Assembly (NCBI GenBank): GCA_001512915.1
Contig: LFTC01000021.1
Coordinates: 2,493-52,684 of the forward strand
Direction of reading: 5' to 3'
Origin: Clostridiales bacterium DTU083
GTDB lineage: Bacteria > Bacillota > Clostridia > Caldicoprobacterales > DTU083
DNA length: 50,192 nt
Each line of letters begins with the position of its first letter. Position 1 is the stretch's first letter. This document shows, one piece after another, positions 1 through 50,192 of this stretch. Under the pieces are notes generated by a model. That model did no database searches. It worked only from the letters and a program-made list of their open reading frames with translations, and was not told where the DNA came from. A program made the position numbers and the translations under genes.

Positions 1-1208
1 TAATGAGTTCCAACCATGGAGTTTTTGTAGATCTCTGTGCCTTCCTTAATAGTAATATCATTTTTTATAAGTACGATGCCACCGGTGCAGAGTTTTGATT
101 TGTACGGATTGTCTCTGCCATCTCTTAAACCACATTTAACACCTTTTTCAATTATCGCACCTTGTCCTACGATAGTTTTTACCAAAATTGCGTCTTCACC
201 TATATAGGCATTAGGCATAATAACGCAATCTTTTAATTTTGCTCCCTTCTCTATGGTAACCCCATATGATACAACTGAGTTTTCTACTGTCCCGTAGATA
301 TTGCACCCTTCTGTAATACAGCTGTTTTTTATGTATGCTTCACTTGATACATAATGAGGTGGCTTTATAGGATTCTTTGTGTATATTTTCCAATTTGTGT
401 CATAGAGATTAAAAACAGGTGGAGATGCGATTATATCCATATTGGCTTCCCAAAGACTATGGATTGTACCTACGTCCTTCCAATACCCATTAAATTGATA
501 TGCATACAATTTTTCTTTACATTCAAGCATTCTAGGTATAACATTTTTTCCAAAATCATTTGAAGATGTCGGATCCTGCTCATCTAAAATAAGATACTCT
601 CTAAGTTTATCCCAGTTAAAAACATATATTCCCATGGAAGCCTGATTACTAATTGGTTCATCGGGTTTTTCTTCAAATTCAGTTATCCGGCCGCTTTCAT
701 CAGTATTCATGATTCCAAACCTGCCGGCCTGTTCCCATGGAACCGACATAACCGCTATAGTAGCTGCAGCACCCACCTCTTTATGGTATTTGATCATATC
801 GTTATAATTCATTTTATATATGTGATCACCAGATAAGACTAATACATATTCAGGTTCAAACTGCTGGATGAAAGGAATGTTCTGATAAATAGCATTCGCT
901 GTGCCCTTATACCATTCCCCTCTTTTTGATCTAATATATGGAGGAAGAATATATACTCCACCAAAATTTCGATCTAAATCCCAGGGGCCTCCATTACCAA
1001 TGTATGTGTTCAGATCAAGAGGCTGGTATTGTGTAAGAACACCAACAATATTTATTCCTGAATGAGAACAATTGCTTAAAGTAAAATCAATAATCCTATA
1101 TTTACCCCCAAATGGTACTGCAGGTTTGGCAAGATCATCGGTAAGTACTCCTAAACGACTTCCATGCCCTCCTGCCAAGATCATTGCTACACATTCTACC
1201 CTAGCCAT
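1..1208 (-). CDS. glgC: Glucose-1-phosphate adenylyltransferase GlgC (3' end cut by window edge)
   Basis: Makes ADP-glucose from ATP and glucose-1-phosphate, the committed step of bacterial glycogen synthesis in the cytoplasm. I translated the reverse strand from the ATG at 1208 and found an open frame to the window edge (402 codons). The N-terminus has the nucleotidyltransferase signature [16 protein letters not shown], followed by [15 protein letters not shown]. Further on come [10 protein letters not shown] and a C-terminal left-handed beta-helix region (repeats such as [13 protein letters not shown]). The frame ends in NSMVGTH, close to where the family normally ends, so only a few residues are probably missing. 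The start follows a GGGGGG-type ribosome binding site. It lies 20 bp downstream of glgB on the same strand, as in glgBC operons; a glgD could follow outside the window. The call is secure. Confidence 0.95.
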
Positions 1209-1228
1209 CAAATCCGCCCCCCTTTCCT

Positions 1229-3178
1229 CTAATTCGTATCAGCTGATTTCATTTTTTTCCTGCTTTGCCCCGGGCACTTTCTTAGATAAACAGTAGATAA
1301 AGGCGCAAGATCAATTTCAATTACATGTTCAACATGTTCTTTAATCTTTTTCTTATTAGACTTGTAAGTGGGCAAGTATTCTGTTGCACCTCCAAACTCC
1401 ACATAATCACTGTGAAGTAACACATAATATTCACCTGAAGTTGGTACTCTGATCTGATATTTATGACGGAAAACAGGCGTAAAATTGGATATAACAATCA
1501 TATATTCTCCCTTTTTTCTTCCTCTACGTAAAAAAGAAATTACGCTGTTATCAGCATCATCAGCCTGGATCCATTCAAATCCGTCCCAGCTGTGGTCCAA
1601 TTGCCATAAACAACGGTTTTTCAAATAGATGTGATTAAGTTCTCTTACATAATGTTTCAATCTTCCATGACTTTCATACTCTAACAAAAACCACTCAAGC
1701 TGAGCATCATATCTCCACTCAATAAATTGACCAAATTCCCCGCCCATAAACAAAAGTTTTTTTCCAGGCAGTGCCATCATATAACCATAAAAAGCTCGAA
1801 GGGTAGAAAACTTCTGTTCATACGTACCGAACATTTTGTTGATCAGAGACTTCTTGCCATGCACAACTTCATCATGAGAAAGAGGTAAAATGAAATTTTC
1901 TGAGTATGTATACATTAATAAAAAAGTAAGCAGGCTATGATTAAATTTTCTGAAATATGGATCCATAGAAAAGTATTTCAAGGAATCATGCATCCAGCCC
2001 ATATTCCATTTATAATTAAATCCTAATCCTCCTTCGTGTACCGGTCTGGTAACTCCAGGAAATGCTGTGGATTCTTCCGCTATCATTAAAGCATTAGGTA
2101 TCTCAGAAAATATCGCTTTATTTAATTTTTGCAGAAATGAAATAGCTTCCAGATTTTCGTTTCCACCATACTCATTAGGCAGCCATTCACCGGATTTTCT
2201 GCCATAATCCCGATAAATCATGGAGCTGACGGCATCCACTCTTAGACCGTCAAACCGATATACCTTAAGCCAAAACATAGCATTGGAAATTAAAAATGAC
2301 TGAACTTCAGGTTTTCTGTAGTCAAAAACTAATGTTCCCCAGTGTGCATGTTCGCCTATGCGTTTATCCTCATATTCATAAAGACAAGTACCGTCAAACC
2401 GAGCCAAGCCATGAGCATCTTTTGGAAAATGAGCAGGTACCCAATCCATTATTACTTTCAATCCAGCTCCATGACACTCATCTATAAAATACATTAAGTC
2501 CTCAGGATCACCATAACGCCGGGTAGGAGCATAATAACCTGTCACCTGATAACCCCATGATGCATCCAGCGGATGCTCTTGGAGAGGCATCAATTCAATG
2601 TGTGTGTAGCCCATATCAACAACATAAGGTATAAGCGCTTCTGCCATTTCCCTATAAGTATAAAAAGAACCATCTTCATGCCTTTTCCACGATCCTGCAT
2701 GTACTTCATATATGAGCATCGGAGACTCATAGGGTAATTGTGTTTTATCTTTTTGACGACTTGAATTCCTCCATTGGTATCGATCCAACCGGTAGGTCAC
2801 TGAGGCAGTGCCAGGTCTGATTTCTGAGCAAAAAGCGAACGGATCAGCTTTTAAAAAGATATGACCATCTGATGAGATAATAGCATATTTATAAAGCTGC
2901 CCTGTCTTCATTCCAGGCACAAATGTCCACCAAATACCAGAATCCTCTATTCTTTCCATAGGATGTGAATCAATGCGCCATTGGTTAAAATCACCTACCA
3001 GGCTGACTGCCTTTGCATTAGGGGCCCATACGGCAAAACGATAACCATCCTGTTGATTATTATCATCAGAAATGTACTTACAGCCTAGCATTTGATATGT
3101 ATCATAATTAGTTCCTTCATGAAACAGATATATCTGATAATCAGTGGGCATTAAAAACTTGTTAGACTTTTTTGTCAT
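1229..3178 (-). CDS. glgB: 1,4-alpha-glucan branching enzyme GlgB
   Basis: Introduces alpha-1,6 branches into glycogen. At 649 residues the length is normal. An N-terminal CBM48-type beta domain (about residues 40-125, with [19 protein letters not shown]) precedes the GH13 barrel. The expected catalytic triad is visible: nucleophile Asp315 in [11 protein letters not shown], acid/base Glu368 in LMIAEES, and Asp436 in [23 protein letters not shown] and [12 protein letters not shown] are typical branching-enzyme blocks. The start ATG at 3178 has a GGGGG ribosome binding site. It is the first gene of a leftward glgB-glgC transcript, divergent from glgA, with a good sigma-A-like promoter at 3274-3302. 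The product is certain at family level. Confidence 0.96.
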
Positions 3179-3263
3179 GGAATAGCCCCCATTTAAGTTT
3201 TGAAATCCAAAAATCTTTACCGGATAAGTTAAAATATGATAGAATCTGTGTTAGAATATTCTC

Positions 3264-3279
3264 TATAATTTTAATTATA
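3264..3279. promoter_or_regulatory. 16-bp palindrome between the divergent glg operons
   Basis: The sequence TATAATTTTAATTATA is a perfect dyad (7-bp arms, 2-bp centre). It supplies a TATAAT-like -10 in both directions: 3264-3269 for glgA and 3274-3279 for glgB. The leftward element has a good -35; the rightward one has no recognisable -35 at 16-18 bp. A shared centre like this could couple the two promoters or bind a regulator. Coincidental symmetry of AT-rich DNA is also possible. Confidence 0.45.
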
Positions 3280-3302
3280 TAGGTATATACTGCTTTCTTC
3301 AA
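3274..3302 (-). promoter_or_regulatory. Sigma-A-like promoter of glgB-glgC
   Basis: On the minus strand, TTGAAG (3297-3302) is followed after exactly 17 bp by TATAAT (3274-3279). This is a near-consensus housekeeping promoter about 95 bp upstream of the glgB start. The -35 lies just upstream of the glgA start on the other strand, so the two operons share this region. Confidence 0.7.
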
Positions 3303-3325
3303 TATAAAAACCCTTATTAAAGGCG

Positions 3326-4783
3326 GTGAGCAAAATAATCCGTGTTTTGCTGGCTTCTTCGGAAGCTGTTCCCTTTGCTAAAACCGGAGGTCTGGCTGAT
3401 GTAGCAGGTTCTCTGCCGATGGCTATCGATAAAAATGAATTTGACATCCGCGTCATTATGCCCAAATATGCCTCTATACCCCAGGAATACGTTGATAGAA
3501 TGAAATTTATAAAACACATAAACGTTCCTCTGGCTTGGCGCAATAAGTACTGCGGTATTTTCGAACTTCAGCATGAAAGAATATTTTTTTATTTTATTGA
3601 TAATGAATTCTATTTCGGCGGCAATCAGCTTTACAGTTATATACATGAAGACATCGAAAAATTTGCATTTTTCAGCAAGGCCGTCCTCTCTGCGCTGCCT
3701 CATATTGGATTCAGCCCTGACATAATCCACTGTAATGACTGGCAGACAAGTCTAATACCGGTGATGCTAAAGACTCTTTTTTCCAACAATGGTTTCTATA
3801 GCAGTATTAAGACTATTTTAACCATTCATAATCTCAAGTTTCAGGGAATATGGGGATTAAAAGAAACACAAGATGCAACTGGACTGCCGGAAGAATGTTT
3901 TTCGCCTGATAAGCTTGAATTTTACGGGGATGCAAATTTATTAAAAGGCGGCATTATATATTCAGACCATATTACAACTGTAAGCGAAACTTATATGCAT
4001 GAGATACAAACACCTGAATTTGGAGAAAGGTTAGATGGATTGCTCCGTGCCAGGAGGAATGTTTTGTCCGGCATCATCAACGGCATTTCATATGCGGAAT
4101 ATAACCCTTCTACTGACAAATATATCTATGCAAAATATAATCGAAGAGATTTTCCAAGTCGTAAAAAAGAGAATAAGATCGCACTTCAAAGGGAGCTTAA
4201 CCTTCATCCAGACAAAAACATTTTTCTGATCGGTATAGTTTCCAGATTAACCAGCCAGAAAGGCATAGATTTGATAGCTAGTATAATGGACAGATTATGT
4301 AATATTGATATGCAATTAATTGTTCTAGGCACGGGAGAACAGCATTATGAAGACATGTTTCGTTTTTATGCTAATAATAATCCTGATAAGGTGTCAGCGA
4401 ATATTTATTTTTCCGATGACCTTGCCCATAAAATCTATGCTGCTTCTGATGTATTTCTTATGCCTTCGCTCTTTGAGCCCTGCGGCTTGAGTCAGCTAAT
4501 CAGCATGCGCTATGGCACACTCCCCATAGTAAGGGAAACAGGAGGACTTAATGATACAGTTCTTCCCTATAATAAATATACTGGAGAAGGAACCGGTTTC
4601 TCGTTCAGAAACTATCATTCAGAAGAATTATGGGATACAATTAATCTCGCAAAGAAAGTATTTACAAACCGGAAAGATTGGAATAGCATAGTTAGACAGG
4701 CTATGGCCAAAAATTATTCCTGGGAAAAATCGGCACAGCATTATGCCAAGCTTTATAAAAACCTAATTAATAAACAAATATAA
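3326..4783 (+). CDS. glgA: Glycogen synthase GlgA (ADP-glucose dependent)
   Basis: Transfers glucose from ADP-glucose to the growing glycogen chain (GT5 family, GT-B fold). The protein is 485 residues, normal for the family. The N-terminal ADP-glucose site KTGGLADVAGSLP is intact. The C-terminal lobe has FEPCGLSQLISMRYGTLPIVRETGGLNDTV split over the usual donor-binding loop (FEPCG and RETGGL). The start is a GTG at 3326, with an in-frame TAA at 3305 just upstream, so no longer form is possible. The AAGGCGG ribosome binding site sits unusually close to it, so the exact start is slightly uncertain. It is the first gene of a rightward glgA-glgP-GH13 operon, 32 bp before glgP. Confidence 0.95.
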   Translation: MSKIIRVLLASSEAVPFAKTGGLADVAGSLPMAIDKNEFDIRVIMPKYASIPQEYVDRMKFIKHINVPLAWRNKYCGIFELQHERIFFYFIDNEFYFGGNQLYSYIHEDIEKFAFFSKAVLSALPHIGFSPDIIHCNDWQTSLIPVMLKTLFSNNGFYSSIKTILTIHNLKFQGIWGLKETQDATGLPEECFSPDKLEFYGDANLLKGGIIYSDHITTVSETYMHEIQTPEFGERLDGLLRARRNVLSGIINGISYAEYNPSTDKYIYAKYNRRDFPSRKKENKIALQRELNLHPDKNIFLIGIVSRLTSQKGIDLIASIMDRLCNIDMQLIVLGTGEQHYEDMFRFYANNNPDKVSANIYFSDDLAHKIYAASDVFLMPSLFEPCGLSQLISMRYGTLPIVRETGGLNDTVLPYNKYTGEGTGFSFRNYHSEELWDTINLAKKVFTNRKDWNSIVRQAMAKNYSWEKSAQHYAKLYKNLINKQI

Positions 4784-4814
4784 TTTGAAAATGTTTTAAA
4801 ATACAGGAGGAAAT

Positions 4815-7262
4815 ATGAAATACTACATTGATTTTTCAAGTGAACAAACGCTAAAAGAAGCTATAGTAAATAAGCTAAAACATGAATTCGGAAAAAATGT
4901 GGATGAAGCTTCTCCGGAACTTATATACAAAGCATGTGCTTTAGTTATACGCGATAGGCTGCTGGCTCAAATGGCAGAAACTAATAAAAAGGATATCAAT
5001 AACAAAAAACTCTATTATTTATCCATGGAATTTCTTGCAGGCCGTTCACTTGCCAATAACATAATTAATCTTATGCAAACCGATTCATTTAATAATGTGT
5101 TTAAGGAATTTGGCCTTAATCTCGAGCAAATTTTACATTATGAACCGGAAGCTGGATTGGGCAGCGGTGGCCTAGGCAGATTAGCAGCCTGTTTTATGGA
5201 TTCGCTGACTACCATGGAATTGCCTGCTGTTGGCTGCGGTATACGGTATGAATATGGCTTATTCAAACAGCTTATTAAGGAAGGCGAACAGGTTGAAATT
5301 CCGGATTGGTGGCTGAAGTATGGTAATATATGGGAAGTGGAACGTGAAGAAGAAAAAGTGGAAGTGAGATTTGGAGGTACTATTGAAAAAATCTGGTCTG
5401 AAGGCAAACTCATAGTGAATTATCATAATTATAAGACCATTGAAGCCATACCCTATGATTTCCCAATAAGCGGATATGGTGCTGACCGTGTCAATTATCT
5501 GCGCTTATGGCAGGCTAAAGCCACAAAAGCAATGGATATGCAGCTATTCAACAGGGGAGATTTTGTCAATGCCTTTGCCGAGAAGGAAAAAGATGAACTA
5601 ATTTCCAAGGTGCTTTATCCAGCAGACAACAACCAGGAAGGAAAAATGCTAAGGCTTATGCAGGAATACTTTCTTTCTTCTGCAACTATTCAGTGGATAA
5701 TTAAAGAATATAAAACACACTATGGAAGTAACTTCCTTCAGATGCCGGACAAGATTGTAATACAAATTAATGACACCCATCCTGCCCTTGCCATCCCCGA
5801 GATGATGCGAATTCTTATGGATGATGAAGGGCTGGAGTGGGATGAAGCATGGTATATTGTAACTAATACATTTGCATATACTAATCACACCGTTATGGCT
5901 GAGGCTTTGGAAAAATGGCCGATATATATCTTTAAACCCTTGCTTCCTCGGATTTTCAGCATCATCAAAGAAATAAACTTAAGAAACATGGAGAAATTAA
6001 ATAAGTTTTGTCCTTGTGATCGCAATAAGCATGAATACATGGCGGTGATTTCTCATGATCAGATAAATATGTCTAATCTGTGTCTGGCTGCCTGTTTTGC
6101 TGTAAACGGTGTTTCTGCTCTTCATGGCCGTATTTTAACAGAAGATCTCTTTGCAGACTATGCCAGGATGAATCCAGAAAGATTTCATTCCATAACCAAT
6201 GGTATTACTTTCCGCCGCTGGCTGCTGCACGCCAATCCTGAACTGTCTGAATTAATATCCAGCCGTATTGGCACAAACTGGCTTAAAGAACCATCATTGC
6301 TTGCCAACCTGAAACCTTACGCAGATGATCAGGATTTTAGAAAGATATTTGCTCAGATAAAACAAAAAAATAAAAAGAAACTAGCAGCATATATCAGAGA
6401 TAATTACGGAACAGAAATTGATATCTGCTCTATCTTTGATATACATGCTAAAAGGCTTCATGAATATAAACGTCAGCTCCTGAAAGCTTTGCATATACTA
6501 TATCTATACAATCGAATTCTAGAAAATCCTGATATGTATTTTACACCCGTGATTTTTATTTTCGCAGCCAAAGCGGCACCGGGATACGTCAGAGCAAAGC
6601 AAATAATTAAACTGATTAATTCCATAGCAGAACTTGTAAACAATGATCAGCGCATACAGAATAAGCTGAAAGTAGTTTTCCTGGAAAACTATAACGTCAG
6701 CTTAGCTGAGATACTTATTCCGGCTGCTGATCTGTCAGAACAAATTTCTACAGCCGGCAAGGAAGCCTCTGGAACTGGTAATATGAAGTTTATGTTGAAT
6801 GGAGCAATTACTATCGGCACCTTGGATGGAGCCAATGTTGAAATTGCCGAGCAAGTTGGCAAAGATAATATCTATCTCTTTGGTTTACGCGCTGAAGAGG
6901 TACGGCAAAGATATCAATATCAATCCGATGAAGTAAGCCACATTTATACATCGGACTATGAGCTTCATCTGGTGCTGGACCAGTTAATTCATGGTCCTGT
7001 TTCTGACTATGATAAAGCAGCTTTCAGGGATATATATCAGTCGCTCTTGTATGGCGATTATGGTATGCCGGATCCCTATATGGTAATACGAGATTTCCGT
7101 GAATATGTGGAAATACAAGAGAAGATATATAGAGATTATAACAACCCTGAATTATGGTGGCGTAAGGCAGTGTTAAACACTGCATCTGCGGGTTACTTCT
7201 CCAGTGACAGAACTATTCAGGAATACAATAAAAGAATCTGGCATTTGGAGGTATCGGAATGA
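4815..7262 (+). CDS. glgP: Glycogen/maltodextrin phosphorylase GlgP
   Basis: Removes glucose units from glycogen ends by phosphorolysis, giving glucose-1-phosphate (GT35). It is 815 residues, full length for the family. The pyridoxal-phosphate site EASGTGNMKFMLNGA is intact, with the cofactor lysine at about residue 658. The family blocks YLSMEFLAGRSLANN, EAGLGSGGLGRLAACFMDS and QINDTHPALAIPEMMR are also present. An AGGAGG ribosome binding site precedes the ATG. Its stop overlaps the start of the next gene (ATGA, 7259-7262), implying translational coupling with the GH13 hydrolase. Together they would degrade branched glucan. Confidence 0.95.
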   Translation: MKYYIDFSSEQTLKEAIVNKLKHEFGKNVDEASPELIYKACALVIRDRLLAQMAETNKKDINNKKLYYLSMEFLAGRSLANNIINLMQTDSFNNVFKEFGLNLEQILHYEPEAGLGSGGLGRLAACFMDSLTTMELPAVGCGIRYEYGLFKQLIKEGEQVEIPDWWLKYGNIWEVEREEEKVEVRFGGTIEKIWSEGKLIVNYHNYKTIEAIPYDFPISGYGADRVNYLRLWQAKATKAMDMQLFNRGDFVNAFAEKEKDELISKVLYPADNNQEGKMLRLMQEYFLSSATIQWIIKEYKTHYGSNFLQMPDKIVIQINDTHPALAIPEMMRILMDDEGLEWDEAWYIVTNTFAYTNHTVMAEALEKWPIYIFKPLLPRIFSIIKEINLRNMEKLNKFCPCDRNKHEYMAVISHDQINMSNLCLAACFAVNGVSALHGRILTEDLFADYARMNPERFHSITNGITFRRWLLHANPELSELISSRIGTNWLKEPSLLANLKPYADDQDFRKIFAQIKQKNKKKLAAYIRDNYGTEIDICSIFDIHAKRLHEYKRQLLKALHILYLYNRILENPDMYFTPVIFIFAAKAAPGYVRAKQIIKLINSIAELVNNDQRIQNKLKVVFLENYNVSLAEILIPAADLSEQISTAGKEASGTGNMKFMLNGAITIGTLDGANVEIAEQVGKDNIYLFGLRAEEVRQRYQYQSDEVSHIYTSDYELHLVLDQLIHGPVSDYDKAAFRDIYQSLLYGDYGMPDPYMVIRDFREYVEIQEKIYRDYNNPELWWRKAVLNTASAGYFSSDRTIQEYNKRIWHLEVSE

Positions 7263-9178
7263 TTATAGAACATGACTCCAGAAATTCTTTCTACCGCTTT
7301 CCTTTTGGCGCTGTTCCCTGCCTGAGTACTGTAGTGCTCAGGCTTTTTGTAAAAATAGAAGATATACCTCGAAAAATATCTTTAGTCTATACATTTAATA
7401 ATAAACCTGTCAGCTTGACCATGTATTACATCAATTCTATTGCTCAGGGCAGCTTATATGAGACAATGCTGACCGTGCCTGAAACACCGGGCTTGTTATG
7501 GTATTATTTTATTATAGAAACAAATACAAAAACTTACTATTATGGTAACAATAGTAATAAATACGGAGGCTTGGGTGCACTTTATCAAGACATTCCTCCA
7601 TCTTATCAGATTACAGTTTACAAAAAGGAATACAAAACGCCGGATTGGTTTAAAAATGCCATAATTTATCAAATTTTCCCCGATCGTTTTTACAAAGGCA
7701 GCATGGACAGTTTTGCAGCCGGCCGGGATGATATACTCCCTAGAAAATGGGGGGAAATTCCTTATTATAAAAAAGAGCAATTTGGAGAAGAATATAAATC
7801 TAATGATTTTTTTGGAGGAAACTTAACAGGGATTATAGAAAAGCTCCCATATTTATGTGATCTTGGCATTACTGCAATTTATCTGAACCCCATATTTCAA
7901 GCTTACTCCAATCATAAATATGATGTGGGGGATTATGAAGTTGTTGATCCTATGTTTGGCAGCAATGAATTGTTCCAGAAACTATGCAATGAAGCCTCAA
8001 AATATGGAATAAAGATTATACTGGATGGGGTTTTTAGTCATACCGGCAGTGATAGTAAGTATTTTAATAAAGAAGGAACTTATTCTACTACAGGTGCTTT
8101 TCAATCAAAAGACTCACCATATTACAGCTGGTATAGTTTTATTGATTATCCAGATAACTATGAATGCTGGTGGGGCATCAAAACCCTTCCTCAAACTAAT
8201 GAAACTGAAACAACATTTATGGAATATATACTCACTTCACCTGATTCCATAGTAAAGAAATGGCTTGCTTGGGGGGCTGCAGGCTGGAGATTGGATGTGG
8301 CTGATGAACTGCCGCCGGAGTTTATAAAAATACTTCGCAGAGAAATTAAAGCATTTGATCCGGAAGCAGTTATAATTGGAGAAGTATGGGAGGATGCCTC
8401 AAACAAAATAAGCTACGGACAACAAAGAGAATATATACTAGGTGAAGAATTGGATTCAGTTACTAATTATCCTTTAAGAAATGCTCTCATAGATTTTGCT
8501 TGCGGCCATATAGATGCTTATACATTCGGCATGAGGATCATGTCATTATATGAGAACTATCCAAAAGAAGCTTTCTATTCCCTTATGAATTTTTTATCCA
8601 CCCATGATGTAGAACGTATTATAACAATGCTTGGCGATGCACCACCAGAACATACTCTTTCTCCTGATGAGAAAGCAGAATTTATATTGAGTAAAGAAAA
8701 ATTCGAATTGGCGAAAAGTCGGTTAAAAAATCTTGTTTTACTCCAAATGACGATGCCTGGAGTGCCTTGCATATATTATGGAGATGAAGCAGGTATGCAA
8801 GGCTATGGAGATCCGTTCAACCGGAAGCCTTTTCCATGGGGAAAGGAAGATAAGGAAATTAAAGCTATATACAAAGAAATGATTGATTTGCGTAAAAAAC
8901 AGCTTATTCTAGTAAATGGTGAATTTGAAATTTTGTATATGTATAGTTCATGTTTTTCTTTTGCCAGATATAACAAGGAAAAAATGATTTTAGTTGCTGT
9001 TAATATGTCCACCAAGCAAGAAATATTTACCCGCCTGGATCTGGCACGTTTTTGCCCATCACATGCACAGGATTTAAAAACAAAAATTAAAATACCTATA
9101 ATAGACAGTATTATTATCTTTGACCTTCCACCATTAGAGTTTCGTGTTATTAAGGTGGATATAAAAAAGCCTCGGTAA
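7259..9178 (+). CDS. GH13 alpha-glycosidase (neopullulanase/cyclomaltodextrinase-like)
   Basis: A cytoplasmic GH13 hydrolase: no signal peptide is visible. It has 639 residues. The first 125 or so form a beta-rich N-terminal domain of the kind found in maltogenic amylases and neopullulanases. The barrel follows from IIYQIFPDRF. The catalytic triad is complete: Asp346 (GWRLDVADE), Glu375 (IIGEVWED) and Asp450 (LSTHDVER). GVPCIYYGDEAGMQG is typical of the alpha-glucosidase/neopullulanase side of the family. Its start overlaps glgP by 4 bp, so it probably trims the oligosaccharides left by phosphorylase. Exact specificity (alpha-1,4, alpha-1,6 or cyclodextrins) cannot be read from sequence. The stop codon lies in the loop of the following terminator. 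Confidence 0.88.
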   Translation: MIIEHDSRNSFYRFPFGAVPCLSTVVLRLFVKIEDIPRKISLVYTFNNKPVSLTMYYINSIAQGSLYETMLTVPETPGLLWYYFIIETNTKTYYYGNNSNKYGGLGALYQDIPPSYQITVYKKEYKTPDWFKNAIIYQIFPDRFYKGSMDSFAAGRDDILPRKWGEIPYYKKEQFGEEYKSNDFFGGNLTGIIEKLPYLCDLGITAIYLNPIFQAYSNHKYDVGDYEVVDPMFGSNELFQKLCNEASKYGIKIILDGVFSHTGSDSKYFNKEGTYSTTGAFQSKDSPYYSWYSFIDYPDNYECWWGIKTLPQTNETETTFMEYILTSPDSIVKKWLAWGAAGWRLDVADELPPEFIKILRREIKAFDPEAVIIGEVWEDASNKISYGQQREYILGEELDSVTNYPLRNALIDFACGHIDAYTFGMRIMSLYENYPKEAFYSLMNFLSTHDVERIITMLGDAPPEHTLSPDEKAEFILSKEKFELAKSRLKNLVLLQMTMPGVPCIYYGDEAGMQGYGDPFNRKPFPWGKEDKEIKAIYKEMIDLRKKQLILVNGEFEILYMYSSCFSFARYNKEKMILVAVNMSTKQEIFTRLDLARFCPSHAQDLKTKIKIPIIDSIIIFDLPPLEFRVIKVDIKKPR

Positions 9179-9195
9179 AAAACCGAAGCCTTTTT
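9163..9195 (+). terminator. Terminator after the glgA-glgP-GH13 operon
   Basis: GCCTCGG (9169-9175) pairs with CCGAAGC (9183-9189) with one C-A mismatch, flanked by A6 on the left and T5 on the right. It can act in both directions, serving the rightward glg operon and the leftward gene ending at 9212. The GH13 stop codon (9176-9178) is inside the loop. Confidence 0.75.
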
Positions 9196-9211
9196 AATTA
9201 TTTTTCTCTTT

Positions 9212-9937
9212 TTATTCTTCAGTTTCCTCGTCTTCCAGTATCCTGTGGCCGCTTTTCTTTTTCTTTTTCTCTAGGATGTCTTCAAGCTGCGGCGGGAACA
9301 AGGGTAATTCAAATATATCTTCACAAATCGACTCTGCAAATTCTTCACATGGAGGAATTTCACAGAATCCAAAGGAAGGTATTAACAACTCAACCTTTGC
9401 AACGATTTTCAAGATAATAGTAATACACACATCTACATTAAATCTGAAAGTTTCCCCAGGAATGAATTTACCCGATACACAAACTGCATTTACAATGCTT
9501 TCCAATTGGAATGGTATAACAGATTCATCAGGTACGTAAAGGATTACATCCTTTGGAATGGTTATTACTGCCATTCCACTTCCCTGCCTGCATTCACTGT
9601 CCTCAAAAATAACCTCAATGGGGATCTCAACCTTGGTTCTTACACGTGCAAAATTGGGACGATCAGGAAGCCGATCAATGCGCGTTCCAATAAGCTTCCC
9701 TTTGGTTGTGGTGCTTCTGCAGCTTACAAAAGTAAGCGGCGGTTCAAAATTATGTCGTCCTTTGGATACTTCAGTCAGTACAATTCTGACGTCGTTCAAC
9801 GTCTCCTGCTGAAGACATGAATCATATACCTTGTTTACCTGAATGCATACTTTTTCACGTATTCTTTTCAACTCGTCAAAGCCAATTCTTCCTGGACAAC
9901 GAGGATTGCCTTCATTCTTATAGGAATAAAAAGACAT
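9212..9937 (-). CDS. Conserved clostridial-type protein, SPOCS/DUF3794-like, function unknown
   Basis: A 241-residue protein without signal peptide or membrane segment. It opens with IREKVCIQVNKVYDSCLQQE, which resembles the VKV-KVYDSC start of short SPOCS (DUF3794) proteins of spore formers. It continues with alternating beta-like segments and cysteines scattered at intervals (for example CRST, CRQG, CVSG, and a CEIPPC cluster). The C-terminus is highly charged and acidic/lysine-rich (EKKKKKSG). A GGGGGG ribosome binding site fixes the ATG at 9937. It is divergent from the propeller-like gene at 10091. SPOCS domains occur in spore-coat morphogenetic proteins, so a spore-envelope role is a reasonable but unproven inference. 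Confidence 0.6.
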   Translation of the reverse strand: MSFYSYKNEGNPRCPGRIGFDELKRIREKVCIQVNKVYDSCLQQETLNDVRIVLTEVSKGRHNFEPPLTFVSCRSTTTKGKLIGTRIDRLPDRPNFARVRTKVEIPIEVIFEDSECRQGSGMAVITIPKDVILYVPDESVIPFQLESIVNAVCVSGKFIPGETFRFNVDVCITIILKIVAKVELLIPSFGFCEIPPCEEFAESICEDIFELPLFPPQLEDILEKKKKKSGHRILEDEETEE

Positions 9938-10035
9938 CTGCTACCCCCCTTTTCCTAATGGAATCGTAAGAGAATTAAGTTCTCAATAGCATGATATGAC
10001 AGATGCAACGTGATTGTGTATCAGGCAGTGATATT

Positions 10036-10063
10036 TTGCATAGCTTTTTCATATGATTATATT
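10036..10063 (+). promoter_or_regulatory. Candidate promoter for the propeller-like gene
   Basis: TTGCAT (10036-10041), 16-bp spacer, TATATT (10058-10063). A start point near 10070 would leave a short leader containing the GGAAGTG ribosome binding site at 10078-10084, before the ATG at 10091. This supports the 10091 start over the upstream in-frame ATG at 10010. Confidence 0.5.
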
Positions 10064-10090
10064 AAATTTGGAATACTGGAAGTGATAAAC

Positions 10091-11530
10091 ATGACTATTC
10101 CCAGTTTTTCATGTCTCATAACAGAGCCACTGGGCAAGAAATGGTACTTCAGAACGTCCGATCAACAAGTATTAGAATACATTTGGACTGAGAACAAAGA
10201 ATGGTCACTGCCGGTTCAAATAGATGGACAGCCCATTAAACAATTCAGAGTAACAATAGATAATAATGATAGGATTCATCTGCTTTCTTACAATACATTA
10301 AGACAAGTTGTATATTACAAATGGGATGGAAAACAGTGGCTGCACCGCTTATTACACCGAATAGGATCTCGTTTTGAAAATGTTTCTTTCTTAGAAATCC
10401 TATCTACAGATGATCGGATCCATGCATTTTATTATATTGAAAATGCATTGCAAAGGTCCAGGGAGTATTTAATCCATTCATGGCTAGAAACGGATAAATG
10501 GCAAAACAATGTTCTCCTGAATTCTATGTCTGACCAAAGAGTGTGTATACAATTGATTATAAATGATAACGAAGGCAACTTGTTCGGTATATATACCAAA
10601 ACGACACGTAATGAAACAAACTGTTATTACATTTATTACAATAAGCTAAATACATCTTGGTCTAAATCAATTCTCCTATTTCGGACAAATGATGATTGCA
10701 GCCATTTCAACGGATGCACAGATTCTAATGGAAATTTGCATATAATCTGGCGGGAACAGAGGAAGTCAAAGCATAGATTGTTTTATAAAAAAATTCATAA
10801 AACAGCTTCGCAAACTTCCAGTTTAATCTGCATTGCAGAAAGTGAAACCATGCCAATACAACATCCTTGCTTAGAAGCAAATGATTTTATACTTTGCTTT
10901 TGGCAGCAGGATGGGAGAATTTGGTTCAGACGAGGTGACATATCAGGCAGGCATTGGCAGAATGCACAGGAACTATTTAAAGGTTCAGTTAGATTATATA
11001 GAAAAATAACAAGAACCCTGGATGGGAATTACTATTTTCGTACTGAAATAGGCGAAGGTTATCCTAATTTTTCATGGACAGTCAATACTTTGTTAACAGA
11101 AAACACTAAAGAAGGATTAACAAACATTAAGGAAGATGTAGATAGCCCTGCATCAGTTTTGAATATAGTAGAAGAGCAAATGCATTGTCAAATAGAAGAA
11201 ATTAATAACAAAATTGAGAAACTCCGCATGGATATAAAAGAAATTGATGAAAGAATGGATGAGTTTTATTCTGCACTTTTTCAGCTGCAGGATTATATTA
11301 AGAAAAGTGAAAGAGTTTCTTTTGAAAGAAATGCAGAAATACAAAGACTGGCATTCGAGCTTGAGCAAATTCGTATGAAAACAAAAGATTACGATACAAC
11401 AAATAGCAGTAAGAATGATGCTGATATAATAAAACCGCCGCCTAAAAATATAGATTCAGGCAGCGGCGAAATACAAGTAGGAAATATCAGCATTCTTGTC
11501 AACCAAGACGATAATCCGGATGGAGATTAG
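10091..11530 (+). CDS. Propeller-like protein with C-terminal coiled coil, function unknown
   Basis: I do not recognise a named family. The first 340 or so residues contain repeated beta-strand units with a recurring D-x-(N/D)-x-x-(I/L)-H pattern: IDNNDRIHLLSY, STDDRIHAFYY, NDNEGNLFGIY, DSNGNLHIIWRE. This is what a five- to seven-bladed propeller looks like. A predicted coiled coil follows (about residues 375-440, rich in E/K/I/L: IEEINNKIEKLRMDIKEID). The tail is glycine/aspartate-rich and proline-containing. There is no signal peptide or transmembrane segment. I chose ATG 10091 because GGAAGTG sits 6 bp upstream and a promoter ends at 10063. The 3' end overlaps the convergent engB by 4 bp. 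A role as a spore or cytoplasmic scaffold would be speculation. Confidence 0.7.
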   Translation: MTIPSFSCLITEPLGKKWYFRTSDQQVLEYIWTENKEWSLPVQIDGQPIKQFRVTIDNNDRIHLLSYNTLRQVVYYKWDGKQWLHRLLHRIGSRFENVSFLEILSTDDRIHAFYYIENALQRSREYLIHSWLETDKWQNNVLLNSMSDQRVCIQLIINDNEGNLFGIYTKTTRNETNCYYIYYNKLNTSWSKSILLFRTNDDCSHFNGCTDSNGNLHIIWREQRKSKHRLFYKKIHKTASQTSSLICIAESETMPIQHPCLEANDFILCFWQQDGRIWFRRGDISGRHWQNAQELFKGSVRLYRKITRTLDGNYYFRTEIGEGYPNFSWTVNTLLTENTKEGLTNIKEDVDSPASVLNIVEEQMHCQIEEINNKIEKLRMDIKEIDERMDEFYSALFQLQDYIKKSERVSFERNAEIQRLAFELEQIRMKTKDYDTTNSSKNDADIIKPPPKNIDSGSGEIQVGNISILVNQDDNPDGD

Positions 11531-12108
11531 GTGTATGAATCTATATAAGATAACAGTTCATCCAGTCCCTGCTTAGTAACTACTGAATATGGTATTACGG
11601 GCACGTTATTCGAAAATCCCAGTAGTTTTCTTATTGATAATGCTTGAGGATTAATCCTTGTTTTCCCCAATTTATCAGCCTTGGACGCTGCCAGCAAAAC
11701 CGGAACTTCGTTATACCTGATCCATTCTGCCATCTGTTTATCGTCAGCAGTAGGATTATGACGTATATCTACTACCATTATTATAAACTTCAACTGAGAA
11801 GCCTTACTAAAGTATTCATCCATCATAAGGCCCCATTTTTCTCTCTCTGCTCTTGAAACCTTTGCAAAACCATATCCAGGCAAATCCACAAGATAAAAAG
11901 CATCATTGATAAGATAAAAATTTATAATTCTTGTTTTTCCTGGCTGACTACTGACCCTTGCCAGCTTATTCTTCCGTGTCAACCCATTGATCAAAGAAGA
12001 CTTTCCTACATTGGATCTGCCAACCATGGCAATCTGAGGCCGGCTATCCTTTGGAAAACCTGACGCATTAACAGCACTGGTTATAAATTCAGCTTTTTTG
12101 ATCACCAT
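11527..12108 (-). CDS. ysxC: Ribosome biogenesis GTPase YsxC/EngB
   Basis: Essential GTPase needed for assembly of the large ribosomal subunit. It has the G1 motif [10 protein letters not shown]3 DLPGYGFA, G4 AASKADKL, and the family N-terminus [12 protein letters not shown] start it at the ATG at 12108 (193 residues). The frame is open upstream to 12171, but those codons lie in the end of lonA and lack a better ribosome binding site. The chosen ATG has GGGGG about ten bases upstream and matches the usual EngB length. It overlaps the lonA 3' end by 20 bp and is the last gene of the protease block, the same lonA-ysxC order as in Bacillus subtilis. Confidence 0.94.
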
Positions 12109-14461
12109 TTTGACTTTGGCCCCCTGGTGCATGATCCGGCATTCTAACAAGTGCATGCGAAAGAACTTCATCCATTGTTTCTACCGGTACTATTTCTACT
12201 TTTTTCTTGACATTGTCTGGTATCTCATCCAAATCACGTCTATTTTCATATGGAATCAATACTTTCTTAATTCCTGCTCTATGAGCAGCGAGGATTTTTT
12301 CCTTTAATCCCCCTACTGGAAGAATTCTACCCCTTAGGGTTATCTCGCCTGTCATGGCTACTTCCCCACGGGCAGGTATTTCAGTCAAAGCAGATATTAC
12401 AGCGGTTGTCATAGTAATGCCTGCAGAAGGACCGTCTTTGGGAATGGCACCTTCAGGTATATGAATATGAATATCCATTTTCTCATGAAAATCTTCCTCT
12501 AAACCAAACTGTTTTGCTCTCGATCGGATAAAGGAGAAGCCGGCCCTGGCGGATTCCTTCATAACATCCCCCAGCTGTCCGGTTAATACAAGCTTTCCTG
12601 TGCCAGCCATAGTTGTAACTTCAATAGATAACGTATCTCCTCCCACTGAAGTCCAAGCAAGCCCGGTCACAAGGCCGACTGAATTATTCTCTTCGGCTTT
12701 ATCATAATGAAAGCGCGGCGGTCCGAGATATTTTCTTAAATTACTGCTGGTTACTCGAACACTGGCATTACCTGTTTCAAGTATTCTTCGAGCGGCCTTA
12801 CGGCAAATAGCCGATATTTGCCTCTCCAAGTTACGTACGCCTGCTTCACGTGTATAATAATTAATTATATCCCTTACGGTTGTCTCAGACATAATCAAGC
12901 TTTTTTCAGGCATTCCATGCTCTTTCATCTGCTTGGGTATTAAATACTTGGATGCAATATTCAGCTTTTCTTCCTCGGTATAACCTGAAATCTGAATTAC
13001 TTCCATCCTGTCAAGCAAAGGGCGAGGTATGGTATCCAAAGTATTGGCAGTTGTAAGAAACATTACTTTGGAAAGATCAAAAGGAAGATCCAAATAATGA
13101 TCCCGGAAAGCAAAATTCTGTTCCGCATCCAAAACTTCCAGCAACGCAGATGCAGGGTCACCTCTGAAGTCATGACTCATTTTATCTATTTCATCCAGCA
13201 GGAATACAGGATTTTTGGAACCTGCCTGCCTTATTGATGAAATTATTCTGCCCGGTATAGCTCCAACGTAAGTACGCCTATGGCCTCTGATTTCCGCCTC
13301 ATCTCTAACCCCGCCTACTGACATGCGCACAAATCTACGGTTAAGGGCTCGTGCTATAGACTTAGCGATGGAAGTTTTACCTACTCCGGGAGGGCCGACA
13401 AAGCAAAGAATAGGGCCTTTCATATTCTTGGTCATCTGCCTGACTGCTAAATATTCAATTACACGCTCCTTGACCTTCTCAAGACCGTAGTGATCTTCAT
13501 CAAGAATTCGTGCTGCACGCTTCAGATCCAGGTTGTCTTCTGTTTCCACATTCCAGGGCAGATCCAAGATCCAATCAAGATAGGTGCGTATAACAGTCCC
13601 TTCCGCAGATCCAGGCCCCATTTTTGAAAGCCGGTTTAATTCTCTGATTGCCTTTTCATGAGCCTCATCCGGCAGATCTGCTTTTTCAATTTTTTCCTGA
13701 TACTCTTCTATTTCACCTGCTATACCGTCACTTTCACCCAATTCTTTCTGTATGGCTTTTAGTTGTTCTCTTAAATAGTATTCCCGCTGGAGCTTGTCAA
13801 CTTGTTTTTTTACTCGAAGATTGATTTTATTCTCAATCTTAAGTATTTCAATTTCCCTGATCATTATTTCGTACAGGGTTTCCAGTCTTTCTACCGGATG
13901 AAAAGCTTCCAGCACTTTCTGTTTATCCTCTGTACGAACCAGAACATTGGCTGCGATAACATCGGCAAGTCTTTCCGGATCTTCCAAATTATTAACAGTA
14001 AGCAAAGTTTCGGGTGATATTTTATTGCTCAGTTTTACATAATCTTCAAAACTTGAGAGCACTTTTCTGGAAACAGCTTCCATTTGAAGTTCCAATTCTG
14101 CCTTGTCATACTTGACTGGGGTAGCTAATACCACTTCGAAAAAAGGTTCCTCTTTTGTATATTCCAGAATCTTAGCCCTTTCAAGTCCTTCCACCAATAC
14201 CCGTATTGTCTCTCCAGGAAGCTTCAACAGCTGCTTAATTTTTGAAATTGTCCCTACTTCGTATATATCGTCGATTTCTGGCTCTTCTATCTTTATATCT
14301 TTTTGGGTGACCAAAAAAATTTCCTGGTTATTTACCATAGCTTCTTCCAAAGCTGCAATGGATCGGGCACGCCCTACATCAAAATGCAGAACCAAGTAAG
14401 GAAATATAGTTAAACCTCTTAAAGGCAGCATGGGCAGCCTTTTTACCGGTTTATCACTCAT
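12089..14461 (-). CDS. lonA: ATP-dependent protease LonA
   Basis: Cytoplasmic AAA+ serine protease that removes damaged and regulatory proteins. An N-terminal substrate domain ([13 protein letters not shown]) is followed by a coiled-coil linker, the AAA+ module with Walker [10 protein letters not shown] and Walker [10 protein letters not shown], and the protease domain. The Ser-Lys dyad is Ser679 ([10 protein letters not shown]) and Lys722 ([14 protein letters not shown]). I chose the ATG at 14461 (790 residues), because GAGGAG lies 11 bp upstream and [16 protein letters not shown] is a natural Lon start. A TTG 21 bp further upstream is less likely. A lone TATAAT at 14489-14494 could be a -10 element for lonA. 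Gene order lonB-lonA-ysxC is conserved. Confidence 0.96.
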
Positions 14462-14488
14462 TAAATTATTCACTCCTCGCAAACTTCC

Positions 14489-14494
14489 ATTATA
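14489..14494 (-). promoter_or_regulatory. Possible -10 element upstream of lonA
   Basis: TATAAT on the minus strand, 28 bp upstream of the lonA start and inside the 76-bp gap after lonB. The base run at the -35 distance (ATTAAA at 17 bp) is poor, so this is only a candidate. Confidence 0.3.
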
Positions 14495-14537
14495 AGCACT
14501 ACAAACGGCTTTTTAATCGATTTCATTATATCGAATT

Positions 14538-16259
14538 TTACCGGCATGTGCAATCGCAGCCTTTATCCTCGGATGTCGATGCTGACAGAACATTTGTTTC
14601 ATAAATGATAGTATTGGATGAGGTTCTTGATCCGGTGGTGAAAATGGCCGATTGCAGAACTTCTTCTACCCGCTTGACAGGTAATACATTTATTTTGTAA
14701 TTAGTAAAAATTTCCTGCCAGTTTTCTGCCGGAATCAATACTCTTTCTGCGCCAGCCTGGATTGCTGCTGATATTTTAGCAGGAATGCCTCCCACAGGTC
14801 TTATTTCTCCCCGGATAGACACTTCACCTGTCATAGCTGTCTTATTATCAACCGGCATTCCTGTTATAGCAGAATAAATTGCGCTCATAATAGCAAGACC
14901 AGCTGAAGGTCCATCTACAGGCATGCCTCCAGGAAAATTAAGATGAATATCAAAATCCCTTGGATCTATATTGGAGAAAATACGCAGTGCAGTTATGACA
15001 TTATCCACCGAAGCCCTGGCAGTGCTTTTTCTGCGTATTCTTCTTCCTTCATTTCCCATCTCCTCTTCATCCACTATACCCGTTACTGTTACTGTGCCCT
15101 TTCCTTTAGAGGTCTTTACTGCCGAGGCCTCCACTTCAAGTAAAGCACCAAGATTAGGTCCGTATACAGCTAGGCCATTTGCATATCCTATCGTTGGTAC
15201 ATCATTAATTTTTCTCTCAGGCCTAGGTGTATAATTTCCATTGTTAATCACCCATTCTACGTCCTGAGCAGTAATATGGTTTCTTGCTTCTGTAAGCGCT
15301 ATACCGCCCGCCAACTGCACAATATTAACTGCATCCCGCCCATTATCAGCATACATACTAATTTCTTGCACCGCTTTTATTTCAACGGTAAAGCCGCCCT
15401 TCTCAGCAGCATTCTTTGCTATAATGCCGATTTCATGCTGGTTTAAAGGTCGAAAAAACACCTCCAAACAGCGAGAACGTATTGCTTGCGGTATTTCTGA
15501 GGGGCTTCGAGTTGTAGCACCTACCAATCGGAAATCAGCAGGCAGGCCTTTTTGAAAAATTTCATGGATATGTTTCGGTATATTTGGATCCTGGGAATTA
15601 TAATATGCACTTTCCAAGTAGACTTTTCGATCTTCCAATACTTTCAACAATTTATTCATTTGAACAGGATGCAGCTCTCCTATTTCATCTAAAAACAGAA
15701 TACCGCCATGAGCTTTTGTAACAGCACCAGGTTTTGGTTGAGGAATACCAGCAATTCCGAGCGGACCAGCCCCCTGATAAATCGGATCATGTACAGAACC
15801 AATCAAAGGATCTGCTATGCTTCGTTCGTCAAAACGTATGGAAGTAGCATCCATCTCAATAAATTTTGCATTATATTTGAAAGGTGAATTTGGATTCTTC
15901 TTTGCTTCCTCCAATACTAATCTTGCAGCACATGTTTTTCCGACCCCTGGGGGACCATAAATGATGACATGCTGCGGGTTAGGTCCACATAAGGCGGCTT
16001 TCAATGCTTTAATCCCGCTTTCCTGACCCACAATATCCTTAAAATCCTTGGGCCGTGTTTTTTCCGCCAAAGGTTCGCTTAAGGAAATTTCCCGTAATCG
16101 CTGCAATCGTGTTAATTCTATTCGAGATTCCTTCTCAACAGCCGATTTGTTGTTCTGCTGTCCTTTCAACTGATTTAAAAAATATAATCCAATGACTATT
16201 GCAAAAAATAGTTGTATAATCATTACAATTTCTGTCACTGTGACAATACCTGCCTTCAT
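14538..16259 (-). CDS. lonB: Membrane-anchored sporulation protease LonB
   Basis: LonB is the Lon paralogue of endospore formers, made in the forespore in B. subtilis. An N-terminal membrane segment (IVMIIQLFFAIVIGLYFLNQ) replaces the LonA substrate domain. The AAA+ module has Walker [12 protein letters not shown] and Walker B LFLDEIGEL. The protease domain has Ser in VDGPSAGLAIMSA and Lys in VGGIPAKISAAIQAG. The listed ATG lacks a ribosome binding site. A GTG at 16238 (residue 8) has AAGGCAGG about ten bases upstream and gives an N-terminus closer in length to B. subtilis LonB, so it may be the true start. The C-terminus ends in an unusual cysteine-rich DKGCDCTCR. A clpX terminator upstream suggests separate transcription. 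Confidence 0.93.
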   Translation of the reverse strand: MKAGIVTVTEIVMIIQLFFAIVIGLYFLNQLKGQQNNKSAVEKESRIELTRLQRLREISLSEPLAEKTRPKDFKDIVGQESGIKALKAALCGPNPQHVIIYGPPGVGKTCAARLVLEEAKKNPNSPFKYNAKFIEMDATSIRFDERSIADPLIGSVHDPIYQGAGPLGIAGIPQPKPGAVTKAHGGILFLDEIGELHPVQMNKLLKVLEDRKVYLESAYYNSQDPNIPKHIHEIFQKGLPADFRLVGATTRSPSEIPQAIRSRCLEVFFRPLNQHEIGIIAKNAAEKGGFTVEIKAVQEISMYADNGRDAVNIVQLAGGIALTEARNHITAQDVEWVINNGNYTPRPERKINDVPTIGYANGLAVYGPNLGALLEVEASAVKTSKGKGTVTVTGIVDEEEMGNEGRRIRRKSTARASVDNVITALRIFSNIDPRDFDIHLNFPGGMPVDGPSAGLAIMSAIYSAITGMPVDNKTAMTGEVSIRGEIRPVGGIPAKISAAIQAGAERVLIPAENWQEIFTNYKINVLPVKRVEEVLQSAIFTTGSRTSSNTIIYETNVLSASTSEDKGCDCTCR

Positions 16260-16301
16260 ATTAACTTTTAAACTACAAAACTATTATGTGGTAAGTACAG
16301 G

Positions 16302-16311
16302 TATTTTATCC
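16302..16311 (-). promoter_or_regulatory. Forespore-type (sigma-F/G) -10-like site upstream of lonB
   Basis: GGATAAAATA on the minus strand fits the sigma-F -10 consensus GG-n-n-A-n-A-(A/C)-T-(A/G) at every fixed base. It lies between the clpX terminator and lonB. The expected -35 (G-C/T-ATA) is not visible at 15 bp, where the bases are TCTGC, so the call is tentative. It fits the known forespore control of lonB in B. subtilis. Confidence 0.35.
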
Positions 16312-16332
16312 GGTTGGAAATAAAGAGCAGAA

Positions 16333-16358
16333 ATAAAAAAGGGCTATAAATGCCCTTT
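16333..16358 (-). terminator. Rho-independent terminator after clpX
   Basis: Read leftward, AAAGGGC (complement of 16352-16358) pairs with GCCCTTT (complement of 16338-16344) around a 7-base loop, followed by a run of T. It lies 28 bp after the clpX stop and separates clpX from lonB. Confidence 0.8.
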
Positions 16359-16385
16359 AATTAATTAAGTATTATTATGTTTTAA

Positions 16386-17675
16386 TCAGGAAGCACTTTC
16401 CTTTTTTGTTTTAGGTTTTCTAACCTGTTTCTTCTGCTTTTGACCATCCATTATAATAAGCATAGGCTCCTGCTTATTCAAAACCGTATCTTTTGTAATA
16501 ATACATTTCTCAATATCATCACGTGAAGGGATCTCATACATTACATTCAGCATAATGTCTTCTAAAATAGCCCTCAGACCTCTGGCTCCAGTTTTTCTCT
16601 TAATTGCCATTTTTGCAATTACTTGAAGAGCTTCATCATCGAATTCCAATACTACACCGTCCATTTCAAACAACTTCTGATACTGTTTTACCAAAGCATT
16701 TTTTGGCTCCTTAAGTATTCTTACAAGAGCCTCTTCGTCCAGAAAATCGAGGGTGGCTATAATGGGAAGCCGCCCTACAAATTCAGGAATCAGACCGTAC
16801 TTAAGCAAATCTTCAGGTAAAATCTTTTCAAGAACTTCCCCTATATCCTGACTTGATTTACTTCGAATATCAGCACCAAATCCAATAGATCTCTTTCCAA
16901 TTCTGTCAAGAATAATTTTATCTATACCATCAAAAGCCCCACCGCATATAAAAAGGATATTGGTGGTGTCTATCTGAATGAATTCCTGATGAGGGTGTTT
17001 GCGTCCTCCTTGTGGAGGAACGCTGGCAACAGTCCCTTCTAGGATTTTAAGCAATGCCTGTTGTACGCCTTCTCCAGAAACATCCCTTGTAATAGATGGA
17101 TTTTCAGACTTTCTTGCTATTTTGTCAATTTCGTCAATATAGATAATGCCTTTTTCCGCTCTTTCTATATCATAATCTGCAGCCTGAATAAGTTTTAAAA
17201 GAATGTTTTCCACATCTTCGCCTACATAACCTGCTTCTGTTAAAGAAGTAGCATCGGCCATGGCGAAAGGAACATTTAATATTTTCGCTAAGGTTTGGGC
17301 AAGCAAAGTTTTTCCTGATCCGGTAGGCCCAAGCATAATAATATTACTTTTCTGAAGCTCTACATCATCATTGCTTTTTACTTCACTGTTAATCCTCTTA
17401 TAATGGTTATAAACAGCCACGGCCAGAACTTTTTTGGCGCGTTCCTGGCCTATTACATACTGATCCAATACCTGCTTAATCTCAGCAGGCTTAGGTATAT
17501 CTTTTAAATCCAATTCAGAAGCATCTTCAAATTCTTCTTCAATTATCTCCTGGCATAATTCAATACATTCATCGCAAATATATACGCCAGGCCCGGCAAC
17601 AAGACGTCTGACCTGATCCTGTGTTTTGCCGCAAAATGAACACTTAAGCTGCTTCTTATCGTCATATCTTGCCAT
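16386..17675 (-). CDS. clpX: ClpX, ATP-binding unfoldase of the ClpXP protease
   Basis: AAA+ unfoldase that feeds tagged proteins to ClpP. It has 429 residues. The N-terminal zinc-binding domain has CSFCGK (Cys 12 and 15) and CDEC. Walker A is GPTGSGKT, Walker [12 protein letters not shown], and the C-terminal AAA+ sensor/lid region has [11 protein letters not shown]. The ClpP-docking IGF loop is present as SIGFGAD. It lies 18 bp downstream of clpP in the same orientation, and a strong terminator follows. The lysine-rich tail ([15 protein letters not shown]) is longer than usual but not abnormal. Confidence 0.97.
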
Positions 17676-17693
17676 TTCTTCACCTCTTGTCCG

Positions 17694-18278
17694 CTATTTA
17701 CGGGGAACAATTACTTCATCTATTATTCCATATTCTTTTGCTTCCTCTGCAGACATAAAAAAGTCTCGATCTGTGTCCCTTTCAATTTTCTCCAGAGGCT
17801 GGCCTGTGCGTTCAGCTAATATTCTATTTAAGCTTTTTTTCATCCTTAGAATACGCTCAGCATGTATTGCAATATCCGATGCTTGTCCCCGAGTCCCCCC
17901 AAGGGGCTGATGTATCATTACCTCACTGTTTGGCAGTGCATAGCGCTTTCCTTTTGCGCCAGCAGCCAGCAAAAAAGCTCCCATTGAAGCTGCCATACCT
18001 ATACAGATGGTAGAAACATCACATTTAATATACTGCATGGTATCATAAATAGCAAAGCCAGCAGAGATAGAACCTCCCGGGCTATTTATGTAAAGTTTAA
18101 TATCTTTATCCGGATCTTCAGATTCCAGGAAGAGCATTTGAGCAACTACCAAGCTTGCTGTTACATCATTTATTTCCTCACCAAGAAAGATGATCCTTTC
18201 CTTCAACAACCGGGAAAAAATATCGTATGATCGTTCCCCCCGGCTAGTTTGTTCTACCACAATGGGTACTAAACTCAT
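17694..18278 (-). CDS. clpP: ClpP protease subunit
   Basis: Serine protease subunit that forms the tetradecameric chamber used by ClpX. At 194 residues it is the usual length. The catalytic triad is Ser98 (GMAASMGAF), His123 (VMIHQPLGG) and Asp172 ([10 protein letters not shown]). The N-terminal [20 protein letters not shown] and the LYINSPGGS block are diagnostic. It sits between tig and clpX, 50 bp after tig. I see no CtsR operator directly upstream, so expression probably depends on the tig promoter. Confidence 0.97.
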
Positions 18279-18328
18279 AATAATCCTCCTTCCTTATACA
18301 CAGGTGATACAATGCCGGTATACCTATG

Positions 18329-19678
18329 TTAGTCCTCAGAGTCCTCGCCTTTTTCTTCCTTATTCTTCTCCTCTTTATCCTGATCAATGACCTTCTCTAC
18401 TATCACAGCTTCATTCATTAGCATATCTATGGTCTTTTGGACCTGAATACTGTAATCCATCTGTTCAGTATTAGTACCAAATGTTTTCTTAATGTCCTCA
18501 ACATTCATCTTATACTGTTCAGCCATTTTTTCGTATTCTTTTTCCCGATCTTCATCGGTAACCACTATAGCTTCAGCCTTAACTAAAGCTTCAAGCACCA
18601 ATTGTGTCTTAACTCTATTGTATGCACTATCTTTGTATTGTTCCCTTAACAGATCAATAGATGTATTTGTCATCTGCAAATATTTTTCCAAATTCATCCC
18701 GGTATAGCTAAGCCGCATTTCCATATCCTGCAACATTGTGTTAATCTCATTTTCTACCATAACATCAGGAATGTCAACTTTAGCATTATCCACTATCTTG
18801 GAAATCAACTGATTTTCCATTTGATCTCTGGCATTCTGGTCTGCAGTTTCCTGGAGCTTGCGTTTTAAGTCAGCCTTATACTCTTCCAAAGTAGCAAATT
18901 CACTGACATCCTTTGCAAACTCGTCATCTATTTCAGGCAGTTCCTTTTCTTTTATTTCATGTATCTTAACGTGGAAAACAGCTTCCTTTCCTTTAAGATC
19001 ATCAACATGATAATCTTCAGGGAAAGTAACTGTTATATCCTTTTCTTCTTCCTGTCTTAAACCTATTAACTGGTCCTCAAAGCCAGGTATAAACCGACCG
19101 GATCCAACCTCCAATGTCTGCTTTTCAGCAGTGCCTCCTTCGAAGGGTTCACCATCAATCATTCCTGTGTAATCGAATGTAATGAGATCACCCTTTTGAA
19201 TTCCACGGTTTTCTATAGTAATCCACCGGGCGTTGTCTTCAGCTATATGTTCCAATTGATGTTCAACGTCTTCATCCGTTACAGTGTACTCAACCTTTTC
19301 TATTTCTATACCCTTATATTGGCCAAGCTCAACATCGGGTTTTACATCTACTTCAGCAGTTAAAATCAGGTCTTTCCCTCCGCCAATTTGGGCAATATCC
19401 ACTGTCGGACTGGCTACTGGCTCAATGCCAGTCTGTTTTACTGCCTCATCATATACTTTTGGAAAAAGCTCATTTACAGCATCTTCATAGAATACAGCTT
19501 CCCCATAATACCTTTCAATAATTTTTCTTGGCACCCTGCCCTTGCGGAAGCCAGGAACAGAGATATGTTTTCTGTTCTTTAAGTATGCTTTTTGCATGCT
19601 CTCTTCAAAAGTTTCAGACTCAACATGGATTTCCAGCTTTACTTTTTTATTATCCAGTATTTCTTTTGTAACTTTCAC
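18329..19678 (-). CDS. tig: Trigger factor
   Basis: Ribosome-bound chaperone and peptidyl-prolyl isomerase acting on nascent chains. It has 449 residues. The N-terminal ribosome-binding domain contains the signature VPGFRKGRVPR (canonical GFRxGxxP). The FKBP-type domain covers about residues 160-245 (GDLITFDYTGMIDGEPFEGG), then a helical C-terminal chaperone domain and an acidic/lysine-rich tail. The start is GTG at 19678 with an excellent AAGGAGGA ribosome binding site. It is first in the tig-clpP-clpX block and has its own promoter. Confidence 0.97.
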   Translation of the reverse strand: MKVTKEILDNKKVKLEIHVESETFEESMQKAYLKNRKHISVPGFRKGRVPRKIIERYYGEAVFYEDAVNELFPKVYDEAVKQTGIEPVASPTVDIAQIGGGKDLILTAEVDVKPDVELGQYKGIEIEKVEYTVTDEDVEHQLEHIAEDNARWITIENRGIQKGDLITFDYTGMIDGEPFEGGTAEKQTLEVGSGRFIPGFEDQLIGLRQEEEKDITVTFPEDYHVDDLKGKEAVFHVKIHEIKEKELPEIDDEFAKDVSEFATLEEYKADLKRKLQETADQNARDQMENQLISKIVDNAKVDIPDVMVENEINTMLQDMEMRLSYTGMNLEKYLQMTNTSIDLLREQYKDSAYNRVKTQLVLEALVKAEAIVVTDEDREKEYEKMAEQYKMNVEDIKKTFGTNTEQMDYSIQVQKTIDMLMNEAVIVEKVIDQDKEEKNKEEKGEDSED

Positions 19679-19729
19679 TATGTGTCCTCCTTAACGTTCC
19701 ATTAAAAACTCTGATAATTAATTGTCTAT

Positions 19730-19758
19730 ATTATATATCATTACCCGTATTAACATAA
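19730..19758 (-). promoter_or_regulatory. Candidate promoter of tig-clpP-clpX
   Basis: On the minus strand, TTATGT (19753-19758), 17-bp spacer, TATAAT (19730-19735), about 50 bp before the tig GTG. The -10 is consensus and the -35 is weak. Confidence 0.5.
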
Positions 19759-19897
19759 GTCTAATCTTTTAATACACGAATAACAGGTAATGGCACAAAA
19801 ATTCCTAAGGTGTATCTTAACACACTTGATTATTGAATGCAATAGAACTAACTGGACATTTTTTCTAGTCATATATTATGTAGTTAGTAGTGTGTAA

Positions 19898-19926
19898 TTG
19901 CCCTTAATTGATTGGTATTGTATAAT
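19898..19926 (+). promoter_or_regulatory. Sigma-A-like promoter of fabI
   Basis: TTGCCC (19898-19903), exactly 17 bp, TATAAT (19921-19926). A start near 19933 gives a leader of about 35 nt containing GAAAGGATGG before the fabI ATG. No FapR-type palindrome is recognisable in the tig-fabI gap. Confidence 0.7.
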
Positions 19927-19968
19927 AATTAAAATTTATATTTTCACACCTTGAAAGGATGGTATTTT

Positions 19969-20736
19969 ATGTCTGAACTCTTACAAGGAAAAAACATATT
20001 AATAATGGGTGTTGCCAACAAATGGAGTATTGCCTGGGGTATTGCCCAATCTTGTGCCAGGGAAGGTGCTAACTTGATTCTTACATATCAGAATCAGCGT
20101 TCGAAGAAAGCAGTTGCACAACTTTCTGACAATCTTCCCAATTCTTCTATATACCCTTGCGATGTAGAAAAGGATGAAGAAATCCAGCAGCTTTTTGATT
20201 TTATCAAAAATGATTATGGGATACTACACGGTATTGTCCATAGCCTAGCATTTGCCAAAGGAGAAGAGCTTGCCGGGTATTTTTACAACACCTCCCGTGA
20301 AGGCTATCTGTTGGCACAGAATATAAGCTCTTATTCTCTTACTGCAATTGCACGATGCGCAAGGCTGCTTATGACTCAAGGAGGAAGTATAGTTACCTTA
20401 TCTTATCTTGGCAGTGAACGAGTACTTCCAAATTATAATGTGATGGGAGTAGCAAAGGCTGCACTGGAAGCCTCAGTTAGATATTTGGCAAACGATTTGG
20501 GTCCAGAGCGAATCCGGGTTAATGCCATTTCTGCCGGGCCTATTAAAACCGTATCAGCCAAGGGCATAAAGGACTTTGCTTCCTTCCTTGAAATATATAC
20601 GAAAAAAGCTCCGCTCCGCAGAACCATAACTCAGCAGGATGTAGGAGATACAGCTGTTTTTTTAATGAGCGATCTTTCCCGGGCTATAACAGGCGAAGTT
20701 ATACATGTAGATGCAGGATATCACATTCTTGGATAA
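19969..20736 (+). CDS. fabI: Enoyl-[acyl-carrier-protein] reductase FabI (NADH)
   Basis: Final reductive step of fatty-acid chain elongation. A short-chain dehydrogenase fold with the FabI-type nucleotide site GVANKWSIAWGIAQ and catalytic Tyr146, Tyr156 and Lys163 (Y-x6-K in YNVMGVAK). SAGPIKTVSAKGI and the substrate loop are also typical. I chose ATG 19969 (255 residues) over the TTG at 19951, because a GAAAGGATGG ribosome binding site lies just upstream and MSELLQGKNILIMGVANKWS is the normal FabI start. It stands alone with its own promoter and converges on the RACo-like gene with only 5 bp between. It is not in a fab cluster. Confidence 0.94.
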   Translation: MSELLQGKNILIMGVANKWSIAWGIAQSCAREGANLILTYQNQRSKKAVAQLSDNLPNSSIYPCDVEKDEEIQQLFDFIKNDYGILHGIVHSLAFAKGEELAGYFYNTSREGYLLAQNISSYSLTAIARCARLLMTQGGSIVTLSYLGSERVLPNYNVMGVAKAALEASVRYLANDLGPERIRVNAISAGPIKTVSAKGIKDFASFLEIYTKKAPLRRTITQQDVGDTAVFLMSDLSRAITGEVIHVDAGYHILG

Positions 20737-20741
20737 AAGTT

Positions 20742-22544
20742 TTATTTAAATTCCATATTATCTACGAATACCTCCTGAAAGCCTGCCTTATTTGAGAGTT
20801 CTACATATCCTGTTGCTTTCCGTATTTTTTCAGCGGCTTCCATGAAACCGCCAGACTTTATGACCATCTTGGCTCCGGTTAAAGCAGCATTGCCTATAGA
20901 TATTATCTTCCCCTTACATTCAGCAGGCAGCAATCCAATTCTCATGGCGTGGTACTGGTTGATATAGTTTCCAAAACCGCCGGCTAAATAAACTTTTTCG
21001 ATATCATCATAATTTATATTCATTTCTTCCATCAATATTTGTATTCCTGCGGCAATGGCAGCTTTGGCCAGTTGAATTTCTCGTACATCTTTTTGTGTAA
21101 TAAATATTTGTTTGGCAGCCTTCTCTCCTTCATTAGCGATAACAAAGGAAGGGCTGCCATTATATACACTTATTCTTGAAGCCAAATCTGATGGCAGCTT
21201 ATCCTGAGCTTCTTCACGGGTCACCATGCGTCCAAATGAATCTATAACGCCTGAGTCTAGCATTTGTGCTACCATGTCAACTATACCTGAACCGCATATT
21301 CCAATAGCCGGTTTGTTTCCTATAGTAGTAAAAGACAAACCATTGGGAGTAATATCTATTTTGTTTATTGCCCCACGCACTCCTCCTATACCGCATTGAA
21401 TGTGAGCACCTTCCAGCGCAGGACCTGCAGCTGCTGCACAGGACAGCAAGCCGTCTTTATTTCCCAAAACTATCTCTCCATTGGTGCCAATATCGATTAA
21501 TAGTGAATAACCAGAATTCTCCAACATATTCGTTGCAAGAATGCAGCTAACGGTATCAGCACCGATATAACCAGCAATCATTGGAAGAGAAGTTATTGCG
21601 GCATTGGGATTAGTTTTAATCCCCAGCTCTTTTGCTTGAATTGTGGGGAGATGAGTGGTTACAGGGTTAAAAGGTGAGCATGCAATATTCTCGACTGGCA
21701 TGCCGGCAAATAAATGTATCATTACCGTATTACCCACTAGATTTATGTGATATATATTCTCTGCAGAAATACCGAATTGGCTTTCGAAATAATCAGTCAT
21801 TTTATTTAGTTCATCCAAGAGGAGTTTTTGCAGTTCTTGAAGACCTTTCTTATATTCGATGGTATGCGTTATGCGGGATATAACATCATCTCCAAATGTT
21901 TTTTGTGGATTTAAACTAGTGTAGATGCCAATCTCATCCCCACTGTTCAAATCAATCAAAGTGCCAGCTATTGTAGTAGTACCTATATCTACAGCTGCAC
22001 CATAGAGCATATCAGTTGTATCCCCGCCTTCCAATGCTATTACCGTATTGCCATGGAGCACAGCTGTAACTTTATACGTATTTTCCTTTAAAAGCTGGGC
22101 AAGAGACCGCAACAATTCCAGATCTAGTATCTCAACATCTCCGAGTACCATTTTTAATCTGTCAAAATCACTGGTTTGATCTTTGGTGGTTGGTTTTGGC
22201 AATTCCAGGTATACTTTTCTTACGCATGGCTGCAAAGCAACTTCATAATCACCATCAGTCATAATATTTGCTTCTTCATTCCATGAGTCCGGTATCTCTA
22301 TTTTTAATTCCTCGTTCAACATAGTTTTACATGCCAAGCGCCAGCCAATTTCCCATTCATCCAAACTAATCCCTCTCAAACCAGGATATGGCATTGACAG
22401 TGCATTTTCTCCTTCGAGAACACGAACCCGGCATTTTCCACACACTCCTTTGCCGCCGCATGGGGAAGGAAGAGAATAGCCCTTTTTTCTAAGCCATGTC
22501 AGTAAATTTTCACCATGCTTTACTTCAGTTTTATAGATTTTCAT
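20742..22544 (-). CDS. RACo-like corrinoid-activating ATPase (2Fe-2S ferredoxin plus ASKHA/DUF4445)
   Basis: Predicted to re-reduce inactive Co(II) corrinoid proteins to Co(I) with ATP. It has 600 residues. The N-terminal plant-type ferredoxin domain has cysteines at 29, 35, 38 and 72 (PCGGKGVCGKC and LACK). A linker follows, then an actin-like ASKHA ATPase (GAAVDIGTTTIAG for phosphate binding; LLIDIGTNGEIVLG; VYLAGGFGNYINQYHA). This architecture is that of RACo and related reductive activators. Its start overlaps the preceding glycosyltransferase by 4 bp, although those genes have no obvious link to corrinoids. The likely client, a corrinoid protein, is encoded about 3.5 kb away at 26062-26694. 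The family is confident; the physiological partner is inferred. Confidence 0.88.
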   Translation of the reverse strand: MKIYKTEVKHGENLLTWLRKKGYSLPSPCGGKGVCGKCRVRVLEGENALSMPYPGLRGISLDEWEIGWRLACKTMLNEELKIEIPDSWNEEANIMTDGDYEVALQPCVRKVYLELPKPTTKDQTSDFDRLKMVLGDVEILDLELLRSLAQLLKENTYKVTAVLHGNTVIALEGGDTTDMLYGAAVDIGTTTIAGTLIDLNSGDEIGIYTSLNPQKTFGDDVISRITHTIEYKKGLQELQKLLLDELNKMTDYFESQFGISAENIYHINLVGNTVMIHLFAGMPVENIACSPFNPVTTHLPTIQAKELGIKTNPNAAITSLPMIAGYIGADTVSCILATNMLENSGYSLLIDIGTNGEIVLGNKDGLLSCAAAAGPALEGAHIQCGIGGVRGAINKIDITPNGLSFTTIGNKPAIGICGSGIVDMVAQMLDSGVIDSFGRMVTREEAQDKLPSDLASRISVYNGSPSFVIANEGEKAAKQIFITQKDVREIQLAKAAIAAGIQILMEEMNINYDDIEKVYLAGGFGNYINQYHAMRIGLLPAECKGKIISIGNAALTGAKMVIKSGGFMEAAEKIRKATGYVELSNKAGFQEVFVDNMEFK

Positions 22545-23680
22545 AATGTATTCCCCCTAATAGCTGTTTTCTTTCTAATTATTTCTTTAATTACCAATAT
22601 CGTTTCTTGTATCATTCTATTGTTTGCAAAGGTCTTTTTTATATCTTCCTTAGCTCGACAGCCATATTGTTTTGCCTTTGCCGGATTATCCAATAGAAAT
22701 TGCAAAGCTGTTCGCAGTTCATTTATATCTCCCGGCTCAATTAATATCCCATTTCGTTCATGTGTAATTACTTCTGTAATTCCTCCTGCAGCAGATGCCA
22801 AAACAGGCAAGCCAAAAGACATGGCTTCCAGTATGGTTATGCCCAGTCCTTCAGACAGGGTAGGCAAAACGAATATGTCAAACGCTGAATAATAGTTATG
22901 TATATCAGCAACACTGCCCGTAAAAATTACTTTCGATTCAATTCCAAGTTCAGCAGCCAGCCTTTTTAGCTTTATTTCTTCAGGACCCGAACCTACTATC
23001 ATAAGCCTGATTCCTGGATTTTCATCCAATATGTCAGGCACCGCCTTTAGAAGAATGTCAATTCCTTTAGATGGAATAAGTCTGGCTACGGAGCCAATCA
23101 AAAATTTATCCTTTTCAATATTATAGCTCTTTCTAATCTTTTCTCTGTCAGTTATCGGCCATTCTGAAATTGAATTACGTATTACTTTAAGTTTATTCTT
23201 TTCCAGCCCCATGTTCTCAGTTAAGCTTTTTTTAATGGCATTGGAAACACATATAATTGCATCCGTCTTACCAGCCATCCACTTTTCAAGGCTGTGAATC
23301 AGCTTTCTGGATAATTTGCATCGTCCGTAGGTAACAAAATTATGAACCGTATATAGGCTTAAAACACCAGTGATTAAACAAGCTGCTCTCCCTAACAAAC
23401 CTGCTTTAAATCCATGGCAGTGTAAGATATCTGGTCTATGTTTTTTTATCAAAAAGACAATTCTGCAAAAAACAATAATGTCAGAAATTGGATTGATAGT
23501 TTGGGAGATTTTAAAAGGAATTACATGTATGCCTGCGTCCTCCATTATTCTCTTGCTGCTCTCATTAAAATTGCACAAAGCAATAACGTTTATTCCCTGA
23601 GCAGACAAGCCCTTAGCTAAAGACAAAAAATGGGTTTTCATGCCGCCTTCTGCATCTCTTATAAGTTCCATTACTTTCAC
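22541..23680 (-). CDS. GT4-family glycosyltransferase
   Basis: A 379-residue retaining glycosyltransferase of the GT-B fold. The N-terminal acceptor lobe has LIRDAEGGMKTHFLSLAKGL and LHCHGFKAGLLG. The C-terminal donor lobe has IGSVARLIPSKGIDILLKA and the GT4 signature PTLSEGLGITILEAMSFG (E-x7-E). There is no signal peptide, so it acts on the cytoplasmic face, probably on a lipid or polymer precursor. It is coupled by 4-bp overlaps to the membrane protein upstream (23677-23680) and the RACo-like gene downstream (22541-22544). The sugar donor cannot be told from sequence. Confidence 0.88.
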   Translation of the reverse strand: MKVMELIRDAEGGMKTHFLSLAKGLSAQGINVIALCNFNESSKRIMEDAGIHVIPFKISQTINPISDIIVFCRIVFLIKKHRPDILHCHGFKAGLLGRAACLITGVLSLYTVHNFVTYGRCKLSRKLIHSLEKWMAGKTDAIICVSNAIKKSLTENMGLEKNKLKVIRNSISEWPITDREKIRKSYNIEKDKFLIGSVARLIPSKGIDILLKAVPDILDENPGIRLMIVGSGPEEIKLKRLAAELGIESKVIFTGSVADIHNYYSAFDIFVLPTLSEGLGITILEAMSFGLPVLASAAGGITEVITHERNGILIEPGDINELRTALQFLLDNPAKAKQYGCRAKEDIKKTFANNRMIQETILVIKEIIRKKTAIRGNTL

Positions 23681-25917
23681 TTATCATTTACCTTCCATAG
23701 AATCTTGTTTTCCTTATCCGGCAGGTAATCTATTACAACCAGAATTGCGGACGGCGCAGTATAAATCATGGATGTGCCTGCTGCCACTATCCCGGAATCA
23801 TTTACAATCAACGCAGTTATGCATCCGATTATACCAGCGATAATCCCTTTGAAAAAGAAGGGATGCTTATCTGAAACGGTTCTTAATATACCAACTGGCC
23901 GAAACATTAACAAGGCTATGCTCAGCAATGATAAAAGAAAAACTCTGGTCCAAATGGTATATCGGATCAGCTTGATATTCATCTCAATCTTTCGCTTTAT
24001 AATTAAGAAAAGCTCCATTACACCATTATTTCGAATCAATGACACCGTCTGACCCATATGAGTTTGGATGTTGGCTGGACGGCTGTTGTCCAGGAGGAAT
24101 AAAACAGTTATAAAAACTGCCGTCATAATGCCAACAGTTATCATATGTCTCAATTTGATTTTACCCTGCCAGTTTAATAATATATAGGATGCAGAAGCTG
24201 ACAATATTGAAATTGTGCCCCCTACATTAGCACCTAACATAGGATGGGCCAGCATAATCACAGCTAATAAAAATATTGGAAATATAAACCATACTGAAGT
24301 GTAGCTTTTTTTCATGCTCCATAATTCTCTGACTGAACCTTCCCAAATGCATGCTGCACCTATTATAATACCCATATACTCATTCCCAATGCCGTAAAAA
24401 CGAGCACCGCTTATAATATCATACCCAAGGGGAGATAGTGATATCATTTTTTCGCCAGTCAACTGGTCAATAAACAATAGAAAAACAATTATTGCACATA
24501 TTGTGCTTATTTTTTTAAAAGTATTCTGCTTCCATATATATATGAATCCAGTAAATGACGCAGCAAGCAGCCAGGAAAGAACTAAATTAAATACATAGGC
24601 AGGTCTGTGGAAAAGGGGCATAAGCAAATAAGCTATAGGAACAGACATAATAAAATAAAGAAAAACTCCGGCTTGAGCAGTATATTTCCTGAGGAGAATA
24701 ATACTTAAAAGGGAAGCTGACAGCAGAATAATCAGTACAGCAACATAGCTTCTTAACAAAGAAGCCCGCTGATTATGAACATCTTTTAAACGTTTATTGT
24801 ATTCGAGCAATTCATTTAATTCCATTTTAGTGCCGGTAGAATATATCTTCGAGCCTATTTGCCCGCTATAGGGCAGGATATTATAAAAGCTGAGTATGGT
24901 GGCTCCTATATCCAAATTTGTAATAATTCCAGCCTTTTGAGTGGAAGCTGAAGACAGCAAACCTTTTGCATAGCCTTTGCCGGCTATAATTACCGGGGTT
25001 AGCCGATTATTTTCTGCTAAATCATCAGCAGGTCCTAAAGGAGTTACAATAATAATTACATCCCGTTTAAGGTTAAGTCTTTTCAGCAGTTTCCCAACAA
25101 AAGCATCACTTTCTTTAACTGCTGTCATTTTATAATACTCATTCATCTCATCAACAGCAAAATGTCTGAAATCTTCTGCCCGGGATGTATCTCCTAATTG
25201 TATTGCAAAAACATCGATTGAGTCCCATAGTTGGTTTACTATCTGAATCAATCTATCATAATCCGTACGTATCCCGAAAGGTCTCCTGCTGTCAGAGATC
25301 AAAAAGCTGCCATCTATGCATCCGGCAGGGACTATGCCATTTTCATTCATCATAAGGGATACAAGATAACGCTTATATTCCCCGGGTATATCACAATTTC
25401 CTATAACTGCACAGCGTATTCCTGCCTTCTCCAATGCTGCGCCTAAAGCACCGATAGTTACTGTATATGGCCTTTTATTGTTCATACGAACCGATTGAGG
25501 AAAGCCAAGGTTAACAATTGCTCCTTCAGGAGGCTTATTGCCGGTAAGTTGTAAATATAAATCTCCTGCTCTAGTGCCCAGGACTATCTCATCAACCTGA
25601 AATCCGTATGGTGATCTATCAGAAGCAGCTACCCTCGCGCCTGTTCCCATAGTCAGGTATGCATCTTTTTGTGATCGGCTTCCTCCTGTGTTGGTTGTCA
25701 TTAAAGCAAGCCCGCCTATTTCCAGAATGGAATCTATATGGGGGGTATTTGTCTTTATTAAATCAGTCAAGCTAATGCGGTCAATTACCACCAAAAATGT
25801 TTTACCCATTTCCTCATTTATTGGCTTTCGAACAATTTCATTTTTTTGAAAACCTAAATATAAAAAGAGAAATATAGGAATCAGCAAAAAGAAAGCAACT
25901 TTTTTGATCACACACAT
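23677..25917 (-). CDS. Membrane protein with extracellular alkaline-phosphatase-like domain
   Basis: A 746-residue membrane protein. A signal anchor (VAFFLLIPIFLFLYLGF) leads to an extracellular domain of about 350 residues. The latter resembles the alkaline phosphatase/sulfatase superfamily: FLVVIDRISLTDL near the start, a TMGTGARVAASDRSPYG block, and VIIIVTPLGPADDLAENNRLTP near its end where metal ligands would lie. The second half has around ten membrane segments. The listed ATG has GGGAG only 3 bp upstream; the GTG at 25911 has better spacing and may be the true start. It is first in a three-gene operon with a glycosyltransferase and the RACo-like gene. A cell-envelope glycopolymer role is plausible but unproven. 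Confidence 0.72.
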   Translation of the reverse strand: MCVIKKVAFFLLIPIFLFLYLGFQKNEIVRKPINEEMGKTFLVVIDRISLTDLIKTNTPHIDSILEIGGLALMTTNTGGSRSQKDAYLTMGTGARVAASDRSPYGFQVDEIVLGTRAGDLYLQLTGNKPPEGAIVNLGFPQSVRMNNKRPYTVTIGALGAALEKAGIRCAVIGNCDIPGEYKRYLVSLMMNENGIVPAGCIDGSFLISDSRRPFGIRTDYDRLIQIVNQLWDSIDVFAIQLGDTSRAEDFRHFAVDEMNEYYKMTAVKESDAFVGKLLKRLNLKRDVIIIVTPLGPADDLAENNRLTPVIIAGKGYAKGLLSSASTQKAGIITNLDIGATILSFYNILPYSGQIGSKIYSTGTKMELNELLEYNKRLKDVHNQRASLLRSYVAVLIILLSASLLSIILLRKYTAQAGVFLYFIMSVPIAYLLMPLFHRPAYVFNLVLSWLLAASFTGFIYIWKQNTFKKISTICAIIVFLLFIDQLTGEKMISLSPLGYDIISGARFYGIGNEYMGIIIGAACIWEGSVRELWSMKKSYTSVWFIFPIFLLAVIMLAHPMLGANVGGTISILSASASYILLNWQGKIKLRHMITVGIMTAVFITVLFLLDNSRPANIQTHMGQTVSLIRNNGVMELFLIIKRKIEMNIKLIRYTIWTRVFLLSLLSIALLMFRPVGILRTVSDKHPFFFKGIIAGIIGCITALIVNDSGIVAAGTSMIYTAPSAILVVIDYLPDKENKILWKVNDK

Positions 25918-25984
25918 TTACTCCCTTATTCTACTGCTTTCTAAATTGTTCCCATATTTCTCCCTTCCATGCAAAGTAAAAATT

Positions 25985-26008
25985 AAGCATCTGAAAGTAC
26001 AGATGCTT
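25985..26008. terminator. Bidirectional-looking terminator after the corrinoid protein gene
   Basis: AAGCATCTG (25985-25993) pairs perfectly with CAGATGCTT (26000-26008) around a 6-base loop. T-rich sequence lies on both sides. Its placement after the corrinoid protein stop (26062) and before the next leftward gene suggests it ends the corrinoid transcript. Confidence 0.75.
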
Positions 26009-26061
26009 TTTCTGATGATAATAAATACCAAAATTTTATGTATGAATTGCCATTAACTTAT

Positions 26062-26694
26062 TCAGGAAACTAATTCTTTTGCCAGCTCTGCTGCTGATGC
26101 AGCATCGGGAGCATAACCGTCTGCACCAATTTCGTTGGCAAAACTCTGTGTTACAGGAGCTCCTCCTACCATAATTTTTATCTGATCTCTCAGACCTGCC
26201 GCTTTAAATGCTTCAATAGTTTCTTTCATGGCTGGCATGGTAGTGGTTAGGAGAGCAGATAAGCCGACACATTCAACTTCATTTTCTTTAATAGCTTCTA
26301 TGAATTTCTCGGGCGGAACATCAATACCCAGATCTATTACGTTGAAACCTGCACCTTCCAGCATCATGCCTACCAGGTTTTTACCAATATCATGAAGATC
26401 CCCTTTTACTGTTCCCAAAACTACTGTACCAATGGGTTTTACATCTTTTTCCACCAAGAGCGGTTTAATAATTTCCATTCCCGCCTTCATGGCTCTTGCT
26501 GCAATCAAAACTTCAGGGACATAAACCTCATTGTTTTTAAACAACACACCTATTTCACTCATCCCGACTATTAAGGCATCGTTTAGTATTTCTGTAGGTT
26601 CAACGCCTTCATCTAAAGCAGCTTGTACCAATTCCTTCACCTTAGGCGCGTTACCTGCTTTCAAAAAATCAGCAATTTCTCTTAAGTTAGCCAT
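26062..26694 (-). CDS. Methyltransferase-type corrinoid protein (B12-binding, MtaC/MttC/MtbC-like)
   Basis: A cytoplasmic cobalamin carrier that shuttles a methyl group between a substrate-specific methyltransferase and an acceptor. It has 210 residues. An N-terminal helical cap (about 1-88) is followed by a Rossmann B12 domain with the cobalt-ligating motif D99-x-H101-x-x-G104 (GDLHDIGKNL) and the lower-ligand loops SALLTTTMP and VGGAPVTQSFA. No MtaB, MttB, MtbB or MtrH methyltransferase is in the window, so its substrate is unknown. A PocR/AraC regulator gene lies 99 bp upstream on the same strand. A RACo-like activator is encoded nearby. Confidence 0.92.
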   Translation of the reverse strand: MANLREIADFLKAGNAPKVKELVQAALDEGVEPTEILNDALIVGMSEIGVLFKNNEVYVPEVLIAARAMKAGMEIIKPLLVEKDVKPIGTVVLGTVKGDLHDIGKNLVGMMLEGAGFNVIDLGIDVPPEKFIEAIKENEVECVGLSALLTTTMPAMKETIEAFKAAGLRDQIKIMVGGAPVTQSFANEIGADGYAPDAASAAELAKELVS

Positions 26695-26728
26695 TATCTT
26701 TTCCTCCTCTATCTGCTAGGTTACAATT

Positions 26729-26757
26729 ATTTTAACATAGCAAGATATTTCTGTCTC
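26729..26757 (-). promoter_or_regulatory. Candidate promoter of the corrinoid protein gene
   Basis: On the minus strand, GAGACA (26752-26757), 17-bp spacer, TAAAAT (26729-26734), about 35 bp before the ATG. It lies inside an inverted repeat (AGCAAGAT at 26739-26746 and ATCTTGCT at 26784-26791) that could be a regulator site. Confidence 0.45.
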
Positions 26758-26791
26758 TATTTGTTATTGTGAATAATGGTAAAATCTTGCT
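26739..26791. repeat. Inverted repeat flanking the corrinoid gene promoter
   Basis: AGCAAGAT at 26739-26746 and its exact complement ATCTTGCT at 26784-26791, separated by 37 bp. The pair lies entirely in the gap between the AraC-type regulator gene and the corrinoid protein gene. Two separated half-sites are the usual form of AraC-family operators, but the same sequence could instead form a weak hairpin after the regulator gene. Confidence 0.45.
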
Positions 26792-26793
26792 AA

Positions 26794-28107
26794 CTAACTC
26801 ATAGATGTTTGCTTGCGATATTGGCTGGGAGATACTCCTATATTTTTTTTGAATACCTTGCTGAAATAACCTGGATCATCATAACCTATACGTAAAGAAA
26901 TGTCCAATATAGTAAGGCTTCTGTCCATCAATAGTTTTTTGGCCTCTTCCATCCGAATGCGGGTAAGGTACTCTAGAAAAGTAATGCCTAGCTCTTCTTT
27001 AAACAAATGGCTTAGATAATAAGGACTTATATATATTTTTTCAGCCACGTTTTCTAAAGATAGTTTTTCATGGTAGTTTTCGCGGATATATTGAATTGCT
27101 TCTTCCAGTAGTTTTGAGTTTTTGATGCTTCTTGCTTCATATACCGTATCCAAAAAGGTATCCAATACTTTAACTATCCAAAAACATACATCTTCAAATT
27201 TGTTCTTTGAGGCCAGCTCACTGATAAAACTGTAATTAAGTCCCAATAATTTGTCTAATTTTGCTCCTCCTTCTACAGCTGCTCTGGAAATGACAACAAC
27301 CAGCTCCAGAACACGTGCCTTTATCAACTCAATATTTCCTGAAGTATGAAGAAAGATAACCGCCAAAAGTTCATTCAATATCTTTTTGGCTCCCTGGCGG
27401 TCTCCCATTCTAACCCTGTTTAACAGCTCATTTTCTTTTTCCATCGGGTATTCTTCATGTTTGACTCTCTCTTCAAGGTAACGAATGCGTTCTTCAGCCT
27501 TCTTTTGTTTAAATATCAATTCGGCAAGTTTTGATTGCTGTTCACTGAGTTCTCTTCTTTGCTGAAGAGTGATTATGTTTGATTTGGCAAAATGGTTGGC
27601 TGTAATAAACAGCAACTCGGCAGCTGCCTGAACATTTCTACCGTTTAATACCTTAATTTTCCGGCTGGCAGCTAACAAAGCTTCCCTATTTATGTTTAAA
27701 TCAGATGTACGGTTTAAAAATTCCTGTATAGCAATTTCATCCCATTCCCACATAAGAACTGGACCACATGAAATGCTGCCCAAGTACAAATCTTTAAAAA
27801 CAATTGGTGCAGCAAACTCTATCAGCCCGGCATGGCATCGGCTGATATAAGGTTCCCCTAACTGAGCAGCAAGCTTACCTGCTTTATGCTTTGACTCCGT
27901 GCAGCGTTTTCGTCCCACTGGGTCACTGCGTATTATTTTACAAAAATTACAAAATCCCTCATGCTCTTCGGGAAAAATAACAGATTCTCCCTGAGCATTT
28001 ACACACATTGCTCCCAGACCGGTTGCCAATACAAAAGAATTAAGCAGTCTTTTCATTTCGTCTATATCAATAATTTCTTCAAGACGAATATTATTTAATT
28101 CCTGCAT
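26794..28107 (-). CDS. AraC-family regulator with PocR sensory domain
   Basis: Transcription regulator of 437 residues. The N-terminal PocR-type ligand domain (about 12-175) carries the characteristic cysteines: Cys53 and Cys56 in GFCNFC, Cys69 in RKRCTESK and Cys91 in ISRCHAG. A coiled-coil linker follows (about 185-230). The C-terminal AraC DNA-binding domain has two helix-turn-helix units (LENVAEKIYISPYYLSHLFK and TILDISLRIGYDDPGYFSKV). A GGGAGG ribosome binding site precedes the ATG. PocR in Salmonella responds to propanediol, and related proteins often neighbour B12-dependent pathways. Control of the corrinoid gene just downstream is a strong contextual inference. Confidence 0.88.
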   Translation of the reverse strand: MQELNNIRLEEIIDIDEMKRLLNSFVLATGLGAMCVNAQGESVIFPEEHEGFCNFCKIIRSDPVGRKRCTESKHKAGKLAAQLGEPYISRCHAGLIEFAAPIVFKDLYLGSISCGPVLMWEWDEIAIQEFLNRTSDLNINREALLAASRKIKVLNGRNVQAAAELLFITANHFAKSNIITLQQRRELSEQQSKLAELIFKQKKAEERIRYLEERVKHEEYPMEKENELLNRVRMGDRQGAKKILNELLAVIFLHTSGNIELIKARVLELVVVISRAAVEGGAKLDKLLGLNYSFISELASKNKFEDVCFWIVKVLDTFLDTVYEARSIKNSKLLEEAIQYIRENYHEKLSLENVAEKIYISPYYLSHLFKEELGITFLEYLTRIRMEEAKKLLMDRSLTILDISLRIGYDDPGYFSKVFKKNIGVSPSQYRKQTSMS

Positions 28108-28143
28108 TAATATCCTCCCATAAAATGCTGTAAATATACAATA

Positions 28144-28163
28144 AATCAGCTGATTATATTATA
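28144..28163 (-). promoter_or_regulatory. Palindrome and -10 element upstream of the PocR/AraC gene
   Basis: AATCAGCTGATT (28144-28155) is a perfect 12-bp palindrome. It lies immediately downstream of a TATAAT on the minus strand (28158-28163), where the transcription start would fall. No good -35 is present. This position suits a repressor or autoregulatory site. Confidence 0.35.
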
Positions 28164-28199
28164 CCTTTTTTCTAGATAGAATAATAAACTTCGTTCACC

Positions 28200-29792
28200 T
28201 TAATTTTCTGCCGATATAACCATTTCAGTGGATTCAGGCTCCTCTATTTCTTGAGACGGTGCAGATTCATCTGAAGGGATTGGAGTTTGTGTTTCTTTTG
28301 GCTTTTCGGTTGGTTTGGGTGGCAGGCTGGGAGACGGTTCTGGCGTAGGTACCGGTTTACTATCAAGTTCTTTTTTCAGCCGTGACCAATAAGAATCCAG
28401 ATCAGAAGCAGCTGTATATATATCAGAGAAGGATTTTATGCTTATTTTTTGATTAATAATATCCATTAATTGCCGCAACTTTTTCTCATTATTGGCATTA
28501 AGTCTTCCCTCATATTCAGCCATTTCAACTTCAACTGCTGCCAAAACTCTTTCGGCATATGTCAAGGTATCATTTCGCTTTTTAAGTTTAGGCGACAGAT
28601 CAGACAGCTGCTTTTTAATTTCATTGGCAAAAAGTTCAATATCTTCTAAATTCCCTTCATTTACAGCTTTATTAAGCACTCTTAGCCCATTTTCTATTTT
28701 TAACCTTTCGTCTTCTAATAACACCTGCTCATAATCCGATAGAATCTTATTCGCTTCATTAGCCTGTCTATTAGCCAGAGACTTAAGCTCCTCCAGCCTT
28801 CTTTTCAGCTGAGCTTTTATATAGTATACATCATCTTCTTTATCATAACTTGTAATATTTAACCCAAATAATTCATTGATTAACTGATTTTTTTTCTCCT
28901 GATCGATACCCCAATAGCTTATATTGTCCATATCCAAATATGTTCCGGGAAGCATATGCCTGTTAACATTGGACATATCCAGCCTGGCAGCAAATAAAGC
29001 AAGACTGGCAACCTGTCTGATATTCAGGTTTGTCCAAATTTCATCTTTAATTGAATTAAAAATATCCGGCAGTTTGGTAAGTGCATTGGCAGACTTTAGT
29101 TGATTCAATATATCAATAATCAAGCGTTGCTGACGGTCTACCCGATCAATATCACCACCGGCTGTTTTCCTATGACGTGCATATGCAAGAGCCTGTTTAC
29201 CGTTCAGTTTCTGAAAACCTGGCTCTAATCCGGCATTAGCAACCGGTACATCCACATTATAGTAAATACCTCCCAGGCTGTCTATAATTTCTATAAATAC
29301 ATTCATGTCTATTGCAGCATAATAATGAATGGGAATACCACCGAGCAAATCACTTACTGTTTGTATGGTGGTAGCAAAACCTTCGCCTTCAAAACCTCCC
29401 CCATATACAAAAGCAGCATTTACACGGCCTCTTTCCTTGCGCCCGGGAATTTTTACATAGCTGTCGCGAGGAATAGAAAGAAGATCCACCTTATTTTCAG
29501 TAAAGTCTATAACAGCCAGTATTATTGTATCAGTTCGGAAAGCACCCATGCTTTTATACCTTTGTTCATTTGCATCAAGGCCAAGAAGCAAGATGTTGAG
29601 CTTGTCTTCTTTAAATTGATAGGGCTCTATTTCAGATTCGCCCGAACCAGCCGGAAGTTCTTCATTATTCTGATTTACAGGAATCTCAAACAAGTCCTTC
29701 GGACGATTGATTTGATGCCAGAAATGCGCTGCATATCCAACGGCAGACAAAAAAATCATACCTGCCGTAATTAAAATAATACGTTTTTTCAT
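28200..29792 (-). CDS. LytR-CpsA-Psr (LCP) family protein with helical and Pro/Ser-rich C-terminal extension
   Basis: LCP proteins attach anionic glycopolymers such as teichoic acid or capsule to peptidoglycan outside the membrane. An N-terminal membrane anchor (residues 4-24) is followed by the LCP domain (about 65-280). Its signatures are LNILLLGLDAN, the RTDTIILAVID catalytic arginine/aspartate region, LSIPRDSYVKIPG, and QALAYARHRKTAGGDIDRVDRQQRL. It then departs from the usual 300-350 residues: a charged helical stretch (about 310-465) and a Pro/Ser/Thr/Glu tail (PTPEPSPSLPPKPTEK) take it to 530. A GGGGG ribosome binding site supports the ATG. The family call is firm; the function of the extension is unknown. 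Confidence 0.9.
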   Translation of the reverse strand: MKKRIILITAGMIFLSAVGYAAHFWHQINRPKDLFEIPVNQNNEELPAGSGESEIEPYQFKEDKLNILLLGLDANEQRYKSMGAFRTDTIILAVIDFTENKVDLLSIPRDSYVKIPGRKERGRVNAAFVYGGGFEGEGFATTIQTVSDLLGGIPIHYYAAIDMNVFIEIIDSLGGIYYNVDVPVANAGLEPGFQKLNGKQALAYARHRKTAGGDIDRVDRQQRLIIDILNQLKSANALTKLPDIFNSIKDEIWTNLNIRQVASLALFAARLDMSNVNRHMLPGTYLDMDNISYWGIDQEKKNQLINELFGLNITSYDKEDDVYYIKAQLKRRLEELKSLANRQANEANKILSDYEQVLLEDERLKIENGLRVLNKAVNEGNLEDIELFANEIKKQLSDLSPKLKKRNDTLTYAERVLAAVEVEMAEYEGRLNANNEKKLRQLMDIINQKISIKSFSDIYTAASDLDSYWSRLKKELDSKPVPTPEPSPSLPPKPTEKPKETQTPIPSDESAPSQEIEEPESTEMVISAEN

Positions 29793-29838
29793 TTATATAT
29801 GTCCCCCTCAAGATGTAAAGACTAGTATGCCCGCAGCA

Positions 29839-29866
29839 TATACGTCAGAATATAATTAAAGTTTTT
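29839..29866 (-). promoter_or_regulatory. Weak ECF-type promoter candidate upstream of the LCP gene
   Basis: On the minus strand, AAAAAC (29861-29866), 16-bp spacer, CGTATA (29839-29844). The -10 equals that of B. subtilis sigma-W promoters, while the -35 keeps only the AAC core of TGAAAC. LCP genes are often under ECF control, but this match could be chance. Confidence 0.25.
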
Positions 29867-31610
29867 ATTTATATACAGCCAAAGGAACAATTCGAGACTT
29901 TTTTAATACTCCTTGTTTATTGGCATAATCAAAAAGAATTATTACTCTACCCTTCTGATAAGATAAGGGGTCTGTTAAATCCAATCTATAATCAAAGACT
30001 TCTATATGAACCTTTCTCTTAATCTGTCCAGGTGAATGGCCTTTCCATTCAGGAAGCTTACAATTCAAATTATCTTCATTCCTCAAAAATTCATCACAAA
30101 GCCGGCTGGTTTTTTCATCCATCAATGATTTCAAGCCATTTGGATACCGCCCTGGCTTGCTATGCTGCAGAAAATCAAAAAGAAGCAATTGTTTGAATAA
30201 ACTAACATCAACAAAAGAAAGTGTTTCTGCAAAATGCAGCAGATATTCATAAAGACTAATATGACTGTGTGATACACAGAAATACCCATAATGTCTCCAA
30301 TATTCTGCCATACGATCGAATACAATAAAAGCATTACCTTCAGTTTGTCTTATAAGATAAGCAAGTGAGCGATCAAAGCGATGGGAATTATAGTATTTTT
30401 CTATTAGTTCTTCTATACGTTTTAACCTTATCAGGTCTTTATAAGACAGCACATGATTAGAGAGCACTTCATAGGGAGGATAACTGGTATAACGATATTT
30501 ATATTTTTCTTCTTCTTCTCTTAGACCAGACCCTTTCAATAGTTTCAGAAAACCCAGCTGGAGTCTGTGTGGTGACAGCTGCATTACTTTATTTATGGAC
30601 TGAATCATAGAAGACATGTCTTCCTCTGGCAGACCAGCAATCAGGTCAAGATGAACGTGAATATTATCCATTTTAATTATATTGACAACAGCGCTGGCAA
30701 TTTTGTCAAGATCAGTCTTTCTTTTAATTGCCTCCAAAGTGTCCTGCTTTGTAGATTGTATACCAATCTCAAATTGAAACAGACCCACAGGTGCCTGAGA
30801 AAGAATATCCAACATTTCATCATCTATCAAGTCTCCTGCCATCTCAAAATGAAAATTAGTTTTCCCTCCCAAGTCTATAAGATAGCGAAAAATTTCTTTC
30901 GCCCTGGCAGGATTACAATTAAAGGTACGGTCCACTAATTTTACTTGTCTGGCACCTGAACGAATGAAAAAAGCCAACTCTTTTTTTACACGTTTCAAAG
31001 ATAAGAACCGTACTTTTCCTGTAGTGGAAGACAGGCAATATTGACAGTTGAAAGGACATCCCCGGGAAGTTTCATAATAAATAATTTTATTTTTTAAATC
31101 CTGAAATCCATCTTCATAAGCAAAAGGAATATCATCCAGTACTAATGGCGGACGGTTCCCGTTATATATAACTTGTCCATTGCTGCGCCATACTAATCCT
31201 TTTACTTGAGCCGGTTCACGATTCTGAACAATGCAATCCAACAATTCCTTGAATGTTCTTTCCCCTTCACCTGATACAATGTAATCTATCAGTTTATTCT
31301 CCTGCATCAAATCTACACCGTCATAAGTTACTTCCGGCCCGCCCAATACGATTATACAATCGGGAACAACCTTTTTTACAGTATCTATAACATCAAGTGT
31401 TTGCCTGATATTCCAAATATAACAGGAGAAACACAGAACATTCGGCTCTTTTTCAACTAAGTCGGATACAACCTGCTCCAAAGGATCGTTTATAGTATGC
31501 TCCATAATATTAATATTGGGATATTCTTTCCGGCAATATGCCTTTAAAGTTCTCAAGGCAAGATTGCTGTGTATAAATTTTGCATTTAATGTAGTCAATA
31601 AAATGTTCAT
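29865..31610 (-). CDS. B12-binding-domain radical SAM protein (DUF4080 type)
   Basis: Predicted cobalamin-binding radical SAM enzyme; its substrate is unknown. The N-terminal B12-binding-like domain (about 1-130) contains LLTTLNAKFIHSNLALRTLK and IVLGGPEVTYDG, but lacks an obvious DxHxxG, as is common in this class. The radical SAM domain (about 175-400) has the CxxxCxxC cluster motif in SRGCPFNCQYC. The C-terminal 190 residues match no motif I know apart from resembling DUF4080 proteins. I use the ATG at 31610. The track-length form adds six residues from 31628, but a TATAAT sits between the two ATGs and no ribosome binding site is present. The gene may be leaderless. Confidence 0.85.
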   Translation of the reverse strand: MNILLTTLNAKFIHSNLALRTLKAYCRKEYPNINIMEHTINDPLEQVVSDLVEKEPNVLCFSCYIWNIRQTLDVIDTVKKVVPDCIIVLGGPEVTYDGVDLMQENKLIDYIVSGEGERTFKELLDCIVQNREPAQVKGLVWRSNGQVIYNGNRPPLVLDDIPFAYEDGFQDLKNKIIYYETSRGCPFNCQYCLSSTTGKVRFLSLKRVKKELAFFIRSGARQVKLVDRTFNCNPARAKEIFRYLIDLGGKTNFHFEMAGDLIDDEMLDILSQAPVGLFQFEIGIQSTKQDTLEAIKRKTDLDKIASAVVNIIKMDNIHVHLDLIAGLPEEDMSSMIQSINKVMQLSPHRLQLGFLKLLKGSGLREEEEKYKYRYTSYPPYEVLSNHVLSYKDLIRLKRIEELIEKYYNSHRFDRSLAYLIRQTEGNAFIVFDRMAEYWRHYGYFCVSHSHISLYEYLLHFAETLSFVDVSLFKQLLLFDFLQHSKPGRYPNGLKSLMDEKTSRLCDEFLRNEDNLNCKLPEWKGHSPGQIKRKVHIEVFDYRLDLTDPLSYQKGRVIILFDYANKQGVLKKSRIVPLAVYK

Positions 31611-31616
31611 AGTAAT

Positions 31617-31647
31617 ATTATATATCATTTTTTACTTATATCATCAA
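31617..31647 (-). promoter_or_regulatory. Promoter candidate placing the radical SAM ATG at the transcript 5' end
   Basis: On the minus strand, TTGATG (31642-31647), 19-bp spacer, TATAAT (31617-31622), then only six bases before the ATG at 31610. Transcription would begin at or next to the start codon. No Shine-Dalgarno sequence occurs upstream of either possible ATG. Confidence 0.45.
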
Positions 31648-31681
31648 GAATTGAAACGTTGGTAAAAGGTCAAAATGGGGC

Positions 31682-31710
31682 TTGCATTTTTCAAAGCAAG
31701 CCGCTATAAT
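31682..31710 (+). promoter_or_regulatory. Promoter of tRNA-Thr
   Basis: TTGCAT (31682-31687), exactly 17 bp, TATAAT (31705-31710). It lies 21 bp before the first base of the mature tRNA. A textbook sigma-A promoter for a single tRNA transcript. Confidence 0.8.
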
Positions 31711-31731
31711 ATATTGTGTTGTTGCTCAGAT

Positions 31732-31807
<76 letters not shown>

Positions 31808-31813
31808 AAAAGA

Positions 31814-31858
31814 AGAACCCTTGAAATGCTTGTCAACAGACATTTCAAGGGTTCTTTC
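31814..31858. terminator. Strong bidirectional terminator between tRNA-Thr and the cyclase gene
   Basis: AGAACCCTTGAAATG (31814-31828) and CATTTCAAGGGTTCT (31841-31855) form a perfect 15-bp stem with a 12-base loop, flanked by T-rich sequence on either strand. It ends the tRNA transcript and the convergent gene at 31864. Confidence 0.85.
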
Positions 31859-31863
31859 TATTT

Positions 31864-32487
31864 CTATTCTTCAACAAGCAATGCTCTTACAGGGCTGGCT
31901 TCTACATTTTTAATGTTTAGAGGAGCAGCTATAAGGGTATATTCTCCTTCTTTTACGTTTTTAAGCCTTAAACCTTCTAATATGTGAATTCCATTTCCCA
32001 ATAATATTTTATGCGTAGCATGATCAGGCTGATTTCTTTCAATGCCCAGTGAGTCAATTCCAACCCCTTTAATTTTTCTGCTGGCCAAAAATCGTGCTGC
32101 ACATTGTTTGACATAAATAAAGTTGGGATTAAATTCTTCTTCAAAAGAATTTTTTGTTTTTAACAAAATAAAATCTCCTTCACTTATATCATGCTTTTCC
32201 AAATCATCTTTTGCTATTCCATCTTTTACAAAGGTCAAATCAAAAACTTTACATGGGACTATCATATCTTCTGTTTTGAAAAACGAAGAATCCTGACCAC
32301 CTTCTATCATATGGAGAGGTGCATCCATATGTGTGCCTGTATGAAGATCCATTTCTATTTTTGTTTCTCTGGCGCCGGTACCGTTTACAAAGTCTCGTGT
32401 AGTAGTAAACCTCGGCCTTTTGTTGTTTCTGTTTTTATAAACCTGCATGTCAAAATGAATGGGCATAGAAATATCAATAATTTTCAT
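31864..32487 (-). CDS. Cyclase/kynurenine-formamidase-like metal hydrolase
   Basis: A 208-residue member of the cyclase family (Pfam Cyclase, which includes KynB-type arylformamidases). The metal-binding signature HTGTHMDAPLHM is intact, with a further Asp/His pair in VGIDSLGIE and PDHATHKILL. There is no signal peptide. The ATG at 32487 is preferred over the TTG just before it, with GGGAGG 9 bp upstream. No tryptophan-degradation genes are nearby, so kynurenine formamidase activity should not be assumed; isatin hydrolase or another amide/lactone hydrolase is equally possible. It lies 28 bp downstream of zwf and is probably cotranscribed. Confidence 0.85.
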   Translation of the reverse strand: MKIIDISMPIHFDMQVYKNRNNKRPRFTTTRDFVNGTGARETKIEMDLHTGTHMDAPLHMIEGGQDSSFFKTEDMIVPCKVFDLTFVKDGIAKDDLEKHDISEGDFILLKTKNSFEEEFNPNFIYVKQCAARFLASRKIKGVGIDSLGIERNQPDHATHKILLGNGIHILEGLRLKNVKEGEYTLIAAPLNIKNVEASPVRALLVEE

Positions 32488-32514
32488 CAATTGTATCCTC
32501 CCTTTATTTAATCA

Positions 32515-33987
32515 TCAGTCATTAAACCAGCGACGTCCATCTTGTTTCATCAGCTCGTCTGCCTCAGACGGCCCCCAGGTTCCTGCCGGATAAATGGGAC
32601 AATCAGGATTCTGTAAATTCCATGCCTGGGAAATATTATCCATCAGTTTCCAGGAATATTCAACCTCATCCCAACGGGTAAAGAGGGTTGAATCACCTGC
32701 CATAACATCAAGCAGAAGCTTTTCATAAGCATCAGGAGACACTTCTCCTACAGCGCAATTCTGGCAAAAGTCCAGTTCCACTGGTATAATTTCATTTCGA
32801 GTGCCAGGCTTCTTTCCGTTGAATTTTATAATTACACCTTCTCTAGGCTGAATTTCTATTATCAATCTATTGGGCTCCAAGTTATTAAACTCTTTATAAT
32901 ACAATATTTCTGGCAAAGGCAAGAATTGAACAACTATCCTGGTGGTCTTAATTGGCATTCGCTTTCCTGTCCGTAAGTAAAATGGAACACCTGCCCACCT
33001 GAAATTCTCGATTTCAAGCTTCATTGCCATGTAGGTCTCAGTCATTGAATCAGGAGATACCCTGTCCTCTTCCCTATAGGCACGCACCGGTTTCCCATCT
33101 ATCATTCCTCTGCCATATTGGCCTCTGACCACATTTGTTTTTACCTCTTCAAAAGACATCGGTGTAATAGCTTTTAATACCCTGACTTTTTCATCACGAA
33201 TATCATGAGTATTTAGACTTACTGGAGGCTCCATGGCAGTCAGCATGAGTAATTGCAGCATATGATTCTGCATCATATCCCTCATAGCCCCTGCTGTTTC
33301 ATAATACCCGCCCCGGTTTTCCACTCCCAGGGTTTCACTGGATGTTATCTGAATATGATCTATATACTTGTTATTCCATAAAGGTTCGAACATTACATTT
33401 GCAAACCTTATCACCATAATATTCTGAAGCATTTCTTTGCCCAGAAAATGGTCTATTCTATATATATTGTCCTCATTAAATACGTCTGTAATAATTTTAT
33501 TTAGCTTTATAGCCGACTGTAGATCTTTTCCAAACGGTTTTTCGATAACTACTCTTTTATATCCTCTGCTCTGGCTTGTCATTCCGCTTCTTGCCAGATG
33601 CTGTACAATTACTCCGAAATGTTCCGGTGCAACAGCTAAATAATAGATCCAGTTTCCATGAGTTTGATATTTCTTATCCAGCTGATTTAAAAATTTCTTT
33701 ATCCCTTCATATCCTTCAAAACTGGTGAAATCAGCCCTTTTATAATAAAACCTGGAAACTACCTTTTTCAAATCTTCTTCACTGCCTTGATTTTCCCTAC
33801 TAAAGCTGCGTATTGCATTCTCGGCATCTTTTCTGAATACTTCCTCGGTTTTGTCTCTCCTTCCAATGGCAACCATAGCAAAGTTATCCGGTAACAACCC
33901 GGAAACCTTCAGATTATATATAGCCGGATATATCTTTCTATGAGCAAGATCACCCGTTCCGCCAAAAACAATTAGCAAACTGCACAT
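32515..33987 (-). CDS. zwf: Glucose-6-phosphate 1-dehydrogenase
   Basis: Oxidises glucose-6-phosphate to 6-phosphogluconolactone with NAD(P)+, the entry to the oxidative pentose phosphate route. It is 490 residues, normal for the family. The dinucleotide site is VFGGTGDLAHRKIYPAIYNL and the substrate site RIDHFLGKEMLQNIM is intact. PFYLRTGKRM is also typical. ATG 33987 is chosen because GGAGGG lies 6 bp upstream; an ATG six codons earlier overlaps that ribosome binding site. No pgl or gnd gene is adjacent. A promoter candidate lies at 34041-34070. Confidence 0.95.
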   Translation of the reverse strand: MCSLLIVFGGTGDLAHRKIYPAIYNLKVSGLLPDNFAMVAIGRRDKTEEVFRKDAENAIRSFSRENQGSEEDLKKVVSRFYYKRADFTSFEGYEGIKKFLNQLDKKYQTHGNWIYYLAVAPEHFGVIVQHLARSGMTSQSRGYKRVVIEKPFGKDLQSAIKLNKIITDVFNEDNIYRIDHFLGKEMLQNIMVIRFANVMFEPLWNNKYIDHIQITSSETLGVENRGGYYETAGAMRDMMQNHMLQLLMLTAMEPPVSLNTHDIRDEKVRVLKAITPMSFEEVKTNVVRGQYGRGMIDGKPVRAYREEDRVSPDSMTETYMAMKLEIENFRWAGVPFYLRTGKRMPIKTTRIVVQFLPLPEILYYKEFNNLEPNRLIIEIQPREGVIIKFNGKKPGTRNEIIPVELDFCQNCAVGEVSPDAYEKLLLDVMAGDSTLFTRWDEVEYSWKLMDNISQAWNLQNPDCPIYPAGTWGPSEADELMKQDGRRWFND

Positions 33988-34040
33988 TAAGGTCCCTCCA
34001 AACATACCCGAATGATAGTTTATTTACTTGCCTATAAGAG

Positions 34041-34070
34041 AATATACCACAAGCAGACTGTTTTAAACAA
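34041..34070 (-). promoter_or_regulatory. Candidate promoter of zwf
   Basis: On the minus strand, TTGTTT (34065-34070), 18-bp spacer, TATATT (34041-34046), about 55 bp before the zwf ATG. An inverted repeat abuts the -35 on its upstream side. Confidence 0.5.
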
Positions 34071-34098
34071 TTTAGCTTGCCGCTTGCTTTGCTAAATT
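34069..34098. repeat. Inverted repeat adjacent to the zwf -35
   Basis: AATTTAGC (34069-34076) and GCTAAATT (34091-34098), perfect 8-bp arms around a 14-base spacer that is itself partly repetitive (CTTGC twice). It could bind a dimeric regulator of zwf, or be a weak hairpin. There is no T-run, so it is not a terminator. Confidence 0.4.
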
Positions 34099-34193
34099 AA
34101 TGAGATAACTCTCTAACATTCAAAACATTTCTAAGAATAGTTTCTGTTTAGCACTTAAGGGGTATATAAATATAAAAAGGAGGAGTTGTTAAT

Positions 34194-34349
34194 ATGAAAG
34201 ACCAAGCTATATTGGAGGCAGCCCTTAGTGAACGTAAAGAATACTTGGAAGACCTGGTTAACAGCTATAATCTTATCCAAGAGCAAATTGCCATCCTTGA
34301 GAATGATATCGATCAATTGCTCCTCAAGTTGATGGAACAAAGTAAATAG
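34194..34349 (+). CDS. Small 51-residue coiled-coil protein, unknown function
   Basis: A small reading frame of 51 codons with an excellent ribosome binding site (AAGGAGGAG about 8 bp before the ATG) and a strong terminator after it, so it is very likely a real gene. The product is almost entirely helical and charged, with heptad-like leucine/isoleucine spacing (LEDLVNSYNLIQEQIAILEN). It has no cysteine, signal peptide or membrane segment. Size and helicity recall small regulators such as Spo0E-like phosphatases, but their signature (S-Q-E-L-D type) is absent, so I do not assign it. It is a lone rightward gene between leftward zwf and the Usp-like gene. Confidence 0.75.
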   Translation: MKDQAILEAALSERKEYLEDLVNSYNLIQEQIAILENDIDQLLLKLMEQSK

Positions 34350-34384
34350 AATTTGATAATAAGGAATGCAGCCAATAATATTAC

Positions 34385-34413
34385 AAAAACACCGCCTCCA
34401 TGGCGGTGTTTTG
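34385..34413. terminator. Strong bidirectional terminator
   Basis: AAAACACCGCC (34386-34396) and GGCGGTGTTTT (34402-34412) form a perfect 11-bp stem with loop TCCAT. The symmetrical A and T runs let it end both the small rightward gene and the leftward gene finishing at 34429. Confidence 0.88.
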
Positions 34414-34428
34414 GTTTATAGCTGTTGT

Positions 34429-34809
34429 TTAAGGAATTACATTGAATTTAACTCCTGGAAGCATTTGTTCCATATTGCGAATAATTGAATTGCTGCTATG
34501 CGGATCAGGGGACTCACCCATTACAATTTCAGTAATTTGGTTTTTCTTAGCAAAATTAAGCAAAGTATTCACAATATTATCAGAACGAAGCACTGTCATT
34601 TCTGCTCCAGCCTGTTTTGAAACCTGAAAGAGATACTCCAGCGCTTCCCCTTCATCAGGATTTCCAAGTACATTTACCCCTGTCTTTGTAACATGAACTA
34701 CCTTTAAAGCACCATCTTTCTGCCCATTTACCAGTTTCTGCCCGATCTTAATCAATCGTTCACAGGTTTTCTGGCGGGTAACACAGACCATCACTCTGGG
34801 AACACTCAT
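34429..34809 (-). CDS. Universal stress protein-like (UspA/KdpD Usp domain type)
   Basis: A 126-residue single-domain protein of the HUP/Usp fold, closest in appearance to the Usp domain of KdpD sensor kinases: VMVCVTRQKTCERLIKIGQKL at the N-terminus (beta strand, then helix), and ITEIVMGESPDPHSSNSI, which carries the (V/I)-G-x-x-x nucleotide-loop region in degenerate form. There is no signal peptide. It is separated from the small gene by a bidirectional terminator. A lone TATAAT (34855-34860, minus strand) could be its -10. The nucleotide-binding loop is not classical, so ATP binding is uncertain. Confidence 0.7.
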   Translation of the reverse strand: MSVPRVMVCVTRQKTCERLIKIGQKLVNGQKDGALKVVHVTKTGVNVLGNPDEGEALEYLFQVSKQAGAEMTVLRSDNIVNTLLNFAKKNQITEIVMGESPDPHSSNSIIRNMEQMLPGVKFNVIP

Positions 34810-34949
34810 TCTATTAATCTACCCCTTTGCAAACCTATGATTTCCCATATACTTATTATAACATGAGTGCTGATTCCATTCCATTGATATTGTAAAAGTT
34901 CATTTTTTGTTTACAAATATTATTCATACTCTCTTTTGCACTCTCTTTA

Positions 34950-35897
34950 TTACTGCTCATCTCCAATAACACGTACAAATACGGTTTTTTCCTTGCCCCC
35001 GTATACCGGTCTCAAAAGAACCTTGTCATATCCGGTACTGTTAGCATAAAGCAATTTCATTTCTTTATCTAAGCTTGCAACATTATTCTCTCCTTCTGTA
35101 AAAAGGCTGGAATATGATACTTCGACAGGGTTAACTGAATTTCCAATAAAAGCAATATATTCACCAATATTAATACTGATATCCTGAAGTGCAGGAATAA
35201 TCTCACCGGATTCATCAACCTGATAGGGAATATAATAAGTGACTATCTTTTCTTGTTTTTCCGGAATCAGACGGATTTCTTTCAAAGCACCGTTTATTAT
35301 CTCAATTTCACCTTCATCAATGTAATTTTGTTCCATTAATGTTACAAGCTGATTTTTTCTGTAGCCGAGTACTCTATAATGAATAAACTGCATATTCTTA
35401 TTATGTGTAGATATTACTGCCATATCTGGTATTTCACTTGGAAAATAAATCATAAGAACCGGACCAGGCTCATCGCTGTTTTCAAACATGCTGCTGTAAA
35501 CCATCTCGTAATTTCCGTTATATTCCGAATCCCATATAACTGCCAATAAATTGTCTCCGGTTTGATCCGGCTTACTAATTTTGAAATAATCCAAGAGCTG
35601 TGGGGTTGTATCCGATTCACTGAGTTTGATCTTTTCCTGGGATACAGGATCTCCAAGCGAAGCATTTGCCATCTCTATCTGCCTGTTATATTCATTAATA
35701 ATAAGAGCTGAAAACCCTATAATAAAACAGCATATACATGCAATGGCTGCATAAAGTTTCAAGCTGCTTTTCTTTTTTTGTCTTATTCTGGCAAAAACAC
35801 TTTTGCGTAAGCTTTCATTATTATATTTGGAAAAAAAACGGTCCGCTTCGTATTTCGCCCTTGACAGCAATGTATTCATATCATTGAAGTCTTTCAT
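34950..35897 (-). CDS. Probable transmembrane anti-sigma factor of the ECF sigma gene
   Basis: A 315-residue protein that begins 4 bp inside the end of the ECF sigma gene (35894-35897), the usual arrangement of sigma/anti-sigma pairs. The N-terminal 45 residues are cytoplasmic and charged, one membrane segment follows (about 48-68, AIACICCFIIGFSALIINEY), and the remaining 245 residues would be outside and beta-rich. No zinc-binding HxxxCxxC of the ZAS class is seen, so the sigma-binding region would be of another type. Assignment rests on position and topology. A surface sensor that holds the sigma factor inactive is the simplest reading. Confidence 0.68.
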   Translation of the reverse strand: MKDFNDMNTLLSRAKYEADRFFSKYNNESLRKSVFARIRQKKKSSLKLYAAIACICCFIIGFSALIINEYNRQIEMANASLGDPVSQEKIKLSESDTTPQLLDYFKISKPDQTGDNLLAVIWDSEYNGNYEMVYSSMFENSDEPGPVLMIYFPSEIPDMAVISTHNKNMQFIHYRVLGYRKNQLVTLMEQNYIDEGEIEIINGALKEIRLIPEKQEKIVTYYIPYQVDESGEIIPALQDISINIGEYIAFIGNSVNPVEVSYSSLFTEGENNVASLDKEMKLLYANSTGYDKVLLRPVYGGKEKTVFVRVIGDEQ

Positions 35898-36442
35898 TTC
35901 ATGACCTCCAAGGGTAATGATTGTTTAAGCAGTTTTCTCCCCCTGTAAAGTCTGACTTTTACATTGCTTTCGCTTATTTTTAGTATTTCAGCTATTTCCG
36001 ATACCGAGAAACCATCAAAGTAATATAATGAAATAGGTATGCGATATTTTTTGGGAAGATCCATGACCATGCTGAATACTTCTCCACCGTCTATTTCTTC
36101 AAAATGTTTATTTGTCCTCATGACAGTATGGAACCAATCATCTGCAAGACCTGCTGTTATAAATTTTCTAAAAGCTGCTGATTTGAGATAATCCTTGCAT
36201 AGGTTTACCGTAATTCGGTAGATCCAGGTATAATAACTGCTTTCTTTCCTGAATCTATCCAAATTACGATAAACCTTTATAAATACTTCCTGATAAATGT
36301 CTTCAGCAAGATGCAAATCCCTTAAATAGTAGTAGGCCAGCCTAAGAACTTGCCTGCCAAATCTCCTCATCAAATATTCAAGCTGGGCGTCTTTATCCGT
36401 AACGGCTGAGGGATTCTCCTTTTTGTTTTTATTCACAGCCAT
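35894..36442 (-). CDS. ECF-family RNA polymerase sigma factor
   Basis: A 182-residue extracytoplasmic-function sigma factor with region 2 (VLRLAYYYLRDLHLAEDIYQ, then VFIKVYRNLDRF for -10 recognition) and region 4 (LPKKYRIPISLYYFDGFSVS plus the helix-turn-helix EIAEILKISESNVKVRLYRG). There is no region 3 or 1.1. The ATG at 36442 is 33 bp after the ABC permease and the gene overlaps the anti-sigma-like gene by 4 bp. The operon carries an ECF-type promoter (39585-39613) that this factor could recognise, implying autoregulation. Confidence 0.92.
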   Translation of the reverse strand: MAVNKNKKENPSAVTDKDAQLEYLMRRFGRQVLRLAYYYLRDLHLAEDIYQEVFIKVYRNLDRFRKESSYYTWIYRITVNLCKDYLKSAAFRKFITAGLADDWFHTVMRTNKHFEEIDGGEVFSMVMDLPKKYRIPISLYYFDGFSVSEIAEILKISESNVKVRLYRGRKLLKQSLPLEVMK

Positions 36443-36474
36443 CTCTCCAAGACTTATGATAGTTCACAGGAAAA

Positions 36475-37419
36475 TCAGGCTCGTATTTCTCTTCTCATGA
36501 AAAATATATAAGATAGTGCAAAGCAAATCATATTTAAGGCAATCAGACTCACCAGATGGGGCCAAATCAGCAGTACGCTCTGGAAAAAAGGCAAAGCTCC
36601 GGGTATCGCACCTATAAGTCTGTCGACTGTAATAATGCTGACTGTTCTGACGCCAGGATTAAGCAGACATATAGTTGCTTCACTAAACAGGGTTGCAGGT
36701 GATATACGATTAATCATCAGCTCCAGGTTGCTGTTTCTCAATTGCATTTCTATGGATGATGTTTCGTCTACAGGAAATAGTGCATCTGATATTACACCTG
36801 CCAATAGCCCGACAAATATCGATAGAAACAGCCAGGCAGCAATACAAGCAAGAGCAGATGTAGCTGACTGCTTAAATAATAATGAGAATAGCTGTGATAA
36901 TGCAAGCCAAATTGACATATAAAAGATGGTTACTACAAAAAATGACAATAGTCTTAAAATTTCTTCAACCGTCGGAGGAATACCTATCATTATTATACCT
37001 ATAGCTCCTACAGCAATACCTAAGGAAAGCACCATAATAGAAATTACTGTAATTCCTGCTAAAAATTTGCCGTTAATGACATTATCTCTGTGTATAGGTT
37101 GAGCAAGCAGACGGCTCATTGTTCCCCTGTTAAGCTCCCCGTTTATGGAGTCAAATCCGATGGCAAGGCCTACTAAGGGCCCCAATAAGGAAATAAAAGA
37201 TATAAATGAAGGTATGGAATTACCAGAAGCGGTAAAAAGCCTCAAAAATACAAACTCATTTCCTTCCTGAGCAACAGCTTCCCTTATGCCGCTGGCTGCA
37301 GCATAAATACTGGCCAGTCCTGTAACTGTAATAAGTATCAAAAGTATTACAAATCTTTTGCTTCTTAAGTGATCAGCCAGTTCTTTTCTATACAGAACCA
37401 ATAGACTGCTATTAGTCAT
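36475..37419 (-). CDS. ABC-2 type transporter permease
   Basis: A six-helix ABC-2 permease of about 314 residues. It opens with a cytoplasmic N-terminus (YRKELADHLRSKRFVILLIL) followed by hydrophobic segments. GELNRGTMSRLLAQPIHRDN matches the cytoplasmic loop typical of NosY/ABC-2 exporters, which couples to the ATPase. I chose ATG 37419 (GGAGTG just upstream) rather than the open frame from 37461, which would overlap the ATPase gene by 38 bp. It is partnered with the ATPase directly upstream. Substrate unknown; the neighbourhood suggests an envelope function. Confidence 0.88.
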   Translation of the reverse strand: MTNSSLLVLYRKELADHLRSKRFVILLILITVTGLASIYAAASGIREAVAQEGNEFVFLRLFTASGNSIPSFISFISLLGPLVGLAIGFDSINGELNRGTMSRLLAQPIHRDNVINGKFLAGITVISIMVLSLGIAVGAIGIIMIGIPPTVEEILRLLSFFVVTIFYMSIWLALSQLFSLLFKQSATSALACIAAWLFLSIFVGLLAGVISDALFPVDETSSIEMQLRNSNLELMINRISPATLFSEATICLLNPGVRTVSIITVDRLIGAIPGALPFFQSVLLIWPHLVSLIALNMICFALSYIFFMRREIRA

Positions 37420-37423
37420 TGGA

Positions 37424-38368
37424 TCACTCCTCTCTGGCAAAATAACGGCTGTAGATATCATCTAAATCTCTTCCTGTTTGTTTAAGGAACAAAACCTTAT
37501 AATCATTGTCGCTTAGAAGTCTGAGAAGAGGTTTTCTGATATCGTCTATTGATTCAATAATAATCTGTTCATGATCTACAATTTTAATCTTTATGTCTTC
37601 TCTTATTGATTTTATCAGAGATACCAGCTTGTCGTCCACCGGCTCTATATTCAGTTCGAGAGTTAATGGCTTGCCTTTAAATACCTGCTCACCAAGAGTA
37701 TGAATAGGTCCCTCAGCTATCAGATGTCCCTTTACAAATATGCCTACACGATCGCAAATTTTTTGTATCTGATATAGCTGATGAGAGGAAATTAATACAG
37801 TTCTTTTGTCTTCTCTGGCAAGGTCAGCAATTAGATTCAGCATTTCATTGATGCCGGCAGGATCAAGCCCTATCGTGGGTTCGTCCAATATTATTACTTT
37901 CGGATCCTTCATTAAAGTGTCAGCTATTCCCAAACGCTGCTTCATTCCTTTGGAATATGTGCCGACTCTTTTATCGCCTACATCAGAAAGTTTTACGCGT
38001 TCCAGAAGAGAATCAATCCTTGATTCAATCTCCTCTTCACTCAAACCGTTCAGCCGGCCTGTAAATCTGAGATTCTCTCTTGCTGTCATATCCTCATAAA
38101 ATCCAACATTGTCGGGCAGATACCCTACCATTCTTTTTATATATATGGGTTCTTTAGTTGTATTGTGCCCGTCAATCGTAGCAAAGCCTGAAGTTGGTTC
38201 TGTTAGTCCAAGAAGCATCAGAATGGTTGTAGTTTTGCCTGCCCCGTTAGGACCTAACAGACCAAATATCTCACCTTCATAAATTTCAAGGTTGAGATTA
38301 TCGACAGCCGTCAGATCTTCATATTTTTTTGTTAATTCTTTGGTCTTAATCATTACATTTCTGCTCAT
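37424..38368 (-). CDS. ABC transporter ATP-binding protein
   Basis: An ATPase of about 314 residues in the CcmA/NatA-like family. Walker A is LLGPNGAGKTT, the signature motif YSKGMKQRLGIA, Walker B KVIILDEPTIGLDP, and the switch His is in ISSHQ. The C-terminal 80 residues form a regulatory domain. ATG 38368 has GGGAGACG as ribosome binding site; the longer frame from 38452 lies within the upstream gene. It begins 2 bp after the NEW3 protein stop and ends 4 bp before the permease start, so the three are one transcriptional unit. Confidence 0.93.
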   Translation of the reverse strand: MSRNVMIKTKELTKKYEDLTAVDNLNLEIYEGEIFGLLGPNGAGKTTTILMLLGLTEPTSGFATIDGHNTTKEPIYIKRMVGYLPDNVGFYEDMTARENLRFTGRLNGLSEEEIESRIDSLLERVKLSDVGDKRVGTYSKGMKQRLGIADTLMKDPKVIILDEPTIGLDPAGINEMLNLIADLAREDKRTVLISSHQLYQIQKICDRVGIFVKGHLIAEGPIHTLGEQVFKGKPLTLELNIEPVDDKLVSLIKSIREDIKIKIVDHEQIIIESIDDIRKPLLRLLSDNDYKVLFLKQTGRDLDDIYSRYFAREE

Positions 38369-38370
38369 TT

Positions 38371-39546
38371 TTATCGTCTCCCATACTTTTGAAATACCCA
38401 GTACAGGCCAGCAACAAGCAGAAGAATGACAAGAACGCCCACTATACCCCATAGTGTTGAGGTTTTAACCATTACGCGCAATTCAGCGGAATTTTTCACT
38501 TCCGGAGTTTCGGCTGAAATGGATACTACATAGTCTCCTGCCAGTGCTTTATCCTCAGGTTGTATATAAGCTCTAATGGTTGCTGATTCTCCTGGAGCGA
38601 TAGCATCAATAATATCCTGTTCAAATTCTACGTTCCAGCCGCTCGGCTGTTCAGATTTAAGTTTTATACCTTGAAGTTCTGTGCTTCCTGTATTTTGTAT
38701 CAGGATATCTACCGCTTGCCGTCTGCCCGCAATAGTCTCTGCATTCAGTCTTCCAGAGGGAGTTGTTACTTCCATGCCATAATTACCTGTTATAATAACT
38801 TTAAGCTCTGTTACCAAAGTCTCATTTTTAGACGCCACTGTTACCGGAATTACATATTCACCTGCTGTTACGTTTGCAGGCGGTGTTACTTCAACTTCCA
38901 CTTCTGCTGATTGATTTGCTTCTATTGGAATGCTTGCGATTTGTTTTCTATCACTCTTTGCAATAAAGTTAACCTGCCAGCCTCTTTCAACCTGAGCAGT
39001 CAAACTATAGGTCTGTGCTTCACTCTTATTGTTTTTTATTTCCAGTTCAAAACTGAAACTAGTATCGCTGGAGCCTGTCAATTCAGTATAATTGGCAGTC
39101 AAAGAGCCTTTGTTTTCAATGTCGGATTTTATATCATATTCCATAACCAGGCGATCACTGATTTCTCCTGATACGGCATTTATTATTACTGTATATTTTC
39201 CTTCCTCTACTTCAGCTGGAATCTGAACTGTCAAACTCATTTCCACATCTTCTTCTGCAACATATGCTTTTTCAATAATCCTTCCATCGCCTTCCAGATA
39301 TGCTTCCCAGCCCTGAGGCAAAGATTCAATTTCTAAGTCCACTGTCATGCCCTGATCGGTTTTATTAGACAATATTATGTCTGTTTGAACATTTTCTCCA
39401 GGTTTTGCTGCTATGCTGGGATAAGTAGTATAAATTGTAAGTCCGTCTGCAGCCAGTGCATTATTTGCAGGAATTGAAAATACCAGTAATGATACCATTA
39501 CGAAAGCAATTAATGTTTTTACAAATTTGATATTTTGAGTATGCAT
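38371..39546 (-). CDS. Membrane-anchored NEW3-domain surface protein
   Basis: A 391-residue protein with a signal peptide (LIAFVMVSLLVFSIPANNALA, cleaved after residue 32 or so), around three immunoglobulin-like NEW3-type repeats, and a single C-terminal membrane anchor (IVGVLVILLLVAGLYWVF) ending in basic residues. Each repeat shows the NEW3 pattern of a PG-(E/Q) turn and a later GW (AKPGENVQTDI, LPQGWEAYLEG; SGWNVEFEQDII, IAPGESATIRAY). It has no enzyme motif. It is the first gene of the ABC/ECF operon, preceded by an ECF-type promoter and a GGGGG ribosome binding site. It probably acts as an extracytoplasmic partner of the ABC exporter. Confidence 0.85.
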   Translation of the reverse strand: MHTQNIKFVKTLIAFVMVSLLVFSIPANNALAADGLTIYTTYPSIAAKPGENVQTDIILSNKTDQGMTVDLEIESLPQGWEAYLEGDGRIIEKAYVAEEDVEMSLTVQIPAEVEEGKYTVIINAVSGEISDRLVMEYDIKSDIENKGSLTANYTELTGSSDTSFSFELEIKNNKSEAQTYSLTAQVERGWQVNFIAKSDRKQIASIPIEANQSAEVEVEVTPPANVTAGEYVIPVTVASKNETLVTELKVIITGNYGMEVTTPSGRLNAETIAGRRQAVDILIQNTGSTELQGIKLKSEQPSGWNVEFEQDIIDAIAPGESATIRAYIQPEDKALAGDYVVSISAETPEVKNSAELRVMVKTSTLWGIVGVLVILLLVAGLYWVFQKYGRR

Positions 39547-39584
39547 ATGTGTTTACCCCCTTATTTATTTTAATGTCCATAACT

Positions 39585-39613
39585 TAGACGAATTAAAATT
39601 CATTAAGGTTACA
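39585..39613 (-). promoter_or_regulatory. ECF-type promoter of the NEW3/ABC/sigma operon
   Basis: On the minus strand, TGTAAC (39608-39613), exactly 17 bp, CGTCTA (39585-39590), about 39 bp upstream of the first ATG. The AAC core and CGTC are the hallmarks of ECF promoters (compare B. subtilis sigma-X TGTAAC and sigma-M/V CGTC elements). It heads the operon that encodes an ECF sigma factor, so autoregulation is the natural reading. Confidence 0.65.
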
Positions 39614-39621
39614 AAAAAAAT

Positions 39622-39655
39622 ACAAAAAAACCATAAACCAAAAACATAGTTTATG
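39622..39655 (-). terminator. Weak terminator between the sugar-sensing operon and the NEW3 operon
   Basis: Read leftward, CATAAAC and GTTTATG (39649-39655 and 39632-39638 on the plus strand as GTTTATG/CATAAAC) pair around a 10-base loop and are followed by GTTTTTTT. The stem is AT-rich, so termination would be partial. It ends the operon finishing at 39900. Confidence 0.5.
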
Positions 39656-39899
39656 ATCCTATTTTTGCAATTAAAAATTTATCAAGGATGTGCATATTAT
39701 TTCCATTCCTCATAGGATTCCAGGGATCCTTGATCTAATCCGGTTAAGGCACATTTATTCCATGGATTCTTTCACCATGGTTAAACAGCTTTGATTAGGA
39801 TATGTGTTATGACAGCCATGTGCATTTTCAAGCGGGCAAGAAAAAAGCCATTCTATAGACATATACTAATAAGATTTATTATATCGACAGATTTTGCAT
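39656..39899. other. Noncoding gap with two inverted repeats
   Basis: No convincing gene. It holds ATCAAGGAT (39681-39689) with its complement ATCCTTGAT (39726-39734), and two copies of the self-complementary hexamer CCATGG (39760-39765 and 39775-39780). These lie downstream of the last gene of the sensing operon and could be untranslated-region structure or regulator sites. I see no T-run next to them. Confidence 0.4.
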
Positions 39900-41213
39900 T
39901 TACTGTTTTAAATACTGATTTATTCTTCTTTCAAGTATTCTTAGAGAGCTTTCAACATTCTTGTCATACTGTATAATTTCTTGAATTCCAGCATTTGCTA
40001 TAGTGACAGCTTCATTGTATTTGAGAATTTTAGGAGCAACAGCTCCTTCCTCTATTACCCTACTGAGCAGTAAATTGTCTATTACTTTTTCGCTCTCGTC
40101 CATTCCTTCCCGCAATATGCTTTCAGCCATCTGGGATCTGGTAACATTCTTTATTACAGAAGCTCCTTGGGAATATCTGAAGATGTCCATTTGTATATCT
40201 TCATCGTATGTCAATAATTTTAAGAATTCCCAGGCCAATTCTCTATGGACAGTTTTACTGCTTATACCCATCAAAAGAGTATTTACCTCAGATATATTAC
40301 CTCCGCTTTTGCCAGCAGGAAAAGTTATGCAATCCCATTGGAAATTCAAATATTTTTTCATTCTATAAGGATATGCCTTGTAAGTTCTGTATTCCGCAAA
40401 TGAAAGAGGCATGAAGACTACATTGCCTGTATCAAAATCCTCCTGAGTCACAGTTTGTTCCCTATTCAACAAATGTATGTCTTTCATAAACTTAACAGCT
40501 TCAACAACTTTTGGATCGGTTAGATCAATTTTCATATTATTCTCATCAAACAGATTTGCCCCATTTGTCCTTGCTGCATCCATCCAGCAGTAATTATATA
40601 TCCCAAATTGATCTAAAATACCGTCGTCATCAAAATCCTTTGTAACTTTTTCGCATATCTCATAAAGATCATCCCAGGTCCAACCGCTGTCAGGAATGCT
40701 TATTCCTTCTTTTTGTAAGAGGGTTTTATTCACAAACATTAAAGTCGGAACCGTTTCATAGGGAAGTGCATACTGCGTGCCTTGATACTCACCCGATAAT
40801 AGAGCTGTTTGAAAATATGCATTAGTATTAAATTCCGCATCTTTATTGATTAATTCCTCAAGATTCATCAGTATGCCCAGGGAGGCAAATTCATTAAAAT
40901 CATCGGATAGTATCATAAACACATCAGGGGTTTCACCCAGGAGCACTTTTTTGGCGAGCCATTCTGAATAAGCATCTTTCCTGATGCCGCTGGAATAATG
41001 TATTCTAACATTTTTATATTTTTTTTCAAAGCGTTCAATTGCTTTATCAATGATAATATAACTGTCAGCGTTTGCTACATCCCAATTGCTGCCTGCAAAC
41101 ATCCCAAATTCAAGTACTATCGTATTAGACTCTTTTACCATAGAAAAAGCATGAGTTGACAAAATTGCAATAAGAATAATTACCATCATGATTATATATC
41201 TTTTCTTATTCAT
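39900..41213 (-). CDS. Family-1 extracellular solute-binding protein without cognate permeases
   Basis: A 437-residue binding protein of the MalE/UgpB type: hydrophobic N-terminus (YIIMMVIILIAILSTHAFS), then ERFEKKYKNVRIHY, LGETPDVFMILSDDFNEFA, GTQYALPYETVPTLMFVNK and the WTWDDLYE block near 190. There is no lipobox cysteine, so it is secreted or stays tethered by the uncleaved signal segment. No permease of this family is encoded nearby. It overlaps the response regulator gene by 8 bp and ends the operon. A sensory or accessory role with the two-component system is inferred. Confidence 0.88.
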   Translation of the reverse strand: MNKKRYIIMMVIILIAILSTHAFSMVKESNTIVLEFGMFAGSNWDVANADSYIIIDKAIERFEKKYKNVRIHYSSGIRKDAYSEWLAKKVLLGETPDVFMILSDDFNEFASLGILMNLEELINKDAEFNTNAYFQTALLSGEYQGTQYALPYETVPTLMFVNKTLLQKEGISIPDSGWTWDDLYEICEKVTKDFDDDGILDQFGIYNYCWMDAARTNGANLFDENNMKIDLTDPKVVEAVKFMKDIHLLNREQTVTQEDFDTGNVVFMPLSFAEYRTYKAYPYRMKKYLNFQWDCITFPAGKSGGNISEVNTLLMGISSKTVHRELAWEFLKLLTYDEDIQMDIFRYSQGASVIKNVTRSQMAESILREGMDESEKVIDNLLLSRVIEEGAVAPKILKYNEAVTIANAGIQEIIQYDKNVESSLRILERRINQYLKQ

Positions 41214-41886
41214 TGCCCATCTCCAGTCTTCCCTTGCCTATCCCGGACTGCACCGCCCAAATAGCCAATTGTGTTCTGTCTCTTAAGTTTAATTTGCCTA
41301 GAATGACACTTAAATAATTCCTGACCGTTCCTTCCGAGAAGTTCAGCACTTCAGCAATTTCCTTGTTTGATAATCCATATCCTACCTGCTCAATAATCTT
41401 CTGTTCAGTTCTTGTTAGCTGTTCCACCTGTTCTTTTCCTACTTCAATAACAAAATTGCTTCGTGCCATCTGTGAAAACAGTTTTACTACTTTGGTTGCT
41501 ATATCAGGATTGATCATCGCTTTTCCGCTGTAAACTGTGTTTATGGCTTGTACCAATTCTTCCACCGATGCACCTTTAAGCAAATAGCCACTGGCACCAT
41601 ATTTCAAAGCATTATAAACGTATTCATCATCATCAAAAGTAGTCAATATCAAAACCTTTATGTCAGGATATTTTTCTTTTATTAACTTGGTGCATTGTAC
41701 GCCATCCATTTTTGGCATGCGAATATCCATAAGGATTACATCAGGCCGGTTTTTTTTTACACTTTCAAGTACAGCAAGCCCGTCAGGAACCACATCAGTT
41801 ACCTCAATATTGTTTTGATTATTCAATATAATTTTTAAGCTGGCACGAATCAGTTCCTGATCATCAGCTATAAGTACTTTTATCAT
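41206..41886 (-). CDS. NarL/LuxR-type response regulator
   Basis: A 226-residue two-component regulator. The receiver domain has the acidic pair Asp8/Asp9, phosphorylation site Asp54 (VILMDIRMP), Thr82/83 and Lys104. The C-terminal LuxR-type helix-turn-helix contains LTRTEQKIIEQVGYGLSNKE and EGTVRNYLSVILGKL. ATG 41886 has GGAG 8 bp upstream and is preferred to a GTG three codons earlier. It overlaps the histidine kinase end by 23 bp and the downstream binding-protein gene by 8 bp. Its partner is the adjacent kinase; its target is probably the sugar operon itself. Confidence 0.93.
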   Translation of the reverse strand: MIKVLIADDQELIRASLKIILNNQNNIEVTDVVPDGLAVLESVKKNRPDVILMDIRMPKMDGVQCTKLIKEKYPDIKVLILTTFDDDEYVYNALKYGASGYLLKGASVEELVQAINTVYSGKAMINPDIATKVVKLFSQMARSNFVIEVGKEQVEQLTRTEQKIIEQVGYGLSNKEIAEVLNFSEGTVRNYLSVILGKLNLRDRTQLAIWAVQSGIGKGRLEMGNE

Positions 41887-43204
41887 ACTCTTCACTCCAT
41901 CTGATAGGTATCCTTGCTATGACCGTAAAGCCATCCGTTCCATCAAATTCGACAGTACCATTAAGCATTCTAACTCTTTCCTTTATATGCCTTAAACCAA
42001 AACCTTGGTTTATTTCCTTGCAACCGCTTCCATTATCTCTGACGGTAAGTATGATACCCTCTTCATCACCTTTTATATTAACCCATATTTGCTTTGCATC
42101 TCCATGCCTGATGGCATTAGTAATGCTTTCCTGTATTATTCTATAAATAGCATCCTCTTCATCTGCTGCAAAATTCAAATTATCAACATATGAACTAAAA
42201 TAAATACGTGTATTAGTCATGGATTCAGTTTCCATAATCATCTGATGAATAGCTGATTTTAAGTTAAGCCTCTCAAGAGCATCCGGTCTTAGCTTATTAA
42301 CTGAACGCCTTACCTCCTTTATACCATCCCTGGTAACCTTAGCTATTATTTCTAATTGCTTTTTTGTCTCTTCAGGAGACTTATCCAACATGGTTATGCA
42401 TGCGTCTATTCCTGCTGATATGCCGGTGAGGGTATGGCCTATAGTATCATGAATCTCCCTTGCAAGACGATTTCGCTCCTTGGTTTCACCCATTTTCTCA
42501 GTAATAATGGAATACTCTTTAAGTTGTTCATTCGCTTTTCGCAAATCCTCATTCGCTTTTTGCAGCTTTTTGTAAAGACTGTTTACTTCATCAATGGTTC
42601 CTCTCTGATTCTGTATAACATTTATGCAGTAAATAATAAACATTATTACGTTTATTGATACTATAAGATTAAAAAAACCCAGTAAATACTGTTGAGTTAC
42701 GGAATCATAAAAGCCGATGTAATCATTTATTGAATATAGCCTGTAATTAATGGAAATGAAATCATAATCTGCAATAAGAATGCTCATAACTGCAATTATC
42801 ATAAGAAGATATCTGCCTACAGTGCCTTTTGTATAAGTAATTATATTAGCTATAACAAGAAAAAGGATTCCATTGTAATTGAAATCTAAAATAAAAATGA
42901 TAAATATGCTGATAACAAAATCAATAATAAGGGTAAGATAGGCTGCCTTACTGCTGTTAGGATATATAAACTCACGGACTGTGAATGATAAGATCAATAC
43001 AGAAAACAGCAAGGCAGATGATAATATATTGCTTGTAGGCTTTGCGGGTAAGGCTGAAACAGATCTTATAAATTGCCGGGCAATAAAATTATCACATATT
43101 TTTTGTATAGTAAAATAGATGAATACTGTTATAAACATAACAGCAATCAAATTGGTAGCAAGCATTAGAATTTTAAAATAAATAAATCTCCTGCTCTTTT
43201 GCAT
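41864..43204 (-). CDS. NarL-family sensor histidine kinase with six-helix N-terminus
   Basis: A 446-residue kinase. About six membrane segments occupy residues 12-196 with short loops, a coiled coil follows (about 203-235, KANEDLRKANEQLKEY), then a HisKA_3 dimerisation domain with phosphorylated His252 (AREIHDTIGHTL), and a HATPase domain (N-box ITNAIRHGDA, G1 DNGSGC, G2 GFGLRHIKERV). ATG 43204 follows AGGGG; the open frame from 43246 lies in the upstream gene. Since it has no large external domain, it probably reads a ligand through the membrane-anchored binding protein encoded just before it. Confidence 0.92.
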   Translation of the reverse strand: MQKSRRFIYFKILMLATNLIAVMFITVFIYFTIQKICDNFIARQFIRSVSALPAKPTSNILSSALLFSVLILSFTVREFIYPNSSKAAYLTLIIDFVISIFIIFILDFNYNGILFLVIANIITYTKGTVGRYLLMIIAVMSILIADYDFISINYRLYSINDYIGFYDSVTQQYLLGFFNLIVSINVIMFIIYCINVIQNQRGTIDEVNSLYKKLQKANEDLRKANEQLKEYSIITEKMGETKERNRLAREIHDTIGHTLTGISAGIDACITMLDKSPEETKKQLEIIAKVTRDGIKEVRRSVNKLRPDALERLNLKSAIHQMIMETESMTNTRIYFSSYVDNLNFAADEEDAIYRIIQESITNAIRHGDAKQIWVNIKGDEEGIILTVRDNGSGCKEINQGFGLRHIKERVRMLNGTVEFDGTDGFTVIARIPIRWSEEYDKSTYS

Positions 43205-43217
43205 GGAATGCCGTCCC

Positions 43218-44183
43218 CTATTGCCATTCATCAATTTCAAATTCATCCAGGTTGTCTTTTGTTATAAGCGTAACAGGTACAACAATGTCTTTTTCAACTT
43301 TTTCCCCATTTAAATACGCATATGCAACTTCAGCTGATATTTTACCCATATAACTGGGATATTGTGCGCTGGTCCCCTCCAAATATCCTTCCCTTATCAT
43401 CATTTTGCCATCCGGAGATCCGTCTATACCATATATTAATATATCACCTGTCATATGATGAGACTCAATTGCTGCCAAAGCGCCCAGTGCAGTAGGATCA
43501 TTTCCTCCTAATACAACATCAAATTTCAATCCGGATTCAATAATGCTGTTCATTACTTCCATTGCAACTTCCAATTCACCTCGTGCGGCTTCCTGAGCAA
43601 CAATCCTGTAATTGCTGTTTCCTTCTATCGTATCTTTAAAACCCTGAACCCTCTGGGTTATAGAATTGATTATAGGCTGATCCAGAATTACAATGTCGGC
43701 AGAGTCCAGTTTGGACATCATGTCCTGAGCACACTGAACTCCCGCATTGTAATTATCAGAAGCAATGACTGATACTACCAGATCAGTATCATAAACATAT
43801 GTATCTACGTTAAATACAGGAATGTTCGCTTCTTTACAGGCAATCAGAGCAGGCTTGACTCCTTTCCAATCAACTGGATTAATAAAAATTGCCTGTACTC
43901 CCTCTTCTATCATTTCATATATCTGCTGATTCTGTTTATCCTGATATGTTGCTGGATCTCTTGTAATCAAATAGTCACCGTTCGCTTCTACTACTTCTCT
44001 GATTCCCCCATCCAATATATCAAAATAAGGATTGTTCATAGTCATGTAAGTAGCGCCAAATTTCCTGGGGGCTTGCGGTTCAATAGCTTTCTGGTTAAAC
44101 ACAAATATATATATTAAATAAACGATGATAGATACAGCTATCAGGCTGACTATTAATGATCGTTTTATTCCAAGTGCTTTCAT
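43218..44183 (-). CDS. Membrane-anchored sugar-binding protein (RbsB-like), probable sensor subunit
   Basis: A 321-residue periplasmic-binding-protein fold (type I, RbsB family) with an uncleaved-looking membrane anchor at residues 9-29 (LIVSLIAVSIIVYLIYIFVF) and no lipobox cysteine. It is clearly a paralogue of the lipoprotein at 46868: both have NPxFxxL near the start, VLGGNDPTALGALAA or IFGGNDPTALGALAA, the YG(I/V)DGSPD block, and a -(I)-D-x-W-Q C-terminus. It lies 13 bp before the kinase gene. Similar pairs are known (for example XylFII with LytS in Clostridium beijerinckii), supporting a role in ligand sensing rather than transport. Confidence 0.88.
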   Translation of the reverse strand: MKALGIKRSLIVSLIAVSIIVYLIYIFVFNQKAIEPQAPRKFGATYMTMNNPYFDILDGGIREVVEANGDYLITRDPATYQDKQNQQIYEMIEEGVQAIFINPVDWKGVKPALIACKEANIPVFNVDTYVYDTDLVVSVIASDNYNAGVQCAQDMMSKLDSADIVILDQPIINSITQRVQGFKDTIEGNSNYRIVAQEAARGELEVAMEVMNSIIESGLKFDVVLGGNDPTALGALAAIESHHMTGDILIYGIDGSPDGKMMIREGYLEGTSAQYPSYMGKISAEVAYAYLNGEKVEKDIVVPVTLITKDNLDEFEIDEWQ

Positions 44184-44256
44184 TATTCATCTCCAGCATT
44201 TTAAAGAAATGTTAATGCACGTTTACAACAGCTTACTATATTATATCATATCACAT

Positions 44257-45264
44257 CTAATTCTTCATTTCTTTTCGGCCTTGTCTTATATAGTCAATGA
44301 ATACGGCCAAAAGTATAACTATGCCTTTTACAACATATTGCCAGAAAGAGCTGACATTCAATAGATTCAAACCGTTATTCAATACGCCGATAATAAGTCC
44401 GCCGATTATTGTGCCGCCTATTTTGCCATATCCGCCTGCCATACTGGTTCCGCCTACTACTACAGCCGCAATGGCATCCATTTCGGCACCCTCACCTGCA
44501 GTGGGCTGGCCTGAATACATACGTGAAGCCAATACTATTCCTGCCAAACCTGCCATTAATCCTGAATAAGTAAATACAAGAAACTTGACTTTTGACACCT
44601 TAATACCGGAGAACACTGCAGCCACCGGGTTGCCACCAACGGCATATATATGTCTTCCCAGCTTGGATTTATTCATTATTAGCGCGGTTACTATAAGAAC
44701 AGCTACCAGAATGATTACAGGAGTCGGAATAGCCCCGATATAACCTGCTCCTAGAAACTGCCATTCTTTAGTAACTACTCTTACCGGAGAACCGCCGGTA
44801 TAAACATACGCCAGGCCTTTGGCTATATTCATGGTTGCCAGGGTAACAATAAAGGGAGGGATTGTTGTTCTGGATATAATCAAACCGTTAAACATTCCGA
44901 ATAGCAAGCCGGTTATCAACCCTAATATTAGAGCAGCACCTAAAGGAAGGTTGTAACGCACGACACCACCGGCAGCAAGACATCCTGATAAGGCAATAAT
45001 TGAACCTACTGACAAATCTATGCCGCCTAATATAATTACCATGGTCATGCCGCAGGCTAAAAACAAGTTGGTAGAAATCTGCCTTAGCACATTGAAAATA
45101 TTTTTCATTGTAAGGAAGGACGAACTGGTAATGGGGTTTACAGACAATATAAATGATAACACAAAAAGCGCTATTAAAATTCCCAGATTGTCTTTAAACC
45201 ATTGGGTTACTCCATCCCGCATATTATTAATACTGTTTCGATTTCTAAGATCTACTCTGTCCAT
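44257..45264 (-). CDS. rbsC: Ribose-type sugar ABC transporter permease (RbsC family)
   Basis: A 335-residue permease with about nine or ten membrane segments. Family motifs are GMTMVIILGGIDLSVGSI, IVTLATMNIAKGLAYVYTGG, and GGTSMAGGYGKIGGTIIGG near the C-terminus, the usual coupling region for RbsA. A GGAGGAG ribosome binding site precedes the ATG. It lies between the ATPase gene (20 bp upstream) and the sensory genes (73 bp downstream). It would import a monosaccharide (ribose, galactose, xylose or similar) bound by the lipoprotein at 46868. The rbsC symbol denotes family, not proven sugar. Confidence 0.93.
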   Translation of the reverse strand: MDRVDLRNRNSINNMRDGVTQWFKDNLGILIALFVLSFILSVNPITSSSFLTMKNIFNVLRQISTNLFLACGMTMVIILGGIDLSVGSIIALSGCLAAGGVVRYNLPLGAALILGLITGLLFGMFNGLIISRTTIPPFIVTLATMNIAKGLAYVYTGGSPVRVVTKEWQFLGAGYIGAIPTPVIILVAVLIVTALIMNKSKLGRHIYAVGGNPVAAVFSGIKVSKVKFLVFTYSGLMAGLAGIVLASRMYSGQPTAGEGAEMDAIAAVVVGGTSMAGGYGKIGGTIIGGLIIGVLNNGLNLLNVSSFWQYVVKGIVILLAVFIDYIRQGRKEMKN

Positions 45265-45285
45265 GTGAATTCTCCTCCTTCACAA

Positions 45286-46770
45286 CTAATTGGCAGCCAG
45301 TTTCATAATCTTTTCCTGGGTTACCTCCCGGTGATTCAGGCAGCCAGTTATTCTGCCTTCACTCATAACATAAATCCGGTCGCTCATATTAATTATCTCA
45401 GGCATTTCAGAAGAAATTAATACTATTGCCATACCTGACTTTGCCAACTCATTCATAATTGCATATATTTCGGATTTGGCTCCTACATCCACTCCCCTGG
45501 TCGGTTCATCAAGAATCAATATCTTGGGCGATGTAGCCAGCCATCTTGCTATCATAACCTTTTGTTGATTTCCTCCTGAAAGGTTAGCTATTATCTGATC
45601 CGCAGAAGGTGTTCTTACGGACATTTTTTCAATATATTCTTGTGTAATGGACACTTCCTTCTGACGATTTACTAATACCCCTTTTATAAATTCTTTCAAT
45701 ATGGCAATTGTCATATTAAACTTGACGCTTTGAACCGGAAACAAACCTTCCAGCTTTCGATCTTCGGGTATCAGAGCAATGCCATGTTCAATGGCCTGAT
45801 CAGGCGAATTTATTTCAACTTTCTTCCCATCTATATATATCTCGCCTGAATATCCTTTGGTCAGACCGAACAGGCATTTCATCACTTCGCTTCTTCCCGC
45901 TCCGACCAGACCGGCAAATCCGACAATTTCACCTTTTCTTACTTCAAAGCTAACATCCTTAACCAACTTATTGTCAGAAATATTCCTACATTCCAGCAAA
46001 ACTTCCCCATCATCCTGGTAGTCTCTGATATAGTAATTTTTTAGCTCACGGCCGACCATCATGGAAATCAGTTCGTTTTTATCTGTTTCCTTGACAACCT
46101 TTGTTCCAATGTACTCTCCATCACGCAGGACGGTTACTCTGTCACATACTTCATCAAGCTCACTCATCCTATGAGAAATATAAATAATTCCTACTCCTTT
46201 TTCGGTCAACACTCTCATGGTTTCAAACAGGAATTTTACTTCCTTTTCAGAAATAGACGAAGTTGGTTCGTCCATTACAAGAATTTTCGAATTCTGAGAG
46301 ATAGCTTTAATTATTTCAACCATTTGCTGTTGTGCAATGGTCAAATCTTTTACCATAGATCTGGCATTAATATTAATCCCATAGCTGTCTATTAGATGTT
46401 GGGCTTCTTCATGCATGAGGGCTGAATTAACAAACTTGCCCTTCATTGGCTCACGGCCAAGATAAATGTTCTCAGCTACTGTCATATATGGAACTAGAAC
46501 AAGTTCTTGGTGAATAATGGCAATACCATTATTTTGTGCGTCCTTAACACTTCGGATTTCTACTTTTTTTCCCTCTATGTAGATTTCTCCCTGGTCAGCC
46601 GCATAGATGCCGCCCAACACCTTTATTAGCGTGGACTTGCCAGCACCGTTCTCACCAAGAATTGCATGGACTTCTCCGGCCCTAAGTTCAAAGTCTACAG
46701 CTTTTAAAGCATAGACGCCGGGAAATGTTTTGTGTATATTTTTCATTCTTAGCAATACATTTGAATCCAA
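45286..46770 (-). CDS. rbsA: Sugar ABC transporter ATPase with two nucleotide-binding domains (RbsA/MglA family)
   Basis: A 494-residue tandem ATPase. The first domain (about 8-230) has Walker A ILGENGAGKSTLIK, signature LTIAQQQMVEI and Walker B KILVMDEPTSSI. The second (about 255-490) has FAGLVGAGRSEVMKCLFG, LSGGNQQKVMIARWL and ILILDEPTRGVDVGAKSEI. The degenerate GAGRSE Walker A in the second half is normal for this family. The start is TTG at 46770 with AGAGGGTG 7 bp upstream. It belongs to the sugar import operon, between the binding lipoprotein and the permease. Confidence 0.95.
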   Translation of the reverse strand: MDSNVLLRMKNIHKTFPGVYALKAVDFELRAGEVHAILGENGAGKSTLIKVLGGIYAADQGEIYIEGKKVEIRSVKDAQNNGIAIIHQELVLVPYMTVAENIYLGREPMKGKFVNSALMHEEAQHLIDSYGININARSMVKDLTIAQQQMVEIIKAISQNSKILVMDEPTSSISEKEVKFLFETMRVLTEKGVGIIYISHRMSELDEVCDRVTVLRDGEYIGTKVVKETDKNELISMMVGRELKNYYIRDYQDDGEVLLECRNISDNKLVKDVSFEVRKGEIVGFAGLVGAGRSEVMKCLFGLTKGYSGEIYIDGKKVEINSPDQAIEHGIALIPEDRKLEGLFPVQSVKFNMTIAILKEFIKGVLVNRQKEVSITQEYIEKMSVRTPSADQIIANLSGGNQQKVMIARWLATSPKILILDEPTRGVDVGAKSEIYAIMNELAKSGMAIVLISSEMPEIINMSDRIYVMSEGRITGCLNHREVTQEKIMKLAAN

Positions 46771-46800
46771 GTCCCATCACCCTCTTTCTACACTTAAGAA

Positions 46801-46826
46801 AATAGGGCGTTGTAAAACGTCCTATT
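46801..46826 (-). terminator. Intercistronic stem-loop between the binding protein and ATPase genes
   Basis: AATAGGGCGTT (46801-46811) and AACGTCCTATT (46816-46826) pair over 11 bp with one G-T wobble and a 4-base loop; on the leftward transcript only TT-C-TT follows. Such hairpins after the binding-protein gene commonly let it be expressed more highly than the downstream ATPase and permease, by partial termination or mRNA stabilisation. Confidence 0.6.
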
Positions 46827-46867
46827 ATAAAACAGCGATACATTTTACAACGGCCCCACAATTTAAG

Positions 46868-47938
46868 TTATTGCCATCCATCTATACCATATTCATTTAC
46901 ATTTTCACTGGTGATTAGGAATGTTTCAACAGGATATCTGTCTTGAACTTGTTCGCCGTTGAGATACTTGTACATAACTTCAACCGAAATTTTTGCAATG
47001 TTGATAGGTGACTGTGCGCCGCTTCCTTCAATCAAAGAATCGCCGCTGGCCAGTTCTTTTTTAATATCCGGTGAACCATCAACACCATAGATAAGTACAT
47101 CTTTCAGCCCTGCAGCATTTGCGGCAGCAAGTGCTCCAAGCGCAGTAGGATCGTTTCCACCGAAAATAGCGACTACGTTGCTGTGTGCCTGAAGAAGATC
47201 TTCTGCTATACCCATGGCAACTTCAAGATTTCCTTTTGCATCCTGTTCTGCAACAATTTCAAATCCTTTACCTTCAATTGCGTCCTTGAACCCCTTTTCT
47301 CTGTCATTAATAGAGTTCATGGTCGGAGAATCCAGGATGATGATTGGTCCGCCGTCAGGACGTTTCTTAACAAGGTCCTCGCCGCAAACATAACCTGCAT
47401 TGTAATTGTCAGAACCTACATATGAGAAACAATATTCCAGTTCAGCTACTTCAGTGTCAAAATTCAGTATCGGTATGCCAGCTTCTTTCAGCATATCCAG
47501 TGCAGGAAGAATTCCTTCGGCTTCAGCAGGATTTAAAAATATTGCATCAATGCCCTGTGTAATCATATCTTCAATTTGTGTAATCTGTAGTGTAACGTCA
47601 TTGGCAGGATCTGCAGAGATTAATGTATCTCCGTTTGCTTCTACGCCTTCTCTGATGGTCTGTTCAAGAATTACAAAGAATGGATTGGTTCCGTCCATAC
47701 AAGTGTAACCAAATTTCCAGCCGCCCTCAGGTCTTTCTCCAAGCGGTAAATTTGACCCAGAATCCCCAGAATCAGATGGAGGTTCGTCAGCTGGTTCTGA
47801 TGTGCCCGAATCATCCGATGGCTGGGATGTGCCGGGATCACTGTCTGCAGGCTGCTGTGCCTGCTGTCCGCAACCGCTCAGCAAAAGAACGGCGATTAGT
47901 AGAACCGATAACAGGATACTAAATAAACGCTTGTTCAA
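46868..47938 (-). CDS. rbsB: Sugar-binding lipoprotein of a ribose-type ABC transporter (RbsB family)
   Basis: The first gene of the sugar operon, encoding the high-affinity binding lipoprotein. I start it at the TTG at 47938, because AAGGAGGAG lies 9 bp upstream and the resulting signal peptide (KRLFSILLSVLLIAVLLLSGC) is complete with lipobox LSGC. The longer frame from 47977 would put that ribosome binding site inside the gene. After the lipidated cysteine comes a flexible Ser/Asp/Pro-rich linker, then the type I binding fold with NPFFVILEQ, FLNPAEAEG, FGGNDPTALGALAAANA and YGVDGSPD. It is about 356 residues. It closely resembles the membrane-anchored paralogue at 43218. Confidence 0.93.
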   Translation of the reverse strand: MNKRLFSILLSVLLIAVLLLSGCGQQAQQPADSDPGTSQPSDDSGTSEPADEPPSDSGDSGSNLPLGERPEGGWKFGYTCMDGTNPFFVILEQTIREGVEANGDTLISADPANDVTLQITQIEDMITQGIDAIFLNPAEAEGILPALDMLKEAGIPILNFDTEVAELEYCFSYVGSDNYNAGYVCGEDLVKKRPDGGPIIILDSPTMNSINDREKGFKDAIEGKGFEIVAEQDAKGNLEVAMGIAEDLLQAHSNVVAIFGGNDPTALGALAAANAAGLKDVLIYGVDGSPDIKKELASGDSLIEGSGAQSPINIAKISVEVMYKYLNGEQVQDRYPVETFLITSENVNEYGIDGWQ

Positions 47939-48004
47939 AGTTGATCTCCTCCTTGCCTTTTTCTTTGAGTTTAGCAATTATGACCAAAAAACACACCTGA
48001 ATAT

Positions 48005-48033
48005 TGTAATGAGATCAACATTACATTTGTAAT
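48005..48033. promoter_or_regulatory. TGTAAT-type repeated half-sites upstream of rbsB
   Basis: TGTAATG (48005-48011) and CATTACA (48019-48025) form a perfect dyad with a 7-bp spacer, and ATTACA/TGTAAT (48020-48033) form a second dyad sharing the middle half-site. Together, three half-sites lie about 67-95 bp before the rbsB TTG. They are a good candidate operator for the sugar operon, possibly for its own response regulator. Confidence 0.5.
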
Positions 48034-48142
48034 ATTTAATTTTGAAATTTTTACACAATAACGTAATATTCTTAAAATTGTTAAATATATTTAATTATAA
48101 CAAAATATCAGCCTGAATACTGGCGATATCTATAAATAATTA

Positions 48143-48172
48143 TCAAAAAAAATCCACCGATAAACGGTGGAT
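48143..48172 (-). terminator. Rho-independent terminator after the L,D-transpeptidase gene
   Basis: Read leftward, ATCCACCG and CGGTGGAT (48165-48172 and 48152-48159) pair over 8 bp around a 5-base loop, followed directly by a run of eight T. It separates the transpeptidase from the sugar operon. Confidence 0.85.
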
Positions 48173-48182
48173 ATTTCATTTT

Positions 48183-49622
48183 TTAGTTTGTGCCTGGTAA
48201 TTCATATACTACAACTGCAACACCCGGCTCTATGTTTTCAAACATAATCTTTGCTGCCTTAGTAGGTAGATTGATGCATCCATGAGACCCATTGGTCTTA
48301 TAAATATCTCTTCCAAACTCTTTCCTCCACCAAGCATCATGAAAACCAATATCCCTGTTAAATGGCATCCAGTATTCAACTGGAACCGAATAGTCATCCC
48401 CAGTTAATGTGGCTTTTCTTTGTTTATACTGGACTGGATAAGTTCCAGTCGGTGTTCCATAGCCTTTCGCCAAATTACCGGATACGAAATCTGTTTCCAA
48501 TATAAGCTTCCCGTTTTTATAGAAAAACAGGTGTTGGGCTGTCAAATTTACCTCAACATAAGTATTGCCTATATCATCTTCACCGTACTGCTGAGCCTTC
48601 TGGTAATAGGCTGGTTCTCTTTTCACCTTTTTGCCCGCCAGTATTAATTCAATGAGCTCTTCCACTTCCAATGGCCTGTTCAACCACCAGCCATAGTCTC
48701 CACCCTTGACCGTAATTTCTACTCCATAAGATGTTTTAAACTTTCTTGTTCTGCCAAAGGTATTATAAGTTGTTCCAATATAGTCAACAAAATCTTTTAC
48801 GCCAGATTCATCCAAAACTACACTTCCATCGTCTGTAACAGAAAGCCATTGGCTGATCAAGGTTCCATCTAAGATTTCAATATTCTCTCCAAATTCGTAA
48901 ATAATTTCTGCTCCTGCAATTTTGTTAAGTTCTTCAACTGTTTTAATCAAATCAGGCGATTCAGAAGTAATCTTAGGTTTATAATAACAGTCAGCTTCCT
49001 CTAAAGATATCTTTGTCTGTAAATTCTTTACTGATTCTTTAACTATCTCGAATAGTTTATCGAAATTTACCTTTGTGCCCTGAATTTCCGGAACGATTTC
49101 ATAGCCTTTGCCTTTTATAAATTCTGATATATAAGCATCTTCTGGTTCAATAATGTTTTGTTTGTCAAAAAACGGCAGGTTCGCAATCAATTCTCTTAAT
49201 AAACCTTCATCATATTCCACAATTGTTGAGATCTCCATGGCAGAAACATTAAACAGTCCGCTGAACCACATAAAACTACTCTGTGATTCAAGCAAGTCTT
49301 CCAGATTTTCATCGAACTTTGCATGAATATTAAAATCCTTGCCTTGTATTTGAGCAGTCAGATCATTACGGCCTTCCAAAGTCAGAGTATACCTTTTAAG
49401 CTGTTCTTGTATAGCCATCTCTGCCTGCTCCGCGGTCATGTTGGATACATCTACACCATTAATAATGGTGTTCATAAAAAAATGATTACTATAGTAATAA
49501 TTAATCAGAAAAAAAGAGAATGCAATAAAAGAAAAGAATGATATAAGAATTATTGTTATTACCTTATTCCTTGATGCTGTTTGTTGTTTGTTTATGGCTG
49601 CTCTTGTTAGGCTGCTTTCCAT
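48183..49622 (-). CDS. Membrane-anchored L,D-transpeptidase (YkuD) with peptidoglycan-binding repeats
   Basis: A 479-residue extracytoplasmic enzyme that forms 3-3 peptidoglycan cross-links or attaches proteins to the wall. The membrane anchor is at about 22-45 (ITIILISFFSFIAFSFFL). Two VanW-/PG_binding_4-like helical domains span about 55-330 (NGVDVSNMTAEQAEMAI marks the first). The C-terminal YkuD domain has EVNLTAQHLFFYKNGKL at its start, FHDAWW and the catalytic cysteine in NGSHGCINLP. ATG 49622 has GGGG 9 bp upstream; the earlier ATG at 49637 has none. It has its own promoter and terminator. Confidence 0.92.
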   Translation of the reverse strand: MESSLTRAAINKQQTASRNKVITIILISFFSFIAFSFFLINYYYSNHFFMNTIINGVDVSNMTAEQAEMAIQEQLKRYTLTLEGRNDLTAQIQGKDFNIHAKFDENLEDLLESQSSFMWFSGLFNVSAMEISTIVEYDEGLLRELIANLPFFDKQNIIEPEDAYISEFIKGKGYEIVPEIQGTKVNFDKLFEIVKESVKNLQTKISLEEADCYYKPKITSESPDLIKTVEELNKIAGAEIIYEFGENIEILDGTLISQWLSVTDDGSVVLDESGVKDFVDYIGTTYNTFGRTRKFKTSYGVEITVKGGDYGWWLNRPLEVEELIELILAGKKVKREPAYYQKAQQYGEDDIGNTYVEVNLTAQHLFFYKNGKLILETDFVSGNLAKGYGTPTGTYPVQYKQRKATLTGDDYSVPVEYWMPFNRDIGFHDAWWRKEFGRDIYKTNGSHGCINLPTKAAKIMFENIEPGVAVVVYELPGTN

Positions 49623-49665
49623 ATTCGTGTACCCCATAATAATTATATATACAATTTATGATATT

Positions 49666-49694
49666 AACATAACAATGCTATATATACTTTTCAA
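49666..49694 (-). promoter_or_regulatory. Promoter of the L,D-transpeptidase gene
   Basis: On the minus strand, TTGAAA (49689-49694), 17-bp spacer, TATGTT (49666-49671), about 44 bp before the ATG. Both elements are close to sigma-A consensus. Confidence 0.6.
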
Positions 49695-49734
49695 TTCTGT
49701 TAAAAATGATTTAAATTCTTTGAAACTCTATATT

Positions 49735-50192
49735 TCATTTGTTCTTACTAAGATAAAACTCCTGATGTAATTTGCGGACCTGTTCGGCAAGCTCCGGCAC
49801 AGGTCCCTCTACCACAGTATCACGAATTACATCCTTAATCGCCAGACTACGAACACGAGGCAGCGGAACTCCCATTTCCTCAAGCCATTGTACCAGTTGT
49901 GCAGAAGAGCTTGCATAAACAATTCTGCCCAAACCGACCCATCCGTGGGCAGCAGCACACATAGGACAGTGTTCACCGGAAGTATATACGGTAGCCTCGC
50001 TTCTCTCATCGGGAGTCATATTAGCTGCAGCCCATCTTGCTATGGCAAATTCCGGATGTTGAGTGTGATCTCCGCCAGACACCCGATTATGATCTTCTTT
50101 CAAGACTTTCCCCTCTTTTGTTACAAGCACAGATCCAAAAGGCTCATCACCCTTTTCCAATGCAATTTTTGCCAGTTCCACACAGCGCTCCA
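49735..50192 (-). CDS. Nucleoside/guanine deaminase-like zinc hydrolase (5' end cut by window edge)
   Basis: Member of the cytidine-deaminase-like superfamily of purine or nucleoside deaminases. The zinc site is present: H-x-E as THHPE-type (DHTQHPEFAIARWAAAN) and the paired cysteines in EHCPMCAAAHGWVGLGRIVY. KALEKGDEPFGSVLV-type sequence (ALEKGDEPFGSVLVTKEGKV) is the usual start of the domain. The frame stays open to the window edge with RCVELAKIALEKG, so the GTG near 50181 is probably internal and the true start lies outside. The variant HPE instead of HAE is seen in GuaD-type guanine deaminases and similar proteins; guanine versus nucleoside specificity is open. Confidence 0.85.
   Translation of the reverse strand, partial: ERCVELAKIALEKGDEPFGSVLVTKEGKVLKEDHNRVSGGDHTQHPEFAIARWAAANMTPDERSEATVYTSGEHCPMCAAAHGWVGLGRIVYASSSAQLVQWLEEMGVPLPRVRSLAIKDVIRDTVVEGPVPELAEQVRKLHQEFYLSKNK

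Follow-up and report, generated by a model that had tools for sequence, protein, structure and literature searches.

We propose that the window (the whole analyzed stretch of 50,192 nucleotides of Clostridiales bacterium DTU083) encodes the common core of a corrinoid methyl-transfer system with dispersed genes: a stand-alone B12 carrier, a RACo-like protein as its ATP-dependent reactivase and an inducible PocR/AraC activator. One inducible carrier and activator hub probably serves several methyltransferases, which are encoded elsewhere in the genome. This proposal draws on gene content, on the single carrier and single RACo found in the draft genome, and on synteny, operator statistics and conserved residues.

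The ORFs for the activator, carrier and regulator are all on the minus strand. The regulator (26794-28107, 437 aa) possesses a PocR sensory domain (Pfam, 1e-45) and an AraC-type HTH_18 domain. The carrier (26062-26694, 210 aa) matches B12-binding_2 (2e-21), B12-binding (1e-31) and PDB 1y80 (5e-74), and its DLHDIG sequence conforms to the DxHxxG motif, which is kept in all 24 carriers examined. RACo (20742-22544, 600 aa) contains Fer2, RACo_linker, Raco_middle and RACo_C_ter (7e-78) domains and matches PDB 3zyy (4e-101). Its four N-terminal cysteines, which we take to be the [2Fe-2S] ligands, occur in every one of the 13 RACo proteins examined. The preliminary description had placed these three genes here without a methyltransferase among them: the ORFs are where it located them, the Pfam domains agree, and the ORF list and Pfam give no methyltransferase in between. 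The intervening minus-strand ORFs are a GT4 glycosyltransferase (22541-23680), which overlaps each neighbor by 4 bases, and a membrane protein (23677-25917) with no Pfam match; both keep their positions in relatives. Neither looks like a methyltransferase. The N-terminal part of the membrane protein (structure model pLDDT 71.6) weakly resembles alkaline-phosphatase-superfamily enzymes (Foldseek best E 1.7e-5, TM 0.23/0.46). GT4 has no known role in methyl transfer.

A terminator-like hairpin (25985-26008, minus strand) lies between the carrier and the genes downstream; five such hairpins were found in the region against 1.8 expected. Upstream of the carrier gene is a promoter-like site, GAGACA-17-TAAAAT (26729-26757, minus strand; 9 of 12 positions match). 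Because 8 promoter-like sites were found where 7.0 were expected, and shuffles yield similar numbers, this site is weak evidence by itself. The hairpin after the carrier and the promoter-like site before it suggest that the carrier may be a transcript of its own. At Rfam gathering scores, the only RNA match in the window was a tRNA, and eight fetched stretches gave only tRNA and a TPP riboswitch, both away from the genes of interest.

The carrier is the sole B12-binding_2 match in the draft genome (E up to 1), and RACo is the sole RACo_C_ter match (E up to 0.001). Assignment to a named family was below the NCBIfam cut-offs: the carrier scored 227 of 370 bits for MtgC and 209 of 350 bits for MtbC, and narrowly missed the broader TIGR02370 (210.7 of 215.3 bits), while RACo scored 445 bits against AcsV (NF040756, cut-off 800). 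A stand-alone, weakly PF02965-like protein on contig C65 might share reactivation with RACo. The draft is 89.4% complete in 84 contigs, of which C46 carries the window. A dedicated carrier for other methyltransferases, or the methyltransferase of this carrier, could therefore lie in the tenth that the draft lacks. We regard this as very unlikely because one match each to B12-binding_2 and RACo_C_ter was also found in G008 of the same genus (96% complete), in G009, G010, G013, G014 and G017 of the family (91-96%) and in the single-contig genome G016 (97%). Beyond the genus of the window, some genomes show two B12-binding_2 matches. The preliminary description had named, as the sign that these genes are unrelated, a complete methyltransferase set at another place that brings its own carrier and activator; none was found in the 89%-complete genome.

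Two cell-envelope-like genes and the terminator-like hairpin separate the carrier from RACo, and PocR, the carrier and RACo could be functionally unrelated genes that are adjacent by chance. This explanation is extremely improbable. G008, G009, G011, G013 and G014 share the window's gene order of PocR, carrier, membrane protein, GT4 and RACo. Furthermore, PocR or RACo adjoins such carriers in several phyla, as mapped for 64 of 80 loci; in the other 16, the carrier ORF was hidden by the ORF filter.

Three candidate partner enzymes or gene runs are encoded in the genome, all on contigs other than that of the window. The first, on C76, is a half methionine synthase (half-MetH, 557 aa) with homocysteine and folate modules. 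It ends ahead of any B12 domain, and so is not a full-length MetH. Its three Zn cysteines are kept in 16 of 16 half-MetH proteins. In contrast to MeTr, which retains all eight folate-site positions checked, its folate module is changed (D390 to S and N508 to D, T. maritima numbering). The second is a MetF-EtfB-EtfA-MeTr run on C16, in which MeTr is a pterin-binding methyl-folate:corrinoid methyltransferase. The third, UroD6 on C52, is an MtaA-like URO-D methyltransferase (fold match to 4ay7/4ay8, Z 35.2). UroD6 scored 108 bits against TIGR01463 (cut-off 235), and its HxC...C (His-Cys-Cys) site is present in 12 of 12 UroD6 proteins; this type of site has been linked to sulfur and selenium methyltransferases (PMC10418091). 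The genome holds six URO-D matches. The preliminary description had proposed a search for MttB lacking its own partner; this gave 0 MTTB matches in the genome of the window (within the order, MTTB occurs in 2 of 30 genomes), and the candidates are instead the MtaA-like URO-D protein, MeTr and half-MetH. MetE-type methionine synthase (PF01717) was found in 0 of 30 genomes.

In relatives, these candidates approach the carrier. Half-MetH directly follows the carrier in G007 and is two opposite-strand genes away from it in G003, both in the sister family. UroD6 is located between PocR and the carrier at locus L015, MeTr occupies this place at L018 and L019, and MetF-EtfB-EtfA-MeTr follows PocR-carrier at L048 (all labels confirmed by Pfam). 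UroD6, the carrier and MeTr, the candidates for a three-component set of methyltransferase I, carrier and methyltransferase II, are all present in the genome of the window on separate contigs (C52, C46 and C16), and pairs of them are encoded together only in relatives. These comparisons support two earlier suggestions, that the gene for the methyl donor enzyme may lie elsewhere and that the carrier may serve several methyltransferases: the candidates are on other contigs, and each lies inside the PocR-carrier cluster of some relative. A stand-alone carrier was found in 20 of 20 genomes with half-MetH, some genes being seen as contig-end pieces only. This association gave p = 0.0077 among 30 genomes and p = 0.074 without G018 and G027; for UroD6 and the carrier, p was 0.11.

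Upstream of the carrier is a putative PocR operator (26758-26790, minus strand), a direct repeat with a 20-bp period and RCAAGATNNTAC-like half-sites. In the window it consists of the half-site GCAAGATTTTACC (26790-26778) and a weak second copy 20 bp on, which matches at 6 of 13 positions. Where PocR is directly upstream, the direct-repeat element precedes the carrier at 18 of 25 loci; elsewhere, it does so at 2 of 55. When the upstream PocR has about 41% identity or more, the element is present in 18 of 18; at 30-40%, in 0 of 7. The 18 operator-bearing PocR loci are not independent because 13 are from the order of the window. We predict from these patterns that the element is the PocR binding site.

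A matrix was trained on 15 carrier sites only and applied with 389 control regions, a pass being a score above the control 99% level. UroD6 upstream regions scored over controls (12 regions, p = 3.6e-7, 4 pass; 11 regions without G019, p = 1.5e-6), and three of four MetF upstream regions passed (p = 0.009). The MetF upstream region of the window's own genome does not pass the matrix test (score -9.4, shuffle p 0.50) yet has an exact half-site. Among half-MetH (17 regions) and related Hcy-MTHFR proteins (4 regions), 0 of 21 passed. Half-sites were counted in 10/19 carrier, 6/12 UroD6, 4/4 MetF and 1/18 RACo regions, in 0/21 regions of half-MetH and relatives and in 3/389 controls. Because the half-site consensus was drawn after the sites had been seen, we put weight on the matrix test. 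With 1 of 18 upstream regions passing, RACo was not counted in the regulon, though it is often inside an operon. MeTr was rejected too (0 of 9 upstream regions pass); in five genomes of this set it is downstream of EtfA.

These data bear on two narrower explanations. In one, a methionine synthase is split into half-MetH, carrier and RACo, the carrier is merely its detached B12 module, and UroD6 and MeTr are side issues. The synteny in G007 and G003, the single B12-binding_2 match, the absence of MetE-type matches and a precedent in Phaeobacter (PMC5764234) speak for it. However, it is unlikely because there is a PocR-type switch, because the operator is found at UroD6 and MetF and is absent at half-MetH, and because G013, G014, G016 and G017 keep the carrier, with RACo, and give no homocysteine methyltransferase match. 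In the other, the carrier works only in an inducible methylotrophic pathway, in which UroD6 is methyltransferase I, MeTr is methyltransferase II and MetF/Etf oxidize methyl-folate, and half-MetH is inactive or uses another B12 source. The operator common to carrier, UroD6 and MetF, the clusters of relatives that include UroD6 or MeTr, and known three-component systems of similar build such as Cdm (PMC13222342) are in its favor. Nevertheless, we consider it fairly unlikely: the Zn cysteines of half-MetH are intact, members of the sister family encode half-MetH within or close to the cluster, and the genome of the window gives no match to another B12-binding_2 module. Because half-MetH has no operator, its tie to the carrier rests on the sister-family synteny and the absence of another B12 module.

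The folate module comparison covers half-MetH proteins other than those of G004, G006 and G012 (fragment or not fetched), with G008 partial. Its decay was not significantly associated with another pterin module (7/9 against 3/8, p = 0.15), and G005 and G007 are exceptions to this pairing. G013, G014 and G017 possess the carrier, RACo and UroD6 with no match to S-methyl_trans PF02574 or MetE-type PF01717. Their gene content and the His-Cys-Cys site lead to the idea that UroD6 transfers the methyl group from the methyl-corrinoid to homocysteine and so represents a methionine synthase of a new, MtaA-derived kind that uses this carrier. This idea is quite improbable, and these three organisms may alternatively depend on external methionine. 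G016 additionally gives no match to UroD6 or to any pterin-binding domain; thus, its carrier has no client that can be named.

In the hub reading that we favor, PocR would sense a small molecule and activate the genes for the carrier, UroD6 and MetF-EtfB-EtfA-MeTr. The client methyltransferases would dock on the carrier of the window, and methyl groups would pass among a UroD6 substrate, the carrier and tetrahydrofolate; MetF/Etf would connect methyl- to methylene-folate. The carrier would also act as the absent B12 module of half-MetH, where the methyl-Co(III)-carrier would methylate homocysteine. When the carrier falls to Co(II), RACo would re-reduce it.

Three-component methyltransferases with a methyltransferase I of the URO-D superfamily include Moorella Mtv. 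Cdm is of the same kind (PMC13222342), and the O-demethylases OdmB/VdmB are classed with this methyltransferase I (PMC10418091). Methyltransferase I, carrier, methyltransferase II and activating enzyme are common to these systems and to the set proposed here. In contrast, Cdm is encoded in one gene cluster (cdmBCA; PMC13222342), whereas the set proposed here is spread over separate contigs with apparently one common carrier. Type 1 mlp gene clusters likewise combine MtaA-like His-Cys-Cys proteins, a carrier and a Ram/RACE activator. However, these clusters carry genes for at least Mlp2 and Mlp3 next to that of the carrier (PMC10418091), whereas C46 gives 0 URO-D matches.

Phaeobacter inhibens has a split methionine synthase with a RamA-like DUF4445 reactivase (PMC5764234). 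As in P. inhibens, the B12 module is a separate protein, the activator is RACo/RamA-like and the parts are not all encoded together. The stand-alone carrier, the B12-less homocysteine module with Zn cysteines and the DUF4445/RACo-type activator that mark a split methionine synthase are all found here; the conserved pterin site is found in MeTr and not in half-MetH's own folate module. In P. inhibens, all three modules are separate (PMC5764234), whereas here one protein still combines the homocysteine and folate modules, the folate part is altered at key positions and a separate MeTr is present. PocR regulation and the MetF-Etf-MeTr operon are absent from the accessible part of the P. inhibens account. 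Ruegeria pomeroyi has the MtgBCDE hub, where a single carrier links a demethylase with methionine synthesis and RamA is the activator (PMC12478193). The system proposed here shares the single carrier as hub and the RamA/RACo-type activation. However, in R. pomeroyi and other marine bacteria, a betaine enzyme of pfam06253 (MTTB) serves as the demethylase (PMC12478193), whereas the genome of the window, from a Clostridia lineage, gives no MTTB match and has an MtaA-like URO-D protein instead. The shared-carrier hub concept is already known in marine Proteobacteria, and what is new here is a variant in an anaerobic-type lineage. Among titles and the starts of abstracts of open-licence literature, we found none that described this cluster or its operator.

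Corrinoid methyltransferase genes are generally recognized through clustering. Because the core in the window lies apart from its likely clients, neighborhood annotation labels it an orphan. A 2026 paper describes the regulation of the many methyltransferase systems of Acetobacterium dehalogenans as mostly unexplored (PMC13222342). The predicted PocR operator offers a handle for finding client enzymes via the regulon. Moreover, because closely related half-MetH proteins differ in whether their folate module is intact or changed, the series offers a natural experiment in how a fused methionine synthase splits up.

The preliminary description had placed a RACo-like activator, a corrinoid carrier and a PocR/AraC regulator in the window, and this was borne out by ORF calls and Pfam. 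On the minus strand, the RACo-like reductive activator (RACo) is encoded at 20742-22544, the 210-aa carrier, a stand-alone B12 protein, at 26062-26694 and PocR at 26794-28107. The carrier and RACo genes are separated by genes for a GT4 glycosyltransferase and a conserved 746-aa membrane protein (23677-25917) without a Pfam match. The N-terminal part of the model of this membrane protein shows weak likeness to alkaline-phosphatase-superfamily proteins (PH0037, LtaS and YejM). In the PDB comparison, the nearest solved structures were 1y80 for the carrier (5e-74) and 3zyy for RACo (4e-101). Among carriers with a named source, the nearest belong to uncultured Clostridiales, Caldicoprobacter and Mahella. 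The names MtgC and MtbC for the carrier and AcsV for RACo were ruled out because the scores were below the respective NCBIfam cut-offs.

The genome containing the window (G000; 1.9 Mb, 84 contigs, 89% complete; the window is on contig C46) was searched for partners. In this genome, the carrier is the sole match to B12-binding_2, even at E up to 1, and RACo is the sole match to RACo_C_ter. The profile search gave no MTTB match in the genome. There are two good pterin-binding matches. One is a 557-aa "half-MetH" (contig C76), which has homocysteine S-methyltransferase and pterin-binding domains but no B12 domain, and its best solved match is the T. maritima MetH fragment 1q7m. The other is MeTr, a 266-aa methyl-H4folate:corrinoid methyltransferase encoded on contig C16 in the order MetF, EtfB, EtfA, MeTr. 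Six URO-D matches were found, none on the window's contig; the MtaA-like candidate methyltransferase UroD6 is on contig C52. Half-MetH, MeTr and the URO-D proteins are all on other contigs. The earlier suggestion that the methyl donor may be encoded elsewhere is supported by the comparison with relatives.

Thirty genomes of the order were examined (G numbers; L numbers are individual loci). Within its family, the window shares the gene order PocR, carrier, membrane gene, GT4, RACo with G008, G009, G011, G013 and G014. In the sister family, the membrane gene and GT4 come after half-MetH (G001, G002, G003, G004, G005 and G007). The half-MetH gene is directly 3′ of the carrier in G007, separated from it by two opposite-strand genes in G003 and by about 26 kb in G002, and on a separate contig in G001, G004 and G005. 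In the window's family, half-MetH comes after CbiM, CbiQ and an ABC ATPase and before adk (G000, G009, G011 and G015). Between PocR and carrier lies a UroD6 homologue (79% identical) at L015, and MeTr at L018 and L019; at L018, formate-H4folate ligase, a cyclodeaminase-family protein and FolD come next. At L048, PocR-carrier is followed by MetF-EtfB-EtfA-MeTr. Gene labels at L015, L018, L019 and L048 were checked by Pfam. Therefore, each dispersed, proposed client of the window's genome occurs in a PocR-carrier cluster somewhere among the relatives (G007, G003, L015, L018, L019, L048).

The stand-alone carrier is present in 20/20 genomes with half-MetH versus 6/10 others (p = 0.0077; p = 0.074 without G018 and G027). 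It should be mentioned that this table counts contig-end pieces (half-MetH of G004, G006 and G008; carrier of G024) and that the G027 carrier pieces were scored as belonging to a MetH. UroD6 relatives with at least 55% identity occur in 13 of the 30 genomes, every one with a carrier (p = 0.11), and MeTr and UroD6 co-occur (8/11 versus 5/19, p = 0.023). None of the 30 genomes matches PF01717 (MetE-type). Four genomes possess a carrier without a homocysteine methyltransferase match (G013, G014, G016 and G017), and UroD6 is present in G013, G014 and G017. G016 (single contig) has no half-MetH, UroD6 or pterin-binding match, and thus no nameable client among the families searched. Its RACo is split over two overlapping ORFs (L158:6414-8283), and the system is perhaps decaying. 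A stand-alone protein of 230-260 aa, whose match to the MetH activation domain (PF02965) is confined to the end of that domain, is encoded at L093:1039-1728 (G000 contig C65) and in G016 (L158:10440-11213), directly 3′ of the carrier; PF02965 is matched in 22/30 genomes.

Carrier upstream regions have in common a GCAAGATTTTACC-N-TCACAA-like sequence. This predicted operator consists of half-sites directly repeated with a period of 20 bp: among 11 sites, a mean of 8.5 of 13 positions match at offset 20, versus 2.5-5.0 at the remaining twelve offsets between 14 and 26. Two Caldicoprobacter-family repeats match at 12/13 positions and the window's own at only 6/13. A promoter-like pair (26757-26729) lies 3′ of the operator, before the carrier. 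With one mismatch or fewer allowed, a half-site was present upstream of the carrier at 18/25 loci with PocR directly upstream versus 2/55 without (80 loci). It was present in 18/18 cases in which PocR had at least about 41% identity and in 0/7 in which PocR had 30-40%. These 18 loci comprise 13 from the window's order and five from elsewhere. This co-distribution points to PocR as the probable binder of the operator.

We trained a matrix on 15 carrier sites and used it to score 603 upstream regions in the retrieved genome stretches; 389 unlabelled regions served as controls. UroD6 upstreams (12 regions) scored above the controls (p = 3.6e-7); 4/12 exceeded the control 99% level, and 9/12 outscored shuffles of themselves at p < 0.05 (6/98 among sampled controls). 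By both measures 3/4 MetF upstreams passed, the miss being the window genome's own. Among 21 half-MetH-type regions (17 half-MetH and four related Hcy-MTHFR proteins), 0/21 exceeded the control 99% level and 1/21 passed by shuffles. Of the window's genome, 185,530 bases were analysed; they contain two exact copies of the half-site RCAAGATNNTAC, one before the carrier and one before MetF. This count is only illustrative because the consensus was drawn after the sites had been viewed. The UroD6 gene of this genome has a one-mismatch half-site at the position where relatives have theirs. At Caldicoprobacter L173:8737-10095 and L025, an opposite-strand URO-D gene near the carrier has an operator-like element upstream, and therefore may be a further regulon member.

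The HxC...C site is kept in 12/12 UroD6 proteins; a His-Cys-Cys site is described in PMC10418091 as a mark of sulfur or selenium methyltransferases. The UroD6 model (pLDDT 80.3) best matches the methyltransferase 4ay7/4ay8 (Z 35.2, rmsd 2.7-2.8, 330-332 aligned), and URO-D decarboxylases rank next (Z 32.7). In UroD7 (contig C16, L097:12095-16848), the third Zn ligand is replaced by His, and the neighbours are nucleoside phosphorylase, inosine-uridine nucleoside hydrolase, and MFS and ECF transporter genes. UroD7 may demethylate methylated nucleosides (e.g. 2′-O-methyl) by way of the same carrier; no account of such an enzyme appeared among the papers listed by our literature search. Two further URO-D proteins (contig C16, L095:1830-9218) have His or Asn as the third ligand and are surrounded by D-lyxose isomerase, PfkB kinase, ROK and sugar-type ABC transporter genes. 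They are possibly methyl-sugar demethylases. At L083, a carrier gene is followed, in second place, by the gene for a 56% relative of UroD10, one of these two proteins.

All three zinc cysteines are kept in 16/16 half-MetH proteins. For the folate module, we checked the eight positions that correspond to N323, D358, N360, D390, N411, D473, N508 and R516 of the T. maritima protein, which we take to be important for folate. MeTr of the window's genome keeps 8/8, and its half-MetH is altered at 2/8 (D390 to S and N508 to D). Half-MetH folate modules are changed in nine genomes and intact in eight; the readable part is intact in G008, which belongs to the window's genus. When seven intact proteins are compared with one another (21 pairs), the folate/homocysteine-module identity ratio is 0.79-0.95; for half-MetH of the window's genome versus those seven it is 0.71-0.81. 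Judged by sequence identity, the altered folate modules diverge faster. A changed module was commoner with another pterin module (7/9 versus 3/8), although not significantly (p = 0.15).

We conclude that several methyltransferases probably make use of a common core, made up of a single carrier, a single activator and a single regulator. The Phaeobacter split methionine synthase (PMC5764234) and the Ruegeria MtgC hub (PMC12478193) are known parallels. Relative to these, the present case adds a Clostridia lineage, a changed folate half, an MtaA-like client instead of an MttB client, and a predicted operator linking core with clients. In methionine synthesis, half-MetH would take the methyl group from the same carrier. 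PocR would induce the carrier, UroD6 and MetF-Etf-MeTr, and methyl groups would pass, in either direction, between the methyl substrate of UroD6 and methyl-folate. Such induction suggests an inducible pathway between the UroD6 substrate and methyl-folate.

Follow-up and report, generated by a model that had tools for sequence, protein, structure and literature searches.

Within a window of 50,192 nucleotides (the whole stretch analysed, from contig LFTC01000021.1 of Clostridiales bacterium DTU083), five leftward genes follow one another on the reverse strand with successive gaps of 2, 4, 32 and -4 bp (Table 1). In 5' to 3' order they encode a NEW3 protein, an ABC ATPase, a permease, an ECF sigma factor and an anti-sigma-like membrane protein, and a TGTAAC-N17-CGTCTA element is found at the head. 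An earlier note on this DNA had described the genes, their spacings and the element, and the coordinates confirmed all of these details. The note had also proposed a search for the five-gene order in other Clostridia, and the order was found to recur in distant ones; it was retained in class-level relatives wherever the contigs reach, with different genes on the flanks. A scan for an intrinsic terminator after the last gene found none and performed no better than on shuffled sequences, and similarly a sigma-70 promoter scan gave no excess over shuffles.

Table 1. Positions of the genes and sequence features within the window.
Feature	Position	Strand	Description
NEW3 protein	38371..39546	-	391 aa; Pfam PF10633
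ABC ATPase	37424..38368	-	314 aa; Pfam PF00005 (ABC_tran); 2-bp gap after NEW3 gene
ABC-2 permease	36475..37419	-	314 aa; PF12679 (ABC2_membrane_2); 4-bp gap after ATPase gene
ECF sigma factor	35894..36442	-	182 aa, regions 2 and 4; 32-bp gap after permease gene
Putative membrane anti-sigma factor	34950..35897	-	315 aa; 4-base overlap (ATGA) with sigma gene
NEW3 C-terminal membrane helix	38392..38448	-	residues 367-385; hydrophobicity, borders conserved
Single anti-sigma membrane helix	35697..35753	-	residues 49-67; hydrophobicity
-35 element TGTAAC	39608..39613	-	sequence; conserved in sigma-linked relatives
-10 element CGTCTA	39585..39590	-	sequence; CGTC invariant among 22 aligned sites

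Architecture of the encoded proteins

Three stretches of the first protein matched the Ig-like NEW3 family (Pfam, 6.6e-30). The protein has two hydrophobic helices, a signal-type helix at the N-terminus and one C-terminal membrane helix, and terminates in KYGRR; RVxVxT..WG and the GRR end were conserved in 75 homologues. A PDB sequence search with this protein gave no relative. We propose that its C-terminal helix may contact the permease, which matched ABC2_membrane families only (ABC2_membrane_2, 1.7e-36). The ATPase is DrrA/ABCA/NosF-like with PDB matches to ABCA3/4/7 and NosF (1.2e-47 for NosF), and it fell below the cut-off for the DrrA drug-export ATPase (TIGR01188; 256.5 bits, cut-off 312.45). 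The three proteins would form a complex and carry out transport.

The sole PDB relative of the permease profile was NosY (7o0y_D, E 3e-10), which would suit a tentative alternative to export, namely mechanotransmission on the NosDFY pattern: the outer NEW3 protein, set in motion by ATP hydrolysis, would remodel or hand over an extracytoplasmic partner, with nothing crossing the membrane. The same applies to the presence of NosF among the ATPase matches, although after the ABCA proteins, and to the anchored outer protein that is encoded with the ATPase-permease pair in nearly all relatives. However, the ATPase is closer by score to ABCA lipid transporters and drrA-type exporters, the family search with the outer protein gave NEW3 and not the NosD fold, and the core comes without an accompanying metalloenzyme gene. 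The likeness to NosDFY consists of a NosY-related permease, a NosF-related ATPase and a co-encoded outer partner, whereas this partner is here a membrane-anchored NEW3 protein instead of a NosD beta-helix, control is by a sigma factor or a two-component system, and no nitrous oxide reductase genes were seen with the module. Most probably, an outside signal induces an ABC complex resembling NosDFY, which then exports or extracts its substrate. Our literature search found no paper linking NEW3, an ABC transporter and a sigma factor, and no experimental study of an ABC complex of the NosY type whose outer partner is Ig-like.

The sigma factor is a small protein with regions 2 and 4 only (Sigma70_r2 5.3e-19, Sigma70_r4_2 1e-15), as is characteristic of the ECF group, and scored 100.7 bits with TIGR02937 (cut-off 42.9). 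The SigY equivalog NF007216 was rejected at 84.7 bits (cut-off 194). In a tree with long branches this sigma factor clustered with the other linked ones, separate from three paralogues encoded in the same genome; five further ECF sigma matches, some weak or partial, were found in this genome.

The last protein has the layout of a membrane anti-sigma factor, with a short cytoplasmic N-terminus, one membrane helix and an extracytoplasmic beta-sandwich domain of about 240 amino acids. All 25 homologues examined have a single predicted helix, which lies between residues 47 and 105, and across relatives the gene overlaps or adjoins the sigma gene; we infer that the protein acts as an anti-sigma factor. 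No Pfam family was above threshold and no PDB sequence was matched. The DUF4179/RsiV type (PF13786) reached only 14.7 bits against a gathering score of 30.1 and was found in 1/12 homologues even at E 0.5, and a zinc-binding (ZAS) anti-sigma factor with HxxxCxxC in its cytoplasmic part was discarded, the first 48 residues containing no cysteine. Fold comparison of an AlphaFold2 model (pLDDT 75) returned generic beta-sandwich matches only, with low TM-scores and no assignment, and an RsiV-like structure was absent among the best matches. The ectodomain is a beta-sandwich outside any named family. SigV/RsiV and the other DUF4179 anti-sigma factors (ECF30) share the single membrane helix, the outer sensor domain and the position of the gene directly after the sigma gene, but the sigma target is here an ABC complex and DUF4179 was below cut-off.

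Promoter conservation and autoregulation

TGTAAC-N17-CGTC spans 39613-39587 with a spacer of exactly 17 bases, and the last base of CGTCTA is located 38 bases upstream of the ATG of the NEW3 gene. Transcription is predicted to start near 39577. By chance, a mean of 0.07 matches per shuffled window is expected when spacers of 15-19 are allowed, and conservation of the promoter is stronger evidence than such chance statistics. With at most one mismatch the element was present in 25/25 head regions of sigma-type units (18 exact, 7 with one mismatch), compared with 1/48 relatives without a linked sigma gene and 24/2500 shuffles, where locus counts do not equal independent events, several pairs being closely related. 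Sigma linkage is direct in 23 of the 25 head regions, divided between contigs in one and affected by an early contig end in one (L042, where the contig stops before the expected sigma position), and the gene start was moved by hand in L104, L122 and L144 so that the site falls upstream. Among 22 aligned sites the two boxes held 1.84 and 2.0 bits per base and the spacer 0.38. Where sigma and anti-sigma genes lie ahead of the NEW3 gene (L105, L149 and L154), the element precedes the sigma gene. By conservation, the sigma factor would thus have an AAC/CGT-type promoter ahead of its own operon, as is typical of ECF sigma factors.

A genome scan for a TGTAAC-N17-CGTC regulon, suggested in the earlier note, returned the operon-head site as the sole exact match in 1.9 Mb, while a reversed control pattern gave 9; a relative of the same genus likewise has a single exact site. 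In other genomes the extra exact sites did not exceed the reversed-pattern control and therefore no wider regulon is claimed.

It is improbable that the operon, although its promoter is real, depends chiefly on a different ECF sigma factor of the cell while the linked one serves other promoters. The TGTAAC/CGTC type is common for ECF sigma factors in Gram-positives, and the further ECF-like genes of the genome could read it, but such a reading is at odds with the 25/25 versus 1/48 distribution, with the place of the element ahead of the sigma gene where that gene lies 5' and with the lack of a second exact site in the genome. Given that a sigma factor and an anti-sigma-like protein are encoded inside an operon headed by an ECF-type promoter, autoregulation by the linked sigma factor would be expected. 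The earlier view of one operon with an ECF-type promoter at its head was borne out by the kept gene order and the promoter conservation, which also back the proposed control of the operon by its own sigma factor. Because the order recurs, the head promoter is tied to sigma-type units and the boxes are conserved, the prediction of a self-contained autoregulated sigma/anti-sigma operon is well supported.

Exchange of regulator and promoter element among relatives

If the exporter were locked to a dedicated sigma factor, as had also been suggested, the two should be found together. Comparison of 80 relatives contradicted this: by sequence NEW3-ATPase-permease is a widespread core, mostly without a linked sigma gene and therefore not locked to one, and in 35 relatives a two-component gene was found in place of the sigma gene. 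In Lachnospiraceae a two-component system occupies the slot behind the permease and the upstream element is TTCAGA-N5-TAAAGSTT instead of TGTAAC-N17-CGTC, presumably the operator of that system. TAAAGSTT was present in 26/31 two-component loci versus 0/21 sigma loci (Fisher p = 7e-10, uncorrected for kinship). Regulator and promoter element thus differ together between sigma-type units and Lachnospiraceae. Apart from the two-component system, no conserved neighbour was observed outside the module in the flanks of relatives.

The wiring, in which a single ABC unit is controlled by an ECF sigma factor or a two-component system, is that of known envelope-defence modules, and with limited credence the module may detoxify antimicrobial peptides or bacteriocins in a Bce-like role, a lipid-II- or membrane-active peptide being both the signal and the substance removed by the pump. 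A single-operon regulon fits this role, and a change of regulator would be expected of a stand-alone defence unit. However, no resistance, peptide, immunity or cell-wall gene was consistently adjacent in the neighbourhoods of relatives that were checked, the permease does not belong to the FtsX type of Bce modules, and the two-component kinases, unlike the intramembrane-sensing BceS (PMC10314905), carry an outer loop of some 115 residues (in L109 the helices lie at 16-34 and 152-170). BceAB-BceRS is similarly a stand-alone module, and its ABC unit with a two-component system resembles the Lachnospiraceae version, but here the permease is of the ABC-2 type, the kinase loop is long and a separate outer NEW3 protein is present.

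We lean towards the view that NEW3-ATPase-permease constitutes a widespread family of ABC systems of the envelope, as yet without a name, in which regulator and promoter are swapped together, with ECF sigma/anti-sigma control in some Clostridia and OmpR-type two-component control in Lachnospiraceae. Given this joint exchange on one core, the sigma-linked and the two-component sensors would respond to one shared outside signal.

Proposed mechanism and significance

The five genes probably form one autoregulated, signal-inducible envelope module with a NosDFY-like ABC complex (probability about 0.75), as judged from gene order, promoter conservation, the tie of the promoter to the linked sigma factor and protein architectures. 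At rest, the last-encoded membrane protein would hold the sigma factor via its short cytoplasmic N-terminus. An extracellular signal sensed by the beta-sandwich ectodomain would free the sigma factor, probably through regulated proteolysis as in RsiV-type anti-sigma factors; RsiV is cut by signal peptidase and RasP once lysozyme is bound (PMC6066255). The freed sigma factor would then read TGTAAC-N17-CGTC ahead of its own operon and raise the NEW3 protein, ATPase, permease, sigma factor and inhibitor. Since both sigma factor and inhibitor are raised, the response would be self-amplifying and self-limiting. The resulting complex of NosY-type permease, ATPase and membrane-anchored NEW3 protein, acting at the outer face, would export or extract something harmful.

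In gene content and autoregulation the Bacillus subtilis sigY-yxlCDEFG operon is similar, a single operon joining one ECF sigma factor to its negative regulators and to the ABC proteins YxlF and YxlG. Unlike here, the sigma gene comes first and there is no NEW3 protein, and the SigY regulators are small proteins of another make-up than the anti-sigma-like protein. The function of YxlF and YxlG is listed as unknown (PMC11466899).

The module represents a natural experiment, in which one conserved pump core is combined with either of two regulatory systems that are unrelated to each other, occupy one chromosomal slot and have distinct, recognisable promoter elements. This makes the signal approachable from two sides, in sigma-type and in two-component units, and provides a case of promoter and regulator being replaced together and a natural test of how pump control is rewired. 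In gut bacteria and other anaerobes, it further draws attention to an ABC complex that pairs a NosY-type permease with an Ig-like outer protein.

Conservation of the five-gene unit

The five leftward genes were found in the order and with the spacings reported in the earlier note, and the putative promoter element was likewise located ahead of the NEW3 gene (see table).

Features of the operon in the window and the basis of each assignment
Feature	Position	Strand	Basis
TGTAAC-N17-CGTCTA	39613-39585	-	sequence
NEW3 protein	39546-38371	-	PF10633
ATPase	38368-37424	-	ABC_tran
permease	37419-36475	-	ABC2_membrane_2
ECF sigma	36442-35894	-	Sigma70_r2 + r4_2
last protein (anti-sigma-like)	35897-34950	-	position, topology

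A search of 291 genomes of the class gave 13 matches each for the NEW3 protein and the permease, with the own genome counted in, and the DNA surrounding the matches was inspected. The order NEW3-ATPase-permease-sigma-anti-sigma, which the earlier note had proposed to look for in other Clostridia, recurred in nine genomes (G001, G033, G293, G223, G188, G032, G066, G048 and G083). It was spread over separate contigs in G284 and interrupted by a contig end in G167 and G018; in G031 no homology was recognised for the protein behind sigma, and the distant unit of G101 had no sigma gene. Flanking genes vary between these loci and the five genes therefore behave as a unit. When the permease alignment was run against the genomes of 84,980 species, 80 loci were obtained, with sigma behind the permease in 20 and in front of NEW3 in 4.

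Directly behind the operon, the window encodes a small Usp-like protein (34429-34809) resembling the KdpD sensor region (NF038185, 9.7e-09). Elsewhere in the window, at 29865-31628, is a radical SAM protein with a B12-binding domain and DUF4080. Next upstream (39900-47977) are a solute-binding protein, a NarL-type response regulator, a HisKA_3 kinase, an RbsB-like protein and an ABC importer of the ribose type, whose permease is at 44257-45264, ATPase at 45286-46770 and binding protein at 46868-47977; together they are likely a sugar-sensing and import cluster.

The ECF-type promoter and probable autoregulation

TGTAAC-N17-CGTC precedes NEW3 in all class loci with upstream DNA present except the sigma-less G101 (the -35 box of G048 is TGTAGC). 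Where sigma lies 5' of NEW3 (L105, L149 and L154) the element precedes sigma and not NEW3, and in Moorella (L122) it sits between anti-sigma and NEW3. A simple pattern search of 50 sigma-less loci found the site in none. When mismatches were counted, 25 head regions gave 18 exact and 7 one-mismatch sites, whereas such a site was present in 1 of the 48 sigma-less regions and in 24 of the 2500 shuffles used for comparison; these counts are descriptive, given that the loci are related and near pairs are included. Gene starts were set by hand for L104, L122 and L144, and the 25 regions include L042, with sigma beyond the contig end, and L048, with sigma on another contig together with the rest of a split gene. 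The spacer is 17 bases in 22/25 sites, 18 in L104 and 16 in L149 and L154. Aligning the 22 N17 sites gave an information content of 1.84 and 2.0 bits per base in the boxes and 0.38 in the spacer, which is the pattern expected of selection on the promoter rather than on flanking DNA.

A genome scan had been suggested for defining the regulon. It returned the operon's own site and no further exact one in the 1.9-Mb genome (89% complete), and one exact site in a same-genus genome; counts in other genomes ranged from 0 to 5, overall with no excess over a reversed control pattern. Judged on exact sites, the simplest reading would be a regulon of one operon. Autoregulation by the linked sigma, as suggested earlier, is well supported by this comparison, gene order and promoter both being conserved across relatives.

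The pump, the last protein and a proposed mechanism

Among solved structures, NosY was the sole match to the permease profile, and the ATPase matched ABCA lipid transporters best and NosF next. Complete NEW3-protein homologues have one N-terminal and one C-terminal helix; because RVxVxT..WG at the last helix and a terminal GRR are nearly invariant in 75 homologues, their conservation suggests that the C-terminus is in fixed contact with the permease.

A family search with the last protein gave nothing above threshold. It has a single helix (residues 49-67) and an ectodomain modelled as a beta-sandwich (mean pLDDT 75, low over the first 80 residues), for which fold comparison gave no convincing match. 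Its position, topology and precedents such as the membrane anti-sigma RsiV (PMC6066255) point to an anti-sigma. The homologues are 206 to 401 residues long and share 26 to 61% identity with the protein encoded in the window, a divergence as would be expected of a sensor.

Most likely, an outside signal would cause the membrane protein to let go of sigma, the freed sigma would increase operon expression, a NosDFY-like complex would then export or extract the offending molecule, and the inhibitor made from the same transcript would shut the response down. That the complex acts by mechanotransmission, with no transport, is a serious rival; an antimicrobial-peptide defence module, one of two roles suggested in the earlier note, is a plausible conjecture. 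SigY-YxlFG comes closest in logic, NosDFY in the parts of the machine, and Bce modules come closest to the two-component version. For all three, one or more of the defining features tested did not match, and the unit was therefore placed under none of them. A literature search of limited coverage, which does not prove absence, found no paper on the NEW3-ABC unit.

Two-component relatives and their upstream element

The exporter had been described as locked to a dedicated sigma; this is wrong, as in 35/80 loci it is a response-regulator or kinase gene that stands directly behind the permease. The Lachnospiraceae examples checked have OmpR-type regulators with HisKA kinases, and a Chloroflexi genome pairs a NarL-type regulator and a GAF kinase. 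On the permease tree, the Lachnospiraceae with a linked two-component system fall into a single group with good support, and three sigma-linked rows branch immediately outside it. Two Diplocloster loci (L102 and L103), at the base of the two-component-linked group, have the core with neither regulator linked. In a distant relative (L049:6008-9461), genes for an ATPase, a permease, a NEW3 protein and another permease follow one another, with no sigma and no TGTAAC-N17-CGTC promoter. In the 17 loci with neither sigma nor a two-component gene, regulators may be encoded elsewhere.

Most two-component-linked loci carry TTCAGA-N5-TAAAGSTT upstream of NEW3, followed by a TATRAT-like box. TAAAGSTT was present in 26/31 two-component-linked loci, 0/21 sigma-linked loci and 0/15 with neither (shuffles 1.5%); some loci within L108-L166 have a second copy 11 bases off. 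The longer element is probably an OmpR-type operator in Lachnospiraceae, to which the response regulator would bind. Given that TAAAGSTT is confined to two-component-linked loci, regulator and promoter element differ together. This joint change around a constant pump is a more interesting fact than the link to sigma.
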